Shown here: positions 1 to 44,549 of the stretch, piece after piece
Layout of the letters: each line of letters opens with the position of its first letter
Numbering within the stretch: the stretch's first letter is position 1
NCBI GenBank assembly: GCA_022508505.1
Contig: JAFLVC010000015.1
Coordinates: 1 to 44,549, forward strand
Length of the DNA: 44,549 nt
Source: Clostridiales bacterium
Lineage (GTDB): Bacteria; Bacillota; Clostridia; Christensenellales; Pumilibacteraceae
Reading direction: 5' to 3'
Translations under genes and position numbers: made by a program
Notes under the pieces: generated by a model
The model's input: the letters and a program-made list of their open reading frames with translations, nothing else
Databases searched by the model: none
What the model was told of the DNA's origin: nothing

Positions 1-279
1 AAAAGGGTAAACGTAAGCACACTGCACGGAACGATGAAACGGATATTCCCCGAACACCATCTGCACGAATTGCGATATAGCTTTATTACGCGCTGTAAAG
101 AGTGCGGCGTACACGGAGAAGTCGTAATGCTGTGGGACGGTCACGAGGATGACAACACGATACATTCTTCGAGGATAGACCGAGGTTATACCGACTTTTC
201 AGACGAATTCCTGCTCAAAGAAGCCGAGAAGGTGGATTATCTTCAATGGGATTTCAGCGAGCAAACGGAAGGGAATTAG
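1..279 (+). CDS. Tyrosine recombinase (phage-type integrase), C-terminal part
   Basis: The frame is open from base 1, so this is the last 92 residues of a gene that begins outside the window. The box HELRYSFITRC (HxLR with the catalytic His and Arg of box II) is followed by an ECGV turn and a GH pair in WDGHEDD, and then DRGYTDFSDEF, where the Tyr is the probable nucleophile. This order is that of the catalytic C-terminus of tyrosine recombinases. The GH-to-Tyr spacing is longer than in the commonest form. The gene points towards a tRNA cluster 170 bp away, and tRNA 3' ends are common integration sites for such enzymes, so it may be the last gene of an integrated element or a remnant of one. 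Whether the N-terminus is intact cannot be judged here. Confidence 0.8.
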   Translation, partial: KRVNVSTLHGTMKRIFPEHHLHELRYSFITRCKECGVHGEVVMLWDGHEDDNTIHSSRIDRGYTDFSDEFLLKEAEKVDYLQWDFSEQTEGN

Positions 280-392
280 ATCGTTTTTAGCCTCAAAAAA
301 AGCCCTGCCTACTCCCCAAAAACTCGCCAAATGCCTATTTTTCGGGCAATAAGTCATTAAAATGGGAGTTTGAGTAAAAAATGCCCCAAAAA

Positions 393-442
393 CAAAACAC
401 TATATGTTGTAGTAGAAATTCATGATACACAACATATAGTGT
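393..442 (-). terminator. Rho-independent terminator of the tRNA operon
   Basis: A perfect 14-bp inverted repeat (397-410 and 429-442) with an 18-nt loop lies just past the 3' end of the last tRNA. On the minus strand it is followed by TTTTGTTTTTGG. The stem is AT-rich, but its position and T-tract fit termination of the five-tRNA transcript. Confidence 0.75.
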
Positions 443-444
443 GG

Positions 445-520
445 TGGCAGGGGTAGAAAGATTCGAACTTTCGAAATGACGGAGTCAGAGTCCGTTGCCT
501 TACCACTTGGCGATACCCCT
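445..520 (-). tRNA. tRNA-Gln (anticodon CTG)
   Basis: The minus strand folds into a cloverleaf: acceptor AGGGGTA with TACCCCT, anticodon stem ACGGA/TCCGT, loop CTCTGAC giving anticodon CTG, T loop TTCGAAT. Discriminator G and CCA are encoded (445-447). It is the last tRNA of the operon. Confidence 0.93.
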
Positions 521-540
521 TCGTGGGAAATTATTCAATT

Positions 541-615
541 TGGCAGGGGTAGCAGGATTCGAACCTGCGCATACGAAAGTCAAAGTCTCGTGCCTTACCG
601 CTTGGCGATACCCCT
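541..615 (-). tRNA. tRNA-Gln (anticodon TTG)
   Basis: Acceptor AGGGGTA/TACCCCT is identical to that of the neighbouring tRNA-Gln. The anticodon stem is CGAGA/TTTCG with loop CTTTGAC, giving anticodon TTG. CCA is encoded (541-543). With the CTG isoacceptor it covers both Gln codons. Confidence 0.93.
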
Positions 616-649
616 ATGTGTAACCGCTTGATTAGAGCGGTTACTTAAA

Positions 650-727
650 TGGGGTGAGTACAGAGATTCGAACTCTGGGCCTCCAGGGCCACAACCTGGC
701 GCTCTAACCAGCTGAGCTATACCCACC
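650..727 (-). tRNA. tRNA-His (anticodon GTG)
   Basis: Acceptor GTGGGTA/TACTCAC, anticodon stem CCAGG/CCTGG with loop TTGTGGC giving anticodon GTG. The discriminator is C and there is a G at position -1 (base 727), the pair recognised by histidyl-tRNA synthetase. CCA is encoded. Confidence 0.94.
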
Positions 728-731
728 ACAA

Positions 732-808
732 TGGCACGCCCGGGGGGATTTGAACCCTCGACAAACGCCTTAGAAGGGCGCTGCTCTATCCAGCTGAGCT
801 ACGGGCGC
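732..808 (-). tRNA. tRNA-Arg (anticodon TCT)
   Basis: Acceptor GCGCCCG/CGGGCGT, anticodon stem GCGCC/GGCGT with loop CTTCTAA giving anticodon TCT, which reads AGA/AGG. CCA is encoded. The T stem GAGGG/CCCCC has one A-C mismatch at its second pair; the rest of the cloverleaf is normal. Confidence 0.92.
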
Positions 809-814
809 AAAAGC

Positions 815-888
815 TGGAGCGGGTGATGGGAATCGAACCCACGTAGTCGGCTTGGAAGGCCGAAGCTCTACCATTGAGCTACACCCGC
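815..888 (-). tRNA. tRNA-Gly (anticodon TCC)
   Basis: Acceptor GCGGGTG/CACCCGC, anticodon stem TCGGC/GCCGA with loop CTTCCAA giving anticodon TCC. CCA is encoded (815-817). It is the first tRNA of the minus-strand operon Gly-Arg-His-Gln-Gln. Confidence 0.94.
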
Positions 889-901
889 ACGTGCGGATTA
901 T

Positions 902-932
902 AGAATAACATAATATCCTTGGTTTTGTCAAC
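902..932 (-). promoter_or_regulatory. Promoter of the five-tRNA operon
   Basis: A consensus -35 TTGACA (minus strand, 927-932) lies upstream of tRNA-Gly. TTATTC (903-908, 18-nt spacer) or TATTCT (902-907, 19 nt) can serve as -10. A perfect TATAAT at 897-902 is too far (24 nt) to pair with this -35. Confidence 0.6.
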
Positions 933-941
933 GATTTTTAA

Positions 942-967
942 CATACTTCTTTTGTAAAAGAAGTATG
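942..967. repeat. Dispersed palindrome, copy 1
   Basis: A perfect 12-bp palindrome (942-953 and 956-967, 2-nt centre) of the form CATACTTCTTTT plus its complement. A near-identical palindrome occurs at 15212-15237 and a truncated copy at 1051-1075. The 940-1285 stretch holds no convincing gene; besides these repeats and the tRNA-Tyr promoter I see nothing in it. Confidence 0.75.
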
Positions 968-1050
968 CAAGAAAACTTTGATGATTGTAGGTGCCGTCAA
1001 TTGTTTTGTCGCACTTGAATAGCGTGTTGCGTTGGATTTAGCTTTCAGGT

Positions 1051-1075
1051 TGCTTTTGTAAAAGAAGTATGCAAG
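1051..1075. repeat. Dispersed palindrome, truncated copy 2
   Basis: It carries the right half of the palindrome (TTTTGTAAAAGAAGTATGC) followed by CAAG, as copy 1 does. The left arm is replaced by GGTTGC, the same bases that precede the palindrome at 15212. Confidence 0.6.
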
Positions 1076-1286
1076 ATTTTTTACCGTTGTGTGTTTACTT
1101 ATTTGGTAGTTTTTCGTTACACCCGAGGAATTTTGTTTCTGTAGATATTGCTCGACGCTATACTCTTTTGCGGAGAAAGTAGGGAATGGAGTTTTGGCGA
1201 ACGGAGGCGTGTCATACGCTTAGAATTATGTTTGAATAGACTTTTTTAAAATTTTCCGTAAAAGCATTGTAGGCGAGTGAAAACAC

Positions 1287-1315
1287 TTGACAATATTAAA
1301 CCTATATGCTAAAAT
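1287..1315 (+). promoter_or_regulatory. Promoter of tRNA-Tyr
   Basis: TTGACA (1287-1292), 17-nt spacer, TAAAAT (1310-1315). This is a near-consensus sigma-70/SigA promoter ending 16 nt before the tRNA 5' end. Confidence 0.85.
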
Positions 1316-1331
1316 CATTTAGCTATCATAA

Positions 1332-1416
1332 GGACGGGTTCCCGAGTGGCCAAAGGGAACAGACTGTAAATCTGTCAGCATCGCTTTCGGTGGTTCGAAT
1401 CCACCCCCGTCCACCA
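1332..1416 (+). tRNA. tRNA-Tyr (anticodon GTA)
   Basis: Acceptor GGACGGG/CCCGTCC with discriminator A and encoded CCA (1414-1416). The anticodon stem is ACAGA/TCTGT with loop CTGTAAA, giving anticodon GTA. It has the long variable arm of bacterial tRNA-Tyr. It is a single-gene unit with its own promoter and terminator. Confidence 0.95.
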
Positions 1417-1453
1417 AAAATCGGTAATGTCGTAAGATGTTGCCGATTTTTAC
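1417..1453 (+). terminator. Terminator after tRNA-Tyr
   Basis: AAAATCGGTAA pairs with TTGCCGATTTT (one G-T pair) around a loop of about 13 nt, followed by T residues, directly after the tRNA CCA. Confidence 0.8.
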
Positions 1454-1530
1454 ATATTCACTTTTCACTATTCATGCTTCACTTGTTTGGGTGCCGATTT
1501 TTGGAAGTAAAAAGTAATAGTGAATAGTTG

Positions 1531-1582
1531 ACAGTCCCTCAGTCTCGCTTCGCTCGCCAGCTCCCCTTACACAGGGGAGCCT
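1531..1582 (+). repeat. CCCTCAGTC-type intergenic repeat, copy 1
   Basis: It contains TCCCTCAGTC, a spacer with CGCTTCGCTCG, then the hairpin CTCCCCT-tacac-AGGGGAG. A related copy lies in the opposite orientation at 14100-14151. Repeats of this type recur in many uncultured clostridial genomes (recalled, not searched). The 1454-1736 stretch otherwise holds only AT-rich sequence with direct and inverted copies of TTCACTATTCA. Confidence 0.6.
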
Positions 1583-1701
1583 GATGCTGAAACGCAAGAG
1601 CAACGCGCTCACGCTTTGTGTTGCATGTGGCGCACTTGTTATACCTGTGCACCCGCCATGATATCAAAATAGAAGTGTCCCTATTTTGTTACATATAAAT
1701 A

Positions 1702-1730
1702 TTGATTTAATAGATATAATATGATATAAT
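1702..1730 (+). promoter_or_regulatory. Promoter of the small zinc-ribbon gene (predicted leaderless)
   Basis: TTGATT (1702-1707), 17-nt spacer, TATAAT (1725-1730). The start codon follows exactly 6 nt after the -10 box, where transcription would begin, and no SD precedes it. Confidence 0.7.
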
Positions 1731-1736
1731 ATATAT

Positions 1737-1997
1737 ATGTCTCACAGCAAAATAACAAAGCGCGGATATTCATACCGTTTGGAAGAGTGGTTTCCGCATG
1801 CGAAAAAGTACATCAATACATGTGTAATATGCGGGCATAAAGGCTACAGTCCAGTCATTGATGACGAGGGTTTTTGCGATCAGCCCGGCAATGGGGCTAT
1901 TTATACAGAGCTTAAAAAGACGCTGGAAGTTTTGCCGTTAGATGAATTAGGTCGGTGCGAGTATTGCGCAACGGTGCAAGACAAACAACACAAGTAA
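1737..1997 (+). CDS. Small zinc-ribbon-like protein of unknown function
   Basis: An 86-residue protein with two Cys pairs, CVIC at about residue 29 and CEYC at about residue 74, which look like the knuckles of a zinc ribbon. A Gly/Asp-rich middle includes FCDQPGNGAIY. I recognise no named family; short proteins of this look occur as hypotheticals in Clostridia. The ATG sits 6 nt after a good -10 box and lacks an SD, so its mRNA is probably leaderless. A terminator follows at once, so it is monocistronic. Its base composition is AT-rich like the rest of this accessory region. Confidence 0.65.
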   Translation: MSHSKITKRGYSYRLEEWFPHAKKYINTCVICGHKGYSPVIDDEGFCDQPGNGAIYTELKKTLEVLPLDELGRCEYCATVQDKQHK

Positions 1998-2036
1998 TCT
2001 GATAGTATTGATAATATCGACGCAGAATATAATATT

Positions 2037-2066
2037 GGGCAAACAATAGTTTACGCCCATTTTTTG
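2037..2066 (+). terminator. Terminator after the small zinc-ribbon gene
   Basis: GGGCAAAC pairs with GTTT and GCCC (2-nt bulge), followed by ATTTTTTG. It closes the gene ending at 1997. Confidence 0.65.
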
Positions 2067-2095
2067 TTTATCGGGGGAATGTGAATAATAGTGTC

Positions 2096-2124
2096 GTGAC
2101 ATAATTGCGCAAATTTGCTATAAT
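2096..2124 (+). promoter_or_regulatory. Promoter and likely operator of the XRE gene
   Basis: GTGACA (2096-2101), 17-nt spacer, TATAAT (2119-2124). The spacer contains the perfect palindrome GCAAATTTGC (2109-2118). An operator there would let the regulator repress its own gene; that role is inferred. Confidence 0.65.
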
Positions 2125-2151
2125 AGGGTTGCGTAAAAGGAGGGTTTGCGC

Positions 2152-2643
2152 ATGACTTTCGGAGAAAAGCTGAAAAAGTTACGGCACGACAACGATTTGA
2201 CGCAAGAGCAGTTTGCGGAAAAGATTTTTGTAACTCGTACTGCCGTATCGAAGTGGGAGACGGACAACGGATATCCGAGCATAGACAGTTTAAAAGAAAT
2301 CTCGAACCTGTTCGGAGTCAGTATCGACGATTTGATTTCCGACGCCGACGTGGAAAACAAAAAGCTGCTTGATGACAAAATAGCAAAAAGGTTTTACTAT
2401 ATCGCCATTGCTTTTTGGGCATGGACGGTCATATTTACATCATTAACTCATTTTTTGAAACAACCGCTTTTTAATATCGGCAGCATAATCGGAGTTACGG
2501 CGTATATTGTCTGCGGCATATTGTCTAAACCCAAATATCAACGTTTACAAGCTCGCAAACGTGTTGTATTCTATATTATATCGCGTTTAATCATGATTGC
2601 CGTCATAGTAGGCCTGATTACTTACACGTTTGTAGCGATATAA
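2152..2643 (+). CDS. XRE-family transcriptional regulator with membrane domain
   Basis: The 163-residue protein begins with an HTH_3 (Cro/CI) domain at about residues 3-60, including DLTQEQFAEK and VSKWETDNGYPS, the typical helix-turn-helix and recognition helix. After a short linker come three hydrophobic segments (about 81-101, 106-124 and 138-162), so the DNA-binding domain is probably tethered to the membrane. I chose the ATG at 2152 because AGGAGG lies 8 nt upstream; a TTG at 2146 in the same frame is too close to that SD. The promoter holds a palindrome suited to autoregulation. No partner gene identifies its target or signal. Confidence 0.85.
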   Translation: MTFGEKLKKLRHDNDLTQEQFAEKIFVTRTAVSKWETDNGYPSIDSLKEISNLFGVSIDDLISDADVENKKLLDDKIAKRFYYIAIAFWAWTVIFTSLTHFLKQPLFNIGSIIGVTAYIVCGILSKPKYQRLQARKRVVFYIISRLIMIAVIVGLITYTFVAI

Positions 2644-2662
2644 AATTTATTTATGATAGTAC

Positions 2663-2691
2663 TTGAAATAGCCTATATTTTTTGATATACT
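2663..2691 (+). promoter_or_regulatory. Promoter of the VOC/HD gene pair
   Basis: TTGAAA (2663-2668), 17-nt spacer, TATACT (2686-2691), leaving a leader of about 20 nt with GGAG before the ATG at 2717. Confidence 0.7.
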
Positions 2692-2716
2692 GAAAAAAAT
2701 CGGTGTTGGAGAATAT

Positions 2717-3142
2717 ATGGTTAAGATTACGCCGAACTTTAATTTTAACGGCAAATGCGAGCAAGCTATTCGTCTTTACGAACAGGCATTTAGCGCTAAA
2801 ATAGAATGTTTGCTTCGTTATTGCGACGCGCGTTCGGAAGACTGCGACAAAAAGCTCACGCAGGAGCAAAAGAACTACATATATCACGCAGAAATATATA
2901 TCGGCAATCAAAGAATTATGATGGCCGATAATTTGGATATCGATTTTAAGCCGAGCAGTGCGCTGTCTTTAACTGTTACAATGGACACAAAAGAAGACGT
3001 TATAAAGGCATTTGAGATATTGAAAGACGGCAGTGAAATAATATATCCCGTTCACAGCACGACATACAGTTCTTGCACTTGTAGCTTAGTGGACAAATTC
3101 GGGTTTCGGTGGGTGATTATGACCGAACAGACGGAACGATAA
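2717..3142 (+). CDS. PhnB-like VOC superfamily protein
   Basis: This 141-residue protein has the layout of PhnB/YjdN-type vicinal-oxygen-chelate proteins. It opens with ITPNFNFNGKCEQAIRLYEQAF, then has IYHAEIYIGNQRIMMADN and ends with SCTCSLVDKFGFRWVIM, the last matching the usual D-x-F-G-x-x-W close of this family. Substrates of such proteins are mostly unknown. The start has GGAG 5 nt upstream. The next gene starts 5 nt after this stop, so the two are probably cotranslated. Confidence 0.8.
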   Translation: MVKITPNFNFNGKCEQAIRLYEQAFSAKIECLLRYCDARSEDCDKKLTQEQKNYIYHAEIYIGNQRIMMADNLDIDFKPSSALSLTVTMDTKEDVIKAFEILKDGSEIIYPVHSTTYSSCTCSLVDKFGFRWVIMTEQTER

Positions 3143-3147
3143 CAGCA

Positions 3148-3744
3148 ATGCGCAAGGATATATCTTTGACAAACGGGATACCTTCTCGGCAAGAAGCGGA
3201 AGAAATCTTGCGAGAGGCGGAAACGCACAACGTCGGGACTTGGGGCAATCACAGCCGCAATGTCGCCATGTGCGCCGAAAGAATTGCGGTTGCTTGCGGC
3301 ATGGACGGGGACAAGGCATACGTTTTGGGCTTACTGCACGATATAGGCAGAAAATTCGGGGTGCGGCACTTGGGGCACGTGTACGACGGCTATAAGTATA
3401 TGCTCGATTCGGGCTATGCGCAAGTCGCTAAAATATGTCTGACGCATTCGTTTTGTGTTCAGGATGTATCGGTTTATGTCGGAAAATTTGATATTATCGA
3501 CAGTGAACTGCAAGAATTGAAAGATTCGCTCGCTTTCGTCGAGTACGACGATTACGACAGACTTATTCAACTGTGCGACGCACTTGGCGGGGCAAACGGT
3601 GTAGTGGATATCGAGGAGCGCATGCAGGACGTAAAAAATCGATACGGCTTTTATCCTCAAAACAAATGGGATAAGAATATCGAATTGAAACAATATTTTG
3701 AAAATATCGCGGGTCAAAACATATATGAAATAGTCGGGCAATAA
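3148..3744 (+). CDS. HD-domain phosphohydrolase
   Basis: The 198-residue protein carries an HD domain: His in WGNHSRNVA, the HD pair in LLHDIGRKFG, and H in CLTHSF. These are the metal ligands of the HD superfamily, whose members hydrolyse nucleotides or phosphoesters. The opening IPSRQEAEEIL and the HVYDGYKYM segment are typical of a clostridial HD subgroup of unknown substrate. An in-frame GTG at 3109 would overlap the VOC gene by 34 bp. The ATG at 3148, 5 nt after the VOC stop, is preferred because the family's conserved region begins shortly after it, but its SD is weak. Confidence 0.8.
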   Translation: MRKDISLTNGIPSRQEAEEILREAETHNVGTWGNHSRNVAMCAERIAVACGMDGDKAYVLGLLHDIGRKFGVRHLGHVYDGYKYMLDSGYAQVAKICLTHSFCVQDVSVYVGKFDIIDSELQELKDSLAFVEYDDYDRLIQLCDALGGANGVVDIEERMQDVKNRYGFYPQNKWDKNIELKQYFENIAGQNIYEIVGQ

Positions 3745-3798
3745 TTCCGACTTTTATACTGTGATAAATATCAATAATACTCAACGGAGGAAATACTT

Positions 3799-4200
3799 AT
3801 GAAACTCGACGGCATTGGGCTTTTTGTAAACGACATGGCAAAAATGGTGCGGTTTTACCGCGACGTGCTGGGATTTGAAATCAAAGAGGGCGAGGACGCG
3901 GTAAACGTCTACCTCATAAAAGACGGCACGCTGTTCATGTTATACGAAAGAAAGAATTTTGAAAAGATGACGAGCAGAAAGTACGAGTATTTGAAAGGTC
4001 TTAACGGTCATTTCGAAATCGCACTGTACGTAGATACGTTTGACGAGGTTGACAAAATGTTCGACGAGGTAGTGAAGAAAGGCGCCGTGTCCGTATTGGA
4101 GCCTACAACCGAGATGTGGGGACAGCGCACGTGCTATATTGCCGATCCCGAGGGTAATTTGGTGGAGATAGGCTCTTTCAACAAGCCGTTTGAAAGATAA
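3799..4200 (+). CDS. Glyoxalase/bleomycin-resistance-type VOC protein
   Basis: A 133-residue VOC protein with two beta-alpha-beta-beta-beta halves: LFVNDMAKMVRFYRDVLGFEI in the first, and YVDTFDEVDKMFDEVVKKGA to CYIADPEGNLVEIGSF in the second. The closing DPEGNxxEI signature supports the fold. Potential metal ligands include the Glu near the end (VEIG). The substrate cannot be told. The ATG has a strong SD (GGAGGAAA). It follows the HD gene by 54 bp and precedes the NERD gene, so this accessory block may be one transcript. Confidence 0.8.
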   Translation: MKLDGIGLFVNDMAKMVRFYRDVLGFEIKEGEDAVNVYLIKDGTLFMLYERKNFEKMTSRKYEYLKGLNGHFEIALYVDTFDEVDKMFDEVVKKGAVSVLEPTTEMWGQRTCYIADPEGNLVEIGSFNKPFER

Positions 4201-4225
4201 ATTAAGGTCTTTTGGAGTCATACAT

Positions 4226-4984
4226 ATGGCAATAGCTATTGTCTTTATCGTAATAGCGGCAATTATTATAACTGTTGTTTGCGTAGTCGTCGGTACAAAA
4301 ACTCAAGCCCCCGAGTCAAAAGGTGAGCGCGGTGAGAATAAGGTTGCGCAAGTATTAGGTAATACGATAGAAGGTGAACAATATGTTATAAATGATTTAC
4401 TGTTCGAAAATGAGCCGGGACAATCGTGCCAAATAGACCATGTTTTTATAAATAAGTTTGGGATATGGGTAATTGAAACAAAAAACTATGCAGGCAGTAT
4501 TTACGGTCAGGAAGATCAACGCGAATGGACGCAGGTGCTCGCATCCGGCTATGTAAAGAATAAATTACATAATCCTGTCAAACAAAACGCTTCGCACATA
4601 TATCATTTATCGAAATATCTTAAAATAAAAGGCATTTTTCATAATATTGTCGTTTTTTTATCGCGTGCAGATATATCTAACGTTGTTTCAGATAATGTAT
4701 ATACATTATCTGAGTTGTATTTAATCAAAACTCAAAGGACGGAAGTGTCGTTAACCGTTGCACAAATGGAACACTATTATCAAAAACTTGTAGAGCTGAA
4801 GAACAGTTCTACAATAAGCAAAGGAGAGCATATTGATAATATCCACAGACGACAGATGCAAGTTCAGAACGGATTTTGTCCGAGGTGCGGCGGCAAGCTT
4901 GTTTTGCGAGAAGGAAAACGCGGGCAGTTTTACGGATGTTCAAATTATCCTGACTGCAGATTTATTAAAGATATTGATGAATAA
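4226..4984 (+). CDS. Membrane-anchored NERD protein with topoisomerase-type zinc finger
   Basis: The 252-residue protein has an N-terminal membrane segment (about 3-24), a NERD domain (about 38-150), and a C-terminal four-Cys finger (about 220-250: CPRCGG, then GCSNYPDCRF) of the type that ends topoisomerase IA. NERD is a nuclease-related domain. The residues E in GERGEN, D in CQIDHVFI and E-x-K in VIETKNY match the endonuclease-fold core. The last finger suggests nucleic-acid binding. The ATG at 4226 has GGAG 8 nt upstream; a TTG at 4190 inside the VOC gene is less likely. The function of NERD proteins is poorly known. Composition is AT-rich (poly-A and poly-T runs), unlike the downstream genes. 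Confidence 0.82.
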   Translation: MAIAIVFIVIAAIIITVVCVVVGTKTQAPESKGERGENKVAQVLGNTIEGEQYVINDLLFENEPGQSCQIDHVFINKFGIWVIETKNYAGSIYGQEDQREWTQVLASGYVKNKLHNPVKQNASHIYHLSKYLKIKGIFHNIVVFLSRADISNVVSDNVYTLSELYLIKTQRTEVSLTVAQMEHYYQKLVELKNSSTISKGEHIDNIHRRQMQVQNGFCPRCGGKLVLREGKRGQFYGCSNYPDCRFIKDIDE

Positions 4985-5028
4985 TTTGTGATATTTATAA
5001 AACGTATCTATTGTGGATTCGTGTTATC

Positions 5029-5739
5029 TTATTTTGCCTCTTCTCTTATTATCGAAACTTCGCCGGAGTCGACGGCGACGGTCGCCATGCCGATACGGAC
5101 TATGAGCGTGCCGTCAGTTTCTACGTTTTCCGCAAACCCGCGCACCGTCACGCCGTCTTTTACAAAGCTGATATCCTTTCCGACGGTGTCGCACAGCGCG
5201 TTATACCTTGCGTGGTCGAATTTGGCGAGCGCGTAGAGGTGAATGCGGCGCAAGAGCTCGGCGCAGAACGCGTTGACTTTTTCCTCGGGCGCATTCAGCG
5301 TCGCGGCGTTGTCGAGCCCTGCGTTTTCGAGCGCAAACTGTGTAGTGGCGTAGTTTATGCCAATGCCGATAAGATATTCGCCGCGGCGAGGCGAGCGGCA
5401 CAGTATTCCGCACACCTTTTTGCCGTCGGCCATGACGTCGTTTACCCATTTGAGCCGAGTGTCGACGCCGAGCACGTTTTTTATCGTGTCGTGTACGGCG
5501 AGTCCGACGGCGGGGGTCAGCGTGTGTGCGTCTATTGCGAGGCTGCTCAGTCGCATGACGATATACAGTCCGCCGAGCGGTGAATGAAAGGTGTGCTCGC
5601 CTCTGCCCGCGCCGCGCTTTTGACTGCGTGCTATAATCGCGTCGTAGTTTCCAATCTCGTCAAAGGTCGATGCGCAGCTTTTTACGCACCGCGTGCGAAA
5701 CCCCGTAATTTTCTTTATGTACTTAGCGTCAGGCCCCAT
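5029..5739 (-). CDS. birA: Biotin-[acetyl-CoA-carboxylase] ligase (BirA, short form)
   Basis: This 236-residue protein is a biotin protein ligase of the class without an N-terminal HTH, so it should biotinylate carrier proteins but not bind DNA. It shows the STFDEI opening, the biotin/AMP loop SQKRGAGRGEHTFHSPLGGLY, the core KWVNDVMADGKKVCGIL with the catalytic Lys, and GIGINYA. A C-terminal SH3-like cap follows (from about residue 185). The gene is divergent from the apbE-like gene across 91 bp. Its ATG lies exactly 6 nt after the -10 box and has no SD, so translation from a leaderless mRNA is likely. No biotin-dependent carboxylase is seen in the window. Confidence 0.9.
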   Translation of the reverse strand: MGPDAKYIKKITGFRTRCVKSCASTFDEIGNYDAIIARSQKRGAGRGEHTFHSPLGGLYIVMRLSSLAIDAHTLTPAVGLAVHDTIKNVLGVDTRLKWVNDVMADGKKVCGILCRSPRRGEYLIGIGINYATTQFALENAGLDNAATLNAPEEKVNAFCAELLRRIHLYALAKFDHARYNALCDTVGKDISFVKDGVTVRGFAENVETDGTLIVRIGMATVAVDSGEVSIIREEAK

Positions 5740-5745
5740 GCTTGC

Positions 5746-5774
5746 ATTATATCATTTTTCGCGAATCAAATCAA
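5746..5774 (-). promoter_or_regulatory. Promoter of birA (predicted leaderless)
   Basis: Minus strand TTGATT (5769-5774), 17-nt spacer, TATAAT (5746-5751). The ATG begins 6 nt beyond the -10 box at 5739, so the predicted first transcribed base is the A of ATG. Confidence 0.75.
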
Positions 5775-5794
5775 GTACACGGACATTGTCGGGA

Positions 5795-5824
5795 TTGACT
5801 ATTGACGACAATATATGTTATAAT
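5795..5824 (+). promoter_or_regulatory. Promoter of the apbE-tyrS-pucR operon (predicted leaderless)
   Basis: TTGACT (5795-5800), 18-nt spacer, TATAAT (5819-5824). A GTG start codon follows 6 nt after the -10 box at 5831, again without an SD. The -35 boxes of this promoter and of birA are about 20 bp apart and diverge. Confidence 0.7.
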
Positions 5825-5830
5825 TACAGT

Positions 5831-7033
5831 GTGAAAAAGGCGTTTTCGATTATTGGGGCGTTTGCCGCGTCTATTATAATGGCGCTTCCGCTTTTCGGTT
5901 GCGCGGCGTCGGGTTACACCGTTTTTTCGGAAACGGCAGCGTTTTCGAGCGACATAATGTTCTCGGCGAAAATCCTCGGCGGTCGCGCCAAGTACGCCTA
6001 TAATCGAATGAAGTCGGTGATAGCCGATATCGACGCTCAGGTGTCGCTCACCCAAAAAAACAGCGATCTGAGCCGCTTTAACGCCGCCGCGGCGGGTATT
6101 CCCGTCAAGGTCGGCAAATACTGTTACGAGATATTTAACGTCGCTACGGTCTATTTTGAGGCGACAGACGGCGCGTTTAACGTCGCCGCCGCTCCGCTTG
6201 TCGAGCTGTGGCACGTGGATGCAGACTCGATAGCCGACTACCGTCCCGACATAGACGGAGCTCACGTGTCGCCGCCGCTCCCGAGTAAAGAAGATGTCGA
6301 CGCGGCAAGAGAATACTGCGATCCGACGCTTGTCACGGCGAGTGAGGAGGGCGGATCGTACTATTTGACCAAAGCCGACGAGCGCGTCAAGCTCGACTTC
6401 GGCGGCATTGCAAAGGGCTATGCTATTGACGAGTGCGTGAAAATCCTCGGCGAATACGACATATCGTCGGCGCTCATCGACATATCGGGCAACGCCTATT
6501 TTTACGGCGATTACATCAAGAACAACGAGCACACCGATTGGAAGGTGGGTGTGGCGTCGCCGCGGCCGCGCTCGGGCGAAACGCTTTCGCGCGGATATGT
6601 TTGCGCGGTAAGGCTGGGCGGCGGCGTTTCGGCGGTGACGTCGGGAGACTACAACAGATACTACATACACGACAGCGCGGGCGGCGGCAAGGTTTACGTC
6701 CCGCACATTATAGGCACGGACGGCGCACCTATCGGAGTCGAGTATGAGGGCGGCGAGTGGGTAAACGGCGGCGAGCCCGTCATTTCCGCGACCGTCATAG
6801 GGAAAAGCAGTGCGAACTGCGACGCGCTGTCGACGGCGGTGTGCGCGCTCGGCATTGAGAAGGGCGCTTCGCTTTTGCGAAAGGTTGGCTGTAAAGGGTT
6901 GATTTTCACCGAAAAAAGGTTTACAATTATAGGCGACGTCGCGCTGTACGATACGAATAAGTACGGCGGGTACAAGGCGTACGAATACTTTGACGTTCTC
7001 GCCGCCGCAGTAGGGTGCGACAATGAACCTTGA
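5831..7033 (+). CDS. ApbE-type FAD:protein FMN transferase, lipoprotein
   Basis: ApbE/Ftp enzymes attach FMN through a phosphoester to Thr/Ser of target proteins outside the membrane. This 400-residue protein starts with a lipoprotein signal ending in the lipobox LFGC (about residues 20-23). It then shows the family boxes in order: DFGGIAKGYAID, DISGNAYFYG, VTSGDYNRYY, PHIIGTDG and SANCDALSTAVCALG. I chose the GTG at 5831 because the signal peptide begins there and a promoter sits just upstream; an in-frame ATG at 5693 lies inside birA. Likely targets in the same genome are RnfD and RnfG (31095-32872). Next to the NusG-II and Gx-type genes it resembles FmnB of extracellular electron transfer loci. 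Confidence 0.88.
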   Translation: MKKAFSIIGAFAASIIMALPLFGCAASGYTVFSETAAFSSDIMFSAKILGGRAKYAYNRMKSVIADIDAQVSLTQKNSDLSRFNAAAAGIPVKVGKYCYEIFNVATVYFEATDGAFNVAAAPLVELWHVDADSIADYRPDIDGAHVSPPLPSKEDVDAAREYCDPTLVTASEEGGSYYLTKADERVKLDFGGIAKGYAIDECVKILGEYDISSALIDISGNAYFYGDYIKNNEHTDWKVGVASPRPRSGETLSRGYVCAVRLGGGVSAVTSGDYNRYYIHDSAGGGKVYVPHIIGTDGAPIGVEYEGGEWVNGGEPVISATVIGKSSANCDALSTAVCALGIEKGASLLRKVGCKGLIFTEKRFTIIGDVALYDTNKYGGYKAYEYFDVLAAAVGCDNEP

Positions 7034-7403
7034 AACCGTAAAAAAAGTCAAGCGCTCCAAAGCGTTTACCGTTCTCGACGGGATAATAGTCGCCGTGCTC
7101 GTCGCGGCCGTTGGCGTGTGCGCGGCGGTCTTGTATTCGGCGCCTGTATCGACGTTTACCGTTACCGCGCCTGGGTACGAGCGCGAGTTCTCGCTTGGCA
7201 CCGACAGGGTGATTAAGCTCGAGCATCTGACCGTTCGCGTCAAGTCGGGAAAGGTGTGGGTTACCGATTCCGATTGCCGCGACCACACGTGCGAGCATAC
7301 CGGCAAGATAAGCAGAGCGGGACAGAGCATAGTCTGTCTTCCCAACAACGTCGTAATATCAATCAACGGCGAGAGCGACCTGCAGTGGGAGGTCGGGCGA
7401 TGA
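7023..7403 (+). CDS. NusG-domain-II membrane protein (EetA-like)
   Basis: A 126-residue protein with one N-terminal membrane helix (about 16-40) and an extracytoplasmic NusG domain II. The conserved GKVWVTDSDCRDHTCEHTG (two Cys) and GQSIVCLPNNVVISI boxes define the family. It overlaps the apbE-like gene by 11 bp and the next gene by ATGA, so the three are translationally coupled. Despite the name it is not a transcription factor. Its pairing with a Gx-type membrane protein recalls the EetA/EetB pair of Gram-positive extracellular electron transfer systems; that equivalence is my inference. Confidence 0.85.
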   Translation: MNLETVKKVKRSKAFTVLDGIIVAVLVAAVGVCAAVLYSAPVSTFTVTAPGYEREFSLGTDRVIKLEHLTVRVKSGKVWVTDSDCRDHTCEHTGKISRAGQSIVCLPNNVVISINGESDLQWEVGR

Positions 7404-7951
7404 AGGAGCTGTTGAAAAGAACGGACGAGCGCAAAAAAGTGCGCATGTCGTCGACGCGGCGGCTGACCTTTCTCGCTTTTTCTGTGGCGGTAGCGCTCGT
7501 TGTGGCGTTTGTCGAGAGCATGCTGCCGTCGCTTCCGATTGCGCCCGGGGCAAAGCTCGGACTGTCCAACATCGCGCCGCTTTTCGTCTTGATAGTGCTC
7601 GGCGTGGGCGACGCGTTTACGGTCATGATACTCAAGTGCCTTTTGAGCGCGACGCTGTCGGGCGGGCTTACGGGGCTGATGTATTCGCTTCCCGCAGGGC
7701 TTGCGTCGCTCGCCGTCGAAACGGTGCTCATGCTTTTCGTTTTCGACAGAATGTCGATAGCCGGCATAAGTCTTGTCGGGGCGGTGGTGTTCAATGCGGT
7801 ACAGCTTGTGCCGGCAAGCCTCATTACGGGCGTAAACCTCATAATGCTGTTGCCGTTCATGATAGCTGCGGGCATAATGGCGGGCGCGTTTACAGGACTT
7901 TTAACCTATTACACGGTCAAAAAATTACCATACTCTGTTTACGGACAATGA
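7400..7951 (+). CDS. Gx transporter-like membrane protein (EetB-like; Hpre_diP_synt_I family)
   Basis: The 183-residue protein has about five hydrophobic segments and the family signature PGAKLGLSNIAPLFVL near residues 41-56, followed by GGLTGLMYSLPAG. Members were first called heptaprenyl diphosphate synthase component I but are integral membrane proteins resembling ECF-type S components. The start is the ATG at 7400, which overlaps the previous stop (ATGA) and has GGAGG 8 nt upstream. With the preceding two genes it forms an FmnB/EetA/EetB-like cassette that could serve flavin or quinone electron transfer at the membrane. Confidence 0.82.
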   Translation: MKELLKRTDERKKVRMSSTRRLTFLAFSVAVALVVAFVESMLPSLPIAPGAKLGLSNIAPLFVLIVLGVGDAFTVMILKCLLSATLSGGLTGLMYSLPAGLASLAVETVLMLFVFDRMSIAGISLVGAVVFNAVQLVPASLITGVNLIMLLPFMIAAGIMAGAFTGLLTYYTVKKLPYSVYGQ

Positions 7952-7952
7952 T

Positions 7953-9149
7953 ATGTACTCATTCAGCGACAAACTAAAAGATTTAAACGGCGCGGCGACG
8001 CGTGAGATACTCAAGCTGACGTCGCGCCCCGACATGATTTCGTTTGCGGGCGGCATGCCTGCGGCGGAATGTCTGCCGCGCGAGATAATAGCGGGCATTT
8101 CGGCGGAGGTTTTATCGCGCCCCGACGCTTCGCGGCTTTTGCAGTACGGCCAGACCGAGGGATTGCCCGAGCTCAACGCCGAGCTCATAAACTACCTCGC
8201 GTCGATAGGCATTAAAGCGAGCACGGAAACCGTGCAGGTCGTGAGCGGCGGACAGCAGGGACTCGATCTCATGTGCAAGGCGTTCATCAACAAGGGCGAC
8301 GTCATACTCGTTGAGAATCCGACGTACCTCGCGTTTTTGCAGATAGCAAAGACGTACGAGGCGAAGGTGATAGGTGTCAATTCCGGCGACGACGGGCTCG
8401 ACCTCGGAGATTTGGAGCAAAAGCTCAAAGCACACCGTCCCAAGCTGCTTTACGCCGTCCCGACATTTTCCAATCCGACGGGCAGAACGTATCCGCTCGA
8501 AAACCGCAAAGGCATAATCGAGCTCTGCAAAAAGTACGGCACGATAATAATCGAGGACGATCCGTACGGGAGACTCAGGTACACGGGCGAGGCAGTGCCG
8601 CTCATGAAAACGCTCGATGACGACGGAACAGTTGTGTATATTACAAGCTTTTCAAAGACCGTCGCTCCGTCACTTCGCATAGCGCTTTGCTGCGGGCCTG
8701 CCGAGATAATCCGCAAGGTGTCGATAGGCAAGCAGGGTGCGGACGTACAAAACCCCGCGCTTTGCCAAATGATAATGGCGGAGTACCTAAAGCGCGGACA
8801 CTTTTTGCCTGTGCTTCAAAGTAATATAGAGGTGTACCGCGCGCGGCGCGACGCGTTCCTTAAGGCGCTCGACGAGAACATGCCCAAGGAAGTCAAGTAC
8901 ACGCGTCCCGACGGCGGACTGTTTATTTGGATGGAGCTTCCCGAGTATATCGACGCGGCGGCGTTGCTCCCCGAAGCGCTCAAAAAGAGCGTTGCGTACA
9001 TAAACGGCAACGAGTTCTACGCCGACGGAAGCGGAAAAAACACGCTTAGGCTGAACTTTTCAAACTCCGACATAAGCCGCATACAAAATGGCGTTAAAAT
9101 TCTGTCGGAGCTGTTTTCAACAAAGATAAAGGAGTACAAACATGGCTAA
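7953..9149 (+). CDS. PLP-dependent aminotransferase, class I/II (2-aminoadipate/aromatic type)
   Basis: A 398-residue fold-type I aminotransferase without the GntR domain of MocR regulators. It shows MISFAGGMPAAECLP at the N-terminus, GGQQGLDLM for PLP phosphate contact, PTFSNPTGRTY, the Asp of EDDPYGRLRY, the Schiff-base Lys in TSFSKTVAPSLRI, and the carboxylate-binding Arg in LRLNFS. These match the LysN/AadAT-like group, which act on branched, aromatic or 2-aminoadipate substrates; the exact substrate is not determinable. It starts 1 nt after the upstream stop and its end overlaps tyrS by 8 bp. Confidence 0.88.
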   Translation: MYSFSDKLKDLNGAATREILKLTSRPDMISFAGGMPAAECLPREIIAGISAEVLSRPDASRLLQYGQTEGLPELNAELINYLASIGIKASTETVQVVSGGQQGLDLMCKAFINKGDVILVENPTYLAFLQIAKTYEAKVIGVNSGDDGLDLGDLEQKLKAHRPKLLYAVPTFSNPTGRTYPLENRKGIIELCKKYGTIIIEDDPYGRLRYTGEAVPLMKTLDDDGTVVYITSFSKTVAPSLRIALCCGPAEIIRKVSIGKQGADVQNPALCQMIMAEYLKRGHFLPVLQSNIEVYRARRDAFLKALDENMPKEVKYTRPDGGLFIWMELPEYIDAAALLPEALKKSVAYINGNEFYADGSGKNTLRLNFSNSDISRIQNGVKILSELFSTKIKEYKHG

Positions 9150-10359
9150 AAGAAACGTTTTCGATATACTTGAAGAGCGCGGATTTATCAAGCAGACCGT
9201 TTTCAAGGACGACCTCTACAAGCTGCTCGGCGAAAAATCGGTCACGTTTTACGTCGGGTTCGATCCCACGGCTGACAGCCTGCACATCGGGCACGTGATT
9301 CCGCTGATGGCGGCTTCAATCATGCAAAAGGCGGGGCACAAGCCCATCCTTCTCGTCGGCGGCGGCACGGCAATGGTGGGCGATCCATCCAACCGCAACG
9401 ACATGCGAAAGATGATGACCAAGGAGACTATCGCCCAAAACGTCGAAAAGATAAAGCCCCAGCTCGCGCGGTTCGTCAGCTTCGAGGGCAAAAACGCCGC
9501 GACGATTGTCAACAACGCCGACTGGCTGACAAAGCTCAACTATATCGACTTTTTGCGCGATTACGGCGCATACCTTTCGGTCAACAAGATGCTCACCGCC
9601 GACTGCTTCAAAACGAGGCTGGAAAAGGGCTTGAGCTTTTTGGAATTCAACTATATGCCCATGCAGGCGTACGACTTTTTGCGGCTGTACACCGACTACG
9701 GTTGCGAGCTCGAAATAGGCGGCAACGACCAGTGGAGCAACATTTTAGCAGGTGCGGACTTCATTCGCCGCGTCGAGAGAAAGGACGCGTACGCGCTCAC
9801 TTGCACCCTTCTCGAAACGAAGGACGGCAAGAAAATGGGCAAAACGCAAAAGGGTGCGCTGTGGCTCGATCCGCAAAAGGCGCCGCCCTACGACATGTAT
9901 CAATATTTCAGAAATGTCGACGACGAGGAGGTTGAAAACTGCTTAAAGCTGTTGACATTCCTCGATGTCGCCGAGATAAAAGAGCTGTGCGCACACCGCG
10001 ACGAGCGCATAAACGCCGCAAAGAAGCGGCTTGCGTACGAGGTTGTCGCGCTCATTCACGGAAAGGCCGCGGCAGACAAGGCGGCGGAGGAAGCGACGGC
10101 GGCGTTTGAGGGCGGCGGTGCGGACAACATGCCAACGGTAAACATCGAGGCGAGCGGCGAAACGCAGATAATAGACGTAATGGTCGCCGTCAAGGTGTGC
10201 GCGAGCAAGGGCGAAGCGCGGCGGCTCATAGAAGGCGGCGGCGTTCGCGTCGGCGAGAGCAAGGTCGACAACATCTACGCCAAGATAGGCGACTTTACAA
10301 AGGAACGCGAGTTCGTGCTTCACAAGGGCAAAAAGACTCGGCTCAAAGTGACGTACTGA
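9142..10359 (+). CDS. tyrS: Tyrosyl-tRNA synthetase
   Basis: TyrS charges tRNA-Tyr. The 405-residue protein has the class I signature HIGH (LHIGHVIP, about residue 49), the KMSKS-loop equivalent KKMGKT (about 232-237), Tyr-binding YDFLRLYTDYGCELEIGGNDQW, and a C-terminal S4 RNA-binding domain (SKGEARRLIEGGGVRVG). The ATG overlaps the aminotransferase end and has AGGAG 8 nt upstream. Many clostridial tyrS genes are T-box controlled, but here it is internal to an operon and no T-box is visible. Its cognate tRNA-Tyr is encoded at 1332. Confidence 0.97.
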   Translation: MAKRNVFDILEERGFIKQTVFKDDLYKLLGEKSVTFYVGFDPTADSLHIGHVIPLMAASIMQKAGHKPILLVGGGTAMVGDPSNRNDMRKMMTKETIAQNVEKIKPQLARFVSFEGKNAATIVNNADWLTKLNYIDFLRDYGAYLSVNKMLTADCFKTRLEKGLSFLEFNYMPMQAYDFLRLYTDYGCELEIGGNDQWSNILAGADFIRRVERKDAYALTCTLLETKDGKKMGKTQKGALWLDPQKAPPYDMYQYFRNVDDEEVENCLKLLTFLDVAEIKELCAHRDERINAAKKRLAYEVVALIHGKAAADKAAEEATAAFEGGGADNMPTVNIEASGETQIIDVMVAVKVCASKGEARRLIEGGGVRVGESKVDNIYAKIGDFTKEREFVLHKGKKTRLKVTY

Positions 10360-10958
10360 TGTTTCGTGCGCTTAAAAGCGGCGAAGCGGAGCTCGTTGTC
10401 AAGCGCTCGCGGTTTATCGCTGTAGCGCGGACTGTTCAAACACGAGACGAGGCCAAGGAGCTTGTTGCGGCGCTAAAAAAAGAGCACCGCGAGGCACGGC
10501 ACGTGTGCAGTGCGTTCATTGCCGACGAGAAGGGGCTGGACTTCGGGTACGACGACGACGGCGAGCCGTCGGGCACGGCGGGCAAGCCCATATATCAGGC
10601 GCTCGAATCGTTCGAGGTAAAAAAGTCGGCGATAGCGATCGTCAGATACTTCGGCGGAATTAAGCTCGGCGCGGGCGGACTTACGCACGCTTACCGCGAC
10701 GCGGCGACTGCGGTCGTCGAAAAGTGCGGAGTGGTGACGCTCGAAAGGCAGGCGGCGTACGAGGTCGATTGCGACGGCGAAACGTACAAAAAGATACAGC
10801 CGGTGCTGTACAATATGTCGTGCAAAGTGGATAAAATTCTGTTCAGCGACAGGGTGCGGTTTACGGTGATTGCGCAAGCGGGCTTGGACGTTGCGGGAGC
10901 GATTTGCCCGTTCGGAGCAAACGTCATGCACGTCGGCGACAGATTTGCCGAAGTATAA
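10359..10958 (+). CDS. YigZ/IMPACT family protein (UPF0029)
   Basis: The 199-residue protein carries the UPF0029 N-terminal domain with the signature GEPSGTAGKPI and VRYFGGIKLGAGGLTHAYRDA, followed by a C-terminal DUF1949-like ferredoxin-fold domain (from about residue 135). Eukaryotic IMPACT regulates GCN2; the bacterial role is unclear. The start is the ATG of TGATG, overlapping the tyrS stop, so translation is coupled. Confidence 0.9.
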   Translation: MFRALKSGEAELVVKRSRFIAVARTVQTRDEAKELVAALKKEHREARHVCSAFIADEKGLDFGYDDDGEPSGTAGKPIYQALESFEVKKSAIAIVRYFGGIKLGAGGLTHAYRDAATAVVEKCGVVTLERQAAYEVDCDGETYKKIQPVLYNMSCKVDKILFSDRVRFTVIAQAGLDVAGAICPFGANVMHVGDRFAEV

Positions 10959-10976
10959 CGTCAGACGGAGAGAAGA

Positions 10977-11939
10977 ATGCGAAAAGAGGAAATTGTTGAA
11001 AAACTGCACGAGCTTTCTGGGCTTCACGTCGAGTGCACGGAAATCCCTGCCGACATGCCGAGTAGCGGCGTGAAGCAGGACGCGGCAAACGACAGGACTG
11101 TGTTCACTGCCGTCTGCGGCGGTAAAACGTACGCGTTTTTCATTACAGGCACGGGCGACGACAAGGCGGTAACCGCCGCGCTCGCTCGCGAGCTTGCAAT
11201 GGGACTTGCGTCGCGCAAGGACGACGATCCCGTTCGCGATTTTTTGGATGGTAACGGCAGTCAGCCGCCCGTCAAGATAGGAAAGGCCGACTACTACGTG
11301 TTTGCGGTATATTGCGGAAACGGAAAGGCGAGCGTGCGAGAATACCTTTCCGCGATGGCGAGCGTCGACGATTTCGTCGCTGACATGGGCGGCGGAATAA
11401 CTGCGTTTTGCAAAAAGACGGACGACGACGATTATCGGTCGGCGGGCGAGTTTGCGGAGGTTCTGCGCGAAAACCTCGCCGAAGAGATTGACAGCTACAT
11501 CAAAATAGGCGTCGGCGGCATAGCGCACGGCGCGAGCGAGCTCCCCGCGTACTACGCAAACGCAAAATCGGCGCTTATAAGCGGCGCCGAGTTCGATCCA
11601 AAAAACGACGTGTATTCGTACAAGGAGTACGCGATTGTCAAGATATTGTCAGAGCTTCCGCAGCTCACTTCTGAAAAGTTTGTGCGGACGGCGCTCGACA
11701 AAAACTACCGCGCCGTGTTGAGCGACGCCGAGCTAATGACGGCGGCGGACGCATTTTTGCGCCACTCGCTAAACATTTCGGAAGCGAGCCGCAGCATGTA
11801 CGTCCACCGCAACACACTCATCTACCGCCTCGACAAGATAGAAAAAATGACGGGGCTCAACATTCGAAACTTCAACGACGCAATGACCTTCCGCGCGGCG
11901 TATCTTATTTATAAGCTACTCAACGCTGACGAAAAATAA
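10977..11939 (+). CDS. PucR/CdaR-type transcriptional regulator
   Basis: This 320-residue protein ends with the PucR-type helix-turn-helix (about 255-315): AFLRHSLNISEASRSMYVHRNTLIYRLDKIE, followed by a C-terminal helix. The upstream part (about 110-240) is a GGDEF-like/CdaR middle domain with the GVGGIAHGASELPAYYANAK segment typical of the family. The N-terminus is Asp/Lys-rich and may sense a ligand. Such regulators often control amino-acid, purine or sugar-acid use. As last gene of the operon it may regulate the operon itself; nothing in the sequence proves this. SD GGAG precedes the ATG. Confidence 0.85.
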   Translation: MRKEEIVEKLHELSGLHVECTEIPADMPSSGVKQDAANDRTVFTAVCGGKTYAFFITGTGDDKAVTAALARELAMGLASRKDDDPVRDFLDGNGSQPPVKIGKADYYVFAVYCGNGKASVREYLSAMASVDDFVADMGGGITAFCKKTDDDDYRSAGEFAEVLRENLAEEIDSYIKIGVGGIAHGASELPAYYANAKSALISGAEFDPKNDVYSYKEYAIVKILSELPQLTSEKFVRTALDKNYRAVLSDAELMTAADAFLRHSLNISEASRSMYVHRNTLIYRLDKIEKMTGLNIRNFNDAMTFRAAYLIYKLLNADEK

Positions 11940-11952
11940 CATTCGTCTCTCG

Positions 11953-11980
11953 AAGCGCGATCAGTTGGCGCGCTTTTGAG
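11953..11980 (+). terminator. Possible terminator after the pucR-like gene
   Basis: AAGCGCG (11953-11959) pairs with CGCGCTT (11969-11975), followed by TTGAG. The T-tract is short. It overlaps the stop codon of the convergent small gene. Confidence 0.5.
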
Positions 11981-12197
11981 TATCAAAATACTTGATTATC
12001 CTACCGAGAAGCTCGGCTGGGATTATCTTTTTAAACGTCGCGAAAACGTCCTCTCGCGGCGGTTTTTTTTGATACATTTCTGTAAGTAGCGAGCTTATCG
12101 TCGCGGGGTCGGGGTTTTGCGTAAGCTTCAGGAGGTTTTGCTCGCGTTCGCCGAGCCGTCCTCTCAAAAGAAACGGAAGAAGCTGTTTAAAGTCCAT
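11961..12197 (-). CDS. Small protein of unknown function
   Basis: A 78-residue, mostly helical, charged protein with no motif I recognise: MDFKQLLPFLLRGRLGERE at the start and PAELLGRIIKYFDTQKRAN at the end. It has no membrane segment or signal peptide. A clear SD (GGAGG) lies 7-8 nt before the ATG. It is divergent from another small unknown gene at 12262, with a 64-bp shared promoter region. The codon use is like that of its housekeeping neighbours, which supports a real gene. Confidence 0.65.
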   Translation of the reverse strand: MDFKQLLPFLLRGRLGEREQNLLKLTQNPDPATISSLLTEMYQKKPPREDVFATFKKIIPAELLGRIIKYFDTQKRAN

Positions 12198-12261
12198 ATT
12201 TTGCCTCCGGGGAACTTTTTATGCGGTATCGTCATACAATTATCGAAAGAGGTGAAAGGTT

Positions 12262-12498
12262 ATGCGACAGCTAAAAAACTACAAAGCGACCGACATTTCG
12301 GCTAGCGCCGCAAAGTACGACGGAATGAGCGAGGGCGAGCTTATGGGCGAGCTCATGAAAAACGTCGCCGCCGCCAAGGAGAACGGCTCGTTTTCAGCCG
12401 AACAGCTCGACGACTTCGCGCAATTCGTTGCGCCGAGCCTGGACGAGAAATCGCGCAACAGACTGACCGAGCTCATAAATGCCATAAAGCAGGGCTAA
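12262..12498 (+). CDS. Small protein of unknown function
   Basis: The 78-residue product is soluble and helix-rich, with GELMGELMKNVAAAKENG and a C-terminal LDEKSRNRLTELINAIK. I know similar short clostridial hypotheticals but no function. The SD GAAAGG is 3-8 nt before the ATG. It is divergent from the small gene at 11961-12197 and converges on the desulfurase-like gene with a 5-bp gap and no terminator between. Confidence 0.65.
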   Translation: MRQLKNYKATDISASAAKYDGMSEGELMGELMKNVAAAKENGSFSAEQLDDFAQFVAPSLDEKSRNRLTELINAIKQG

Positions 12499-12503
12499 AC
12501 GCC

Positions 12504-13619
12504 TTACTTCGCGATTTCCGCAATCGCCTTTACGAAGAACTCGACCTCGCGCTCGGTGTTATGGTATGAAAGCGACGCACGGACTGCGCCGGTGTCGAGC
12601 GTTCCGAGATAGCGGTGGCAGAGCGGTGCGCAGTGCAGACCGCAGCGCACCGCCGTGTCGTATTGCTCGTTGAGTATGTCGCCGACTACGGCGGCGTCCA
12701 TGCCGTCGATGTTGAAGCACGCGATATTCGGCATGACGTTGTATTTGCCGTACAGCCGAACGCCCGTGATTTTGGATAGCTCGGAGCGCATGAGTTCTCC
12801 GAGATAGGCGAGGTTTCGCACCTCGTGCGCGTTCTTTTTTCGATAATTGATGGCGGCGATAAGTGCAAAAGCGCCGGCGACGGGCAGCGTGCCGCATTCG
12901 AAACCCTCCGGAATATCGGTGGGTTGCTCTAAGCTATTCGACGCCGTGCCCGTGCCGCCGAACTTAAAAGCATTAAGCGGAGGATTTCCCTTTACGCAAA
13001 GACACCCTATGCCTTGCGTGCCGTGCAAGCCCTTGTGCGGCGAAAAACACAGGTAGTCGCAGCCGATTTCTCGCATATTGACGTCCATGTAGCCGACCGA
13101 CTGTGCGCCGTCCACGAGATACAGAATGCCGTACCTCCGCGCGATTGCGCCTATCTGCGCTACCGGAGCGACCGCTCCCGTCACATTCGACACGTGATTG
13201 ATTGCGAGTAGGTACGTGTCGGAGCGCACGGCGCGTTCGATGTCGCGCGGGTCGATAACGCCGTGTCTGTCGGGCTCGACTGCGGTAAATGTAATGAGCC
13301 CGCGGTTTTTCAGCTCCTGAAGCGGACGAAGAATGCTGTTGTGTTCGTATACGGTCGTCACGACGTGTCCGCGCCGCGCCGTGCCGAAAATGACAGTGTT
13401 AAGCATATCCGTACAGTTAAACCCGAATATGACTTCGTCGCAGCCGACGTAATCGCGCACAGCTTTTCGCGCTTCGTAAATGACGGCCGCCGCTTTTACC
13501 GACGCAGAATGACTGCCGCGCCCCGAGTTTGCGGAAAGCTTTCTCGTCGCGTAGTCGTTTGCTTTGATGACGCACTCGGGCTTAAACAGGGTAGTTGCGG
13601 CGTTGTCGAAATAAATCAT
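12504..13619 (-). CDS. Cysteine desulfurase-like class V aminotransferase
   Basis: A 371-residue PLP enzyme of the NifS/Csd fold. It shows MIYFDNAATT at the N-terminus, HNSILRPLQEL (His stacking on PLP), VDGAQSVG, the Schiff-base Lys in SPHKGLHGTQGIGCL, and the C-terminal RCGLHCAPLCHRYLGT with a Cys in the place of the catalytic loop. The ATG at 13619 has GGAG 9 nt upstream; a TTG at 13634 would place the SD inside the gene. It lies divergent from a DUF3343 gene, a recurrent pairing thought to move sulfur or selenium. It is Csd/SufS-like rather than an IscS with a scaffold gene; no iscU is present. Confidence 0.85.
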   Translation of the reverse strand: MIYFDNAATTLFKPECVIKANDYATRKLSANSGRGSHSASVKAAAVIYEARKAVRDYVGCDEVIFGFNCTDMLNTVIFGTARRGHVVTTVYEHNSILRPLQELKNRGLITFTAVEPDRHGVIDPRDIERAVRSDTYLLAINHVSNVTGAVAPVAQIGAIARRYGILYLVDGAQSVGYMDVNMREIGCDYLCFSPHKGLHGTQGIGCLCVKGNPPLNAFKFGGTGTASNSLEQPTDIPEGFECGTLPVAGAFALIAAINYRKKNAHEVRNLAYLGELMRSELSKITGVRLYGKYNVMPNIACFNIDGMDAAVVGDILNEQYDTAVRCGLHCAPLCHRYLGTLDTGAVRASLSYHNTEREVEFFVKAIAEIAK

Positions 13620-13646
13620 GACGGCATGCTCCAAAAAGACATATAA

Positions 13647-13664
13647 CGGAATAAGACCGTTAAT
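13647..13664. other. Short hairpin in the csd/DUF3343 divergent region
   Basis: AACGG (13647-13651) and CCGTT (13657-13661) with a 5-nt loop lie between the two divergent start codons. It could be an operator or a leader hairpin of the minus-strand gene; the sequence does not decide. Confidence 0.3.
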
Positions 13665-13717
13665 ATTTAATTGCGAATTTTGACGGTTTAGAACTAAAAA
13701 GAGGAAATTATAGAATA

Positions 13718-13963
13718 ATGAGTTACATTTTTGCGTTCACTTCGCGAAACAGCGCAATGCGGTTTTGCGACGCGGTAATTTCTTACGGCGGCGCGGCTAA
13801 ATTGGTAAACACGCCGCAGATTACGGGGAGCGGGTGCGGACTGTCCGTAAAGTGCAACGACTACGAGCTGTGCGGCGGAATACTCAACCGCGGCTATTAC
13901 ACATCGCTCCGCGCGGTGTATTCATTCGACGGAACGGAATATAAAACATTGTATAGGCAGTAA
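13718..13963 (+). CDS. DUF3343 protein (putative sulfur/selenium carrier)
   Basis: The 81-residue protein matches the DUF3343 layout: FAFTSRNSAMRFCDAV, then KLVNTPQITGSGCGLSVKC, where the GCGL Cys is the conserved residue. Such proteins are proposed to carry persulfide or selenide and are frequent neighbours of Csd-type desulfurases, as here. The SD AGAGGAAA lies about 10 nt before the ATG. It is longer than the minimal family member by a short C-terminal tail with YTSLRAVYSF. Confidence 0.75.
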   Translation: MSYIFAFTSRNSAMRFCDAVISYGGAAKLVNTPQITGSGCGLSVKCNDYELCGGILNRGYYTSLRAVYSFDGTEYKTLYRQ

Positions 13964-13978
13964 AGCACAGCTTTTTCC

Positions 13979-14026
13979 CGTCGTGTGCGTACTGCCGTTG
14001 TTCGTTGTATGTTACATCCGACGAGC
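13979..14026 (-). repeat. 62-bp-family intergenic repeat, copy 1 (reverse)
   Basis: Read on the minus strand it gives CTCGTCGGATGTAAC, a middle with AACGGCAG, and CGCACACGACGGG. This is the same block as at 15142, 29694 and 35000. Arms CGTCGG and CACACGACG can pair. The 13964-14306 interval holds this repeat, a CCCTCAGTC-type repeat and the next promoter, and no gene. Confidence 0.65.
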
Positions 14027-14099
14027 AGTATGGCGTCGGAAGGAGTAAACGCAATTCTATTGTGAATAACGGTAATAGAGCGTTTTGGTATCTTTATTA

Positions 14100-14151
14100 G
14101 GCTCCCCTTAATAAGGGGAGCCGGTTGTGCGCTTGTGCGCAGACTGAGGGG
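14100..14151 (-). repeat. CCCTCAGTC-type intergenic repeat, copy 2
   Basis: It has a 10-bp hairpin GGCTCCCCTT/AAGGGGAGCC (14100-14109, 14113-14122), then a TGCGC/GCGCA hairpin and ACTGAGGGG. In reverse complement it aligns with 1531-1582. Confidence 0.6.
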
Positions 14152-14223
14152 ATGTGAAATATTTCGGCGCGTAGTCGAAGAATATTTTTGTTTTCGTTAA
14201 TAAAATGAATTTATCAAAAAGTA

Positions 14224-14251
14224 TTGACTTTTTAAAAAATAATGGTACAAT
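14224..14251 (+). promoter_or_regulatory. Promoter of the lipoprotein gene
   Basis: TTGACT (14224-14229), 16-nt spacer, TACAAT (14246-14251); TATAAT at 14251-14256 overlaps but is too far from the -35. A leader of about 45 nt with an AAGGAGG SD follows. Confidence 0.6.
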
Positions 14252-14306
14252 ATAATAATAAGAAGAAGGACATTCTTCAAACATCTCTCAGACAAGGAGG
14301 ATAATT

Positions 14307-15002
14307 ATGAAAAAGAAGTTGTACAGCATTATCCTCGCGCTTGTCTTTGTCATGGCGGGAGTAATAGGTTTGACAGCGTGCGGCGATGACGGCAAAGACG
14401 GGCCGAGCACCACCACCAAACAGTCGGCAGTCGATATTTCGGGCAAGACCTTTGTCTTTTCCGACGTAAAGATGATCTACACGAACGATGAAATGTTTAT
14501 GGACGGATATGTGCCCAATCCCAACGGGCGCGAGATTAAGTCGCCGACAGGATTGAGCGAATATGCTGCCAAAGCATACGACAATATGGCCGCCCTCAAA
14601 GCGCTTAACGCCGGCAAAAAGGTAATCGCCGTAGAGACGGCGGAAAACTCGTCCAAGGGCAAGCTCCGTGGCGATTTCTCGATGGGTATAGGCAATCCCC
14701 CTCAAACCTTTGACGACGTGTTCCTTACGGACGAGGATGAGTATGAGTGGACCAACCCGTACTATTACGAGTACTCGACGGAAAAATACTATTCGAAGTA
14801 CTACACGGTATTTATGTACTCTTATAGCCATTTCGAGGGATTCGAGGAGAGCAACTATTGGAGAACCGCTGAGACCTACGGCAATCTCCGCGGCAAAACT
14901 CTTACAATGGTATATGCCAACGTAGCTCGTGACCCCGACCAAAGCGCAACCCACTCTTACGCGTATGTGCTTACCTTCATGCTCGAAGAGACGGCGGCAT
15001 AA
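14307..15002 (+). CDS. Lipoprotein of unknown function
   Basis: A 231-residue protein with a type II signal peptide (MKKKLYSIILALVFVMAGVI) and the lipobox LTAC at about 23-26, so it is anchored to the outer face of the membrane. The mature part begins with a Gly/Asp/Lys linker (GDDGKDGPSTTTK). It is followed by a compact domain rich in Tyr and Asp; FVFSDVKMIYTND and the LTMVYANVARDPDQ region near the end suggest beta-strands. I recognise no family. It has a strong SD (AAGGAGG), its own promoter and a strong terminator, so it is monocistronic and probably well expressed. Confidence 0.85.
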   Translation: MKKKLYSIILALVFVMAGVIGLTACGDDGKDGPSTTTKQSAVDISGKTFVFSDVKMIYTNDEMFMDGYVPNPNGREIKSPTGLSEYAAKAYDNMAALKALNAGKKVIAVETAENSSKGKLRGDFSMGIGNPPQTFDDVFLTDEDEYEWTNPYYYEYSTEKYYSKYYTVFMYSYSHFEGFEESNYWRTAETYGNLRGKTLTMVYANVARDPDQSATHSYAYVLTFMLEETAA

Positions 15003-15033
15003 ACACTTAGCTCAAAGATAAAACACAATTTCA

Positions 15034-15076
15034 AAGCGCACCGCAAAGGTACTTACTTTTGCGGTGCGCTTTTTTG
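15034..15076 (+). terminator. Terminator after the lipoprotein gene
   Basis: A long GC-rich stem AAAGCGCACCGCAAA / TTTGCGGTGCGCTTT with a loop of about 10 nt, then a run of T. Confidence 0.9.
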
Positions 15077-15108
15077 CTTGCTATCATAAAAAGATACGCC
15101 AAATAGTA

Positions 15109-15208
15109 TCATTCTGAGCGAACGAAGAATCTAACGTGCGGCTCGTCTGGCGCAACGCAAAACGAATTACGGCAGTGCACACACGACAAAAATCCAAGCT
15201 GTGCTTGG
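15109..15208 (+). repeat. Composite intergenic repeat, copy 2
   Basis: It starts with CATTCTGAGCGAACGAAGAATCT (a short hairpin block), then CTCGTCTGG...AACGCAAAACGAATTACGGCAG, CACACACGAC and the hairpin CCAAGctgtgCTTGG. The same order of blocks is seen at 29657-29741. The block from 15142 on matches the repeat units at 35000-35188. Confidence 0.65.
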
Positions 15209-15211
15209 TTG

Positions 15212-15237
15212 CTTACTTCTTTTACAAAAGAAGTAAG
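15212..15237. repeat. Dispersed palindrome, copy 3
   Basis: 12-bp arms CTTACTTCTTTT / AAAAGAAGTAAG with a 2-nt centre, ending directly at the -35 box of nth. Confidence 0.75.
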
Positions 15238-15266
15238 TTGACATTTAACCGAGCCTATGCTACAAT
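15238..15266 (+). promoter_or_regulatory. Promoter of the nth-obg operon (predicted leaderless)
   Basis: TTGACA (15238-15243), 17-nt spacer, TACAAT (15261-15266), then 6 nt (AAAGGT) to the ATG at 15273. The -35 box abuts the dispersed palindrome, so the repeat borders the promoter. Confidence 0.8.
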
Positions 15267-15272
15267 AAAGGT

Positions 15273-15905
15273 ATGGAGCTCATAGAAGAACTGAAAAGAG
15301 CATATCCCGACGCTACGTGCGAGCTCGAATACAACACCGAGTTCGAGCTTTTGATAAGCGTTATCTTAAGCGCGCAGTGTACGGACAAGCGGGTAAATGC
15401 GGTTACGAAAGAAATGTTCAAGGTCGCGAACACGCCCGAACAGTTTTGCGAAATGCCTATTGAAGAGCTTGAAGAGCACATCAAATCGTGCGGATTATAT
15501 AAGAACAAAGCGGCAAACATAAAGTCGTGCTGTCGTGACCTCGTCGACAAGTTCGGCGGGCGAGTTCCCGACACGATGGAGCAGCTCATCACGCTCGCGG
15601 GCGTCGGGCGAAAGACCGCAAACGTCATGCTTTCGGTGGCGTTCGGAAAGCCGGCGATTGCCGTAGACACCCACGTTTTCCGCGTAGCGCACAGAATAGG
15701 GCTTTCAAGCGGCAAGACGCCCAACGACGTCGAGCGCGACCTCAACAAAGCGTTCCGCGAGGAGGACTACCGCGACGCGCATTTTCTTCTCATTCGGCAC
15801 GGCAGGGATTGCTGCCATGCGCGAAAGCCGGACTGCGAAATCTGTCCGATAAAAACTCTTTGCGCGACGGGAATAAACGACGCGGAAGTTGCGGCAAACA
15901 GGTAA
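15273..15905 (+). CDS. nth: Endonuclease III
   Basis: Nth is a DNA glycosylase/AP lyase for oxidised pyrimidines in base excision repair. The 210-residue protein has the helix-hairpin-helix GVGRKTANVMLS with its catalytic Lys (about residue 117), the catalytic Asp in AVDTHVFRVAHR, and the C-terminal [4Fe-4S] loop ending CCHARKPDCEICPIKTLC. Length and order are those of the family. The start follows the -10 box by 6 nt. It leads a long operon and ends 4 nt before the obg ATG. Confidence 0.95.
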   Translation: MELIEELKRAYPDATCELEYNTEFELLISVILSAQCTDKRVNAVTKEMFKVANTPEQFCEMPIEELEEHIKSCGLYKNKAANIKSCCRDLVDKFGGRVPDTMEQLITLAGVGRKTANVMLSVAFGKPAIAVDTHVFRVAHRIGLSSGKTPNDVERDLNKAFREEDYRDAHFLLIRHGRDCCHARKPDCEICPIKTLCATGINDAEVAANR

Positions 15906-15909
15906 AAAA

Positions 15910-17166
15910 ATGTTTATTGACAGAGCTAAAATCTATATAAAGGCGGGCAACGGCGGCGACGGCTGCACGTCGTTCTATACCGAAAAGTACGTCCCCAACG
16001 GCGGCCCCGACGGCGGCGACGGCGGCGACGGCGGGAGCGTCGTCATAAAGGCGTCGAGCGCGATTGCGTCGCTTTCCGATTACCGCTTCGGCAAGCACTA
16101 TAGGGCGGAGAACGGCGCAAACGGCTCGGGCAAGAACAGACACGGCAAGCGCGGCGAAGATTTGGTCTTAACGGTTCCGCGCGGTACAGTCGTCCGCGAC
16201 GAGGAGACAGGCAACATTTTAGCCGACCTATTTTACGACGGCGACAGCGTAACCGCGCTCGTCGGCGGAACCGGCGGCAAGGGCAACGCGCGGTTCAAGT
16301 CGTCGCGTCGACAGGCTCCCGGATTTTCGCAAAAGGGCGAGCCTACTAAGGAGCACGCAGTAATCCTCGAGCTCAAGACGATAGCCGACGTCGGGCTCGT
16401 CGGGTTTCCCAATGCGGGGAAGTCGACTCTGCTTTCGGTGCTCACGCGAGCAAACCCCAAGATTGCAAACTATCCGTTCACCACGCTTACGCCCAACCTC
16501 GGCGTGTGCGCGAGTGACGACTATTCTTTCACCATTGCGGACATTCCGGGGCTCATCGAGGGCGCAAGCGACGGCGCGGGACTCGGGCATACGTTTTTGC
16601 GCCACGTCGAGCGCACAAGGCTGTTCGTGCACGTAGTCGACGTTTCGGCGGCGGACGGCAGAAACCCGATAGACGACTACAACACGGTCAATACCGAGCT
16701 CACTAAGTACAACAAAGAGCTCGCCGACGTGCCGCAGATAATAGCGCTCAACAAGACGGACAGCGCGCCTAAAGAGAATATCGAGGCGTTCCGAAAAGCG
16801 GTAAAAGGCGATATAATAGAAATAAGCGCGGTAACGCACGGAAATCTCACGGCGCTTGTAAATGCGATAGCGCAAACGCTCAAAAAACTGCCGCCTGCGT
16901 CGCCTATGGAGTACGAGCCGTACAAATATCCCGACGCAGATCCTAATGCGTTCACGCTCACGCGCGGCGACGACGGCGCGTTTGTTTTGGGCGGCGAGCT
17001 TATAGAACGGCTTGCGCGAACGGTCGTTCTCGAAGATCGGGACAGCTTTATGTACTTCCAGCGTCGGCTCGACGACAGCGGCGTTACAAAAGCACTCAAG
17101 AAAGCGGGTATTGCCGACGGCGATACCGTCAGGATATTGGACACGGAGTTTAAATATGAAAGCTAA
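15910..17166 (+). CDS. obg: GTPase Obg (CgtA)
   Basis: Obg is a ribosome-associated GTPase for 50S assembly and stress control. The 418-residue protein has the Gly-rich Obg fold (1-158: GNGGDGCTSF, GPDGGDGGDGG), the G domain (G1 GFPNAGKST, G3 DIPGLIEGAS, G4 NKTD), and a C-terminal OCT domain (from about residue 340). I chose the ATG at 15910 because the conserved MFIDRAKIYIKAGNGG begins there; a TTG 21 nt upstream lies in nth. It overlaps the next gene by 11 bp. Confidence 0.96.
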   Translation: MFIDRAKIYIKAGNGGDGCTSFYTEKYVPNGGPDGGDGGDGGSVVIKASSAIASLSDYRFGKHYRAENGANGSGKNRHGKRGEDLVLTVPRGTVVRDEETGNILADLFYDGDSVTALVGGTGGKGNARFKSSRRQAPGFSQKGEPTKEHAVILELKTIADVGLVGFPNAGKSTLLSVLTRANPKIANYPFTTLTPNLGVCASDDYSFTIADIPGLIEGASDGAGLGHTFLRHVERTRLFVHVVDVSAADGRNPIDDYNTVNTELTKYNKELADVPQIIALNKTDSAPKENIEAFRKAVKGDIIEISAVTHGNLTALVNAIAQTLKKLPPASPMEYEPYKYPDADPNAFTLTRGDDGAFVLGGELIERLARTVVLEDRDSFMYFQRRLDDSGVTKALKKAGIADGDTVRILDTEFKYES

Positions 17167-18985
17167 AACTCAAAAGATAGCGATATACGGCGGGAGCTTC
17201 GATCCGCCGCACTACGGACATTACGACATAGTAAAAAACCTCGAGCGCTCTTTCGACCGCGTGATTGTCGTTCCGTCGTACATTTCTCCGTTCAAGACGG
17301 ACGAGGCGGCGGACAGCGCTAAAATCCGTCTAAAGCTTTGCAAAAAGGTGTTTGCTTCGAATAAGACCGAGGTGCTTTCGCGCGAGATAAGCAAAAAGGG
17401 CGTCAGCTATTCGATAGATACGGTAAAGTATCTCAAAAAGAAAAACCCCGATGCGAAGCTGTTTTTCGTGATAGGCAGCGAGGAGCTCGTCAAGCTTACC
17501 GAGTGGCATGAAATCGACGAACTCAAAAAGCTCGTCGCATTCTTTGTCGTGCCGCGCCCCGGCTATAAAGCGACCGACGAGACGCTCAAAACTCTCAAAA
17601 AGCGGGGGATAAAGATTAAGACCGCAAAGTTCGACGGACTTAACATAAGCTCGACGAAAATCAAGATAGACATTGCGTTCGGAAAGCAAAACACGAGCGT
17701 TCCCGACATTGTAATCAAAACGGCGGAAAAGGAAGGGCTCTTCAATCCGTACGGAAAGTACGTCGAAGCTCTTTACAGGTACAACCTGTCCGACAAGCGT
17801 TTGACGCACACGTACGGCGTCGCTATTCGCGGCGCGGAGCTCGCCAAGCTATACGGCTACTCGGTGCGCGACGCGGTTATTGCGTGCATATTGCACGACG
17901 TAGCAAAGTCGGTAGACCCGGATGATTACGTCGGCAAGGTCGACGCGGAGGGCTTTCCCGCGCCGACGGTGCACGGTCCGATAGGCGCGTATATAGCGCG
18001 GCGCGAGTTCGGAATTTCGGACGAGATGTATCACGCGATACGCCACCATTCGACGGGCGACGCGACAATGACGCTCCTCGACGAGATAGTTTACCTCGCG
18101 GACAAAACAGAGCCGTACAGGACGTACAACGAGGTGTACTATTTCCGCTATCTGTGCGCGATCGACAAGGACTACGCGATGTACAGGGCTCTATCTGCCG
18201 TCAGCGAGTACAAAGAGACGCGGCCGTGCGAATACACGGCAGCGGCTATCGAGCTTTACAGGGCGCGTTGCGAGGGCAAAACACCGCCCGAAATGCCGAA
18301 ACGCGAGGTCAAGCCTTCCGAAAATACGGTTACGCTTCCGATAGTGCGCGGCAGTCACGCTCTCGGCGAGCTCAAGACCAAGGCGATGCGCATTGTTCCC
18401 GAAACGCAAAAGGGCATACGCACGGTGGAAGAAACCGGCACCGCCGTCCGCGCCGTGGAGGAAAACAGTACGGCAGTCCGCATGATTGAAGAGAGCAGTA
18501 CTGCGGTACGCGTCGTAACCGAAAACAGCGGCGCGGTGCGCGTGGTGGAAGAAAGCAGCACGGCGGTCCGCACTGTGGAGGAAAAGAATACTGCAATCCG
18601 CGCCGTTCCCGAAAAGAAAAAGAAGGGCACGGCGACAAAAATCGACGAAATCAAAGAGATTGCCGTGACGGTAGCTAAAGAGCTCAGCCTTCACAAGGCG
18701 CGCGACATAGACATAGTTGACCTTGCGGGCAAGACGATAGTTGCAGACTATTTCGTAATCGCGTCGGTGTCGTCGACGACGGCTGTCAAGGCTCAGATGG
18801 GCTACGTTGAGGACATAATGACCAAAAAGTATGGGCTGGACCCGCTTCGCCGCGACGTGGACAGCGAATGGATAGCTCTCGACTACGGCGGAGTAATAGT
18901 TCACATATTCACCGACAAGACGCGTGAGTTTTACAATATCGAAAGATTGTGGTCGGACGGAAACAACATAACGAGGATAGAATAA
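17156..18985 (+). CDS. nadD-yqeK-rsfS: NadD-YqeK-RsfS fusion protein with decapeptide-repeat linker
   Basis: One uninterrupted 609-codon frame holds three proteins normally made separately. Residues 1-200 are nicotinate-nucleotide adenylyltransferase (GGSFDPPHYGHYD, then ISSTKIK), for NAD synthesis. Residues about 205-390 are the YqeK HD hydrolase of Ap4A (H218, HD at 247-248, then HGPIGA). Residues 412-491 are eight tandem decapeptides of the form R-x-V-E-E-x-S-T-A-V. Residues 496-609 are ribosomal silencing factor RsfS (HKARDIDIVDLAGKTIVADYFVI, and RDVDSEWIALDYGGVIVHIF), which blocks subunit joining. Start: ATG at 17156 with GGAG 7 nt upstream, overlapping obg. In related Clostridia these are separate neighbouring genes in this order, so the fusion preserves gene order. 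Confidence 0.93.
   Translation: MKAKTQKIAIYGGSFDPPHYGHYDIVKNLERSFDRVIVVPSYISPFKTDEAADSAKIRLKLCKKVFASNKTEVLSREISKKGVSYSIDTVKYLKKKNPDAKLFFVIGSEELVKLTEWHEIDELKKLVAFFVVPRPGYKATDETLKTLKKRGIKIKTAKFDGLNISSTKIKIDIAFGKQNTSVPDIVIKTAEKEGLFNPYGKYVEALYRYNLSDKRLTHTYGVAIRGAELAKLYGYSVRDAVIACILHDVAKSVDPDDYVGKVDAEGFPAPTVHGPIGAYIARREFGISDEMYHAIRHHSTGDATMTLLDEIVYLADKTEPYRTYNEVYYFRYLCAIDKDYAMYRALSAVSEYKETRPCEYTAAAIELYRARCEGKTPPEMPKREVKPSENTVTLPIVRGSHALGELKTKAMRIVPETQKGIRTVEETGTAVRAVEENSTAVRMIEESSTAVRVVTENSGAVRVVEESSTAVRTVEEKNTAIRAVPEKKKKGTATKIDEIKEIAVTVAKELSLHKARDIDIVDLAGKTIVADYFVIASVSSTTAVKAQMGYVEDIMTKKYGLDPLRRDVDSEWIALDYGGVIVHIFTDKTREFYNIERLWSDGNNITRIE
18389..18628 (+). repeat. Eight 30-bp tandem repeats coding a decapeptide linker
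   Basis: Eight in-frame 30-bp units, each starting with CGC (Arg) and coding R-(ATVM)-(VI)-(EPT)-E-x4-(VIG). The inner six units are closest to R-x-V-E-E-x-S-T-A-V. First and last units have Pro at position 4 and Lys-rich ends. They join the YqeK and RsfS parts of the fusion. Confidence 0.9.
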
Positions 18986-18988
18986 CGC

Positions 18989-19870
18989 ATGGGCTTTGAA
19001 GTAGACATAATACGCGCACTTCAAATGATGTCCAACGGCTTTTTGGACGCAATTAACCATATATTCTCATTTTTCGGTACCGAGATTTTCTTCATGATAG
19101 TCGCGTTGGTGCTCTATTGGTGCATCGACAAAAAGTTCGCGTACAGGTTTTTCAACGTCTATATTCTCGGCGTGGCGCTGACAAACGTCATGAAGATAAG
19201 CTTTAAACGCACACGCCCGTTCGATGCGTATCCGCACGAGGTGAGAAGCATAGGCGACCGCGAGACGAGCTATTCTTTCCCGTCCGGACACACAGAAACG
19301 ATAGCGTCCGTTTCGACGCTTGCCACAATCAAGTACGGAAAGAGTTATAAGATAATTCCCATAATCGGGGTAATGCTCACAGCCCTTGTCATGGTGTCGA
19401 GAATGTACCTCGGTCAGCACTACCTTTCGGACGTGTTGGTAGGACTTCTTGCGGGCATTCTGTTTGCGATATCGTTCAACTTTCTGCTCTCGCTGTTCAA
19501 GGACAAAGAAGAATGGTTTTTAGTCCCCGGCTTGGCGCTTGCGGTTATCATTATAGCAATTCTTGCGGGCGTCGGCGCACTCAACACAAGCGAGGACATG
19601 CTCAAAGGTCTCGGCGCGTTCATGGCGTTCGATATAGGCTACTTTGTCGAAAAGAAGTGGGTGGGCTACGACATTCATCAAAACACAAAGTGGTGGAACT
19701 ACGCGCTCCGCATTCTTATAGGCGGCGGCGTCACGGTGGGCATACAGTACGGGTTTAAGCCGATATTTCCGGAGAGTATTCCCATGCTGTACTGCTTTTT
19801 GAGATATTTTTTGATGGCGTTGTGGGCGGCGCTCGCGGCACCTCTAATCTTTAAGGCGGCTAAGATATAA
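18989..19870 (+). CDS. PAP2-family membrane phosphatase
   Basis: A 293-residue integral membrane protein with about seven hydrophobic segments. It carries the three PAP2 motifs: KISFKRTRP, PSGH (in SYSFPSGHTET) and SRMYLGQHYLSD, which provide the Lys/Arg and the two catalytic His of the active site. It probably dephosphorylates a lipid phosphate such as undecaprenyl diphosphate or phosphatidic acid at the outer face. It starts 3 nt after the fusion gene and its stop overlaps the tsaE ATG (TAATG). Confidence 0.9.
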   Translation: MGFEVDIIRALQMMSNGFLDAINHIFSFFGTEIFFMIVALVLYWCIDKKFAYRFFNVYILGVALTNVMKISFKRTRPFDAYPHEVRSIGDRETSYSFPSGHTETIASVSTLATIKYGKSYKIIPIIGVMLTALVMVSRMYLGQHYLSDVLVGLLAGILFAISFNFLLSLFKDKEEWFLVPGLALAVIIIAILAGVGALNTSEDMLKGLGAFMAFDIGYFVEKKWVGYDIHQNTKWWNYALRILIGGGVTVGIQYGFKPIFPESIPMLYCFLRYFLMALWAALAAPLIFKAAKI

Positions 19871-20298
19871 TGCGGGATGTTTTCGAAATCACTTCGGCTA
19901 AAGCCATGCAGGAGCTCGGAAAAGATATTGCGCGCGATCTTTCGGGCGGCGCCGTCGTGCTGCTTTCCGGCGAGCTCGGCGCGGGCAAGACCGTTTTTTG
20001 CAAGGGGCTTGCCGCAGGCCTCGGAATAGAGTCGGAGGTCTTGTCGCCGACGTTTACCATAATGAACGAGCATATCGGAAAGACGATCAAGCTCTGCCAC
20101 ATCGACGCGTACAGGCTGACGAGCGCGGAGGAAGCCGAGGCGGCGGGAATTTGCGAGTATATAGGTGCGCCCGACTGCATTTGCGCCGTAGAGTGGTGGG
20201 AAAATATAGACGGGGCTTTCTACGGACTGGAAACGGTCAAGATAACGATAGATAAGTGCGACGACGTAAATACGCGGAAAGTGACGGTGGAAAGATGA
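19870..20298 (+). CDS. tsaE: tRNA t6A biosynthesis ATPase TsaE
   Basis: The 142-residue P-loop protein shows GELGAGKTVFCKGLAAGLG (Walker A), SPTFTIMNEH and HIDAYRL, which are typical of TsaE. TsaE works with TsaB and TsaD to make N6-threonylcarbamoyl-adenosine on ANN-reading tRNAs. Its end overlaps tsaB (ATGA). tsaD is not in the window. Confidence 0.94.
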   Translation: MRDVFEITSAKAMQELGKDIARDLSGGAVVLLSGELGAGKTVFCKGLAAGLGIESEVLSPTFTIMNEHIGKTIKLCHIDAYRLTSAEEAEAAGICEYIGAPDCICAVEWWENIDGAFYGLETVKITIDKCDDVNTRKVTVER

Positions 20299-20918
20299 AT
20301 TATCTGTTTATCGATACGGCAGAGGGCACGCGCGCATTGCTGTGTGCCTGCGGAAAATATTATTACGACGAGAATATGAAAAGCGCGGGCTCGGAGATTT
20401 TGCTCCCCATGATAGACGGGCTTTTGAGCCGTGCGGGAATAAAAATACAAGGCGTCGATATTTTCGGCGCGTGCATAGGTCCGGGCTCGTTTACGGGGCT
20501 TAGAATAGGGCTTACGACGATAAAGACGTTTTGCTACGCGACGGGAAAGCCGTGCTTTGCCGTAAACAATCTGCGGCTCAATTCATATAATAATATAGGC
20601 AAAAGCGAAAAGGTCATTTCGATTGCCGACGCCGGAAACCGTGTGTGCTATATCGCAGTGTACGACGGCGAAAAGGAGCTCGAGCCCGCTAAGTGCGTGA
20701 CCGTTGACGACGCGAAGAAGATTGTCGAGAGCAATCCCGACTATGCGGTGTCGACCGACGTAAAGCTTTCGTCGGTGTTTGGCGGTACTGCCGGAGTGGG
20801 CGAAAAGGAGCTCAAAATCGCGGCGGAAAGGCATATCGCAAATGCGGTGAGCGAGAAGGAGCTTTTGCCGCTATACATAAGAAAACCGCAGCCCGAGCGC
20901 GGCGCGGGCGACCTGTGA
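20295..20918 (+). CDS. tsaB: tRNA t6A biosynthesis protein TsaB
   Basis: A 207-residue ASKHA-fold protein: MNYLFIDTA at the start and GACIGPGSFTGLRIGLTTIKTF, the family hallmark. TsaB is the inactive paralog that pairs with TsaD. The ATG at 20295 overlaps the tsaE stop. Its stop overlaps the rimI start. Confidence 0.94.
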   Translation: MNYLFIDTAEGTRALLCACGKYYYDENMKSAGSEILLPMIDGLLSRAGIKIQGVDIFGACIGPGSFTGLRIGLTTIKTFCYATGKPCFAVNNLRLNSYNNIGKSEKVISIADAGNRVCYIAVYDGEKELEPAKCVTVDDAKKIVESNPDYAVSTDVKLSSVFGGTAGVGEKELKIAAERHIANAVSEKELLPLYIRKPQPERGAGDL

Positions 20919-21352
20919 TGAGCGCGAGGTTTAGAGCGGCGACAGCGGCAGACGCCGCGCAAATAGCTTCCATGATGGAGCGTTACGTCGACTGTCCTTG
21001 GACGGAAGCGCAGGTCAAAGCGGAGATAGAAAACGAAAACGCGCTCTTTTTCGTGGCGGATCTTGGCGGCAAGACGATAGGGTTTTTGTCGGGAGTGTGC
21101 GCAGCCGACGAGTGCGAGATATCGGATATCGCCGTAGAAGATCAGTACAGGCGGCGGAAAATCGGGACGTCGCTGTTTAATCTGTTGTTATCGGGCGCAA
21201 GGGCGCGCGGCGTTAGAAGCACGTTTCTTCTCGTAAGAGCGGACAACACACCCGCGAAAAATCTGTACGAAAAACTCGGATTCAATGCCGTGGGAGAACG
21301 AAAGGGCTATTACAACGGCACGGACGCCGTAATTATGCGTCGCGAAATATAA
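20918..21352 (+). CDS. rimI: RimI-type ribosomal protein N-acetyltransferase
   Basis: A 144-residue GNAT acetyltransferase. EISDIAVEDQYRRRKIGTSLFNLLL holds the acetyl-CoA pyrophosphate loop (Q/RxxG/A), and VRADNTPAKNLYEKLGF is the RimI signature. RimI acetylates the N-terminus of S18 in E. coli. It follows tsaB, the usual order. I use the ATG at 20918; a GTG one codon earlier is also possible. Confidence 0.9.
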   Translation: MSARFRAATAADAAQIASMMERYVDCPWTEAQVKAEIENENALFFVADLGGKTIGFLSGVCAADECEISDIAVEDQYRRRKIGTSLFNLLLSGARARGVRSTFLLVRADNTPAKNLYEKLGFNAVGERKGYYNGTDAVIMRREI

Positions 21353-21362
21353 ATGCTGTTTT

Positions 21363-21380
21363 GCGGCTCGCAGTAGCCGC
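21363..21380 (+). other. Hairpin between rimI and the hydrolase gene
   Basis: GCGGCT (21363-21368) pairs with AGCCGC (21375-21380), with no T-run. A TATAAT lies at 21400-21405 but has no fitting -35. It may partly attenuate or re-start transcription; this is weak. Confidence 0.3.
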
Positions 21381-21418
21381 GTCACGTACCTTTAAAACGT
21401 ATAATGCGGAGGGCGGCC

Positions 21419-22132
21419 ATGCGGGACGAAATCGACGGCGTTCGGTTTGAATACGAGGTCAACGGACACTACTTGCGCGGCGCGAAAACGGTTGTATTTT
21501 TACACGGCTGGGGCGGCGACCTTCGATCGTTCCGTGGCGCATTTTCCGCGGTGACCGATCTCGGGCTTTCCGCCGTCAACTTCGCATTTCCCAAGGAAGT
21601 TCCGCCCGATTGGGGCGTTTACGACTATGCGGCGTTTGTCGGCGCGTTTTTGGAGCGCGAGGGGATAGCGGGCGCTACAATCGTCGGACACAGCTTCGGC
21701 GGAAGAGTAGGCATAATTCTCGCAGCGCAGAGGAAGGCGGAAAAGCTAGTTCTCGTCGACGCGGCGGGCATGAAGCCGCGGTTCAGCTTGCGCAAGAAAA
21801 TCAAGATAGCGAGGTACAAGCGCGCCGTCAAATGCGGTAAACCGCTTGACGGAATGGGTTCTGTGGATTATAATAATACGAGCGGCGACGGGCGCAAGGT
21901 TTTCGTTCGAATAGTCAACACGCACCTTGATAAGCTCCTGCCGTATATAGAGTGCGAAACGCTTATCGTGTGCGGCAAATCCGATAAGGACACGCCGCCG
22001 TACATGGCGAAAAGGCTGAAACGCGGCATAAAAAACAGCGAGCTTGTGTTTTTGGACGGCGGGCACTACTGCTATACGGAGTCGCACCACACATTCGTAA
22101 GACTGCTAAAAAAATTTCTCTCGGCAAGGTGA
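21419..22132 (+). CDS. Alpha/beta hydrolase
   Basis: The 237-residue protein has the alpha/beta-hydrolase order: oxyanion HGWGG (FLHGWGGDLRSF), the nucleophile elbow GHSFGG (Ser at about residue 91), an Asp in CGKSDKDTPP, and a late His (in GGHYCYTESHH). The start at 21419 has GGAGGG 5 nt upstream; an in-frame ATG at 21404 precedes the SD. It is followed after 2 nt by a Mur-ligase gene, so the two are coupled and the hydrolase may act in cell-wall or membrane metabolism. Substrate unknown. Confidence 0.88.
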   Translation: MRDEIDGVRFEYEVNGHYLRGAKTVVFLHGWGGDLRSFRGAFSAVTDLGLSAVNFAFPKEVPPDWGVYDYAAFVGAFLEREGIAGATIVGHSFGGRVGIILAAQRKAEKLVLVDAAGMKPRFSLRKKIKIARYKRAVKCGKPLDGMGSVDYNNTSGDGRKVFVRIVNTHLDKLLPYIECETLIVCGKSDKDTPPYMAKRLKRGIKNSELVFLDGGHYCYTESHHTFVRLLKKFLSAR

Positions 22133-22134
22133 TA

Positions 22135-23691
22135 ATGGATTTTTACATCTCTGTAGGACTAATAGCCGTAGCGGCGGCACTGACGTGCGCCGCAGGCTTG
22201 CCGATATTCAAAATATTGCAGCTTTCGGGCTATAAGGCCGCCGGAGTGTTTTCTTGGTGGAAATCGACGGGATACGATACGCTCATTCGCTATATTGCGC
22301 TGACTATGCTCGGCTTTATAGCGATGATAGTTTACGTCGGCTGCTTCGGCGTTTTCGAGTACGCGCGGTACTGCGCCGTAGCTTTGTATATCATCTTGTG
22401 CGTCGTGTTTTTGTGCTCCGTCAAGATGGGCGGAAGCTCGGGCATAAAGTTCACACCGAGAATGAAGCGCATGATCGTTGTCGACGGGCTTCTCACGCTC
22501 ATTTTGGGCGCGGGTGCGGCGTGGGCTTCGTGGGCGCACCCGTACTGTCAGACTGTTACGGCGGCGCTTGGGATTCTCGCGCCGTTTATTGCGATTGCGG
22601 CAAACGCTTTGACGAGTCCGTTCGAGCGGTTCAACAACAAAAAGTATATCGTAAAGGCGAAGTCTAAGCTCGCCGAAAAGAAGCCTGTCGTCATAGGCAT
22701 TACGGGAAGCTTCGGCAAGACCACGGCAAAAAACATTCTCGCCGCAATGCTTGACGACGCGCTCGCAACGCCGGGCAGCTTTAATACGCCCATGGGCGTG
22801 TGCCTGACGGTAAACAACGAGCTTGACGGTCAAAAGTACTTTATAGCGGAAATGGGTGCGCGGTACAAGGGCGACATCAAAGAGCTTTGCGACATAGTGT
22901 CGCCGACGTACGGCATAATAACGGCGATAGGCGATATGCACGTGGCGACGCTTAAAAGCCGTGCGGGCGTGGCGGACGCCAAATACGAGCTTGCCGAGAG
23001 CCTGCCGAGCGACGGTTTTCTCGTCCTAAACGGCTATAACGCCGACTGCGCCGCGCTAAGTGAACGCACCGCGCCGTGCGAAACTCTCGTAACGGGCGAC
23101 GGCATAGCGTATAAGGATCTTACGATAGACGGTAACGGCACGAGCTTTACGCTCGTGATTGACGGAAGCGAATACAAGGTGACGACGGCGCTTCTCGGCG
23201 CGCATATAGCGGAACTCACGTGCCTGTGTGCCGCCGTTGCGGTAAAGCTGAGTGTGACGCCCGAAAAGATAGTGTCTGCCGTCGAGGGCATGAGTCCTGT
23301 CGAGCACCGCTTGCAGCTCATCAAGGGCGGCGCAGTTACGGTGATCGACGACGCGTACAATTCAAATCCCGTCGGCGCAAAGAACGCGCTTGACGTTTTG
23401 AAGTGCTTCGACGCGAAGAAGATTATAATCACCCCCGGCTTCGTCGAGCTCGGCGCGATAGAAAAGGACAGCAATATCGAGCTCGGAAAAAACATCGCGG
23501 ATGTGTGCGATTACGCGTATCTCGTCGGCTCGCGCGCAGATGATATCAAAAAAGGCGCCGTCGATGCCGGCATGTTAGAGAGCACGGTGTGCGTGTTCGA
23601 TTCCCGCGACGAGGCTGTTAAATCGCTCGAAACGATAGCGGGCGACAAGGTCGTACTGTTCGAGAACGACCTGCCCGATAACATCAAGTAA
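22135..23691 (+). CDS. Membrane-anchored MurF-like Mur ligase
   Basis: A 518-residue protein. The first 165 residues hold about five membrane segments. The rest is a Mur ligase: ATP loop GITGSFGKTT (about residue 188), NTPMGVCLTVNN, AEMGARYKGDIKEL, and DDAYNSNP (about 402), features closest to MurF, which adds D-Ala-D-Ala to UDP-MurNAc-tripeptide. The usual MurF N-terminal UDP-binding domain is replaced by the membrane region, so the substrate may be membrane-bound or different. The start is the ATG at 22135 with AAGGTG 4 nt upstream. It follows an alpha/beta hydrolase with a 2-nt gap. Confidence 0.87.
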   Translation: MDFYISVGLIAVAAALTCAAGLPIFKILQLSGYKAAGVFSWWKSTGYDTLIRYIALTMLGFIAMIVYVGCFGVFEYARYCAVALYIILCVVFLCSVKMGGSSGIKFTPRMKRMIVVDGLLTLILGAGAAWASWAHPYCQTVTAALGILAPFIAIAANALTSPFERFNNKKYIVKAKSKLAEKKPVVIGITGSFGKTTAKNILAAMLDDALATPGSFNTPMGVCLTVNNELDGQKYFIAEMGARYKGDIKELCDIVSPTYGIITAIGDMHVATLKSRAGVADAKYELAESLPSDGFLVLNGYNADCAALSERTAPCETLVTGDGIAYKDLTIDGNGTSFTLVIDGSEYKVTTALLGAHIAELTCLCAAVAVKLSVTPEKIVSAVEGMSPVEHRLQLIKGGAVTVIDDAYNSNPVGAKNALDVLKCFDAKKIIITPGFVELGAIEKDSNIELGKNIADVCDYAYLVGSRADDIKKGAVDAGMLESTVCVFDSRDEAVKSLETIAGDKVVLFENDLPDNIK

Positions 23692-23725
23692 TAAATATTT
23701 ACTTTCCGAAAAAGGTAAAAGTTAT

Positions 23726-24445
23726 ATGAAAAGAACAGTGCTGATAACAGGCGGAGCGCGCGGAATAGGGCGGCAGATGGCCGTCGATTTCGGCAATGCC
23801 GGATACAACGTCGTGATAAACTACAACAACTCCGAAAAGGAGGCTATGGAGCTTGTCAACGAGCTAAACGCCAAAGAGATAGCATGTCAAGCGATACGCG
23901 CCGACGTATCCGACGGCGAACAGGTAAAGAGAATGGCGGAGTCCGTCGCATTCGGGCACGTGGACACTCTTATAAACAATGCGGGGATAGCGCACTTCGG
24001 GCTTTTGCAGACCGACAAGGAAGAGGACTTCGACCGCATAATAAACGTCGACTTAAAAGGCGTATGGCTTGTCACTCGCGCGTTTTTGCCGAGAATGATT
24101 GAAAACGGCTTCGGGCGCATAATCAATATAAGCTCGTTCTGGTCGGAGCGCGGCTCGTGCACCGAAACTGCGTACTGCGCGGCTAAGGCGGGCGTGAACG
24201 GCCTTACAAAAGCGCTTTCGCGCGAGGTGGGCGAGTACGTAACGGTAAACGCGATAATAGCGGGGCTCATTGCAACCGATATGAACGATCCCGTCCCGCC
24301 CGACGCGCTCATACGAATAGTCGACAATACGCCCGTGCGCCGAATAGGCCGCCCCGAGGACGTAAGCCACGCGGCGCTGTTCCTCGCCGACGAAAAGTCA
24401 TCGTTTATAAACGGCGCACTCCTCCACGTCGACGGGGGATATTAA
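23726..24445 (+). CDS. SDR-family oxidoreductase (FabG-like)
   Basis: A 239-residue short-chain dehydrogenase/reductase: TGGARGIG for NAD(P) binding, NNAGIAHFG, the catalytic Ser in INISSFWSERG, and YCAAK (Tyr/Lys, about residue 151). It ends LHVDGGY as FabG-type enzymes do. Substrate not known; 3-oxoacyl-ACP reduction is possible. SD AAAGGT precedes the ATG. It is probably the last gene of the long operon. Confidence 0.9.
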   Translation: MKRTVLITGGARGIGRQMAVDFGNAGYNVVINYNNSEKEAMELVNELNAKEIACQAIRADVSDGEQVKRMAESVAFGHVDTLINNAGIAHFGLLQTDKEEDFDRIINVDLKGVWLVTRAFLPRMIENGFGRIINISSFWSERGSCTETAYCAAKAGVNGLTKALSREVGEYVTVNAIIAGLIATDMNDPVPPDALIRIVDNTPVRRIGRPEDVSHAALFLADEKSSFINGALLHVDGGY

Positions 24446-24453
24446 AGTGGTGT

Positions 24454-24483
24454 TTGCATGCGAGTTATCGGACATGCTATAAT
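24454..24483 (+). promoter_or_regulatory. Promoter of the methyltransferase gene
   Basis: TTGCAT (24454-24459), 18-nt spacer, TATAAT (24478-24483). The leader of about 30 nt has no recognisable SD. Confidence 0.55.
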
Positions 24484-24514
24484 GATTATACGAAAAACAA
24501 TAATTTAGTTAAGT

Positions 24515-25129
24515 ATGAGCAAATTTTCCAAAATGATAGGGCAACAATTCGCTAACCCGCACGGTTTTGTTGGGTGGGTTTGTTGCAAAATAATGAACGT
24601 CATAAATAGGCGAATGTACCGTAGCGTTGTCAAGGCAATAGAGGCAGATGACAGTGCTACAATACTTGACGTGGGCTACGGCAACGGTTACCTTTTGAAA
24701 CAACTTGATAAAAAATTCGGATGCAAATTATACGGTATTGAAGTATCGTACGACGCCGAGAAACTTGCCGCAAAGCGCACTAAAAGGGGAGTGGACGCAG
24801 GCAGAATACGACTTCTGCAAGCGGACTGTTGCGATATGCCCTTTGATGAACAGACATTTGACTTCATCACGACAGTCAATACTATATATTTTTGGCAAGA
24901 CACGGAAAAAGGGCTGTCGGAGATTGCACGGGTGTTAAAGAATGGTGGAACATTCTACAACGCAGTGTATTCGCGCGAGTGGTTGCAGAAGCTAGCCTAT
25001 ACGAAAGAAGGATTCAAGTTTTTCGATCAACAAGACTACATTAACCTCGGCAGAAAAGCAGGTTTTGCGAAAGTGGAAATTGTCGATATCAAGAAAAATA
25101 AAAACTTTCTTGTTGTTTATAATAAATAA
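24515..25129 (+). CDS. Class I SAM-dependent methyltransferase
   Basis: A 204-residue methyltransferase: motif I TILDVGYGNGYLL (about 48-60), acidic end of strand 2 in YGIEVS, motif post-I LLQADCCDMPFDEQTFDF, and ISxF-like EIARVLKNGG. Target unknown (small molecule or lipid). The gene is AT-richer than its neighbours and has its own promoter, so it may have arrived by transfer. There is no SD before the ATG. Confidence 0.85.
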   Translation: MSKFSKMIGQQFANPHGFVGWVCCKIMNVINRRMYRSVVKAIEADDSATILDVGYGNGYLLKQLDKKFGCKLYGIEVSYDAEKLAAKRTKRGVDAGRIRLLQADCCDMPFDEQTFDFITTVNTIYFWQDTEKGLSEIARVLKNGGTFYNAVYSREWLQKLAYTKEGFKFFDQQDYINLGRKAGFAKVEIVDIKKNKNFLVVYNK

Positions 25130-25167
25130 ATTTACATTTATCTTACTGCGCATATTTACACATAGCA

Positions 25168-25201
25168 AAACGCTCTCGGATTATTATGTCCGAGAGCGTT
25201 T
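25168..25201. terminator. Bidirectional terminator
   Basis: A 13-bp perfect stem (25168-25180 and 25189-25201) with an 8-nt loop and A/T ends lies between two convergent genes. Confidence 0.85.
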
Positions 25202-25225
25202 GTCGTAGTTTAAAGTATTCCGGAT

Positions 25226-28200
25226 TTAGTCGTCGAGGTCGTCTGCGGGAGCTTTCTTTTCAGACTTAGCGGGCTTTTCTTCGGTCTTTGCCTCGTCGCT
25301 CTCGTCGCTTTCGCCTTCTTCGGACGGTTCTACGGTAGGCGCCGCTTCGCCGTCGTCTGTGTCGAAGTATTTTTCCTCGGGCTCTTCTTCTTGAAGCATG
25401 TCGTCAGCTCCGGAAGCGAGCCTGTCGAGTCTCTTTGCGATTTCCGCACGATCGTATTCGGAAGTGTACGTCGATTTCTTTTTCTTCTTCAAGTGGTCGC
25501 GCACACGTATTACAATGATGATTGCGATTGCCGCGATCAAGCAGATGCTGAATATGAGGGTGGGGATGAGCCACCAAGCGACTTCGCTCGGCGCCTTTTC
25601 GACGTCGTTGTCATCGTCGTTACTCGCGGCCTTGGACAGCTCGACCTTCTTCTCTTGAGAGGTAAGGTTGGCGGTCGACTCTTCGTAAGCGCTTTGCGTC
25701 ATCGACGTAAGTGATACGTCGGAGATGATGAGCTTGCCCGTGATATAGCTCTTCCAATTGTCGCCGCCGAACGAGATGTTGAGTCCGACGTTGCCGCCGC
25801 TCGCGCCCGTGCTTATATAGAATGTGTAGGTCTTGAACGTTTCGTAGTCGCGCGAGGCTTCGTTGCTTGAGGAAATAAGCGTCGTCGTGTCTTTGATATT
25901 CTCGAACGAGGAGTTGACGGTGCCTGTGAGGTTGATTCCTGCGCCGATTGCGGTTTTGTTCTTGCGGATCTCGTCCGAAACCTTGACCTTGAGCGTCACG
26001 TCGAGACGGTAGTAGGTGTTGGAAACGAGCGCCAAGTTCTCACCGTAGGTGTAGATCGTGCGGTTGTTGACTGTGTTGTAGATATACAGCATTCTGCCCG
26101 TCTGGTCCTTGCTGTCGAACTCGGGGTACGGCTTCCATTCCTTTCTGTGCTCGTTATCAAACAGACCCGCAATATAGCCGCTGCTGTTTGCGGACGTCAC
26201 CGACCAGTTATAAGGAATGCCGAGTCCTTCCGTCGACTGATATGTGTAGGCGTCGTAGTAGTCGAGCGAAGGCGAGGTGAAAGAAACTACGCCGTAATCG
26301 AGGTTGGCAAGACGCGACGGGCTGGAAATAGCAACCTTGTAGTCCTCGAGGATGCTTGCGTATTCGTCTGCGACCGTGCCGCTCTCCGCTACCCATTCGG
26401 TCATAGCGACCTGCTTGACGTAGACGTTGCCGTCGGAAAGCTTTTGCTTGTTGTTGACTCTGTCGTTAAGCCCGAGCCACACCTCGACGTACACAGTCTT
26501 TTCGGAGAGCGGTGCGTTGATGTAGAATGTGAAGGGCTTGTACGCGTTGCCCGTCGACTTGATGCCCTCTATCGTGGAAAGGACTGAGCCGCCCGTCGTT
26601 TTGAGAACGAGCGCCGCGCCGTAGCTGCCGCTTGACACGCCGTCGACTGCCATGTCGACTGTGAGCTTGTAGCCCTTATCGACTGCGGCGGTGATGGACG
26701 ACGAGCGGTAGCACACCGCAGTCGGGGTGGAGGACGAGAGCAGAAGCGCGTTGTATCTCGGCGCAAGTGCGAACGACGACGGATCGGTAATGCGCGTGAG
26801 TGCGCCGCTGCCGCTTATCTTTTCGAACGTGTTGTGGTCGGCGGGAATCATGCCGTGAATTACGTTTTCGGTATCGACTTCCTTAGTGGAAAACCCATTC
26901 GTGCCGACGTTGCTCGCGTCGTAGTACGTCCAATCGGACACGGGCAGAGGGAACTCGATATCGTCGTAGCTACCGAGCGTGATGAAGTTGCCGTTGGTGA
27001 CGCCGGTATCGGACGAAGAAGGATCGAGCGTCGTGATTGCACCGCCGTCGGCGCCCGAGAGCTCGTTGAACTCGGATTGTGTGAGCTCGGTGAACGTTAC
27101 GTTATCGAAAAGCGCAATGCCTTCGGAAGGTGAGGTCGGAGAACCGAGCCAGAACTCGAAGTGCAAAGTAAGGTCGGAAAGCGACGAGCCTTGAATATAG
27201 AATGCGTGCTCTTTCCAACCGTAGTGCGCGGTATCGGAAGCGTCGCCGGAGAGCAGGGTGTGCGGCACATGCAGAACGTATTTGTTCGTCGGGACGTTGT
27301 TTTGACCCTTGATGAGGACGGAAATGCCGTCGCCGCCTGTTACGCCGTCGCCCTTAATCCATACCGACATGCGGTAGAACTTGAAACGCTCGACCGTGAC
27401 GTCGGGGGAAGCGACGCCGCGTGTTGCGGGACCGTTGTTTGCCGATATTCTCAAAACGTTGCCGTTGCTGCCGCCCTTGAAGTATTTGTTATCGGCGGCA
27501 AACTCGGCGCGGCCGAGCGGCGCCCACGGGTTTTTGGTGAAATGAACGTCGTCGTCTTTCAGGTCGACGATATTGGCTGTGTCGTAAATATCGGCGCTTG
27601 CGGACTTGACGTAGGGGATATCTTCGTCGTCATCCTTGTTGTCGTAGTACGAAACGTTGGGATTCCAATAGCTGTTGCTGCCGAGCGTAGTCGCGTTGGA
27701 GAACGTGCCTATTTCCACTTCCTCGTCGCCGACGGTCGTCGTAAGGAACTTGGGCTCGTACAGGTCGAGAACCATTGCCGTATCGTTGCCGTTCATATAA
27801 ACGTTTTCGCGGTCGGTAGGTTTGAACCTATTTGTCTCGAACGCGAATTGATAGGACGAAATGCGGTGAGCCGCGACCGAATCGAAGAACGCGTAGCCGT
27901 GCGCGGTGCGGGGAAGAATGGGAAGCTCGCCCTTTTCGTCGGCAGATACTGCGTCGCCTATGCCGAGAGACAGCTTGACGGTCTTGGACATGGACGCGGA
28001 GGTGCGGACATAGAATGTATACTGCACCCAGCCGTAATTGTTGGCCTTGGTGAGCTTGGGCACACCGTTTTCGGCGGTCTCGAGATTTTTGACTGTGTTA
28101 ATGTTGATAAAGGCGCAGTTTTCGCCGAGACCGGTAAGCTTAATCGTAGCGCCGGTGCCTTCTGCGAAATTGCCGGTTTTAACCCACGCCGAAACGCGGT

Positions 28201-28708
28201 AGAATGAGTTGGGAGAGAACGTCATGTCCGAAGAAGCGAACGCATAAGCGACTTCTTCGTTTTCCTTGGTGTTTACGATAAGCGTCTTTTTGTCGCCGCC
28301 GTAAGGATCGCTTCCGAATATCGTCTGAGGAATAACGTTGGGCGACGAGTATTCGGGATACTGATCGAGATGGAGTCCTTCGTTGCCACAGTCCTCTGAG
28401 TGGTAGCTTGTCGATGTAAGGTCGACCACGCCGGCTATGATGCTCGAGCCGCCGTTGCCGCCGCCGACGGAGTTGCCCGTCCAGGACGAGGGGGAAGCGG
28501 TGGGCTTATAGCTGCCCGACGTGTCGGAGAAGTTGGGGTTGGAAATATTCATCGACGTCGCCGTGTACTCTTTGGTGTCCTCGACTTCCTCGTCGTCCGC
28601 AAAAGCAAACAGGCGGAAGGAGAAGGCGCCGAAAATCAACGCCGTGAAAAGCGCGAGTACAGTCGCTATTGTAACAGTCTTAGCCGTAATTCTTTTGATG
28701 AGTCTCAT
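25226..28708 (-). CDS. Large modular cell-surface protein with C-terminal membrane anchor
   Basis: A 1160-residue protein: signal peptide (about 1-36), a long extracellular part, a membrane helix at about 1045-1067, a basic stop (DHLKKKKK), and a 93-residue cytoplasmic tail that is very acidic at its end. The extracellular part has about four similar beta-rich modules, each with an F/Y-Y-R-x-x-x-x-V-K-like strand, a TFYI/AFYI/TFYV strand and a W/F-L-G or A-L-F-D end. This pattern fits galactose-binding-like or jelly-roll (CBM) domains that bind glycans. No sortase motif is seen. SD AAAGGTG is 5 nt from the ATG. Its function is likely carbohydrate or surface binding; that is inferred. Confidence 0.85.
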   Translation of the reverse strand: MRLIKRITAKTVTIATVLALFTALIFGAFSFRLFAFADDEEVEDTKEYTATSMNISNPNFSDTSGSYKPTASPSSWTGNSVGGGNGGSSIIAGVVDLTSTSYHSEDCGNEGLHLDQYPEYSSPNVIPQTIFGSDPYGGDKKTLIVNTKENEEVAYAFASSDMTFSPNSFYRVSAWVKTGNFAEGTGATIKLTGLGENCAFININTVKNLETAENGVPKLTKANNYGWVQYTFYVRTSASMSKTVKLSLGIGDAVSADEKGELPILPRTAHGYAFFDSVAAHRISSYQFAFETNRFKPTDRENVYMNGNDTAMVLDLYEPKFLTTTVGDEEVEIGTFSNATTLGSNSYWNPNVSYYDNKDDDEDIPYVKSASADIYDTANIVDLKDDDVHFTKNPWAPLGRAEFAADNKYFKGGSNGNVLRISANNGPATRGVASPDVTVERFKFYRMSVWIKGDGVTGGDGISVLIKGQNNVPTNKYVLHVPHTLLSGDASDTAHYGWKEHAFYIQGSSLSDLTLHFEFWLGSPTSPSEGIALFDNVTFTELTQSEFNELSGADGGAITTLDPSSSDTGVTNGNFITLGSYDDIEFPLPVSDWTYYDASNVGTNGFSTKEVDTENVIHGMIPADHNTFEKISGSGALTRITDPSSFALAPRYNALLLSSSTPTAVCYRSSSITAAVDKGYKLTVDMAVDGVSSGSYGAALVLKTTGGSVLSTIEGIKSTGNAYKPFTFYINAPLSEKTVYVEVWLGLNDRVNNKQKLSDGNVYVKQVAMTEWVAESGTVADEYASILEDYKVAISSPSRLANLDYGVVSFTSPSLDYYDAYTYQSTEGLGIPYNWSVTSANSSGYIAGLFDNEHRKEWKPYPEFDSKDQTGRMLYIYNTVNNRTIYTYGENLALVSNTYYRLDVTLKVKVSDEIRKNKTAIGAGINLTGTVNSSFENIKDTTTLISSSNEASRDYETFKTYTFYISTGASGGNVGLNISFGGDNWKSYITGKLIISDVSLTSMTQSAYEESTANLTSQEKKVELSKAASNDDDNDVEKAPSEVAWWLIPTLIFSICLIAAIAIIIVIRVRDHLKKKKKSTYTSEYDRAEIAKRLDRLASGADDMLQEEEPEEKYFDTDDGEAAPTVEPSEEGESDESDEAKTEEKPAKSEKKAPADDLDD

Positions 28709-28758
28709 ATAGCACCTTTCTTCGGAAATATACCGTATTGGATAATATACCGTTTTCT

Positions 28759-28787
28759 ATTATATAATACACACGCCGAAATTGCAA
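28759..28787 (-). promoter_or_regulatory. Promoter of the 1160-aa surface protein gene
   Basis: Minus strand TTGCAA (28782-28787), 17-nt spacer, TATAAT (28759-28764). The leader of about 45 nt contains two direct copies of ACGGTATATT. Confidence 0.75.
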
Positions 28788-28892
28788 ATGTTTTGGGGCA
28801 AAATAGCGATATTTACCCAAGATATTTTTGCGTTTTTTTTCTCTCATCGGGTGACGCGGTTATTTTTAGCAAAAAGACGCAAAACTATTTAT

Positions 28893-29255
28893 GTGAAAGA
28901 TAGCTTAAAAACGGGATTGATATACGGCGGCGGAGTGCTCGTCGGCGCGGTGTCGGGCTTTTTCGGCGGCGGCGGCGGAATGTTGTGCGTGCCGCTACTC
29001 GAAGCGTACGGGCTGGACTGCAAGAGAGCGCATGCGACCGCCATACTCATCATACTGCCGATATGTATTGTGAGCGCGTCGATATATATAGCAAACGGGT
29101 ACTTCGAGTGGACGGCGGTGCTGTGCGCCTGCATAGGCGTAACCCTCGGCGCGGTAGTGGGGGCGCTCGCACTCGATAAGCTCAGCAGCAGCGCCGTCGC
29201 TCTCATATTTGCCGCGCTCATGATAGCAATAGGACTTAAACTTATAATCGCATGA
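28893..29255 (+). CDS. TauE/SafE-like membrane protein, first half
   Basis: A 120-residue membrane protein with about four hydrophobic segments and the TauE/SafE opening LIYGGGVLVGAVSGFFGGGGGMLCVPLL. Normal TauE/SafE proteins have about 250 residues made of two such halves. Here each half is its own gene, overlapping by ATGA. The frame is open further upstream, but I start at the GTG at 28893 (VKDSLKTG) because the conserved part begins there and the region upstream holds the divergent promoter. The start is uncertain: no SD is seen. Confidence 0.75.
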   Translation: MKDSLKTGLIYGGGVLVGAVSGFFGGGGGMLCVPLLEAYGLDCKRAHATAILIILPICIVSASIYIANGYFEWTAVLCACIGVTLGAVVGALALDKLSSSAVALIFAALMIAIGLKLIIA

Positions 29256-29689
29256 CGCCGCAGCACGTGATAATCATAGCGTCCGCACTCGGCGGACTCA
29301 TAGGCGGAATGGGAATGGGCGGCGGAACGCTGCTGATTCCGCTACTTACGCTTGCGGCGGGGCTCGAACAGCACCTCGCGCAGGCGATAAACCTGATTGC
29401 GTTCGTGCCGCTCTCCGTCGTCGCGCTCGTAATCCACAAAAAGAACGGCTACGTCAGCTTTAAAAAAGCGGCGCCGATAGCCGTCGTCGCGCTTGTTGGC
29501 GCGGTCGCGGGGAGCTTCGGCGCAAAGTATGCCGGCGGATATGTCCTTCGCTCGTGCTTCGGCGCGTTCTTGACGGCGCTCGGCGTGTACCAGGCCGTAA
29601 AGGCAATCGTAGAGATAGTAAAAAGGCACAAGGAAAAGAAACTTAACACTGTGTGTCATTCTAAGCGAAGCGAAGAATCTGCCATGTAA
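29252..29689 (+). CDS. TauE/SafE-like membrane protein, second half
   Basis: A 145-residue membrane protein, again with the family's GGLIGGMGMGGGTLLIPLL near its start and about four hydrophobic segments. With the previous gene it probably forms a heterodimeric transporter for sulfite, sulfonates or related anions. The last residues (CHSKRSEESAM) are encoded by the CATTCTAAGCGAAG repeat, so the natural C-terminus has been extended or replaced by an inserted repeat. Confidence 0.8.
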   Translation: MTPQHVIIIASALGGLIGGMGMGGGTLLIPLLTLAAGLEQHLAQAINLIAFVPLSVVALVIHKKNGYVSFKKAAPIAVVALVGAVAGSFGAKYAGGYVLRSCFGAFLTALGVYQAVKAIVEIVKRHKEKKLNTVCHSKRSEESAM

Positions 29690-29741
29690 CGAAACTCGTC
29701 GGGAGTTACGCAAAATGAATAACGGCAGCCTACACACGACG
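29657..29741 (+). repeat. Composite intergenic repeat, copy 3
   Basis: The CATTCTAAGCGAAGCGAAGAATCT block (inside the end of the TauE-like gene) is followed by CTCGTCGGGAGTTACGCAAA, AATAACGGCAG and TACACACGAC, the same block order as at 15109-15208. Confidence 0.65.
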
Positions 29742-29750
29742 CAAAAACTC

Positions 29751-29779
29751 TTTACAAATATTGCAAAGTCGGGTATAAT
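29751..29779 (+). promoter_or_regulatory. Promoter of the rnf operon
   Basis: TTTACA (29751-29756), 17-nt spacer, TATAAT (29774-29779), then a leader of about 20 nt with AAGG six nt before the TTG start of rnfC. Confidence 0.8.
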
Positions 29780-29805
29780 AAAGCATATTTATTTTAAGGT
29801 GTGCT

Positions 29806-31098
29806 TTGAAGAAACCGACTTTCAAAAAGGGAATACATCCGCCGCACAGCAAGCACTCGGAGGAGAGCGCTCTTGTCGAGTGCCCCACGCCCGATACGGT
29901 TTACATACCGCTTTCTCAGCATATAGGAAAGCCTGCGTCGCCTTGCGTCGCGGTCGGCGATAAGGTCAAGGCTGGAACCTTAATCGGCAAAGCAGAAGGG
30001 CTGGGCGCCAACATATTCTCGTCGGTTTCTGGCACTGTCAAAGCGATTGAGCGCAGAAAGACGCCGACGGGCGCATGCGATCACGTCGTGATAGAAAACG
30101 ACGGGAAATACGAAACGGAGTATCTTCCCGAGCTTAAAGATAACTCGAAAGAGAGTATAATATCGCGTTTGGCGGAGGCAGGACTTGTCGGCATGGGCGG
30201 CGCGGGCTTCCCGTCGCACGTCAAGTATTCGCCAAAAAAGACTGTCGACGTGTTCATAATAAACGCAGCCGAGTGCGAGCCGTACATAACATGCGACTAC
30301 CGCCTTCTCGTCGAGCACACCAAAGAGGTGTTGAAGGGCGCGGCGCTTCTTGCAAAAGCGCTCGGGCTCGACGCGTTTTATGTCGGGATAGAGGACAACA
30401 AGCAAAAGGCGGTCGAGATAATCGAGCGCACGGCGGGCGAGCTCTCTTTAAAGGTGACGGTCGTCGTGCTCAAGAGCAAGTATCCGCAGGGCGCCGAAAA
30501 GCAGCTCATCTACGCCGTGACGGGGCGCAAGGTGCCTGTCGGCGGGCTTCCCGCAGACGTCGGCGTCGTGGTCGGAAACGTCCATACGGCGTTTGCCGCT
30601 TACGACGCGGTGGAAAACAACACGCCGCTGTTTAGGCGGGCTTTAACGGTGTGTGGCGGCGGCATTGTCGAGCCCAAAAACCTGTGGGTGCGGACTGGAA
30701 CGCTGTATTCCGACTGCGAAAAGTTTTGCGGCGGAGCCAAGGACGATTGCGTAAAGACTATTTCGGGCGGGCCGATGATGGGCTTTGCGTTGCCCGACAC
30801 AAATTATTCTGTGACAAAAACCACGGGCGCGATACTATTTCTCGGCAAGGAAGAGGCGAATACGCTCATGCCGGGGCCGTGCATCAACTGCGCGACCTGC
30901 CGCAAGGTGTGCCCGATGAATCTCATGCCCATGTACATAGACGCGTACGCGCTTTGCGGCGACTTCGCTTCGGCAAAGCGTTACGGCGCTATGAACTGTA
31001 TCGAATGCGGCTGCTGCGCGTATTCGTGTCCGGCTAAGCGCCCGATAGTGCAGTCGGTGCGGCTCGCAAAACGCATGATAAAGGAGAAAGGCCTGTGA
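29806..31098 (+). CDS. rnfC: Rnf complex subunit C
   Basis: RnfC is the peripheral NADH-side subunit of the Na+/H+-pumping ferredoxin:NAD+ oxidoreductase. The 430-residue protein has the N-terminal KGIHPPHSK and IPLSQHIGKPASP, a flavin/NAD region with GLVGMGGAGFPSHVK, and two [4Fe-4S] motifs near the end: CINCATCRKVCP and CIECGCCAYSCP. The start is a TTG at 29806, supported by AAGG 6 nt upstream; no ATG or GTG fits. It leads the operon and its end overlaps rnfD. Confidence 0.95.
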   Translation: MKKPTFKKGIHPPHSKHSEESALVECPTPDTVYIPLSQHIGKPASPCVAVGDKVKAGTLIGKAEGLGANIFSSVSGTVKAIERRKTPTGACDHVVIENDGKYETEYLPELKDNSKESIISRLAEAGLVGMGGAGFPSHVKYSPKKTVDVFIINAAECEPYITCDYRLLVEHTKEVLKGAALLAKALGLDAFYVGIEDNKQKAVEIIERTAGELSLKVTVVVLKSKYPQGAEKQLIYAVTGRKVPVGGLPADVGVVVGNVHTAFAAYDAVENNTPLFRRALTVCGGGIVEPKNLWVRTGTLYSDCEKFCGGAKDDCVKTISGGPMMGFALPDTNYSVTKTTGAILFLGKEEANTLMPGPCINCATCRKVCPMNLMPMYIDAYALCGDFASAKRYGAMNCIECGCCAYSCPAKRPIVQSVRLAKRMIKEKGL

Positions 31099-32198
31099 TT
31101 AAAACCGTATCGGCGTCTCCGCATATCACAAATCCGCGCAATACGACGCGCAGAATAATGATCGACGTTTTGATCGCGCTTTTTCCGTGCTTTGTTGCGG
31201 CGACCGTTTTTTACGGCTACCACGTCGTCATAAACCTTTTCACGTGCCTTGTGTTCTGCTTCGGCACCGAGCTTCTTTACGGGCTCATAATAAGCAAAAA
31301 GTTCAGCCGCGAGGGCGTTAAAGAATCGAGCGTGTGGGACTTGTCGTTTGCAGTGACGGCTACGATATTGGCGCTCAATCTTCCCGCAGTCATGACCGTC
31401 GACGGGTGGGGCGTGAACGCACTAAACGCCGACGGCGCGATAGCTTTCAGCTTCGACTCGGTGGTACTGTGCGCGCTCGGCTCTATATTTGCCGTAGCGC
31501 TTGTCAAAATGCTGTTCGGCGGTCTCGGCAAAAACTTCGCAAACCCCGCCTGCACGGGCAGGGTGTTCCTTTTGATAGCGTTCGGCACGGCGTTTAGTTC
31601 GACTGCCTCGCTGTTTGCAGACGAGCTCGCGACGACGGGTGCGACGTGGCTTGGCACAAGAAACAACGTGACGGGCTCAATGCTGCTCGATATGTTTCTC
31701 GGCAACACCGCTACGTCCGCGGTCGGCGAGACGTGTGTAATAGCGATACTTTGCGGCTACGTGTATCTGTCGGTGCGGAAGGTCATTGATTTCCGCGTGC
31801 CGCTGATGATAATAGGCTCGCTCGCGGTGTTCATATTCCTGTTCGACGTCGTGCCCGGCACTTCGGGCGCCGACATGTTCTACTCGCTCGTCGCGCACGT
31901 CATGTCGGGCGGACTGCTGTTCGGCGCAGTGTTCATGGCGACAGACTACGCGACAAGCCCCAATACGTTTTTGGGAAGCGCAATATACGCCGTCGGTATA
32001 GGACTTATAACGGCGCTCATTCGCGCTTTCGGAAAATACCCCGAGGGCTTTTCGTTTGCGCTTCTCATCATGAACCTCGTCGTTCCGCTAATCGATAAGT
32101 ACATATTGCCGAGGCCGTTCGGGTACGTAAAGCCCGTAAAGCAAAGCAAAGCAAAGGCGAGTAACGGACAAAAAGAGAAGGAGGGCGAAAAAGCATGA
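31095..32198 (+). CDS. rnfD: Rnf complex subunit D
   Basis: A 367-residue membrane subunit with about ten hydrophobic segments. ISPHITNPRNTTR-type opening (SASPHITNPRNTTRR), and the flavinylation site TTGATWLG, where the last Thr would carry FMN placed by an ApbE enzyme. The start is GTG at 31095, overlapping the rnfC stop, with AGGAG upstream. The C-terminus is Lys-rich and cytoplasmic. Confidence 0.94.
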   Translation: MIKTVSASPHITNPRNTTRRIMIDVLIALFPCFVAATVFYGYHVVINLFTCLVFCFGTELLYGLIISKKFSREGVKESSVWDLSFAVTATILALNLPAVMTVDGWGVNALNADGAIAFSFDSVVLCALGSIFAVALVKMLFGGLGKNFANPACTGRVFLLIAFGTAFSSTASLFADELATTGATWLGTRNNVTGSMLLDMFLGNTATSAVGETCVIAILCGYVYLSVRKVIDFRVPLMIIGSLAVFIFLFDVVPGTSGADMFYSLVAHVMSGGLLFGAVFMATDYATSPNTFLGSAIYAVGIGLITALIRAFGKYPEGFSFALLIMNLVVPLIDKYILPRPFGYVKPVKQSKAKASNGQKEKEGEKA

Positions 32199-32872
32199 CG
32201 AAATCGCTTTCCAATGCGCTCAAATCGGTGCTCGTTCTCGTGTCGATAGCCGTCGTGTGCGTGGGCGTGCTTGCCGTGTGCAACATGTTCTTCCCGACGT
32301 ACAAGCCGACGCTCGACCTCGAAACGGCAAAGCTGATCGACAAAATCTGCCCGACGGGAGTGGGGTACAAGCGCGCGTACAAAGAAAAATATATCGTCAT
32401 GCTCGACGACAGCGAGTACGGCGGCGACCTCGCAGGCTTTAACAAGGCCAACAAGACCAATAAAGCCGAAGTGCTTGCAGTCTACGGCGAGCCCAAGGGC
32501 GAGGTGGACGGCGACGGCAAGAGCAACGTCGGCGCGTTTATAGTCGAATGCAAATCGGAAGGCAACGACAGCGACGTCGTCATTCTCGTAGCGTTCAAGG
32601 ACGGCGCGGTAGTCGGTGCGACGTGCAAAAAGCAAAACGAAAGCTATTGGAACAAGCTGCCCAAAAACCTTTTCGACGAGATTTCGAAAGAATATCCGAG
32701 CGGCTCATTTAAGAGCGTGTTCGGAAGTACGGGCGCGACGAATTCGCTTCGCGCGATAGAGCGGTCTTGCAATCTTGCAGTCAAGTTTGCGGGCAAGTAC
32801 AGGGAAAAAATTTCCGACGCGCTTCAAAAAATAGCGCTCGGCGCAGGCAGTGATACGGGGGTGAGCGCATGA
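32195..32872 (+). CDS. rnfG: Rnf complex subunit G
   Basis: A 225-residue protein with one N-terminal membrane helix (about 11-32) and an extracytoplasmic FMN-binding domain. The motif STGATNSL (about residue 179) is the covalent flavin site (SGAT type). It overlaps rnfD and rnfE by 4 bp each. The usual third residue Ser/Thr (TSK) is replaced by NSL, a small deviation. Confidence 0.92.
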   Translation: MTKSLSNALKSVLVLVSIAVVCVGVLAVCNMFFPTYKPTLDLETAKLIDKICPTGVGYKRAYKEKYIVMLDDSEYGGDLAGFNKANKTNKAEVLAVYGEPKGEVDGDGKSNVGAFIVECKSEGNDSDVVILVAFKDGAVVGATCKKQNESYWNKLPKNLFDEISKEYPSGSFKSVFGSTGATNSLRAIERSCNLAVKFAGKYREKISDALQKIALGAGSDTGVSA

Positions 32873-33477
32873 CAAAAGATGAATTCAAAAAGACCGCGCT
32901 CGGCGGACTTACCAATAACCCCGTTTTTGTGCTTGTTCTCGGTATGTGCCCGACGATAGCAAAGTCGGACAATATAATAAACGCGCTGTCGCTCGGAATC
33001 TGCACGGCGTTCGTCTTGGTGTTTTCCAACGTGATAATCTCTGCGCTTCGCAAGGTGATACCGGACAAGGTGCACCTTCCTGCGTACATAATCATAATAG
33101 CGTCGCTCGTAACATTCGTACAGATGATTGTAAAATCGTTCATGCCCGAGCTGAACGACAGCATAGGCGCGTTTATTGCGCTAATCACCGTAAACTGCAT
33201 AATACTCGGTCGTGCGGAGTCGTTTGCGGGCAAGAACAAGGTGTTGCCGTCTTTCATCGACGGGCTGAGCATGGGACTCGGGTTTATCGTTTCGATAACT
33301 CTTTTGGGCTCTATACGCCAGCTTTTGACAATGGCGTTCGGCAGCGGATTTTTCGACAAGACGATGGGCGGATTTATAGTGCTCGGACTGCTGATGGCGG
33401 CGTTCAACCGCATATTCGACGCCGTAAAACAGTACCGCAAGCGCCGCACTCCGCTCATCGAAAGGGAGGCGGTGTAG
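32869..33477 (+). CDS. rnfE: Rnf complex subunit E
   Basis: A 202-residue membrane protein with six hydrophobic segments. LGMCPTIAKSDNIINALSLGICTAFVLVFSNVIIS includes the family's conserved Cys, and NCIILGRAESFA is the second signature. RnfE and RnfA form the paired membrane core with an Fe-S centre between their conserved Cys residues. Confidence 0.94.
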   Translation: MTKDEFKKTALGGLTNNPVFVLVLGMCPTIAKSDNIINALSLGICTAFVLVFSNVIISALRKVIPDKVHLPAYIIIIASLVTFVQMIVKSFMPELNDSIGAFIALITVNCIILGRAESFAGKNKVLPSFIDGLSMGLGFIVSITLLGSIRQLLTMAFGSGFFDKTMGGFIVLGLLMAAFNRIFDAVKQYRKRRTPLIEREAV

Positions 33478-33478
33478 T

Positions 33479-34072
33479 ATGGATTACTTTATAGGCATCG
33501 TCTCGATAGTCATTTCGGGAATACTTACTAACAACATTGTGCTCAATCAGAGCATCGGTATTTGCCCATTCCTCGGCGTCAGCAAGAAAACGCAGTCGGC
33601 GGTGGGCATGGGGCTTGCCGTAACATTTGTGATAACGGTGTCGACGTCGGTGTGCTGGCTGTTGTATTCGTTGGTGCTCGAGCCGCTCGACATAGGCTAT
33701 CTCAGCACAATCGCGTTCATTTTGGTAATAGCGTCGCTCGTCCAGCTTTTGGACATCGTGCTCAAAAAGACGTCGCCGACGCTGTATAACTCGCTCGGCG
33801 TGTACCTCGCGCTCATTACGACCAACTGCGCGGTGCTCGGCACGGCAAACTCGGCGGTCATACTTGACAGCCTCGACTTTTTCCAGTCGCTCATGACAGG
33901 ACTTTCGATAGGTCTCGGCTTTACGGTTGCGCTTATTCTCATGGCGGGAATACGCGAAAAGCAAGCGCTGTACGACGTGCCGCGCCCGTTTGCGGGCTTC
34001 CCGATAGCGCTCGTCACGGCGGGAATAATGGCGATGGCGTTTTACGGATTTTCGGGACTGTCGTTTGTGTAG
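33479..34072 (+). CDS. rnfA: Rnf complex subunit A
   Basis: A 197-residue membrane protein homologous to RnfE: NNIVLNQSIGICPFLGVSK with its conserved Cys and NCAVLGTANSA. The start is 1 nt after the rnfE stop. Confidence 0.95.
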   Translation: MDYFIGIVSIVISGILTNNIVLNQSIGICPFLGVSKKTQSAVGMGLAVTFVITVSTSVCWLLYSLVLEPLDIGYLSTIAFILVIASLVQLLDIVLKKTSPTLYNSLGVYLALITTNCAVLGTANSAVILDSLDFFQSLMTGLSIGLGFTVALILMAGIREKQALYDVPRPFAGFPIALVTAGIMAMAFYGFSGLSFV

Positions 34073-34081
34073 GTGAGTAGT

Positions 34082-34939
34082 ATGCCGATATTTTTAAACA
34101 TCATAGTTCCCATACTGATAGTCGCGGCGCTCGCCGGAATATTTGCGTTCTGTCTGTCGTTTCTCGGCGATAAGCTCGCAGTCGACCGCGACGCGCGCAT
34201 CGACGACATCGAAAGAAACCTCGCCGGCGCCAACTGCGGCGGCTGCGGGTATCCGGGCTGCGCGCAGTTCGCGGAGGCCCTTTTCCGCGGCGAGACCGAG
34301 CTTTCGCGCTGCAACCCCACGCCGCCCGAAAACAAAAAGAACATCGCCGAAATCCTCGGCATGGGCGCTTTCGAGAGCGAGCAGACCGTCGCCGTCGTGC
34401 ACTGCGCGGGCGGCAACCGCGCCGCAGATAAGTATTCGTATCAAGGCTTCGGCGATTGCAGGACGGCGGAGATAATCGCAGGCGGTAGCAAGGCGTGCGA
34501 GTACGGCTGTATGGGGCTCTGTACCTGCGTCCACTCGTGTCGCAACCAGAGCGTGTCGATATGTAAGGACACGGGCGTATCGGTAGTCGACCGTGAAAAC
34601 TGCACGTCGTGCGGCGCGTGCGTCGCGGCGTGCCCCAAAAAGATTATAGGCAGAATACCAAAGACCGCCAGACTTTACATAGCCTGTTCCAACCTGACGA
34701 AGGGCAAAGAAGTCGTCAACGTGTGTAAGGTGGGCTGTATCGCGTGCGGAAAGTGCGAAAAAGGCTGTCCCAAGGGCGCGATTACGCTTGCCGACAACCT
34801 CGCCGCAATAGACTACAACAAGTGTATCGGCTGTATGAAGTGTGCCGCCGACTGCCCGCGCGGCTGCATACTCCCGATAGGCGACGGCGTAAGAAGGCTG
34901 GAAAAAGTAAAAGCGGCACGAGCAAAAAAGCAACAGTAA
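34082..34939 (+). CDS. rnfB: Rnf complex subunit B
   Basis: The ferredoxin-facing subunit, 285 residues: N-terminal membrane helix, then the [4Fe-4S] motif ANCGGCGYPGCAQFA, and three ferredoxin-type motifs CTSCGACVAACP, CIACGKCEKGCP and CIGCMKCAADCP. A further Cys-rich stretch (CEYGCMGLCTCVHSC) is typical of clostridial RnfB. I start at ATG 34082 with AGGTGA 5 nt upstream; GTG 34073 is an alternative. Confidence 0.95.
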   Translation: MPIFLNIIVPILIVAALAGIFAFCLSFLGDKLAVDRDARIDDIERNLAGANCGGCGYPGCAQFAEALFRGETELSRCNPTPPENKKNIAEILGMGAFESEQTVAVVHCAGGNRAADKYSYQGFGDCRTAEIIAGGSKACEYGCMGLCTCVHSCRNQSVSICKDTGVSVVDRENCTSCGACVAACPKKIIGRIPKTARLYIACSNLTKGKEVVNVCKVGCIACGKCEKGCPKGAITLADNLAAIDYNKCIGCMKCAADCPRGCILPIGDGVRRLEKVKAARAKKQQ

Positions 34940-34943
34940 AACG

Positions 34944-34983
34944 ACAACAAAAAAGGAGCCGAAACGCTCCTTTTTTTGTTGTT
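34944..34983 (+). terminator. Terminator of the rnf operon
   Basis: The AACAACAAAAAAGGAGC arm pairs with GCTCCTTTTTTTGTTGTT around a 6-nt loop, with the T-run inside the stem. Confidence 0.9.
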
Positions 34984-34999
34984 AAATTCGTCACACAAC

Positions 35000-35188
35000 T
35001 CGTCGGGTGTAACGCAAACCGAATAACGGCAGTTCACACACGACAAATATCCAATCTGTGATTGGTCGGGTGAAATGCAAAATGCTTACTGCAGCCCACA
35101 CACGACAAATATCAATCTGTAATTGGTCGGGTGCAACCCTTATATCACCGTTGCAGTCTACACACGACAAATATACAACCTGTGGTTG
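35000..35188 (+). repeat. Three tandem ~62-bp intergenic repeat units at the gdhA 3' end
   Basis: Units start with TCGGGTG at 35003, 35066 and 35127 (lengths 63, 61 and 62). Each contains CACACGACAAATAT and an inverted pair such as CCAATctgtgATTGG; TCGGGTGT can pair with ACACACGA. The third unit ends at the base before the gdhA stop codon. Single copies occur at 13979, 15142 and 29694. Confidence 0.8.
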
Positions 35189-36532
<1,344 letters not shown>

Positions 36533-36554
36533 TTATTCATTTTCGATTAAGTAA

Positions 36555-36583
36555 ATTTTATCATTTTTCCGTATGTGTGTCAA
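36555..36583 (-). promoter_or_regulatory. Promoter of gdhA
   Basis: Minus strand TTGACA (36578-36583), 17-nt spacer, TAAAAT (36555-36560), then a leader of about 30 nt with a good SD. The 36584-36776 stretch between the two divergent promoters is AT-rich and shows nothing else I can name. Confidence 0.85.
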
Positions 36584-36776
36584 ACGTATGAAATGTATGA
36601 AAACAAGTTTTTTCGGGCTGCAAAACCGCAGTATATTATAATAACTTATTTCATCATGCGGTGTGTTTTTTCATAACTAAATTGAATTTTTGGCTTATAA
36701 TAAGATAAAATGTCCTAAATTGCAGTCAAATGTGTACGATTTCGGTGTGTTTTGAGGCTTGCGTTGAAAACTGCGA

Positions 36777-36806
36777 TTGACCGCGTTCGTCGCCGAATGG
36801 TATAAT
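36777..36806 (+). promoter_or_regulatory. Promoter of the degV group
   Basis: TTGACC (36777-36782), 18-nt spacer, TATAAT (36801-36806), then a leader of about 38 nt. Confidence 0.75.
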
Positions 36807-36851
36807 AAATATGCGTAAAGCTAAATATTATAAATCAAAAAAGGCGACGGT

Positions 36852-37694
36852 ATGGTAAATTTTGTAGTCGATTCCACGTTTGGAATCACGCGCGAATACG
36901 CGCAAAAGCATGGAATAAAGGTGGCAAGTCTCACGCTCGGTCTGGGCGAAAAGGAGTACGTCGAAGGGTACCGCGAGGATTGGGACGCCTTTTATTCGGA
37001 CTATTCAAAAGGCAAGCTCGCCGCCAAGTCGTCTCAGCCGTCGCCCGAAAAGTTTATCGACGCGATAAACGAGGCGTATGCAGATGATCCCGACGGCGAG
37101 GTCATTATATTCACTATAGGCGACCGCTTGAGCGGAACGATAGGCTCAGCCAATATTGCGGTGGCGAGCTTTCCCGATAGGAGAATAGCGGCAATCGATT
37201 CGCACAACGGCGGCGTATCGTCGTATATGTTTTTGCAAGAGATGATAAAGGCGCGCGACGGCGGCGCGAGCTTCGACGAGATAGTGGAACTAGCAATCGG
37301 CATTCGCGACAGGATTTCGACGCGATTTATACCGGCGTCGCTCACCGAGCTCGCGCGCGGCGGGCGTGTAAATAAGCTGCTGTCCCGCATAGGCAATCTT
37401 TTGAACATCAAGCCGGTGTTCGAGTACCGCGCCAACGAGCTCACCGTTCTCAGCAAGTGTTTGGGCGTCAAACGCGCGATGCAGGCGGCAATAGAAACGC
37501 TACCCGAGTTCGACCGCATAGCAATATTGTATATTTACAGCGACGAGCTCGTAGATCAGCTAAAAGAGCGGCTGATAAAAAAGTTCGAAATGTCCGACGT
37601 CGACGTGGAGCCGATGTGCCCCGTGGCAGGCGCGCATATAGGAATCGGAACTGTGGGGATAGTCACGCTTGCGAGCGAGAAAAAGTCGGAATAA
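36852..37694 (+). CDS. DegV family fatty-acid-binding protein
   Basis: A 280-residue DegV protein: FVVDSTFGITREYAQKHGI at the start, SSQPSPEKF, SGTIGSANIA, and the central Arg/Ser loop ELARGGRVNKLLSRIGNLLNIKPV. DegV proteins bind a fatty acid and some (FakB) present it to the kinase FakA; no fakA is seen. The start has AAGG 8 nt upstream. It leads a group with the deacetylase and the SSB-like gene. Confidence 0.9.
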   Translation: MVNFVVDSTFGITREYAQKHGIKVASLTLGLGEKEYVEGYREDWDAFYSDYSKGKLAAKSSQPSPEKFIDAINEAYADDPDGEVIIFTIGDRLSGTIGSANIAVASFPDRRIAAIDSHNGGVSSYMFLQEMIKARDGGASFDEIVELAIGIRDRISTRFIPASLTELARGGRVNKLLSRIGNLLNIKPVFEYRANELTVLSKCLGVKRAMQAAIETLPEFDRIAILYIYSDELVDQLKERLIKKFEMSDVDVEPMCPVAGAHIGIGTVGIVTLASEKKSE

Positions 37695-37839
37695 AACACG
37701 TCACCTGTTCTAAACATATCAAACCGCGAATATTATATCGGTGAAAAAGCGTACGGGCGGTCGCGGCAAAACTAGCCAAAAATCCGCAAAAAAAGCCGTA
37801 ATTCGCGTTTTTTAATATGTTAGGATAGGAGAAAGTCCG

Positions 37840-38607
37840 ATGAGGTTCTTGGTTGTCAAACGGTCGACGCTTATAGTTGCGGCAATCGCGGCGGTGACGT
37901 TGGCTCTTGCCATGACTGCGGTCTACTACACAGGTGCGGCGGCTATCTACAACAATGCAAGCCCCAAAAAAGTGCCCATATACTCCGTCGAAACGGACGA
38001 AAAAGCTGTAGCTCTGACGTTCGACGCGGCGTGGGGCGCCGAAAAAACGCTCGGCATCCTCGACACGCTCGAAAGTAAGGACGCATGCGCGACCTTTTTT
38101 GTCGTCAGTTTCTGGGCGGAGAAGTATAAGGACACGCTCAAAAAGCTTGCGGCGTCCGAAAGGATAGAGATAGGCACGCACTCCGCAACGCACCCTTACA
38201 TGTCGAAGCTGTCCAAAAAGCAGATGGAGCTCGAGCTCACCACGTCGCGCGAGCTCATCGAGGGTATAACCGAGCGCAAGGTCGAGCTTTTCCGACCGCC
38301 GTTCGGCGACTATTCGGACGCGCTTTTAAACACGTGCAAGGAGCTTGGGCTGTACGCCGTACAGTGGGACGTCGATTCTCTCGATTGGAAAAATCTGAAC
38401 AAGGATCAGATAACCTCGAGAGTCGTGGGCGGCGCGCGCAACGGCAGCATCATACTGATGCACAATGACGGCGCGCACACTTTGGAGGCGCTTCCGGCAA
38501 TAATCGACGGCTTGCGCGCAAAGGGTTTTAAGTTCAAGACGGTAGGCGAGCTCATTTACAAGGACAACTATACAATCGACCACACGGGCAGGCAGTCGAA
38601 AACCTGA
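37840..38607 (+). CDS. Polysaccharide deacetylase (PdaB-like)
   Basis: A 255-residue NodB-domain protein with one N-terminal membrane helix (about 9-32). Motifs: TFDAAWG (motif 1, with Ala in place of the second Asp, as in the sporulation-type PdaB group), HSATHP (zinc His), RPPFGDY, DVDSLDW and LMHND. It may trim N-acetyl groups of peptidoglycan, possibly during sporulation; the missing second Asp of motif 1 is normal for PdaB-like proteins. SD AGGAGA precedes the ATG by 8 nt. Confidence 0.88.
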   Translation: MRFLVVKRSTLIVAAIAAVTLALAMTAVYYTGAAAIYNNASPKKVPIYSVETDEKAVALTFDAAWGAEKTLGILDTLESKDACATFFVVSFWAEKYKDTLKKLAASERIEIGTHSATHPYMSKLSKKQMELELTTSRELIEGITERKVELFRPPFGDYSDALLNTCKELGLYAVQWDVDSLDWKNLNKDQITSRVVGGARNGSIILMHNDGAHTLEALPAIIDGLRAKGFKFKTVGELIYKDNYTIDHTGRQSKT

Positions 38608-38663
38608 CCGAAGCGCTCTCGGCTGCAAATACGGCAAGTAAAAGTATCAAGGAGTCAAACACG

Positions 38664-39314
38664 ATGAAAAACGCCACAAACACAGTATTTCTACAGGGCC
38701 GAGTGGGCTCTTCCGTCGAGTATTCTCACGACCTCTACGGCGAGCGGTTTTACGAATTCAAGCTCAACGTGCCGCGGCTGTCCGAGCATTTGGACGTCAT
38801 TCCCGTAACCGTTTCGGAATCGCTCGGCGAGAGCATAAAAGAGGGCGACCTTATCGGCGTGAACGGTCAGTTTAGAAGCTTCAACCGTCCGGAGGGCGAG
38901 CGGTCCCGCCTCATCTTAAGCGTATTCGCGCGCGAGATAGTGCCGCCTTCGGACGACGTAAACCCCAATTACAGCGAGCTCATCGGCTATATTTGCAAGC
39001 CGCCGGTGTACAGAACAACGCCCTTCAACCGCGAGATTTGCGACGTCCTCCTCGCCGTAAACCGCGCGTACAGCAAGTCCGATTACATACCGTGCATAGC
39101 TTGGGGCAAAAACGCACGCCTTCTCAAAACGGCGTCGGTAGGGCAAAAGCTGGAGGTTTCCGGCCGCATACAGTCGCGGCAGTACACAAAACGCCTCGAC
39201 GACGGCAGTGCGGAAATACGAACCGCGTACGAGTTTTCGATAGGCGGCGTGGAGTTCTTGAGCAAGGAAAGCGAGGTCGCGTCCACCGCCGACGAAAGTC
39301 CCGACGGCAATTAA
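38664..39314 (+). CDS. SSB-like protein with two OB-fold domains
   Basis: A 216-residue protein with two successive single-strand-binding OB folds: residues about 6-95 (NTVFLQGRVGS, FYEFKLNVPRLS, IGVNGQFRSF) and about 105-205 (SELIGYICKPP, CDVLLAVNRAYSKSDYIPCIAWGKNA, GQKLEVSGRIQSRQY). The second half is closest to ordinary SSB. The acidic C-terminal tip (ADESPDGN) lacks the classical DDDIPF. It is probably an accessory SSB. Strong SD AAGGAG. Ends at a bidirectional terminator. Confidence 0.82.
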   Translation: MKNATNTVFLQGRVGSSVEYSHDLYGERFYEFKLNVPRLSEHLDVIPVTVSESLGESIKEGDLIGVNGQFRSFNRPEGERSRLILSVFAREIVPPSDDVNPNYSELIGYICKPPVYRTTPFNREICDVLLAVNRAYSKSDYIPCIAWGKNARLLKTASVGQKLEVSGRIQSRQYTKRLDDGSAEIRTAYEFSIGGVEFLSKESEVASTADESPDGN

Positions 39315-39325
39315 ATTGAAACAAA

Positions 39326-39358
39326 AAAGCGGCGTTGTCTTACGATAACGCCGCTTTT
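39326..39358. terminator. Bidirectional terminator
   Basis: AAAGCGGCGTT pairs with AACGCCGCTTTT (loop about 10 nt) between two convergent genes. Confidence 0.88.
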
Positions 39359-39373
39359 GCCGTGTATTGACAG

Positions 39374-41932
39374 TTATTCGCGATCGTCCTCGTCCTCGGG
39401 GTGCGTCAAACGCCTCTTTTTGAGATAAAAGACTCGCGCGATTATAACCGCGGCGAGAACGACGGTTATGATTATCACGACGATTGCGACGAGGAGGACT
39501 ATGTTTACACCCTCATACTCGATATACACCGTTTCGACGTAGCAGGTGACTGTGCCGACGTCGGTCAAGCACTTTATTTTGGTGTAGTGTTTTGACGTGT
39601 CGAACGCGTCGACGACCTCGACTTTCGTTCCCGTATTGAGCGTGATGTCGATGGGGACGTAGTTGCCGTCTTTTAGGACGTAGGTCTGGGCGAACTTGCT
39701 GCTCTTGTACGAAATGATTTTGGCGTTGTAGGCGGGGCGAATGGTGGTAACCTCGTATTCGCCCAAAACGACGTCTGCCGCCATCATGAATCCCTCGAAG
39801 TTTTCGCCGATGCGCACTCTGTACCACAGATTGTTTCTGTAGTCGCGGTACGCTTCGACAAAGTCAATCGCCGAAATATTGGTGCCGGCGACGGCGGGTG
39901 AGTAGCCGTCAACCGTTTTCGCGTGCGGGCTCGGCCACTTGTATATCGGCGTCGCGCCCGAATAGGGTGACAGCTTGTCGGCTGGCGGCGGCGCGTATTC
40001 GAGCGCGTCGCTCAACGCGTCTTTATAGACGTAGCCCTGCACAAGCTTGTGGTTTTCGGTGTCGTCGATGAGTACGAGCGAGTACTCGCGCGTGTCGTCG
40101 AGGTTGTACTCGGGAACTATCACTTTGCGCCCCGCTTTTATGACGTACACGGCCGGCGTTTCGATGGGCAGCGAGAACATCGGCACGTCGTAAAGCGCGG
40201 TGCGAATCAGCCCGTCGCCGTAATTTGCGGGCGTTCTGTCGTTCACAAGGTGGTCGTCCTCGTAGTCGTCGCCGTCTATGAGCTTGACGTTGAGTCCTTC
40301 CGCCGAGCCGTCGACAGAAAAGACGGCGTGCTTAAACGTGTCGACCACAATGACGTCGCCGTAGTTTACAAAGCCGTTGTCGATTGTGGAGAGCGCTATG
40401 TGGCCTTCGCCCAAAACCGCATACGGCTTGCCGCCTTTTGCGAGCGGCACGGTTTTGGTGTTGCCGGAGCCGTACTCCTTATCTACGCGCGTAATGCTGT
40501 CGCCGTTCAATATGAACACATTGCCCTTGAAGTCGACGGAAAGCGAAATAGCCGTCTCGGGCGCCGCGCAGTAAAGGCTCGAGGCATACTTGCCGTCCGC
40601 GCCTGCGGTTATCTTTTGCACACTGTCGTCGGCGAGCGCGTAAAGCTCGTCGCGCCCGACGCCGAGAGTAATCGCCTTGTACGGCGTGTCCGAAATCTTG
40701 CCGACCGTGCCGTCATACGTCCACAGCCCGCCGTCGGACAGAATGAACACATGCTTGTCCGCGTTTACGACTATCTGACGAATGTAGCCGTCGACCGTGA
40801 ATTCGGTGTCGGCGCCGATCGACACTTTGTTAAAGTCATGCGCTACGTACAGCGTGCCGCGGCTGTCGCAGGCGACCGAAACGGGGGAGTTGTACTTATC
40901 TTTGATGTACGAAAGCTCACTGCCGTACATCGCTATGCGGTTATTGACCGAATCGGCAACGTAAAGAGTGGAGTTTTTGACTGCCACACCCGACGGCGAA
41001 TTGAAAAATCCGTCCGTGCTCGAGGCGGAAGCCGATATTGTATCGAAAGCCGTGAGGTTGTCAGATAGTCTGTACAGCGCGCCGAGGGTGTCTAAAGCGT
41101 ACAAAAAGCCGTCGTAAGCGTAGATGTCTGTCATTCGCGCGTCGAACGAAACGTACTTTTGCTTGAACGCTCCGTCGGACGCTGTGTAACCCGTAATTTT
41201 GTCGCGCGTCAAGGCGTATACGGTGTCGCTGTGCGCCATGGCGGTGAGCGCCATAATCTCGTCCGACTGATACAGAACAGTCGACAGCGCGCCGGTTTTG
41301 GCGTCTACGTAAGCAATATCGTTCTTGTGCGGCACGCTCGAAGATGCGAGAGCGACGAAAACCTTGTCTGAAAGCGCCGCCACATAAGAAACTTTAACGT
41401 CTTTGTATCTCGACGCTGTGAGCGTTACGGTTTTTGCCGCCGAAGTGTCGAGACCGTTCTCCTCGATTGGAATAATTGCGAGCGCGTCGTTCGATACGGC
41501 GTACAGCGTGTCGCCGCTTATGTCGAAGTCGACGAAATACTTGTCCGAATACTCGGCATTTGCGGTTTCGGAACCGTAGTACGAGCTGAGCGCGCCGTCA
41601 TAGAGCGCAATATAGCAGTCGCCGTACTTGTACGCCTTGTCGGCGGCGATGTTTTTGGGCTCTGAGACGGTTGTCCCCGTTGCATTCTCGACGGTGATCG
41701 AAACTACGCCGTCGGCGCAGGTGACGTAAATGCCAGACGCTTCGGCGTGAACTGCCGACGGCGCGTCAAAGAACGCGTAAGCTATGTCGGGCACCGCGTA
41801 AACGGGGGATAGCTCGGCAGTAGCGGACTCGTTTTCGGCGTTAGCCGTCACCGCCGACGGAATACACAGCATGAGCGCCGCGGCAACCGCCGATAAAGCG
41901 GCGGCGGAGCTGATTTTGAGCGATTTATCCAT
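39374..41932 (-). CDS. Membrane-anchored surface protein with beta-propeller-like repeats and SH3-like region
   Basis: An 852-residue protein: signal peptide (about 1-32), an extracellular region to about 600 made of short repeats such as SPSGVAVKNSTLYVADSVNNRI and DGFLYALDTLGALYRL, which look like NHL/beta-propeller blades, then a region at about 640-800 with SH3-like features (YRDYRNNLWYRVRIGENFEGFM). A membrane helix (810-832) and a short tail of Lys/Arg then Asp/Glu follow. It shares this anchor plan with the 1160-aa protein at 25226. The ATG is exactly 6 nt after a TAAAAT box with no SD, so the mRNA is probably leaderless. Function unknown; protein or glycan binding is likely. Confidence 0.82.
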   Translation of the reverse strand: MDKSLKISSAAALSAVAAALMLCIPSAVTANAENESATAELSPVYAVPDIAYAFFDAPSAVHAEASGIYVTCADGVVSITVENATGTTVSEPKNIAADKAYKYGDCYIALYDGALSSYYGSETANAEYSDKYFVDFDISGDTLYAVSNDALAIIPIEENGLDTSAAKTVTLTASRYKDVKVSYVAALSDKVFVALASSSVPHKNDIAYVDAKTGALSTVLYQSDEIMALTAMAHSDTVYALTRDKITGYTASDGAFKQKYVSFDARMTDIYAYDGFLYALDTLGALYRLSDNLTAFDTISASASSTDGFFNSPSGVAVKNSTLYVADSVNNRIAMYGSELSYIKDKYNSPVSVACDSRGTLYVAHDFNKVSIGADTEFTVDGYIRQIVVNADKHVFILSDGGLWTYDGTVGKISDTPYKAITLGVGRDELYALADDSVQKITAGADGKYASSLYCAAPETAISLSVDFKGNVFILNGDSITRVDKEYGSGNTKTVPLAKGGKPYAVLGEGHIALSTIDNGFVNYGDVIVVDTFKHAVFSVDGSAEGLNVKLIDGDDYEDDHLVNDRTPANYGDGLIRTALYDVPMFSLPIETPAVYVIKAGRKVIVPEYNLDDTREYSLVLIDDTENHKLVQGYVYKDALSDALEYAPPPADKLSPYSGATPIYKWPSPHAKTVDGYSPAVAGTNISAIDFVEAYRDYRNNLWYRVRIGENFEGFMMAADVVLGEYEVTTIRPAYNAKIISYKSSKFAQTYVLKDGNYVPIDITLNTGTKVEVVDAFDTSKHYTKIKCLTDVGTVTCYVETVYIEYEGVNIVLLVAIVVIIITVVLAAVIIARVFYLKKRRLTHPEDEDDRE

Positions 41933-41938
41933 GCCGAT

Positions 41939-41967
41939 ATTTTATCACAGCCTTGTCGGAAAGTAAA
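41939..41967 (-). promoter_or_regulatory. Promoter of the 852-aa surface protein gene (predicted leaderless)
   Basis: Minus strand TTTACT (41962-41967), 17-nt spacer, TAAAAT (41939-41944), followed after 6 nt by the ATG at 41932. Confidence 0.65.
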
Positions 41968-42062
41968 GAGTTTTGACTTGTTTTGTCGAATGCCGCATGT
42001 GTATCGGCCCGCAATTGGCTAAAAGTGCCAAAAAAATATTTAAAATTTGTTCAAATACCCCC

Positions 42063-42091
42063 TTTACAACGATTTAATTGTATGTTATACT
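42063..42091 (+). promoter_or_regulatory. Promoter of the ppx-like gene
   Basis: TTTACA (42063-42068), 17-nt spacer, TATACT (42086-42091). ATACCCC just upstream of the -35 is repeated inverted as GGGGTAT downstream of the -10, and GGGTAT/ATACCC form a hairpin just before the gene. Confidence 0.7.
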
Positions 42092-42141
42092 TTCAATAGT
42101 ATAAAAAGGGGTATAGTTCGAAATACCCGAAGGTGTCGGCT

Positions 42142-43653
42142 TTGAATAATATAGCAATTATTGATTTGGGTTCGAATTCGGCGCGGCTTGTGCTTGCGCA
42201 TGTTGTCAGCGACAGCTATTTTGTCGTGTATGACGAGCTTACGGAGACCGTACGGCTCGCTCAGGACATGGACAGGGAAGGCTATCTCAAGCAACCGCGT
42301 ATTCAGCAGGCCGTGAAAACCCTCAAGATGTTCCGCAAGCTTTGCGACGCCAATAAGGTCGATCGCATTTATGCGTTTGCGACCAATGCGGTCAGAAAAG
42401 CAAAGAACCAGCGGAGCTTTCTCGAAGAAGTCAACGCCATGTGCGGCTTTCGCATAACCGTTTTGACGGAGGAGCAGGAAGCGACGCAGATATACTACGG
42501 CGTAATCAATTCGCTCGAAGTGCCGAAGGGCGTAATCATGGATATTTCGGGCTCGTCCCTCCAGCTCATACAGTACAACAGGCGCGTCATACTCAACCGC
42601 GTCAATCTCCCGATCGGCACGATGAATCTTTCCTCGCTGTACAGCGAAAATACGACGCCGCTTCAGCAGGCACAGCTAATCGAAGCGTATATCCGCGACC
42701 AATTCGACCAGATAGAGTGGCTCAAAAACCTCGATCCCGAGTACAAGCTCGTCGGCGTCGGCGGATCATTCCGCAACCTCGCGAGCATTGTTCAGCGCAT
42801 CGAAAAATATCCGCTCAGCATGATTCACAACTTCCGCGTCGACCGTCCTACGTTTACCAAGGTGTACGACATGGTAAAGGTTTTGGACGTCGAAAAGCGG
42901 AGCAAGATAAAGGGGCTTTCGGCACAGCGCGCGGATATTTTCTGCGCGGCGCTTTCGTGCATAAAGAGCCTTTTGGACTGCACCGAGTTCGAGGATATTG
43001 TTATATCGGGCGCGGGCATACGCGAAGGGTACATGTTCAACCACGCCGTGCCCACTACGATAGAAAAGCCGATATCGGACATTCTCGGCTATTCGATATA
43101 CATGAGGTTGCACTACGACAACCTCAACATTTCGCACGCAGAGCACGTGTGCAACCTCGCGATACAGCTTTATAAGCAGCTCCGCGTATTGCACAAACTC
43201 CCGCGTCAGTACATGCGCGTACTTAGGATTGCGGCGCTCCTGCACGAATCGGGAATGCGCACCAACTTCTACAGTAGGCACAAGCATTCCGCGTATTTTA
43301 TAATGAACAGCAATCTTTACGGCGTGTCGCACCGCGACTTGGTGCTTGCGGCGTTTGTCGTGCGCGGGCACGAGCTCGAGGACATCTCGATAGCGGAGTG
43401 GAACAAGTATGCGGACATAGTGCAAGAGGAGGACCTCGTCGCGGTCATGCGGCTTGCCGTCATTTTGCGCATAGCCGACTCGCTCGACCGCTCGATGTCG
43501 GGCTCTGTCAAGGCGATAAACTGCGACGTTCTTGGCGACTCCGTCATAATGAAAACAGAGGTCGAGGGCGACTGCTCGCTCGAAATCAAGGACGCGCTCG
43601 GCGCGGGCGCCGATTTTGCAAAGGCGTACAAGAAAAACCTTGAAATACTCTGA
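42142..43653 (+). CDS. Ppx/GppA-type phosphatase with HD domain, altered active-site loop
   Basis: A 503-residue protein in the exopolyphosphatase/guanosine pentaphosphatase family: IDLGSNSARLV (first phosphate loop), TEEQEATQIYYGV, GVGGSFRNLAS, then a C-terminal HD-like half with ALLHESG and VVRGHELED. The second loop reads DISGSSLQL where the family has DIGGGSTEL: two Gly are Ser and the Glu is Gln, so activity may be changed. The TTG at 42142 has AAGGTG 6 nt upstream; a GTG at 42133 is inside that SD. It is followed by maf with an overlap. Confidence 0.85.
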   Translation: MNNIAIIDLGSNSARLVLAHVVSDSYFVVYDELTETVRLAQDMDREGYLKQPRIQQAVKTLKMFRKLCDANKVDRIYAFATNAVRKAKNQRSFLEEVNAMCGFRITVLTEEQEATQIYYGVINSLEVPKGVIMDISGSSLQLIQYNRRVILNRVNLPIGTMNLSSLYSENTTPLQQAQLIEAYIRDQFDQIEWLKNLDPEYKLVGVGGSFRNLASIVQRIEKYPLSMIHNFRVDRPTFTKVYDMVKVLDVEKRSKIKGLSAQRADIFCAALSCIKSLLDCTEFEDIVISGAGIREGYMFNHAVPTTIEKPISDILGYSIYMRLHYDNLNISHAEHVCNLAIQLYKQLRVLHKLPRQYMRVLRIAALLHESGMRTNFYSRHKHSAYFIMNSNLYGVSHRDLVLAAFVVRGHELEDISIAEWNKYADIVQEEDLVAVMRLAVILRIADSLDRSMSGSVKAINCDVLGDSVIMKTEVEGDCSLEIKDALGAGADFAKAYKKNLEIL

Positions 43654-44278
43654 TATAGAAGTCATATTCGCAACGGCGTCGCCGCGGCGGCGTGCGCTTG
43701 CCGAAAAAATAAAATACATAGGCTTGAACGGGCGGAGCGAAAATGACGTAAGCTTTCCGCGCGTCAAGCCTGTTTTTATTTCGGCTGACGTAGAGGAAGT
43801 GTCCGTCGGAAGCGCTTTGGAGGTGGCGACGGCAAACGCGCGGCTAAAGGGCGAGTGGGCGGCAAAGCGGTACAGCCTTCCGGTGTTTGCATTCGATACG
43901 GTGGTGGGCATTGACGGCGACGTGTTCGGAAAACCGATTAGCGCCGATGATGCAATCAACATGTTCAAAAGGCTTTGCGGCCGTACTCACGAGGTCATCA
44001 CCTCCGTATATTTTTGCGGAAATGGGAAAATAATCGAAAAATCCGAAAAAACAGCCGTCACTTTTGGTGCATTCGACAGAGAATTGGTGTATAATTATGT
44101 CGATAGCGGCGCGCCGTTCGACAAGGCGGGCGGCTACAACATAGACGACGCGGCGATAAAACCGCTGATTGTAGGCGTCGAGGGCGAGTACGAAAACGTA
44201 GTAGGACTGCCCGTAGCGCTCACGGAAAAACTTATCGAGGAGAATTTGATCCATGGCGAGAATGGAAATAGCCATTGA
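43640..44278 (+). CDS. maf: Maf family nucleotide pyrophosphatase
   Basis: A 212-residue Maf protein: FATASPRRRAL (the family has ASPRR), ISADVEEVS, FDTVVGIDGDVFGKP (Asp/Lys of the active site), GRTHEVITSV, and GAPFDKAGGYNI. It hydrolyses dTTP, UTP or modified nucleotides and is linked to septum control. The best start is a TTG at 43640 that overlaps the ppx end; its SD is weak. It precedes the mreB-like gene, the usual order. Confidence 0.85.
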   Translation: MKYSDIEVIFATASPRRRALAEKIKYIGLNGRSENDVSFPRVKPVFISADVEEVSVGSALEVATANARLKGEWAAKRYSLPVFAFDTVVGIDGDVFGKPISADDAINMFKRLCGRTHEVITSVYFCGNGKIIEKSEKTAVTFGAFDRELVYNYVDSGAPFDKAGGYNIDDAAIKPLIVGVEGEYENVVGLPVALTEKLIEENLIHGENGNSH

Positions 44279-44549
44279 TTTGGGAACTTCGTACACGTCG
44301 ATTTTCGTGTCCGGGAACGGCATCGTTTTGCACGAGCCGTCCGTTATAGCGTACTACGACAATTCAAAGCGCACCACACGTGCGGTGGGTAACGAGGCGT
44401 ATCAAATGCGCGGCAAGGCGCCCGAAAAGACCAAGATAGTCAGCCCCATAGTCGACGGAATAATCAAGGATCCCGACGCGTGCGCCGCCATGATGGATGC
44501 GTTTATCAAAAAGATAATGCCTCAGTCATATATCATAAAGCCCAAAATC
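44253..44549 (+). CDS. mreB: MreB-like actin homolog, N-terminal part
   Basis: The first 99 residues of an actin/ASKHA protein cut by the window end: MEIAIDLGTSYTSIFVSGNGIVLHEPSVIAYY, then AVGNEAYQMRGKAPEKTKIVSPIVDGIIKD. IDLGT and LHEPSVIA are MreB hallmarks. The sequence is divergent from housekeeping MreB (SYTS instead of ANTL), so it may be an MreB paralog. Its ATG has AGGAG 10 nt upstream and overlaps the end of maf. Confidence 0.8.
   Translation, partial: MARMEIAIDLGTSYTSIFVSGNGIVLHEPSVIAYYDNSKRTTRAVGNEAYQMRGKAPEKTKIVSPIVDGIIKDPDACAAMMDAFIKKIMPQSYIIKPKI

Follow-up and report, generated by a model that had tools for sequence, protein, structure and literature searches.

The window, a 44,549-nt stretch of DNA from a Clostridiales genome, carries NadD, YqeK and RsfS in a single translated frame of 609 residues followed by one terminal stop (17156-18985, + strand; Table 1). 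Each part scored above its cut-off in Pfam (CTP_transf_like at residues 10-170, 72.1 bits, cut-off 21; HD at residues 215-319, 52.2 bits, cut-off 22; RsfS, PF02410, at residues 506-599, 85.4 bits, cut-off 21.6) and in NCBIfam (TIGR00482 NadD, 136 bits, cut-off 112.45, with residues 10-195 on positions 1-193 of the 194 in the model; TIGR00488 YqeK, 85.8 bits, cut-off 70.15; TIGR00090 RsfS, 83.6 bits, cut-off 56.9). These three curated matches in one chain bear out an earlier note on this DNA, which had described a single-frame fusion of intact-looking domains. The NadD-YqeK equivalog NF005519/PRK07152 reached 237 bits, below its cut-off of 315; the same two domains follow in the same order, with residues 6-358 on positions 1-346 of 361, but that model stops after YqeK, whereas here a linker and a complete RsfS follow. 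The fusion opens with an ATG at 17156 preceded by GGAG, and is the sole match to its own protein sequence in the window's genome. The adjoining PAP2-family phosphatase gene perhaps shares its transcript and lies outside the fusion itself.

Table 1. Positions of the fusion's parts and of the adjacent genes in the window
Feature	Position	Strand	Basis or remark
obg, large-subunit assembly GTPase	15889..17166	+	Pfam GTP1_OBG 195.1 bits, MMR_HSR1, DUF1967
NadD domain, residues 1-197, nicotinate mononucleotide adenylyltransferase, GGSFDPPHYGH	17156..17746	+	TIGR00482; PDB relatives, e.g. 1kam
YqeK domain, residues 209-353, HD-type Ap4A / dinucleotide hydrolase	17780..18214	+	TIGR00488; tri-fusion alignment
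YqeK-RsfS linker, about residues 380-495	18293..18640	+	Length and sequence vary among relatives
Tandem repeat in linker, 10-residue unit of type VRxVEExSTA, ~6 copies	18419..18606	+	Tandem Repeats Finder, codon table
RsfS domain, residues 505-599, ribosome silencing factor	18668..18952	+	TIGR00090, PF02410, PDB RsfS and MALSU1 chains
PAP2-family phosphatase	18989..19870	+	Pfam PAP2 80.2 bits; starts 3 nt past the fusion stop

The GGSFDPPHYGH motif is present in the NadD part, where G12, G13, S14, F15, P17, H22, S165 and S166 are invariant in the 25 aligned tri-fusions over which residue invariance was scored. We take GGSFDP..H.GH and an SSTxIR-type element to be the NadD motifs; the latter reads SSTKIK in the window, with its last R replaced by K at a position that varies in relatives. 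Residues H218, H247, D248, H273, H298 and D316 of the YqeK part, presumably the H, HD, H, H, D metal ligands of the HD domain, are invariant in 25/25 tri-fusions. In the RsfS part, W572, D576 and Y593, also invariant across the aligned tri-fusions, correspond by a constant offset of 495 to W77, D81 and Y98 of Staphylococcus aureus RsfS, which together with E70 contact uL14 (PMC9503621, available in part). The E70 contact, not preserved as an E, falls on R565 by the constant offset and on D567 by reading of the alignment, where D567 is invariant in the aligned tri-fusions and adjoins the E of a PDB relative. From these alignments the ribosome-contact residues of the fusion appear mostly kept, and the uL14 of the window's genome retains the contact segments GTRIFGP and KIISLAPEVL. 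In its complete domain, its W, D and Y contact residues and the preserved uL14 segments, this part resembles free-standing RsfS (YbeB, Iojap; TIGR00090), but here it is the C-terminal end of an enzyme of 609 residues.

In every one of the 20 genus genomes, including the window's own, the tri-fusion lies in one frame (530-659 aa from stop to stop), so that the assembly join feared in the earlier note is ruled out by comparison; each of the 20 has exactly one RsfS match. Although the assemblies of the window's genome and of its relatives are drafts, an artefact of assembly or gene calling is vanishingly improbable given a frame without internal stops throughout the genus and in 39 distinct loci. 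Across the window's family, in which unfused members beyond the fetched loci were called by RsfS frame length alone, 34 of the 72 genomes with an RsfS match carry the tri-fusion, representing 7 of 18 genera; one genome (G088, genus g2) is left unclassified, its contig starting just before RsfS. Tri-fusions are known from uncultured bacteria, in parts of two families, the window's own and a second one, f20. All three domains were present at 128 distinct loci, of which 39 were tri-fused, 84 had fused NadD-YqeK with a separate RsfS (hereafter bi-fused) and 5 had every domain separate, counts that are not frequencies because the loci were picked by likeness to the fusion; L035, L056, L111, L127 and L128, in which a domain is missing from the DNA covered, and 13 duplicate loci are outside this set. 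The gene that follows fused NadD-YqeK in relatives is usually RsfS. At the order level, 279 genomes had a match and tri-fusions number at least those among the matches listed. Two candidates with open frames of 516 and 701 (G029 and G049) have stops between the parts and were excluded from the counts. In the phylum sample, where all but the weakest three (G000, G403 and G481) of 153 genomes were listed, three genomes of one genus with 72% GC (G355, G398 and G435) encode NadD and YqeK in other frames despite long RsfS frames, and G380 was likewise rejected.

NadD and YqeK were joined first, and the joining of RsfS is a later step. Placed on the tree, the fusion label needs 10 changes, 6 of them forced by well-supported branches; the tree of the window's family alone, built without the near copies L017, L011, L005, L008, L033 and L020 and with few outgroup rows retained, needs 6 changes with 4 forced, and one-change trees made up 0% of 200 bootstrap trees. 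The fusion apparently arose more than once. What is known of these families would favor repeated gain over repeated loss, two histories that the tree itself is unable to separate.

The start site of RsfS was found in different states among the tri-fusions. An ATG lies near the RsfS start in 78/84 bi-fused loci versus 13/39 tri-fused loci, and a Shine-Dalgarno match of at least 5 nt in 65/84 versus 5/39. The site is gone in the window and mostly lost in the tri-fusions of its family, so that separate production of RsfS by the usual means should scarcely be possible in that family; weak start-like sites persist in some of them (a GTG with a 5-nt match in four, an ATG with a 4-nt match in one), and three loci of genus g2 (L021, L033 and L034) have GTG or TTG at the start of the RsfS domain with 4-nt matches. 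The site is mostly kept in the f20 tri-fusions, with the ATG in 5/5 and a Shine-Dalgarno match of at least 4 nt in 4/5. Among the bi-fused relatives, 49/83 loci have their best RsfS start no more than 30 nt from the YqeK stop, and in 25 the two overlap or touch; fusion is therefore mutationally easy.

The linker between YqeK and RsfS spans about 115-121 residues in the window and ranges from 7 to 121 among tri-fusions. It is charge-rich in the window (K+R 0.17, D+E 0.16), has no Pfam match above cut-off to a known domain, and is probably disordered and flexible. A tandem repeat occupies approximately residues 422-484 (30-bp unit, 6.1 copies; Tandem Repeats Finder rows 18419-18585 and 18425-18606). 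This is not a genome-wide repeat: a genus-wide search with the linker matched this gene alone, in the window and four relatives, where mostly the stretch preceding the repeat was matched. Linkers of different genera are unalike and fail to align. Within the genus, the motif [ST]K[AESGQ][VMIL], a pattern picked after the linkers had been viewed, occurs 18 times in 9/20 linkers versus 1.2 in shuffled sequences. Purifying selection acts on all three domains, and constraint is strongest on the RsfS part, with dN/dS of 0-0.053, lower than NadD and YqeK, in 8/8 computable pairs (9 tried), compared with 0.12-0.41 for the linker in the 7/9 pairs where it was computable, dS being close to saturation in several pairs. 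The linker is thus weakly constrained, and a tether-specific task is therefore putative at most.

The upstream gene is Obg, whose stop (17164-17166) places its end 11 nt into the start of the fusion. In 20/20 loci of the genus, an Obg frame on the same strand abuts the open frame of the fusion or runs into its beginning. ObgE and RsfS are in contact on the 50S subunit (PMC10693566, available in part), and the overlap fits a role of RsfS in 50S maturation at least as well as one in ribosome shutdown. Obg was found in the flanks of 10/14 other tri-fusions of the window's family, in one of them 409 nt away, and of 0/5 f20 tri-fusions, with 1.6 to 4 kb upstream covered; partnership with Obg therefore cannot be the general cause of the fusion. 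NAD synthetase has a strong match in 19/20 genomes of the genus (weak pieces only in G007), and NaAD is therefore expected to be used.

To our knowledge there is no agreed reason for the clustering of nadD, yqeK and rsfS. HPF fusions resemble the tri-fusion in that a ribosome hibernation factor is joined to a module for which adenine nucleotides are a possible ligand, but the domains are unrelated and HPF acts on the small subunit. Separate nadD, yqeK and rsfS genes cluster in many Firmicutes (PMC7549365, in part); the fusion, with the same neighbors in the same order, resembles a fused piece of that cluster, in which each of the three is named as a gene of its own. In PMC3400551, nadD was looked for and not found. 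Fusions of NadD and YqeK were already known, as the earlier note had stated: JCVISYN3A_0380 of the minimal mycoplasma is a bifunctional protein of this kind, in which YqeK is reported to proofread the products of NadD (PMC9426524, in part). The addition of RsfS is apparently undescribed in the literature searched, in agreement with the same note; none of the matches listed under several names describes it, although these are mostly without subscription papers and absence from print is not proven. In the mitochondrial large subunit, the MALSU1-L0R8F8-mtACP module offers a parallel, in which an RsfS homologue at uL14m arrives at the maturing subunit together with a metabolic carrier protein and touches the Obg homologue GTPBP10; its partners are separate proteins, with no NAD enzyme among them in the available part of that source (PMC10693566).

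The reading that we favor, with moderate confidence, is that the fusion derives from an operon and that its RsfS end binds the large subunit, holding NadD-YqeK there next to Obg, which the same gene cluster encodes. Three intact housekeeping modules would act from one polypeptide: by analogy with their families, NadD would make the NAD precursor NaAD, YqeK would cleave Ap4A and/or mis-made dinucleotides, and RsfS would dock on uL14 of the large subunit, preventing premature joining of the small subunit. With its length, weak conservation and probable flexibility, the linker would allow RsfS to sit on the subunit with NadD-YqeK tethered alongside, and the fusion may cooperate with Obg, as expected of these families. 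It would have arisen because nadD-yqeK, already fused in relatives, and rsfS were adjacent genes: loss of a stop or frame boundary would have joined them, probably several times, and the start site of rsfS would afterwards have mostly decayed in the window's family.

A neutral ratchet is possible, though on balance unlikely: stop-loss would have fused adjacent genes without functional consequence, the modules acting as if separate and the fusion persisting only because a lost RsfS start is hard to regain. The ease of fusion where the RsfS start lies near the YqeK stop would be consistent with this, as would the unalike, weakly constrained linkers, and the f20 tri-fusions, with the ATG in 5/5 and a match of at least 4 nt in 4/5, resemble an early stage. 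However, recurrence in 7 genera and in f20, fixation in 20/20 genomes of the genus and linkers of up to 121 residues exceed what a ratchet needs; the fusion also locks RsfS and NadD into one dose, and this should be of consequence if RsfS is required in large amounts.

The earlier note had proposed that the fusion would tie NAD supply and alarmone removal to ribosome shutdown. In such regulatory coupling, NadD-YqeK would sense Ap4A, an NAD precursor or the nucleotide state and gate RsfS binding, and with it ribosome shutdown or 50S maturation. A mycoplasma NadD reported as a c-di-AMP-binding phosphodiesterase (PMC12879401, in part) speaks for such sensing, but a weakly conserved linker that varies from 7 to 121 residues is unlike an allosteric joint, and we regard this coupling as doubtful. 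Post-translational cutting in the linker, which would free RsfS to work alone and reduce the fusion to an expression device, seems highly improbable; a charge-rich and probably disordered linker speaks for it, but no conserved site is visible, as linkers fail to align between genera.

The presence of the tri-fusion throughout one genus and its patchiness beyond amount to a 'Rosetta stone' hint of one working place or a matched dose. With the fusion it becomes testable whether RsfS carries the enzymes for NAD and Ap4A onto the 50S, and a second question is touched as well: RsfS could here be a bulk silencing factor, needed in many copies, or an assembly factor, which could work at the low copy number that would be expected of NadD. 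In a bolder version, which we consider distinctly unlikely, RsfS would serve as an integral arm for docking that takes NAD synthesis and the clean-up of dinucleotides to large subunits as they mature next to Obg. Adenine-dinucleotide chemistry on the spot would then gate the maturation or release of the 50S, as a metabolic checkpoint of covalent make that evolved in several lineages and was given a repeat-built tether in this genus. If that checkpoint existed, the [ST]K[AESGQ][VMIL] motif could be part of the tether's job.

The gene encodes NadD, YqeK and RsfS in one 609-residue frame with no inner stop in its translation, and each part scores above the cut-off of its curated model and has solved structural relatives, in agreement with the single-ORF fusion proposed in the earlier note. 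An assembly join had also been raised there; the three domains share one frame in 20 of 20 genomes of the window's genus, so this is not a one-assembly accident. In the window's genome (1.89 Mb, 25 contigs), the fusion protein and RsfS each had a single match. The domains are each known singly, their genes form a known cluster (nadD, yqeK, rsfS; excerpts of PMC7549365), and the NadD-YqeK pair is likewise known, as the note had stated (excerpts of PMC9426524); the window's fusion adds RsfS. No description of the three-part protein was found in the literature searched under several names, and none of the NCBIfam models matching the fusion covers all three parts.

Features of the window, with coordinates on the forward strand
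Feature	Position	Strand	Remark
tRNA genes	448-1413	-, +	five on -, one on +
Short copy of 62-bp-unit element	15178-15209
NadD-YqeK-RsfS fusion gene	17156-18985	+	one frame, three domains above curated cut-offs
Linker tandem repeat	18419-18606		30-bp unit, translated as VRxVEExSTA units
PAP2 phosphatase gene	3 nt 3' of fusion stop		Pfam and coordinates
TsaE, TsaD-family and GNAT acetyltransferase genes	3' of PAP2 gene, in this order
62-bp-unit tandem repeat	35035-35183		outside the main genes

The tri-fusion is conserved, patchily recurrent and testable. In the family it was confirmed domain by domain in 34 of 74 sampled genomes (72 with an RsfS match; G088 was left unjudged), 20 from the window's genus and 14 from six other genera of the 18; the other 37 genomes had RsfS frames of 114-299 residues, part of them domain-checked. 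Two genera contain both fused and unfused members (G023 vs G089, G028 vs G068). A second family of the same order, f20, held at least four tri-fusions among the matches listed for the order sample (RsfS in 279 of 297 genomes), and L076, a locus from the genome collection, branches within the f20 clade, giving five distinct f20 tri-fusions. The phylum sample (RsfS in 153 of 154 genomes) yielded no more among the best 150 of 153 matches, and its four longest RsfS frames were ruled out on checking. RsfS closes an open frame of 439-866 residues in three loci of a high-GC genus (L147, L148 and L149, from G435, G398 and G355); these were rejected as tri-fusions because NadD and YqeK lie in other frames, and their long frames reflect either open-frame run-on or fusion with another gene.

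All three domains were present at 128 distinct loci, of which 39 were tri-fused, 84 bi-fused (NadD-YqeK in one frame, RsfS separate) and five had all domains separate, although these counts are not frequencies since loci were chosen by similarity to the fusion. In a less biased sample, NadD and YqeK shared a frame in 16 of 16 matching family genomes outside the genus and, as read from frame lengths, in 15 of the 24 genomes drawn from the order's other families (seven separate, two unjudgeable). The NadD-YqeK fusion is thus common among the window's relatives, and RsfS was added to it later. Bi-fused loci offer evident raw material: in 49 of 83, no more than 30 nt separate the YqeK stop from the best RsfS start. 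On the 128-row tree the tri-fusion label required 10 changes, six forced by starred branches (shuffled mean about 34), and on a more careful 46-row family tree six, four of them forced, with a single-change history in 0 of 200 bootstrap trees; these changes count gains and losses alike, without direction. Repeated gain appears the simpler reading, since loss of the fusion would require a new RsfS start.

The fate of that start differs between lineages. From 25 residues ahead of the RsfS domain through domain residue 6, an ATG was present in 78 of 84 bi-fused vs 13 of 39 tri-fused loci; counting any start codon, 65 of 84 vs 5 of 39 had a Shine-Dalgarno match of 5 nt or longer. All five f20 tri-fusions (L076, L082, L131, L132, L133) keep the ATG, four with a match of at least 4 nt, and may be intermediates making both fused and free RsfS products. 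Among the 34 family tri-fusions, eight retain an ATG (one with a 4-nt match) and in four a 5-nt match precedes a GTG; at the domain start of three in genus g2 of this family, a 4-nt match accompanies GTG or TTG. The window's fusion is left with one candidate, a GTG within the domain lacking a Shine-Dalgarno match. Because the start is kept in f20 and mostly lost in the window's family, f20 looks like an early stage of fusion and the family a late, mostly committed one.

The three domains are under purifying selection. Across nine pairs of relatives, with dS close to saturation in several, dN/dS was 0.043-0.199 for NadD and 0.016-0.137 for YqeK; RsfS (0-0.053) was below both in the eight computable pairs, and in the ninth (window vs L003), where dS was beyond correction, dN was again lowest in RsfS. 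The YqeK metal ligands did not vary in 25 aligned tri-fusions. RsfS W572, D576 and Y593 are the counterparts of S. aureus W77, D81 and Y98, and Y98A removes about 80% of anti-association activity (excerpts of PMC9503621); the S. aureus E70 contact is not retained as such. The genome's uL14 keeps the segments GTRIFGP and KIISLAPEVL, in which, by eye, the E. coli contact residues T97, R98 and K114 fall. An HPF-type hibernation factor is also encoded, and NAD synthetase matched strongly in 19 of 20 genus genomes (weak pieces only in G007).

The reading with most support has three working modules joined by a tether: RsfS would dock on uL14 and carry NadD and YqeK along. In the genus, obg lies directly upstream in all 20 loci, 14 within the distance rule and six with 67-160 nt shared between the Obg frame and the fusion's stop-to-stop frame (in the window, the fusion gene starts inside the end of obg, with an 11-nt overlap), and Obg and the fusion protein are therefore probably made together. 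RsfS contacts ObgE on the 50S, and a joint role in 50S maturation has been proposed; the human RsfS homologue MALSU1 reaches the same site with acyl carrier protein, touching an Obg homologue (both from excerpts of PMC10693566). Given this contact and the adjoining obg, a 50S maturation role is no less likely than one in starvation silencing. However, of the family's 14 other tri-fusions 10 had Obg nearby (one 409 nt off), and of the five in f20 none did, in the flanking DNA searched (1.6 to 4 kb upstream in f20), which counts against a general link.

A role has been proposed for the NadD-YqeK unit: in the minimal mycoplasma YqeK clears wrong products of a permissive NadD (excerpts of PMC9426524). 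For S. aureus YqeK, hydrolysis of Ap4A is cited in excerpts of PMC7549365. A neutral ratchet, joining adjacent genes without functional consequence, seems rather unlikely. Regulation of RsfS by nucleotides is more doubtful still.

The tether between YqeK and RsfS measures about 115-121 residues in the window, 35-121 in the genus and 7-121 across all 39 tri-fusions, and is looser than the domains (dN/dS 0.12-0.41, seven pairs). All-pair differences among its seven 10-codon repeat units, the last decayed, number 57, 63 and 120 at codon positions one to three, the third-position pattern expected of translated sequence. A motif picked after inspection, [ST]K[AESGQ][VMIL] (e.g. SKAVRLVPM), appears in 9 of 20 genus linkers, 18 times in all (1.2 in shuffled linkers), in 2 of 19 outside the genus and once in the window, whose repeat may be an expansion of such a unit. 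Queried across the genus, the linker matches this gene alone; five of 20 genomes gave a match, which in the four relatives covers mostly the stretch ahead of the repeat.

Elsewhere in the window, DNA similar to the 62-bp-unit element recurs 31 times in this genome, 56 times in G017 and 12 times in G016, once or twice in three more genus genomes and not at all in the other 14, suggesting a dispersed, unevenly expanded REP/BIME-like element.
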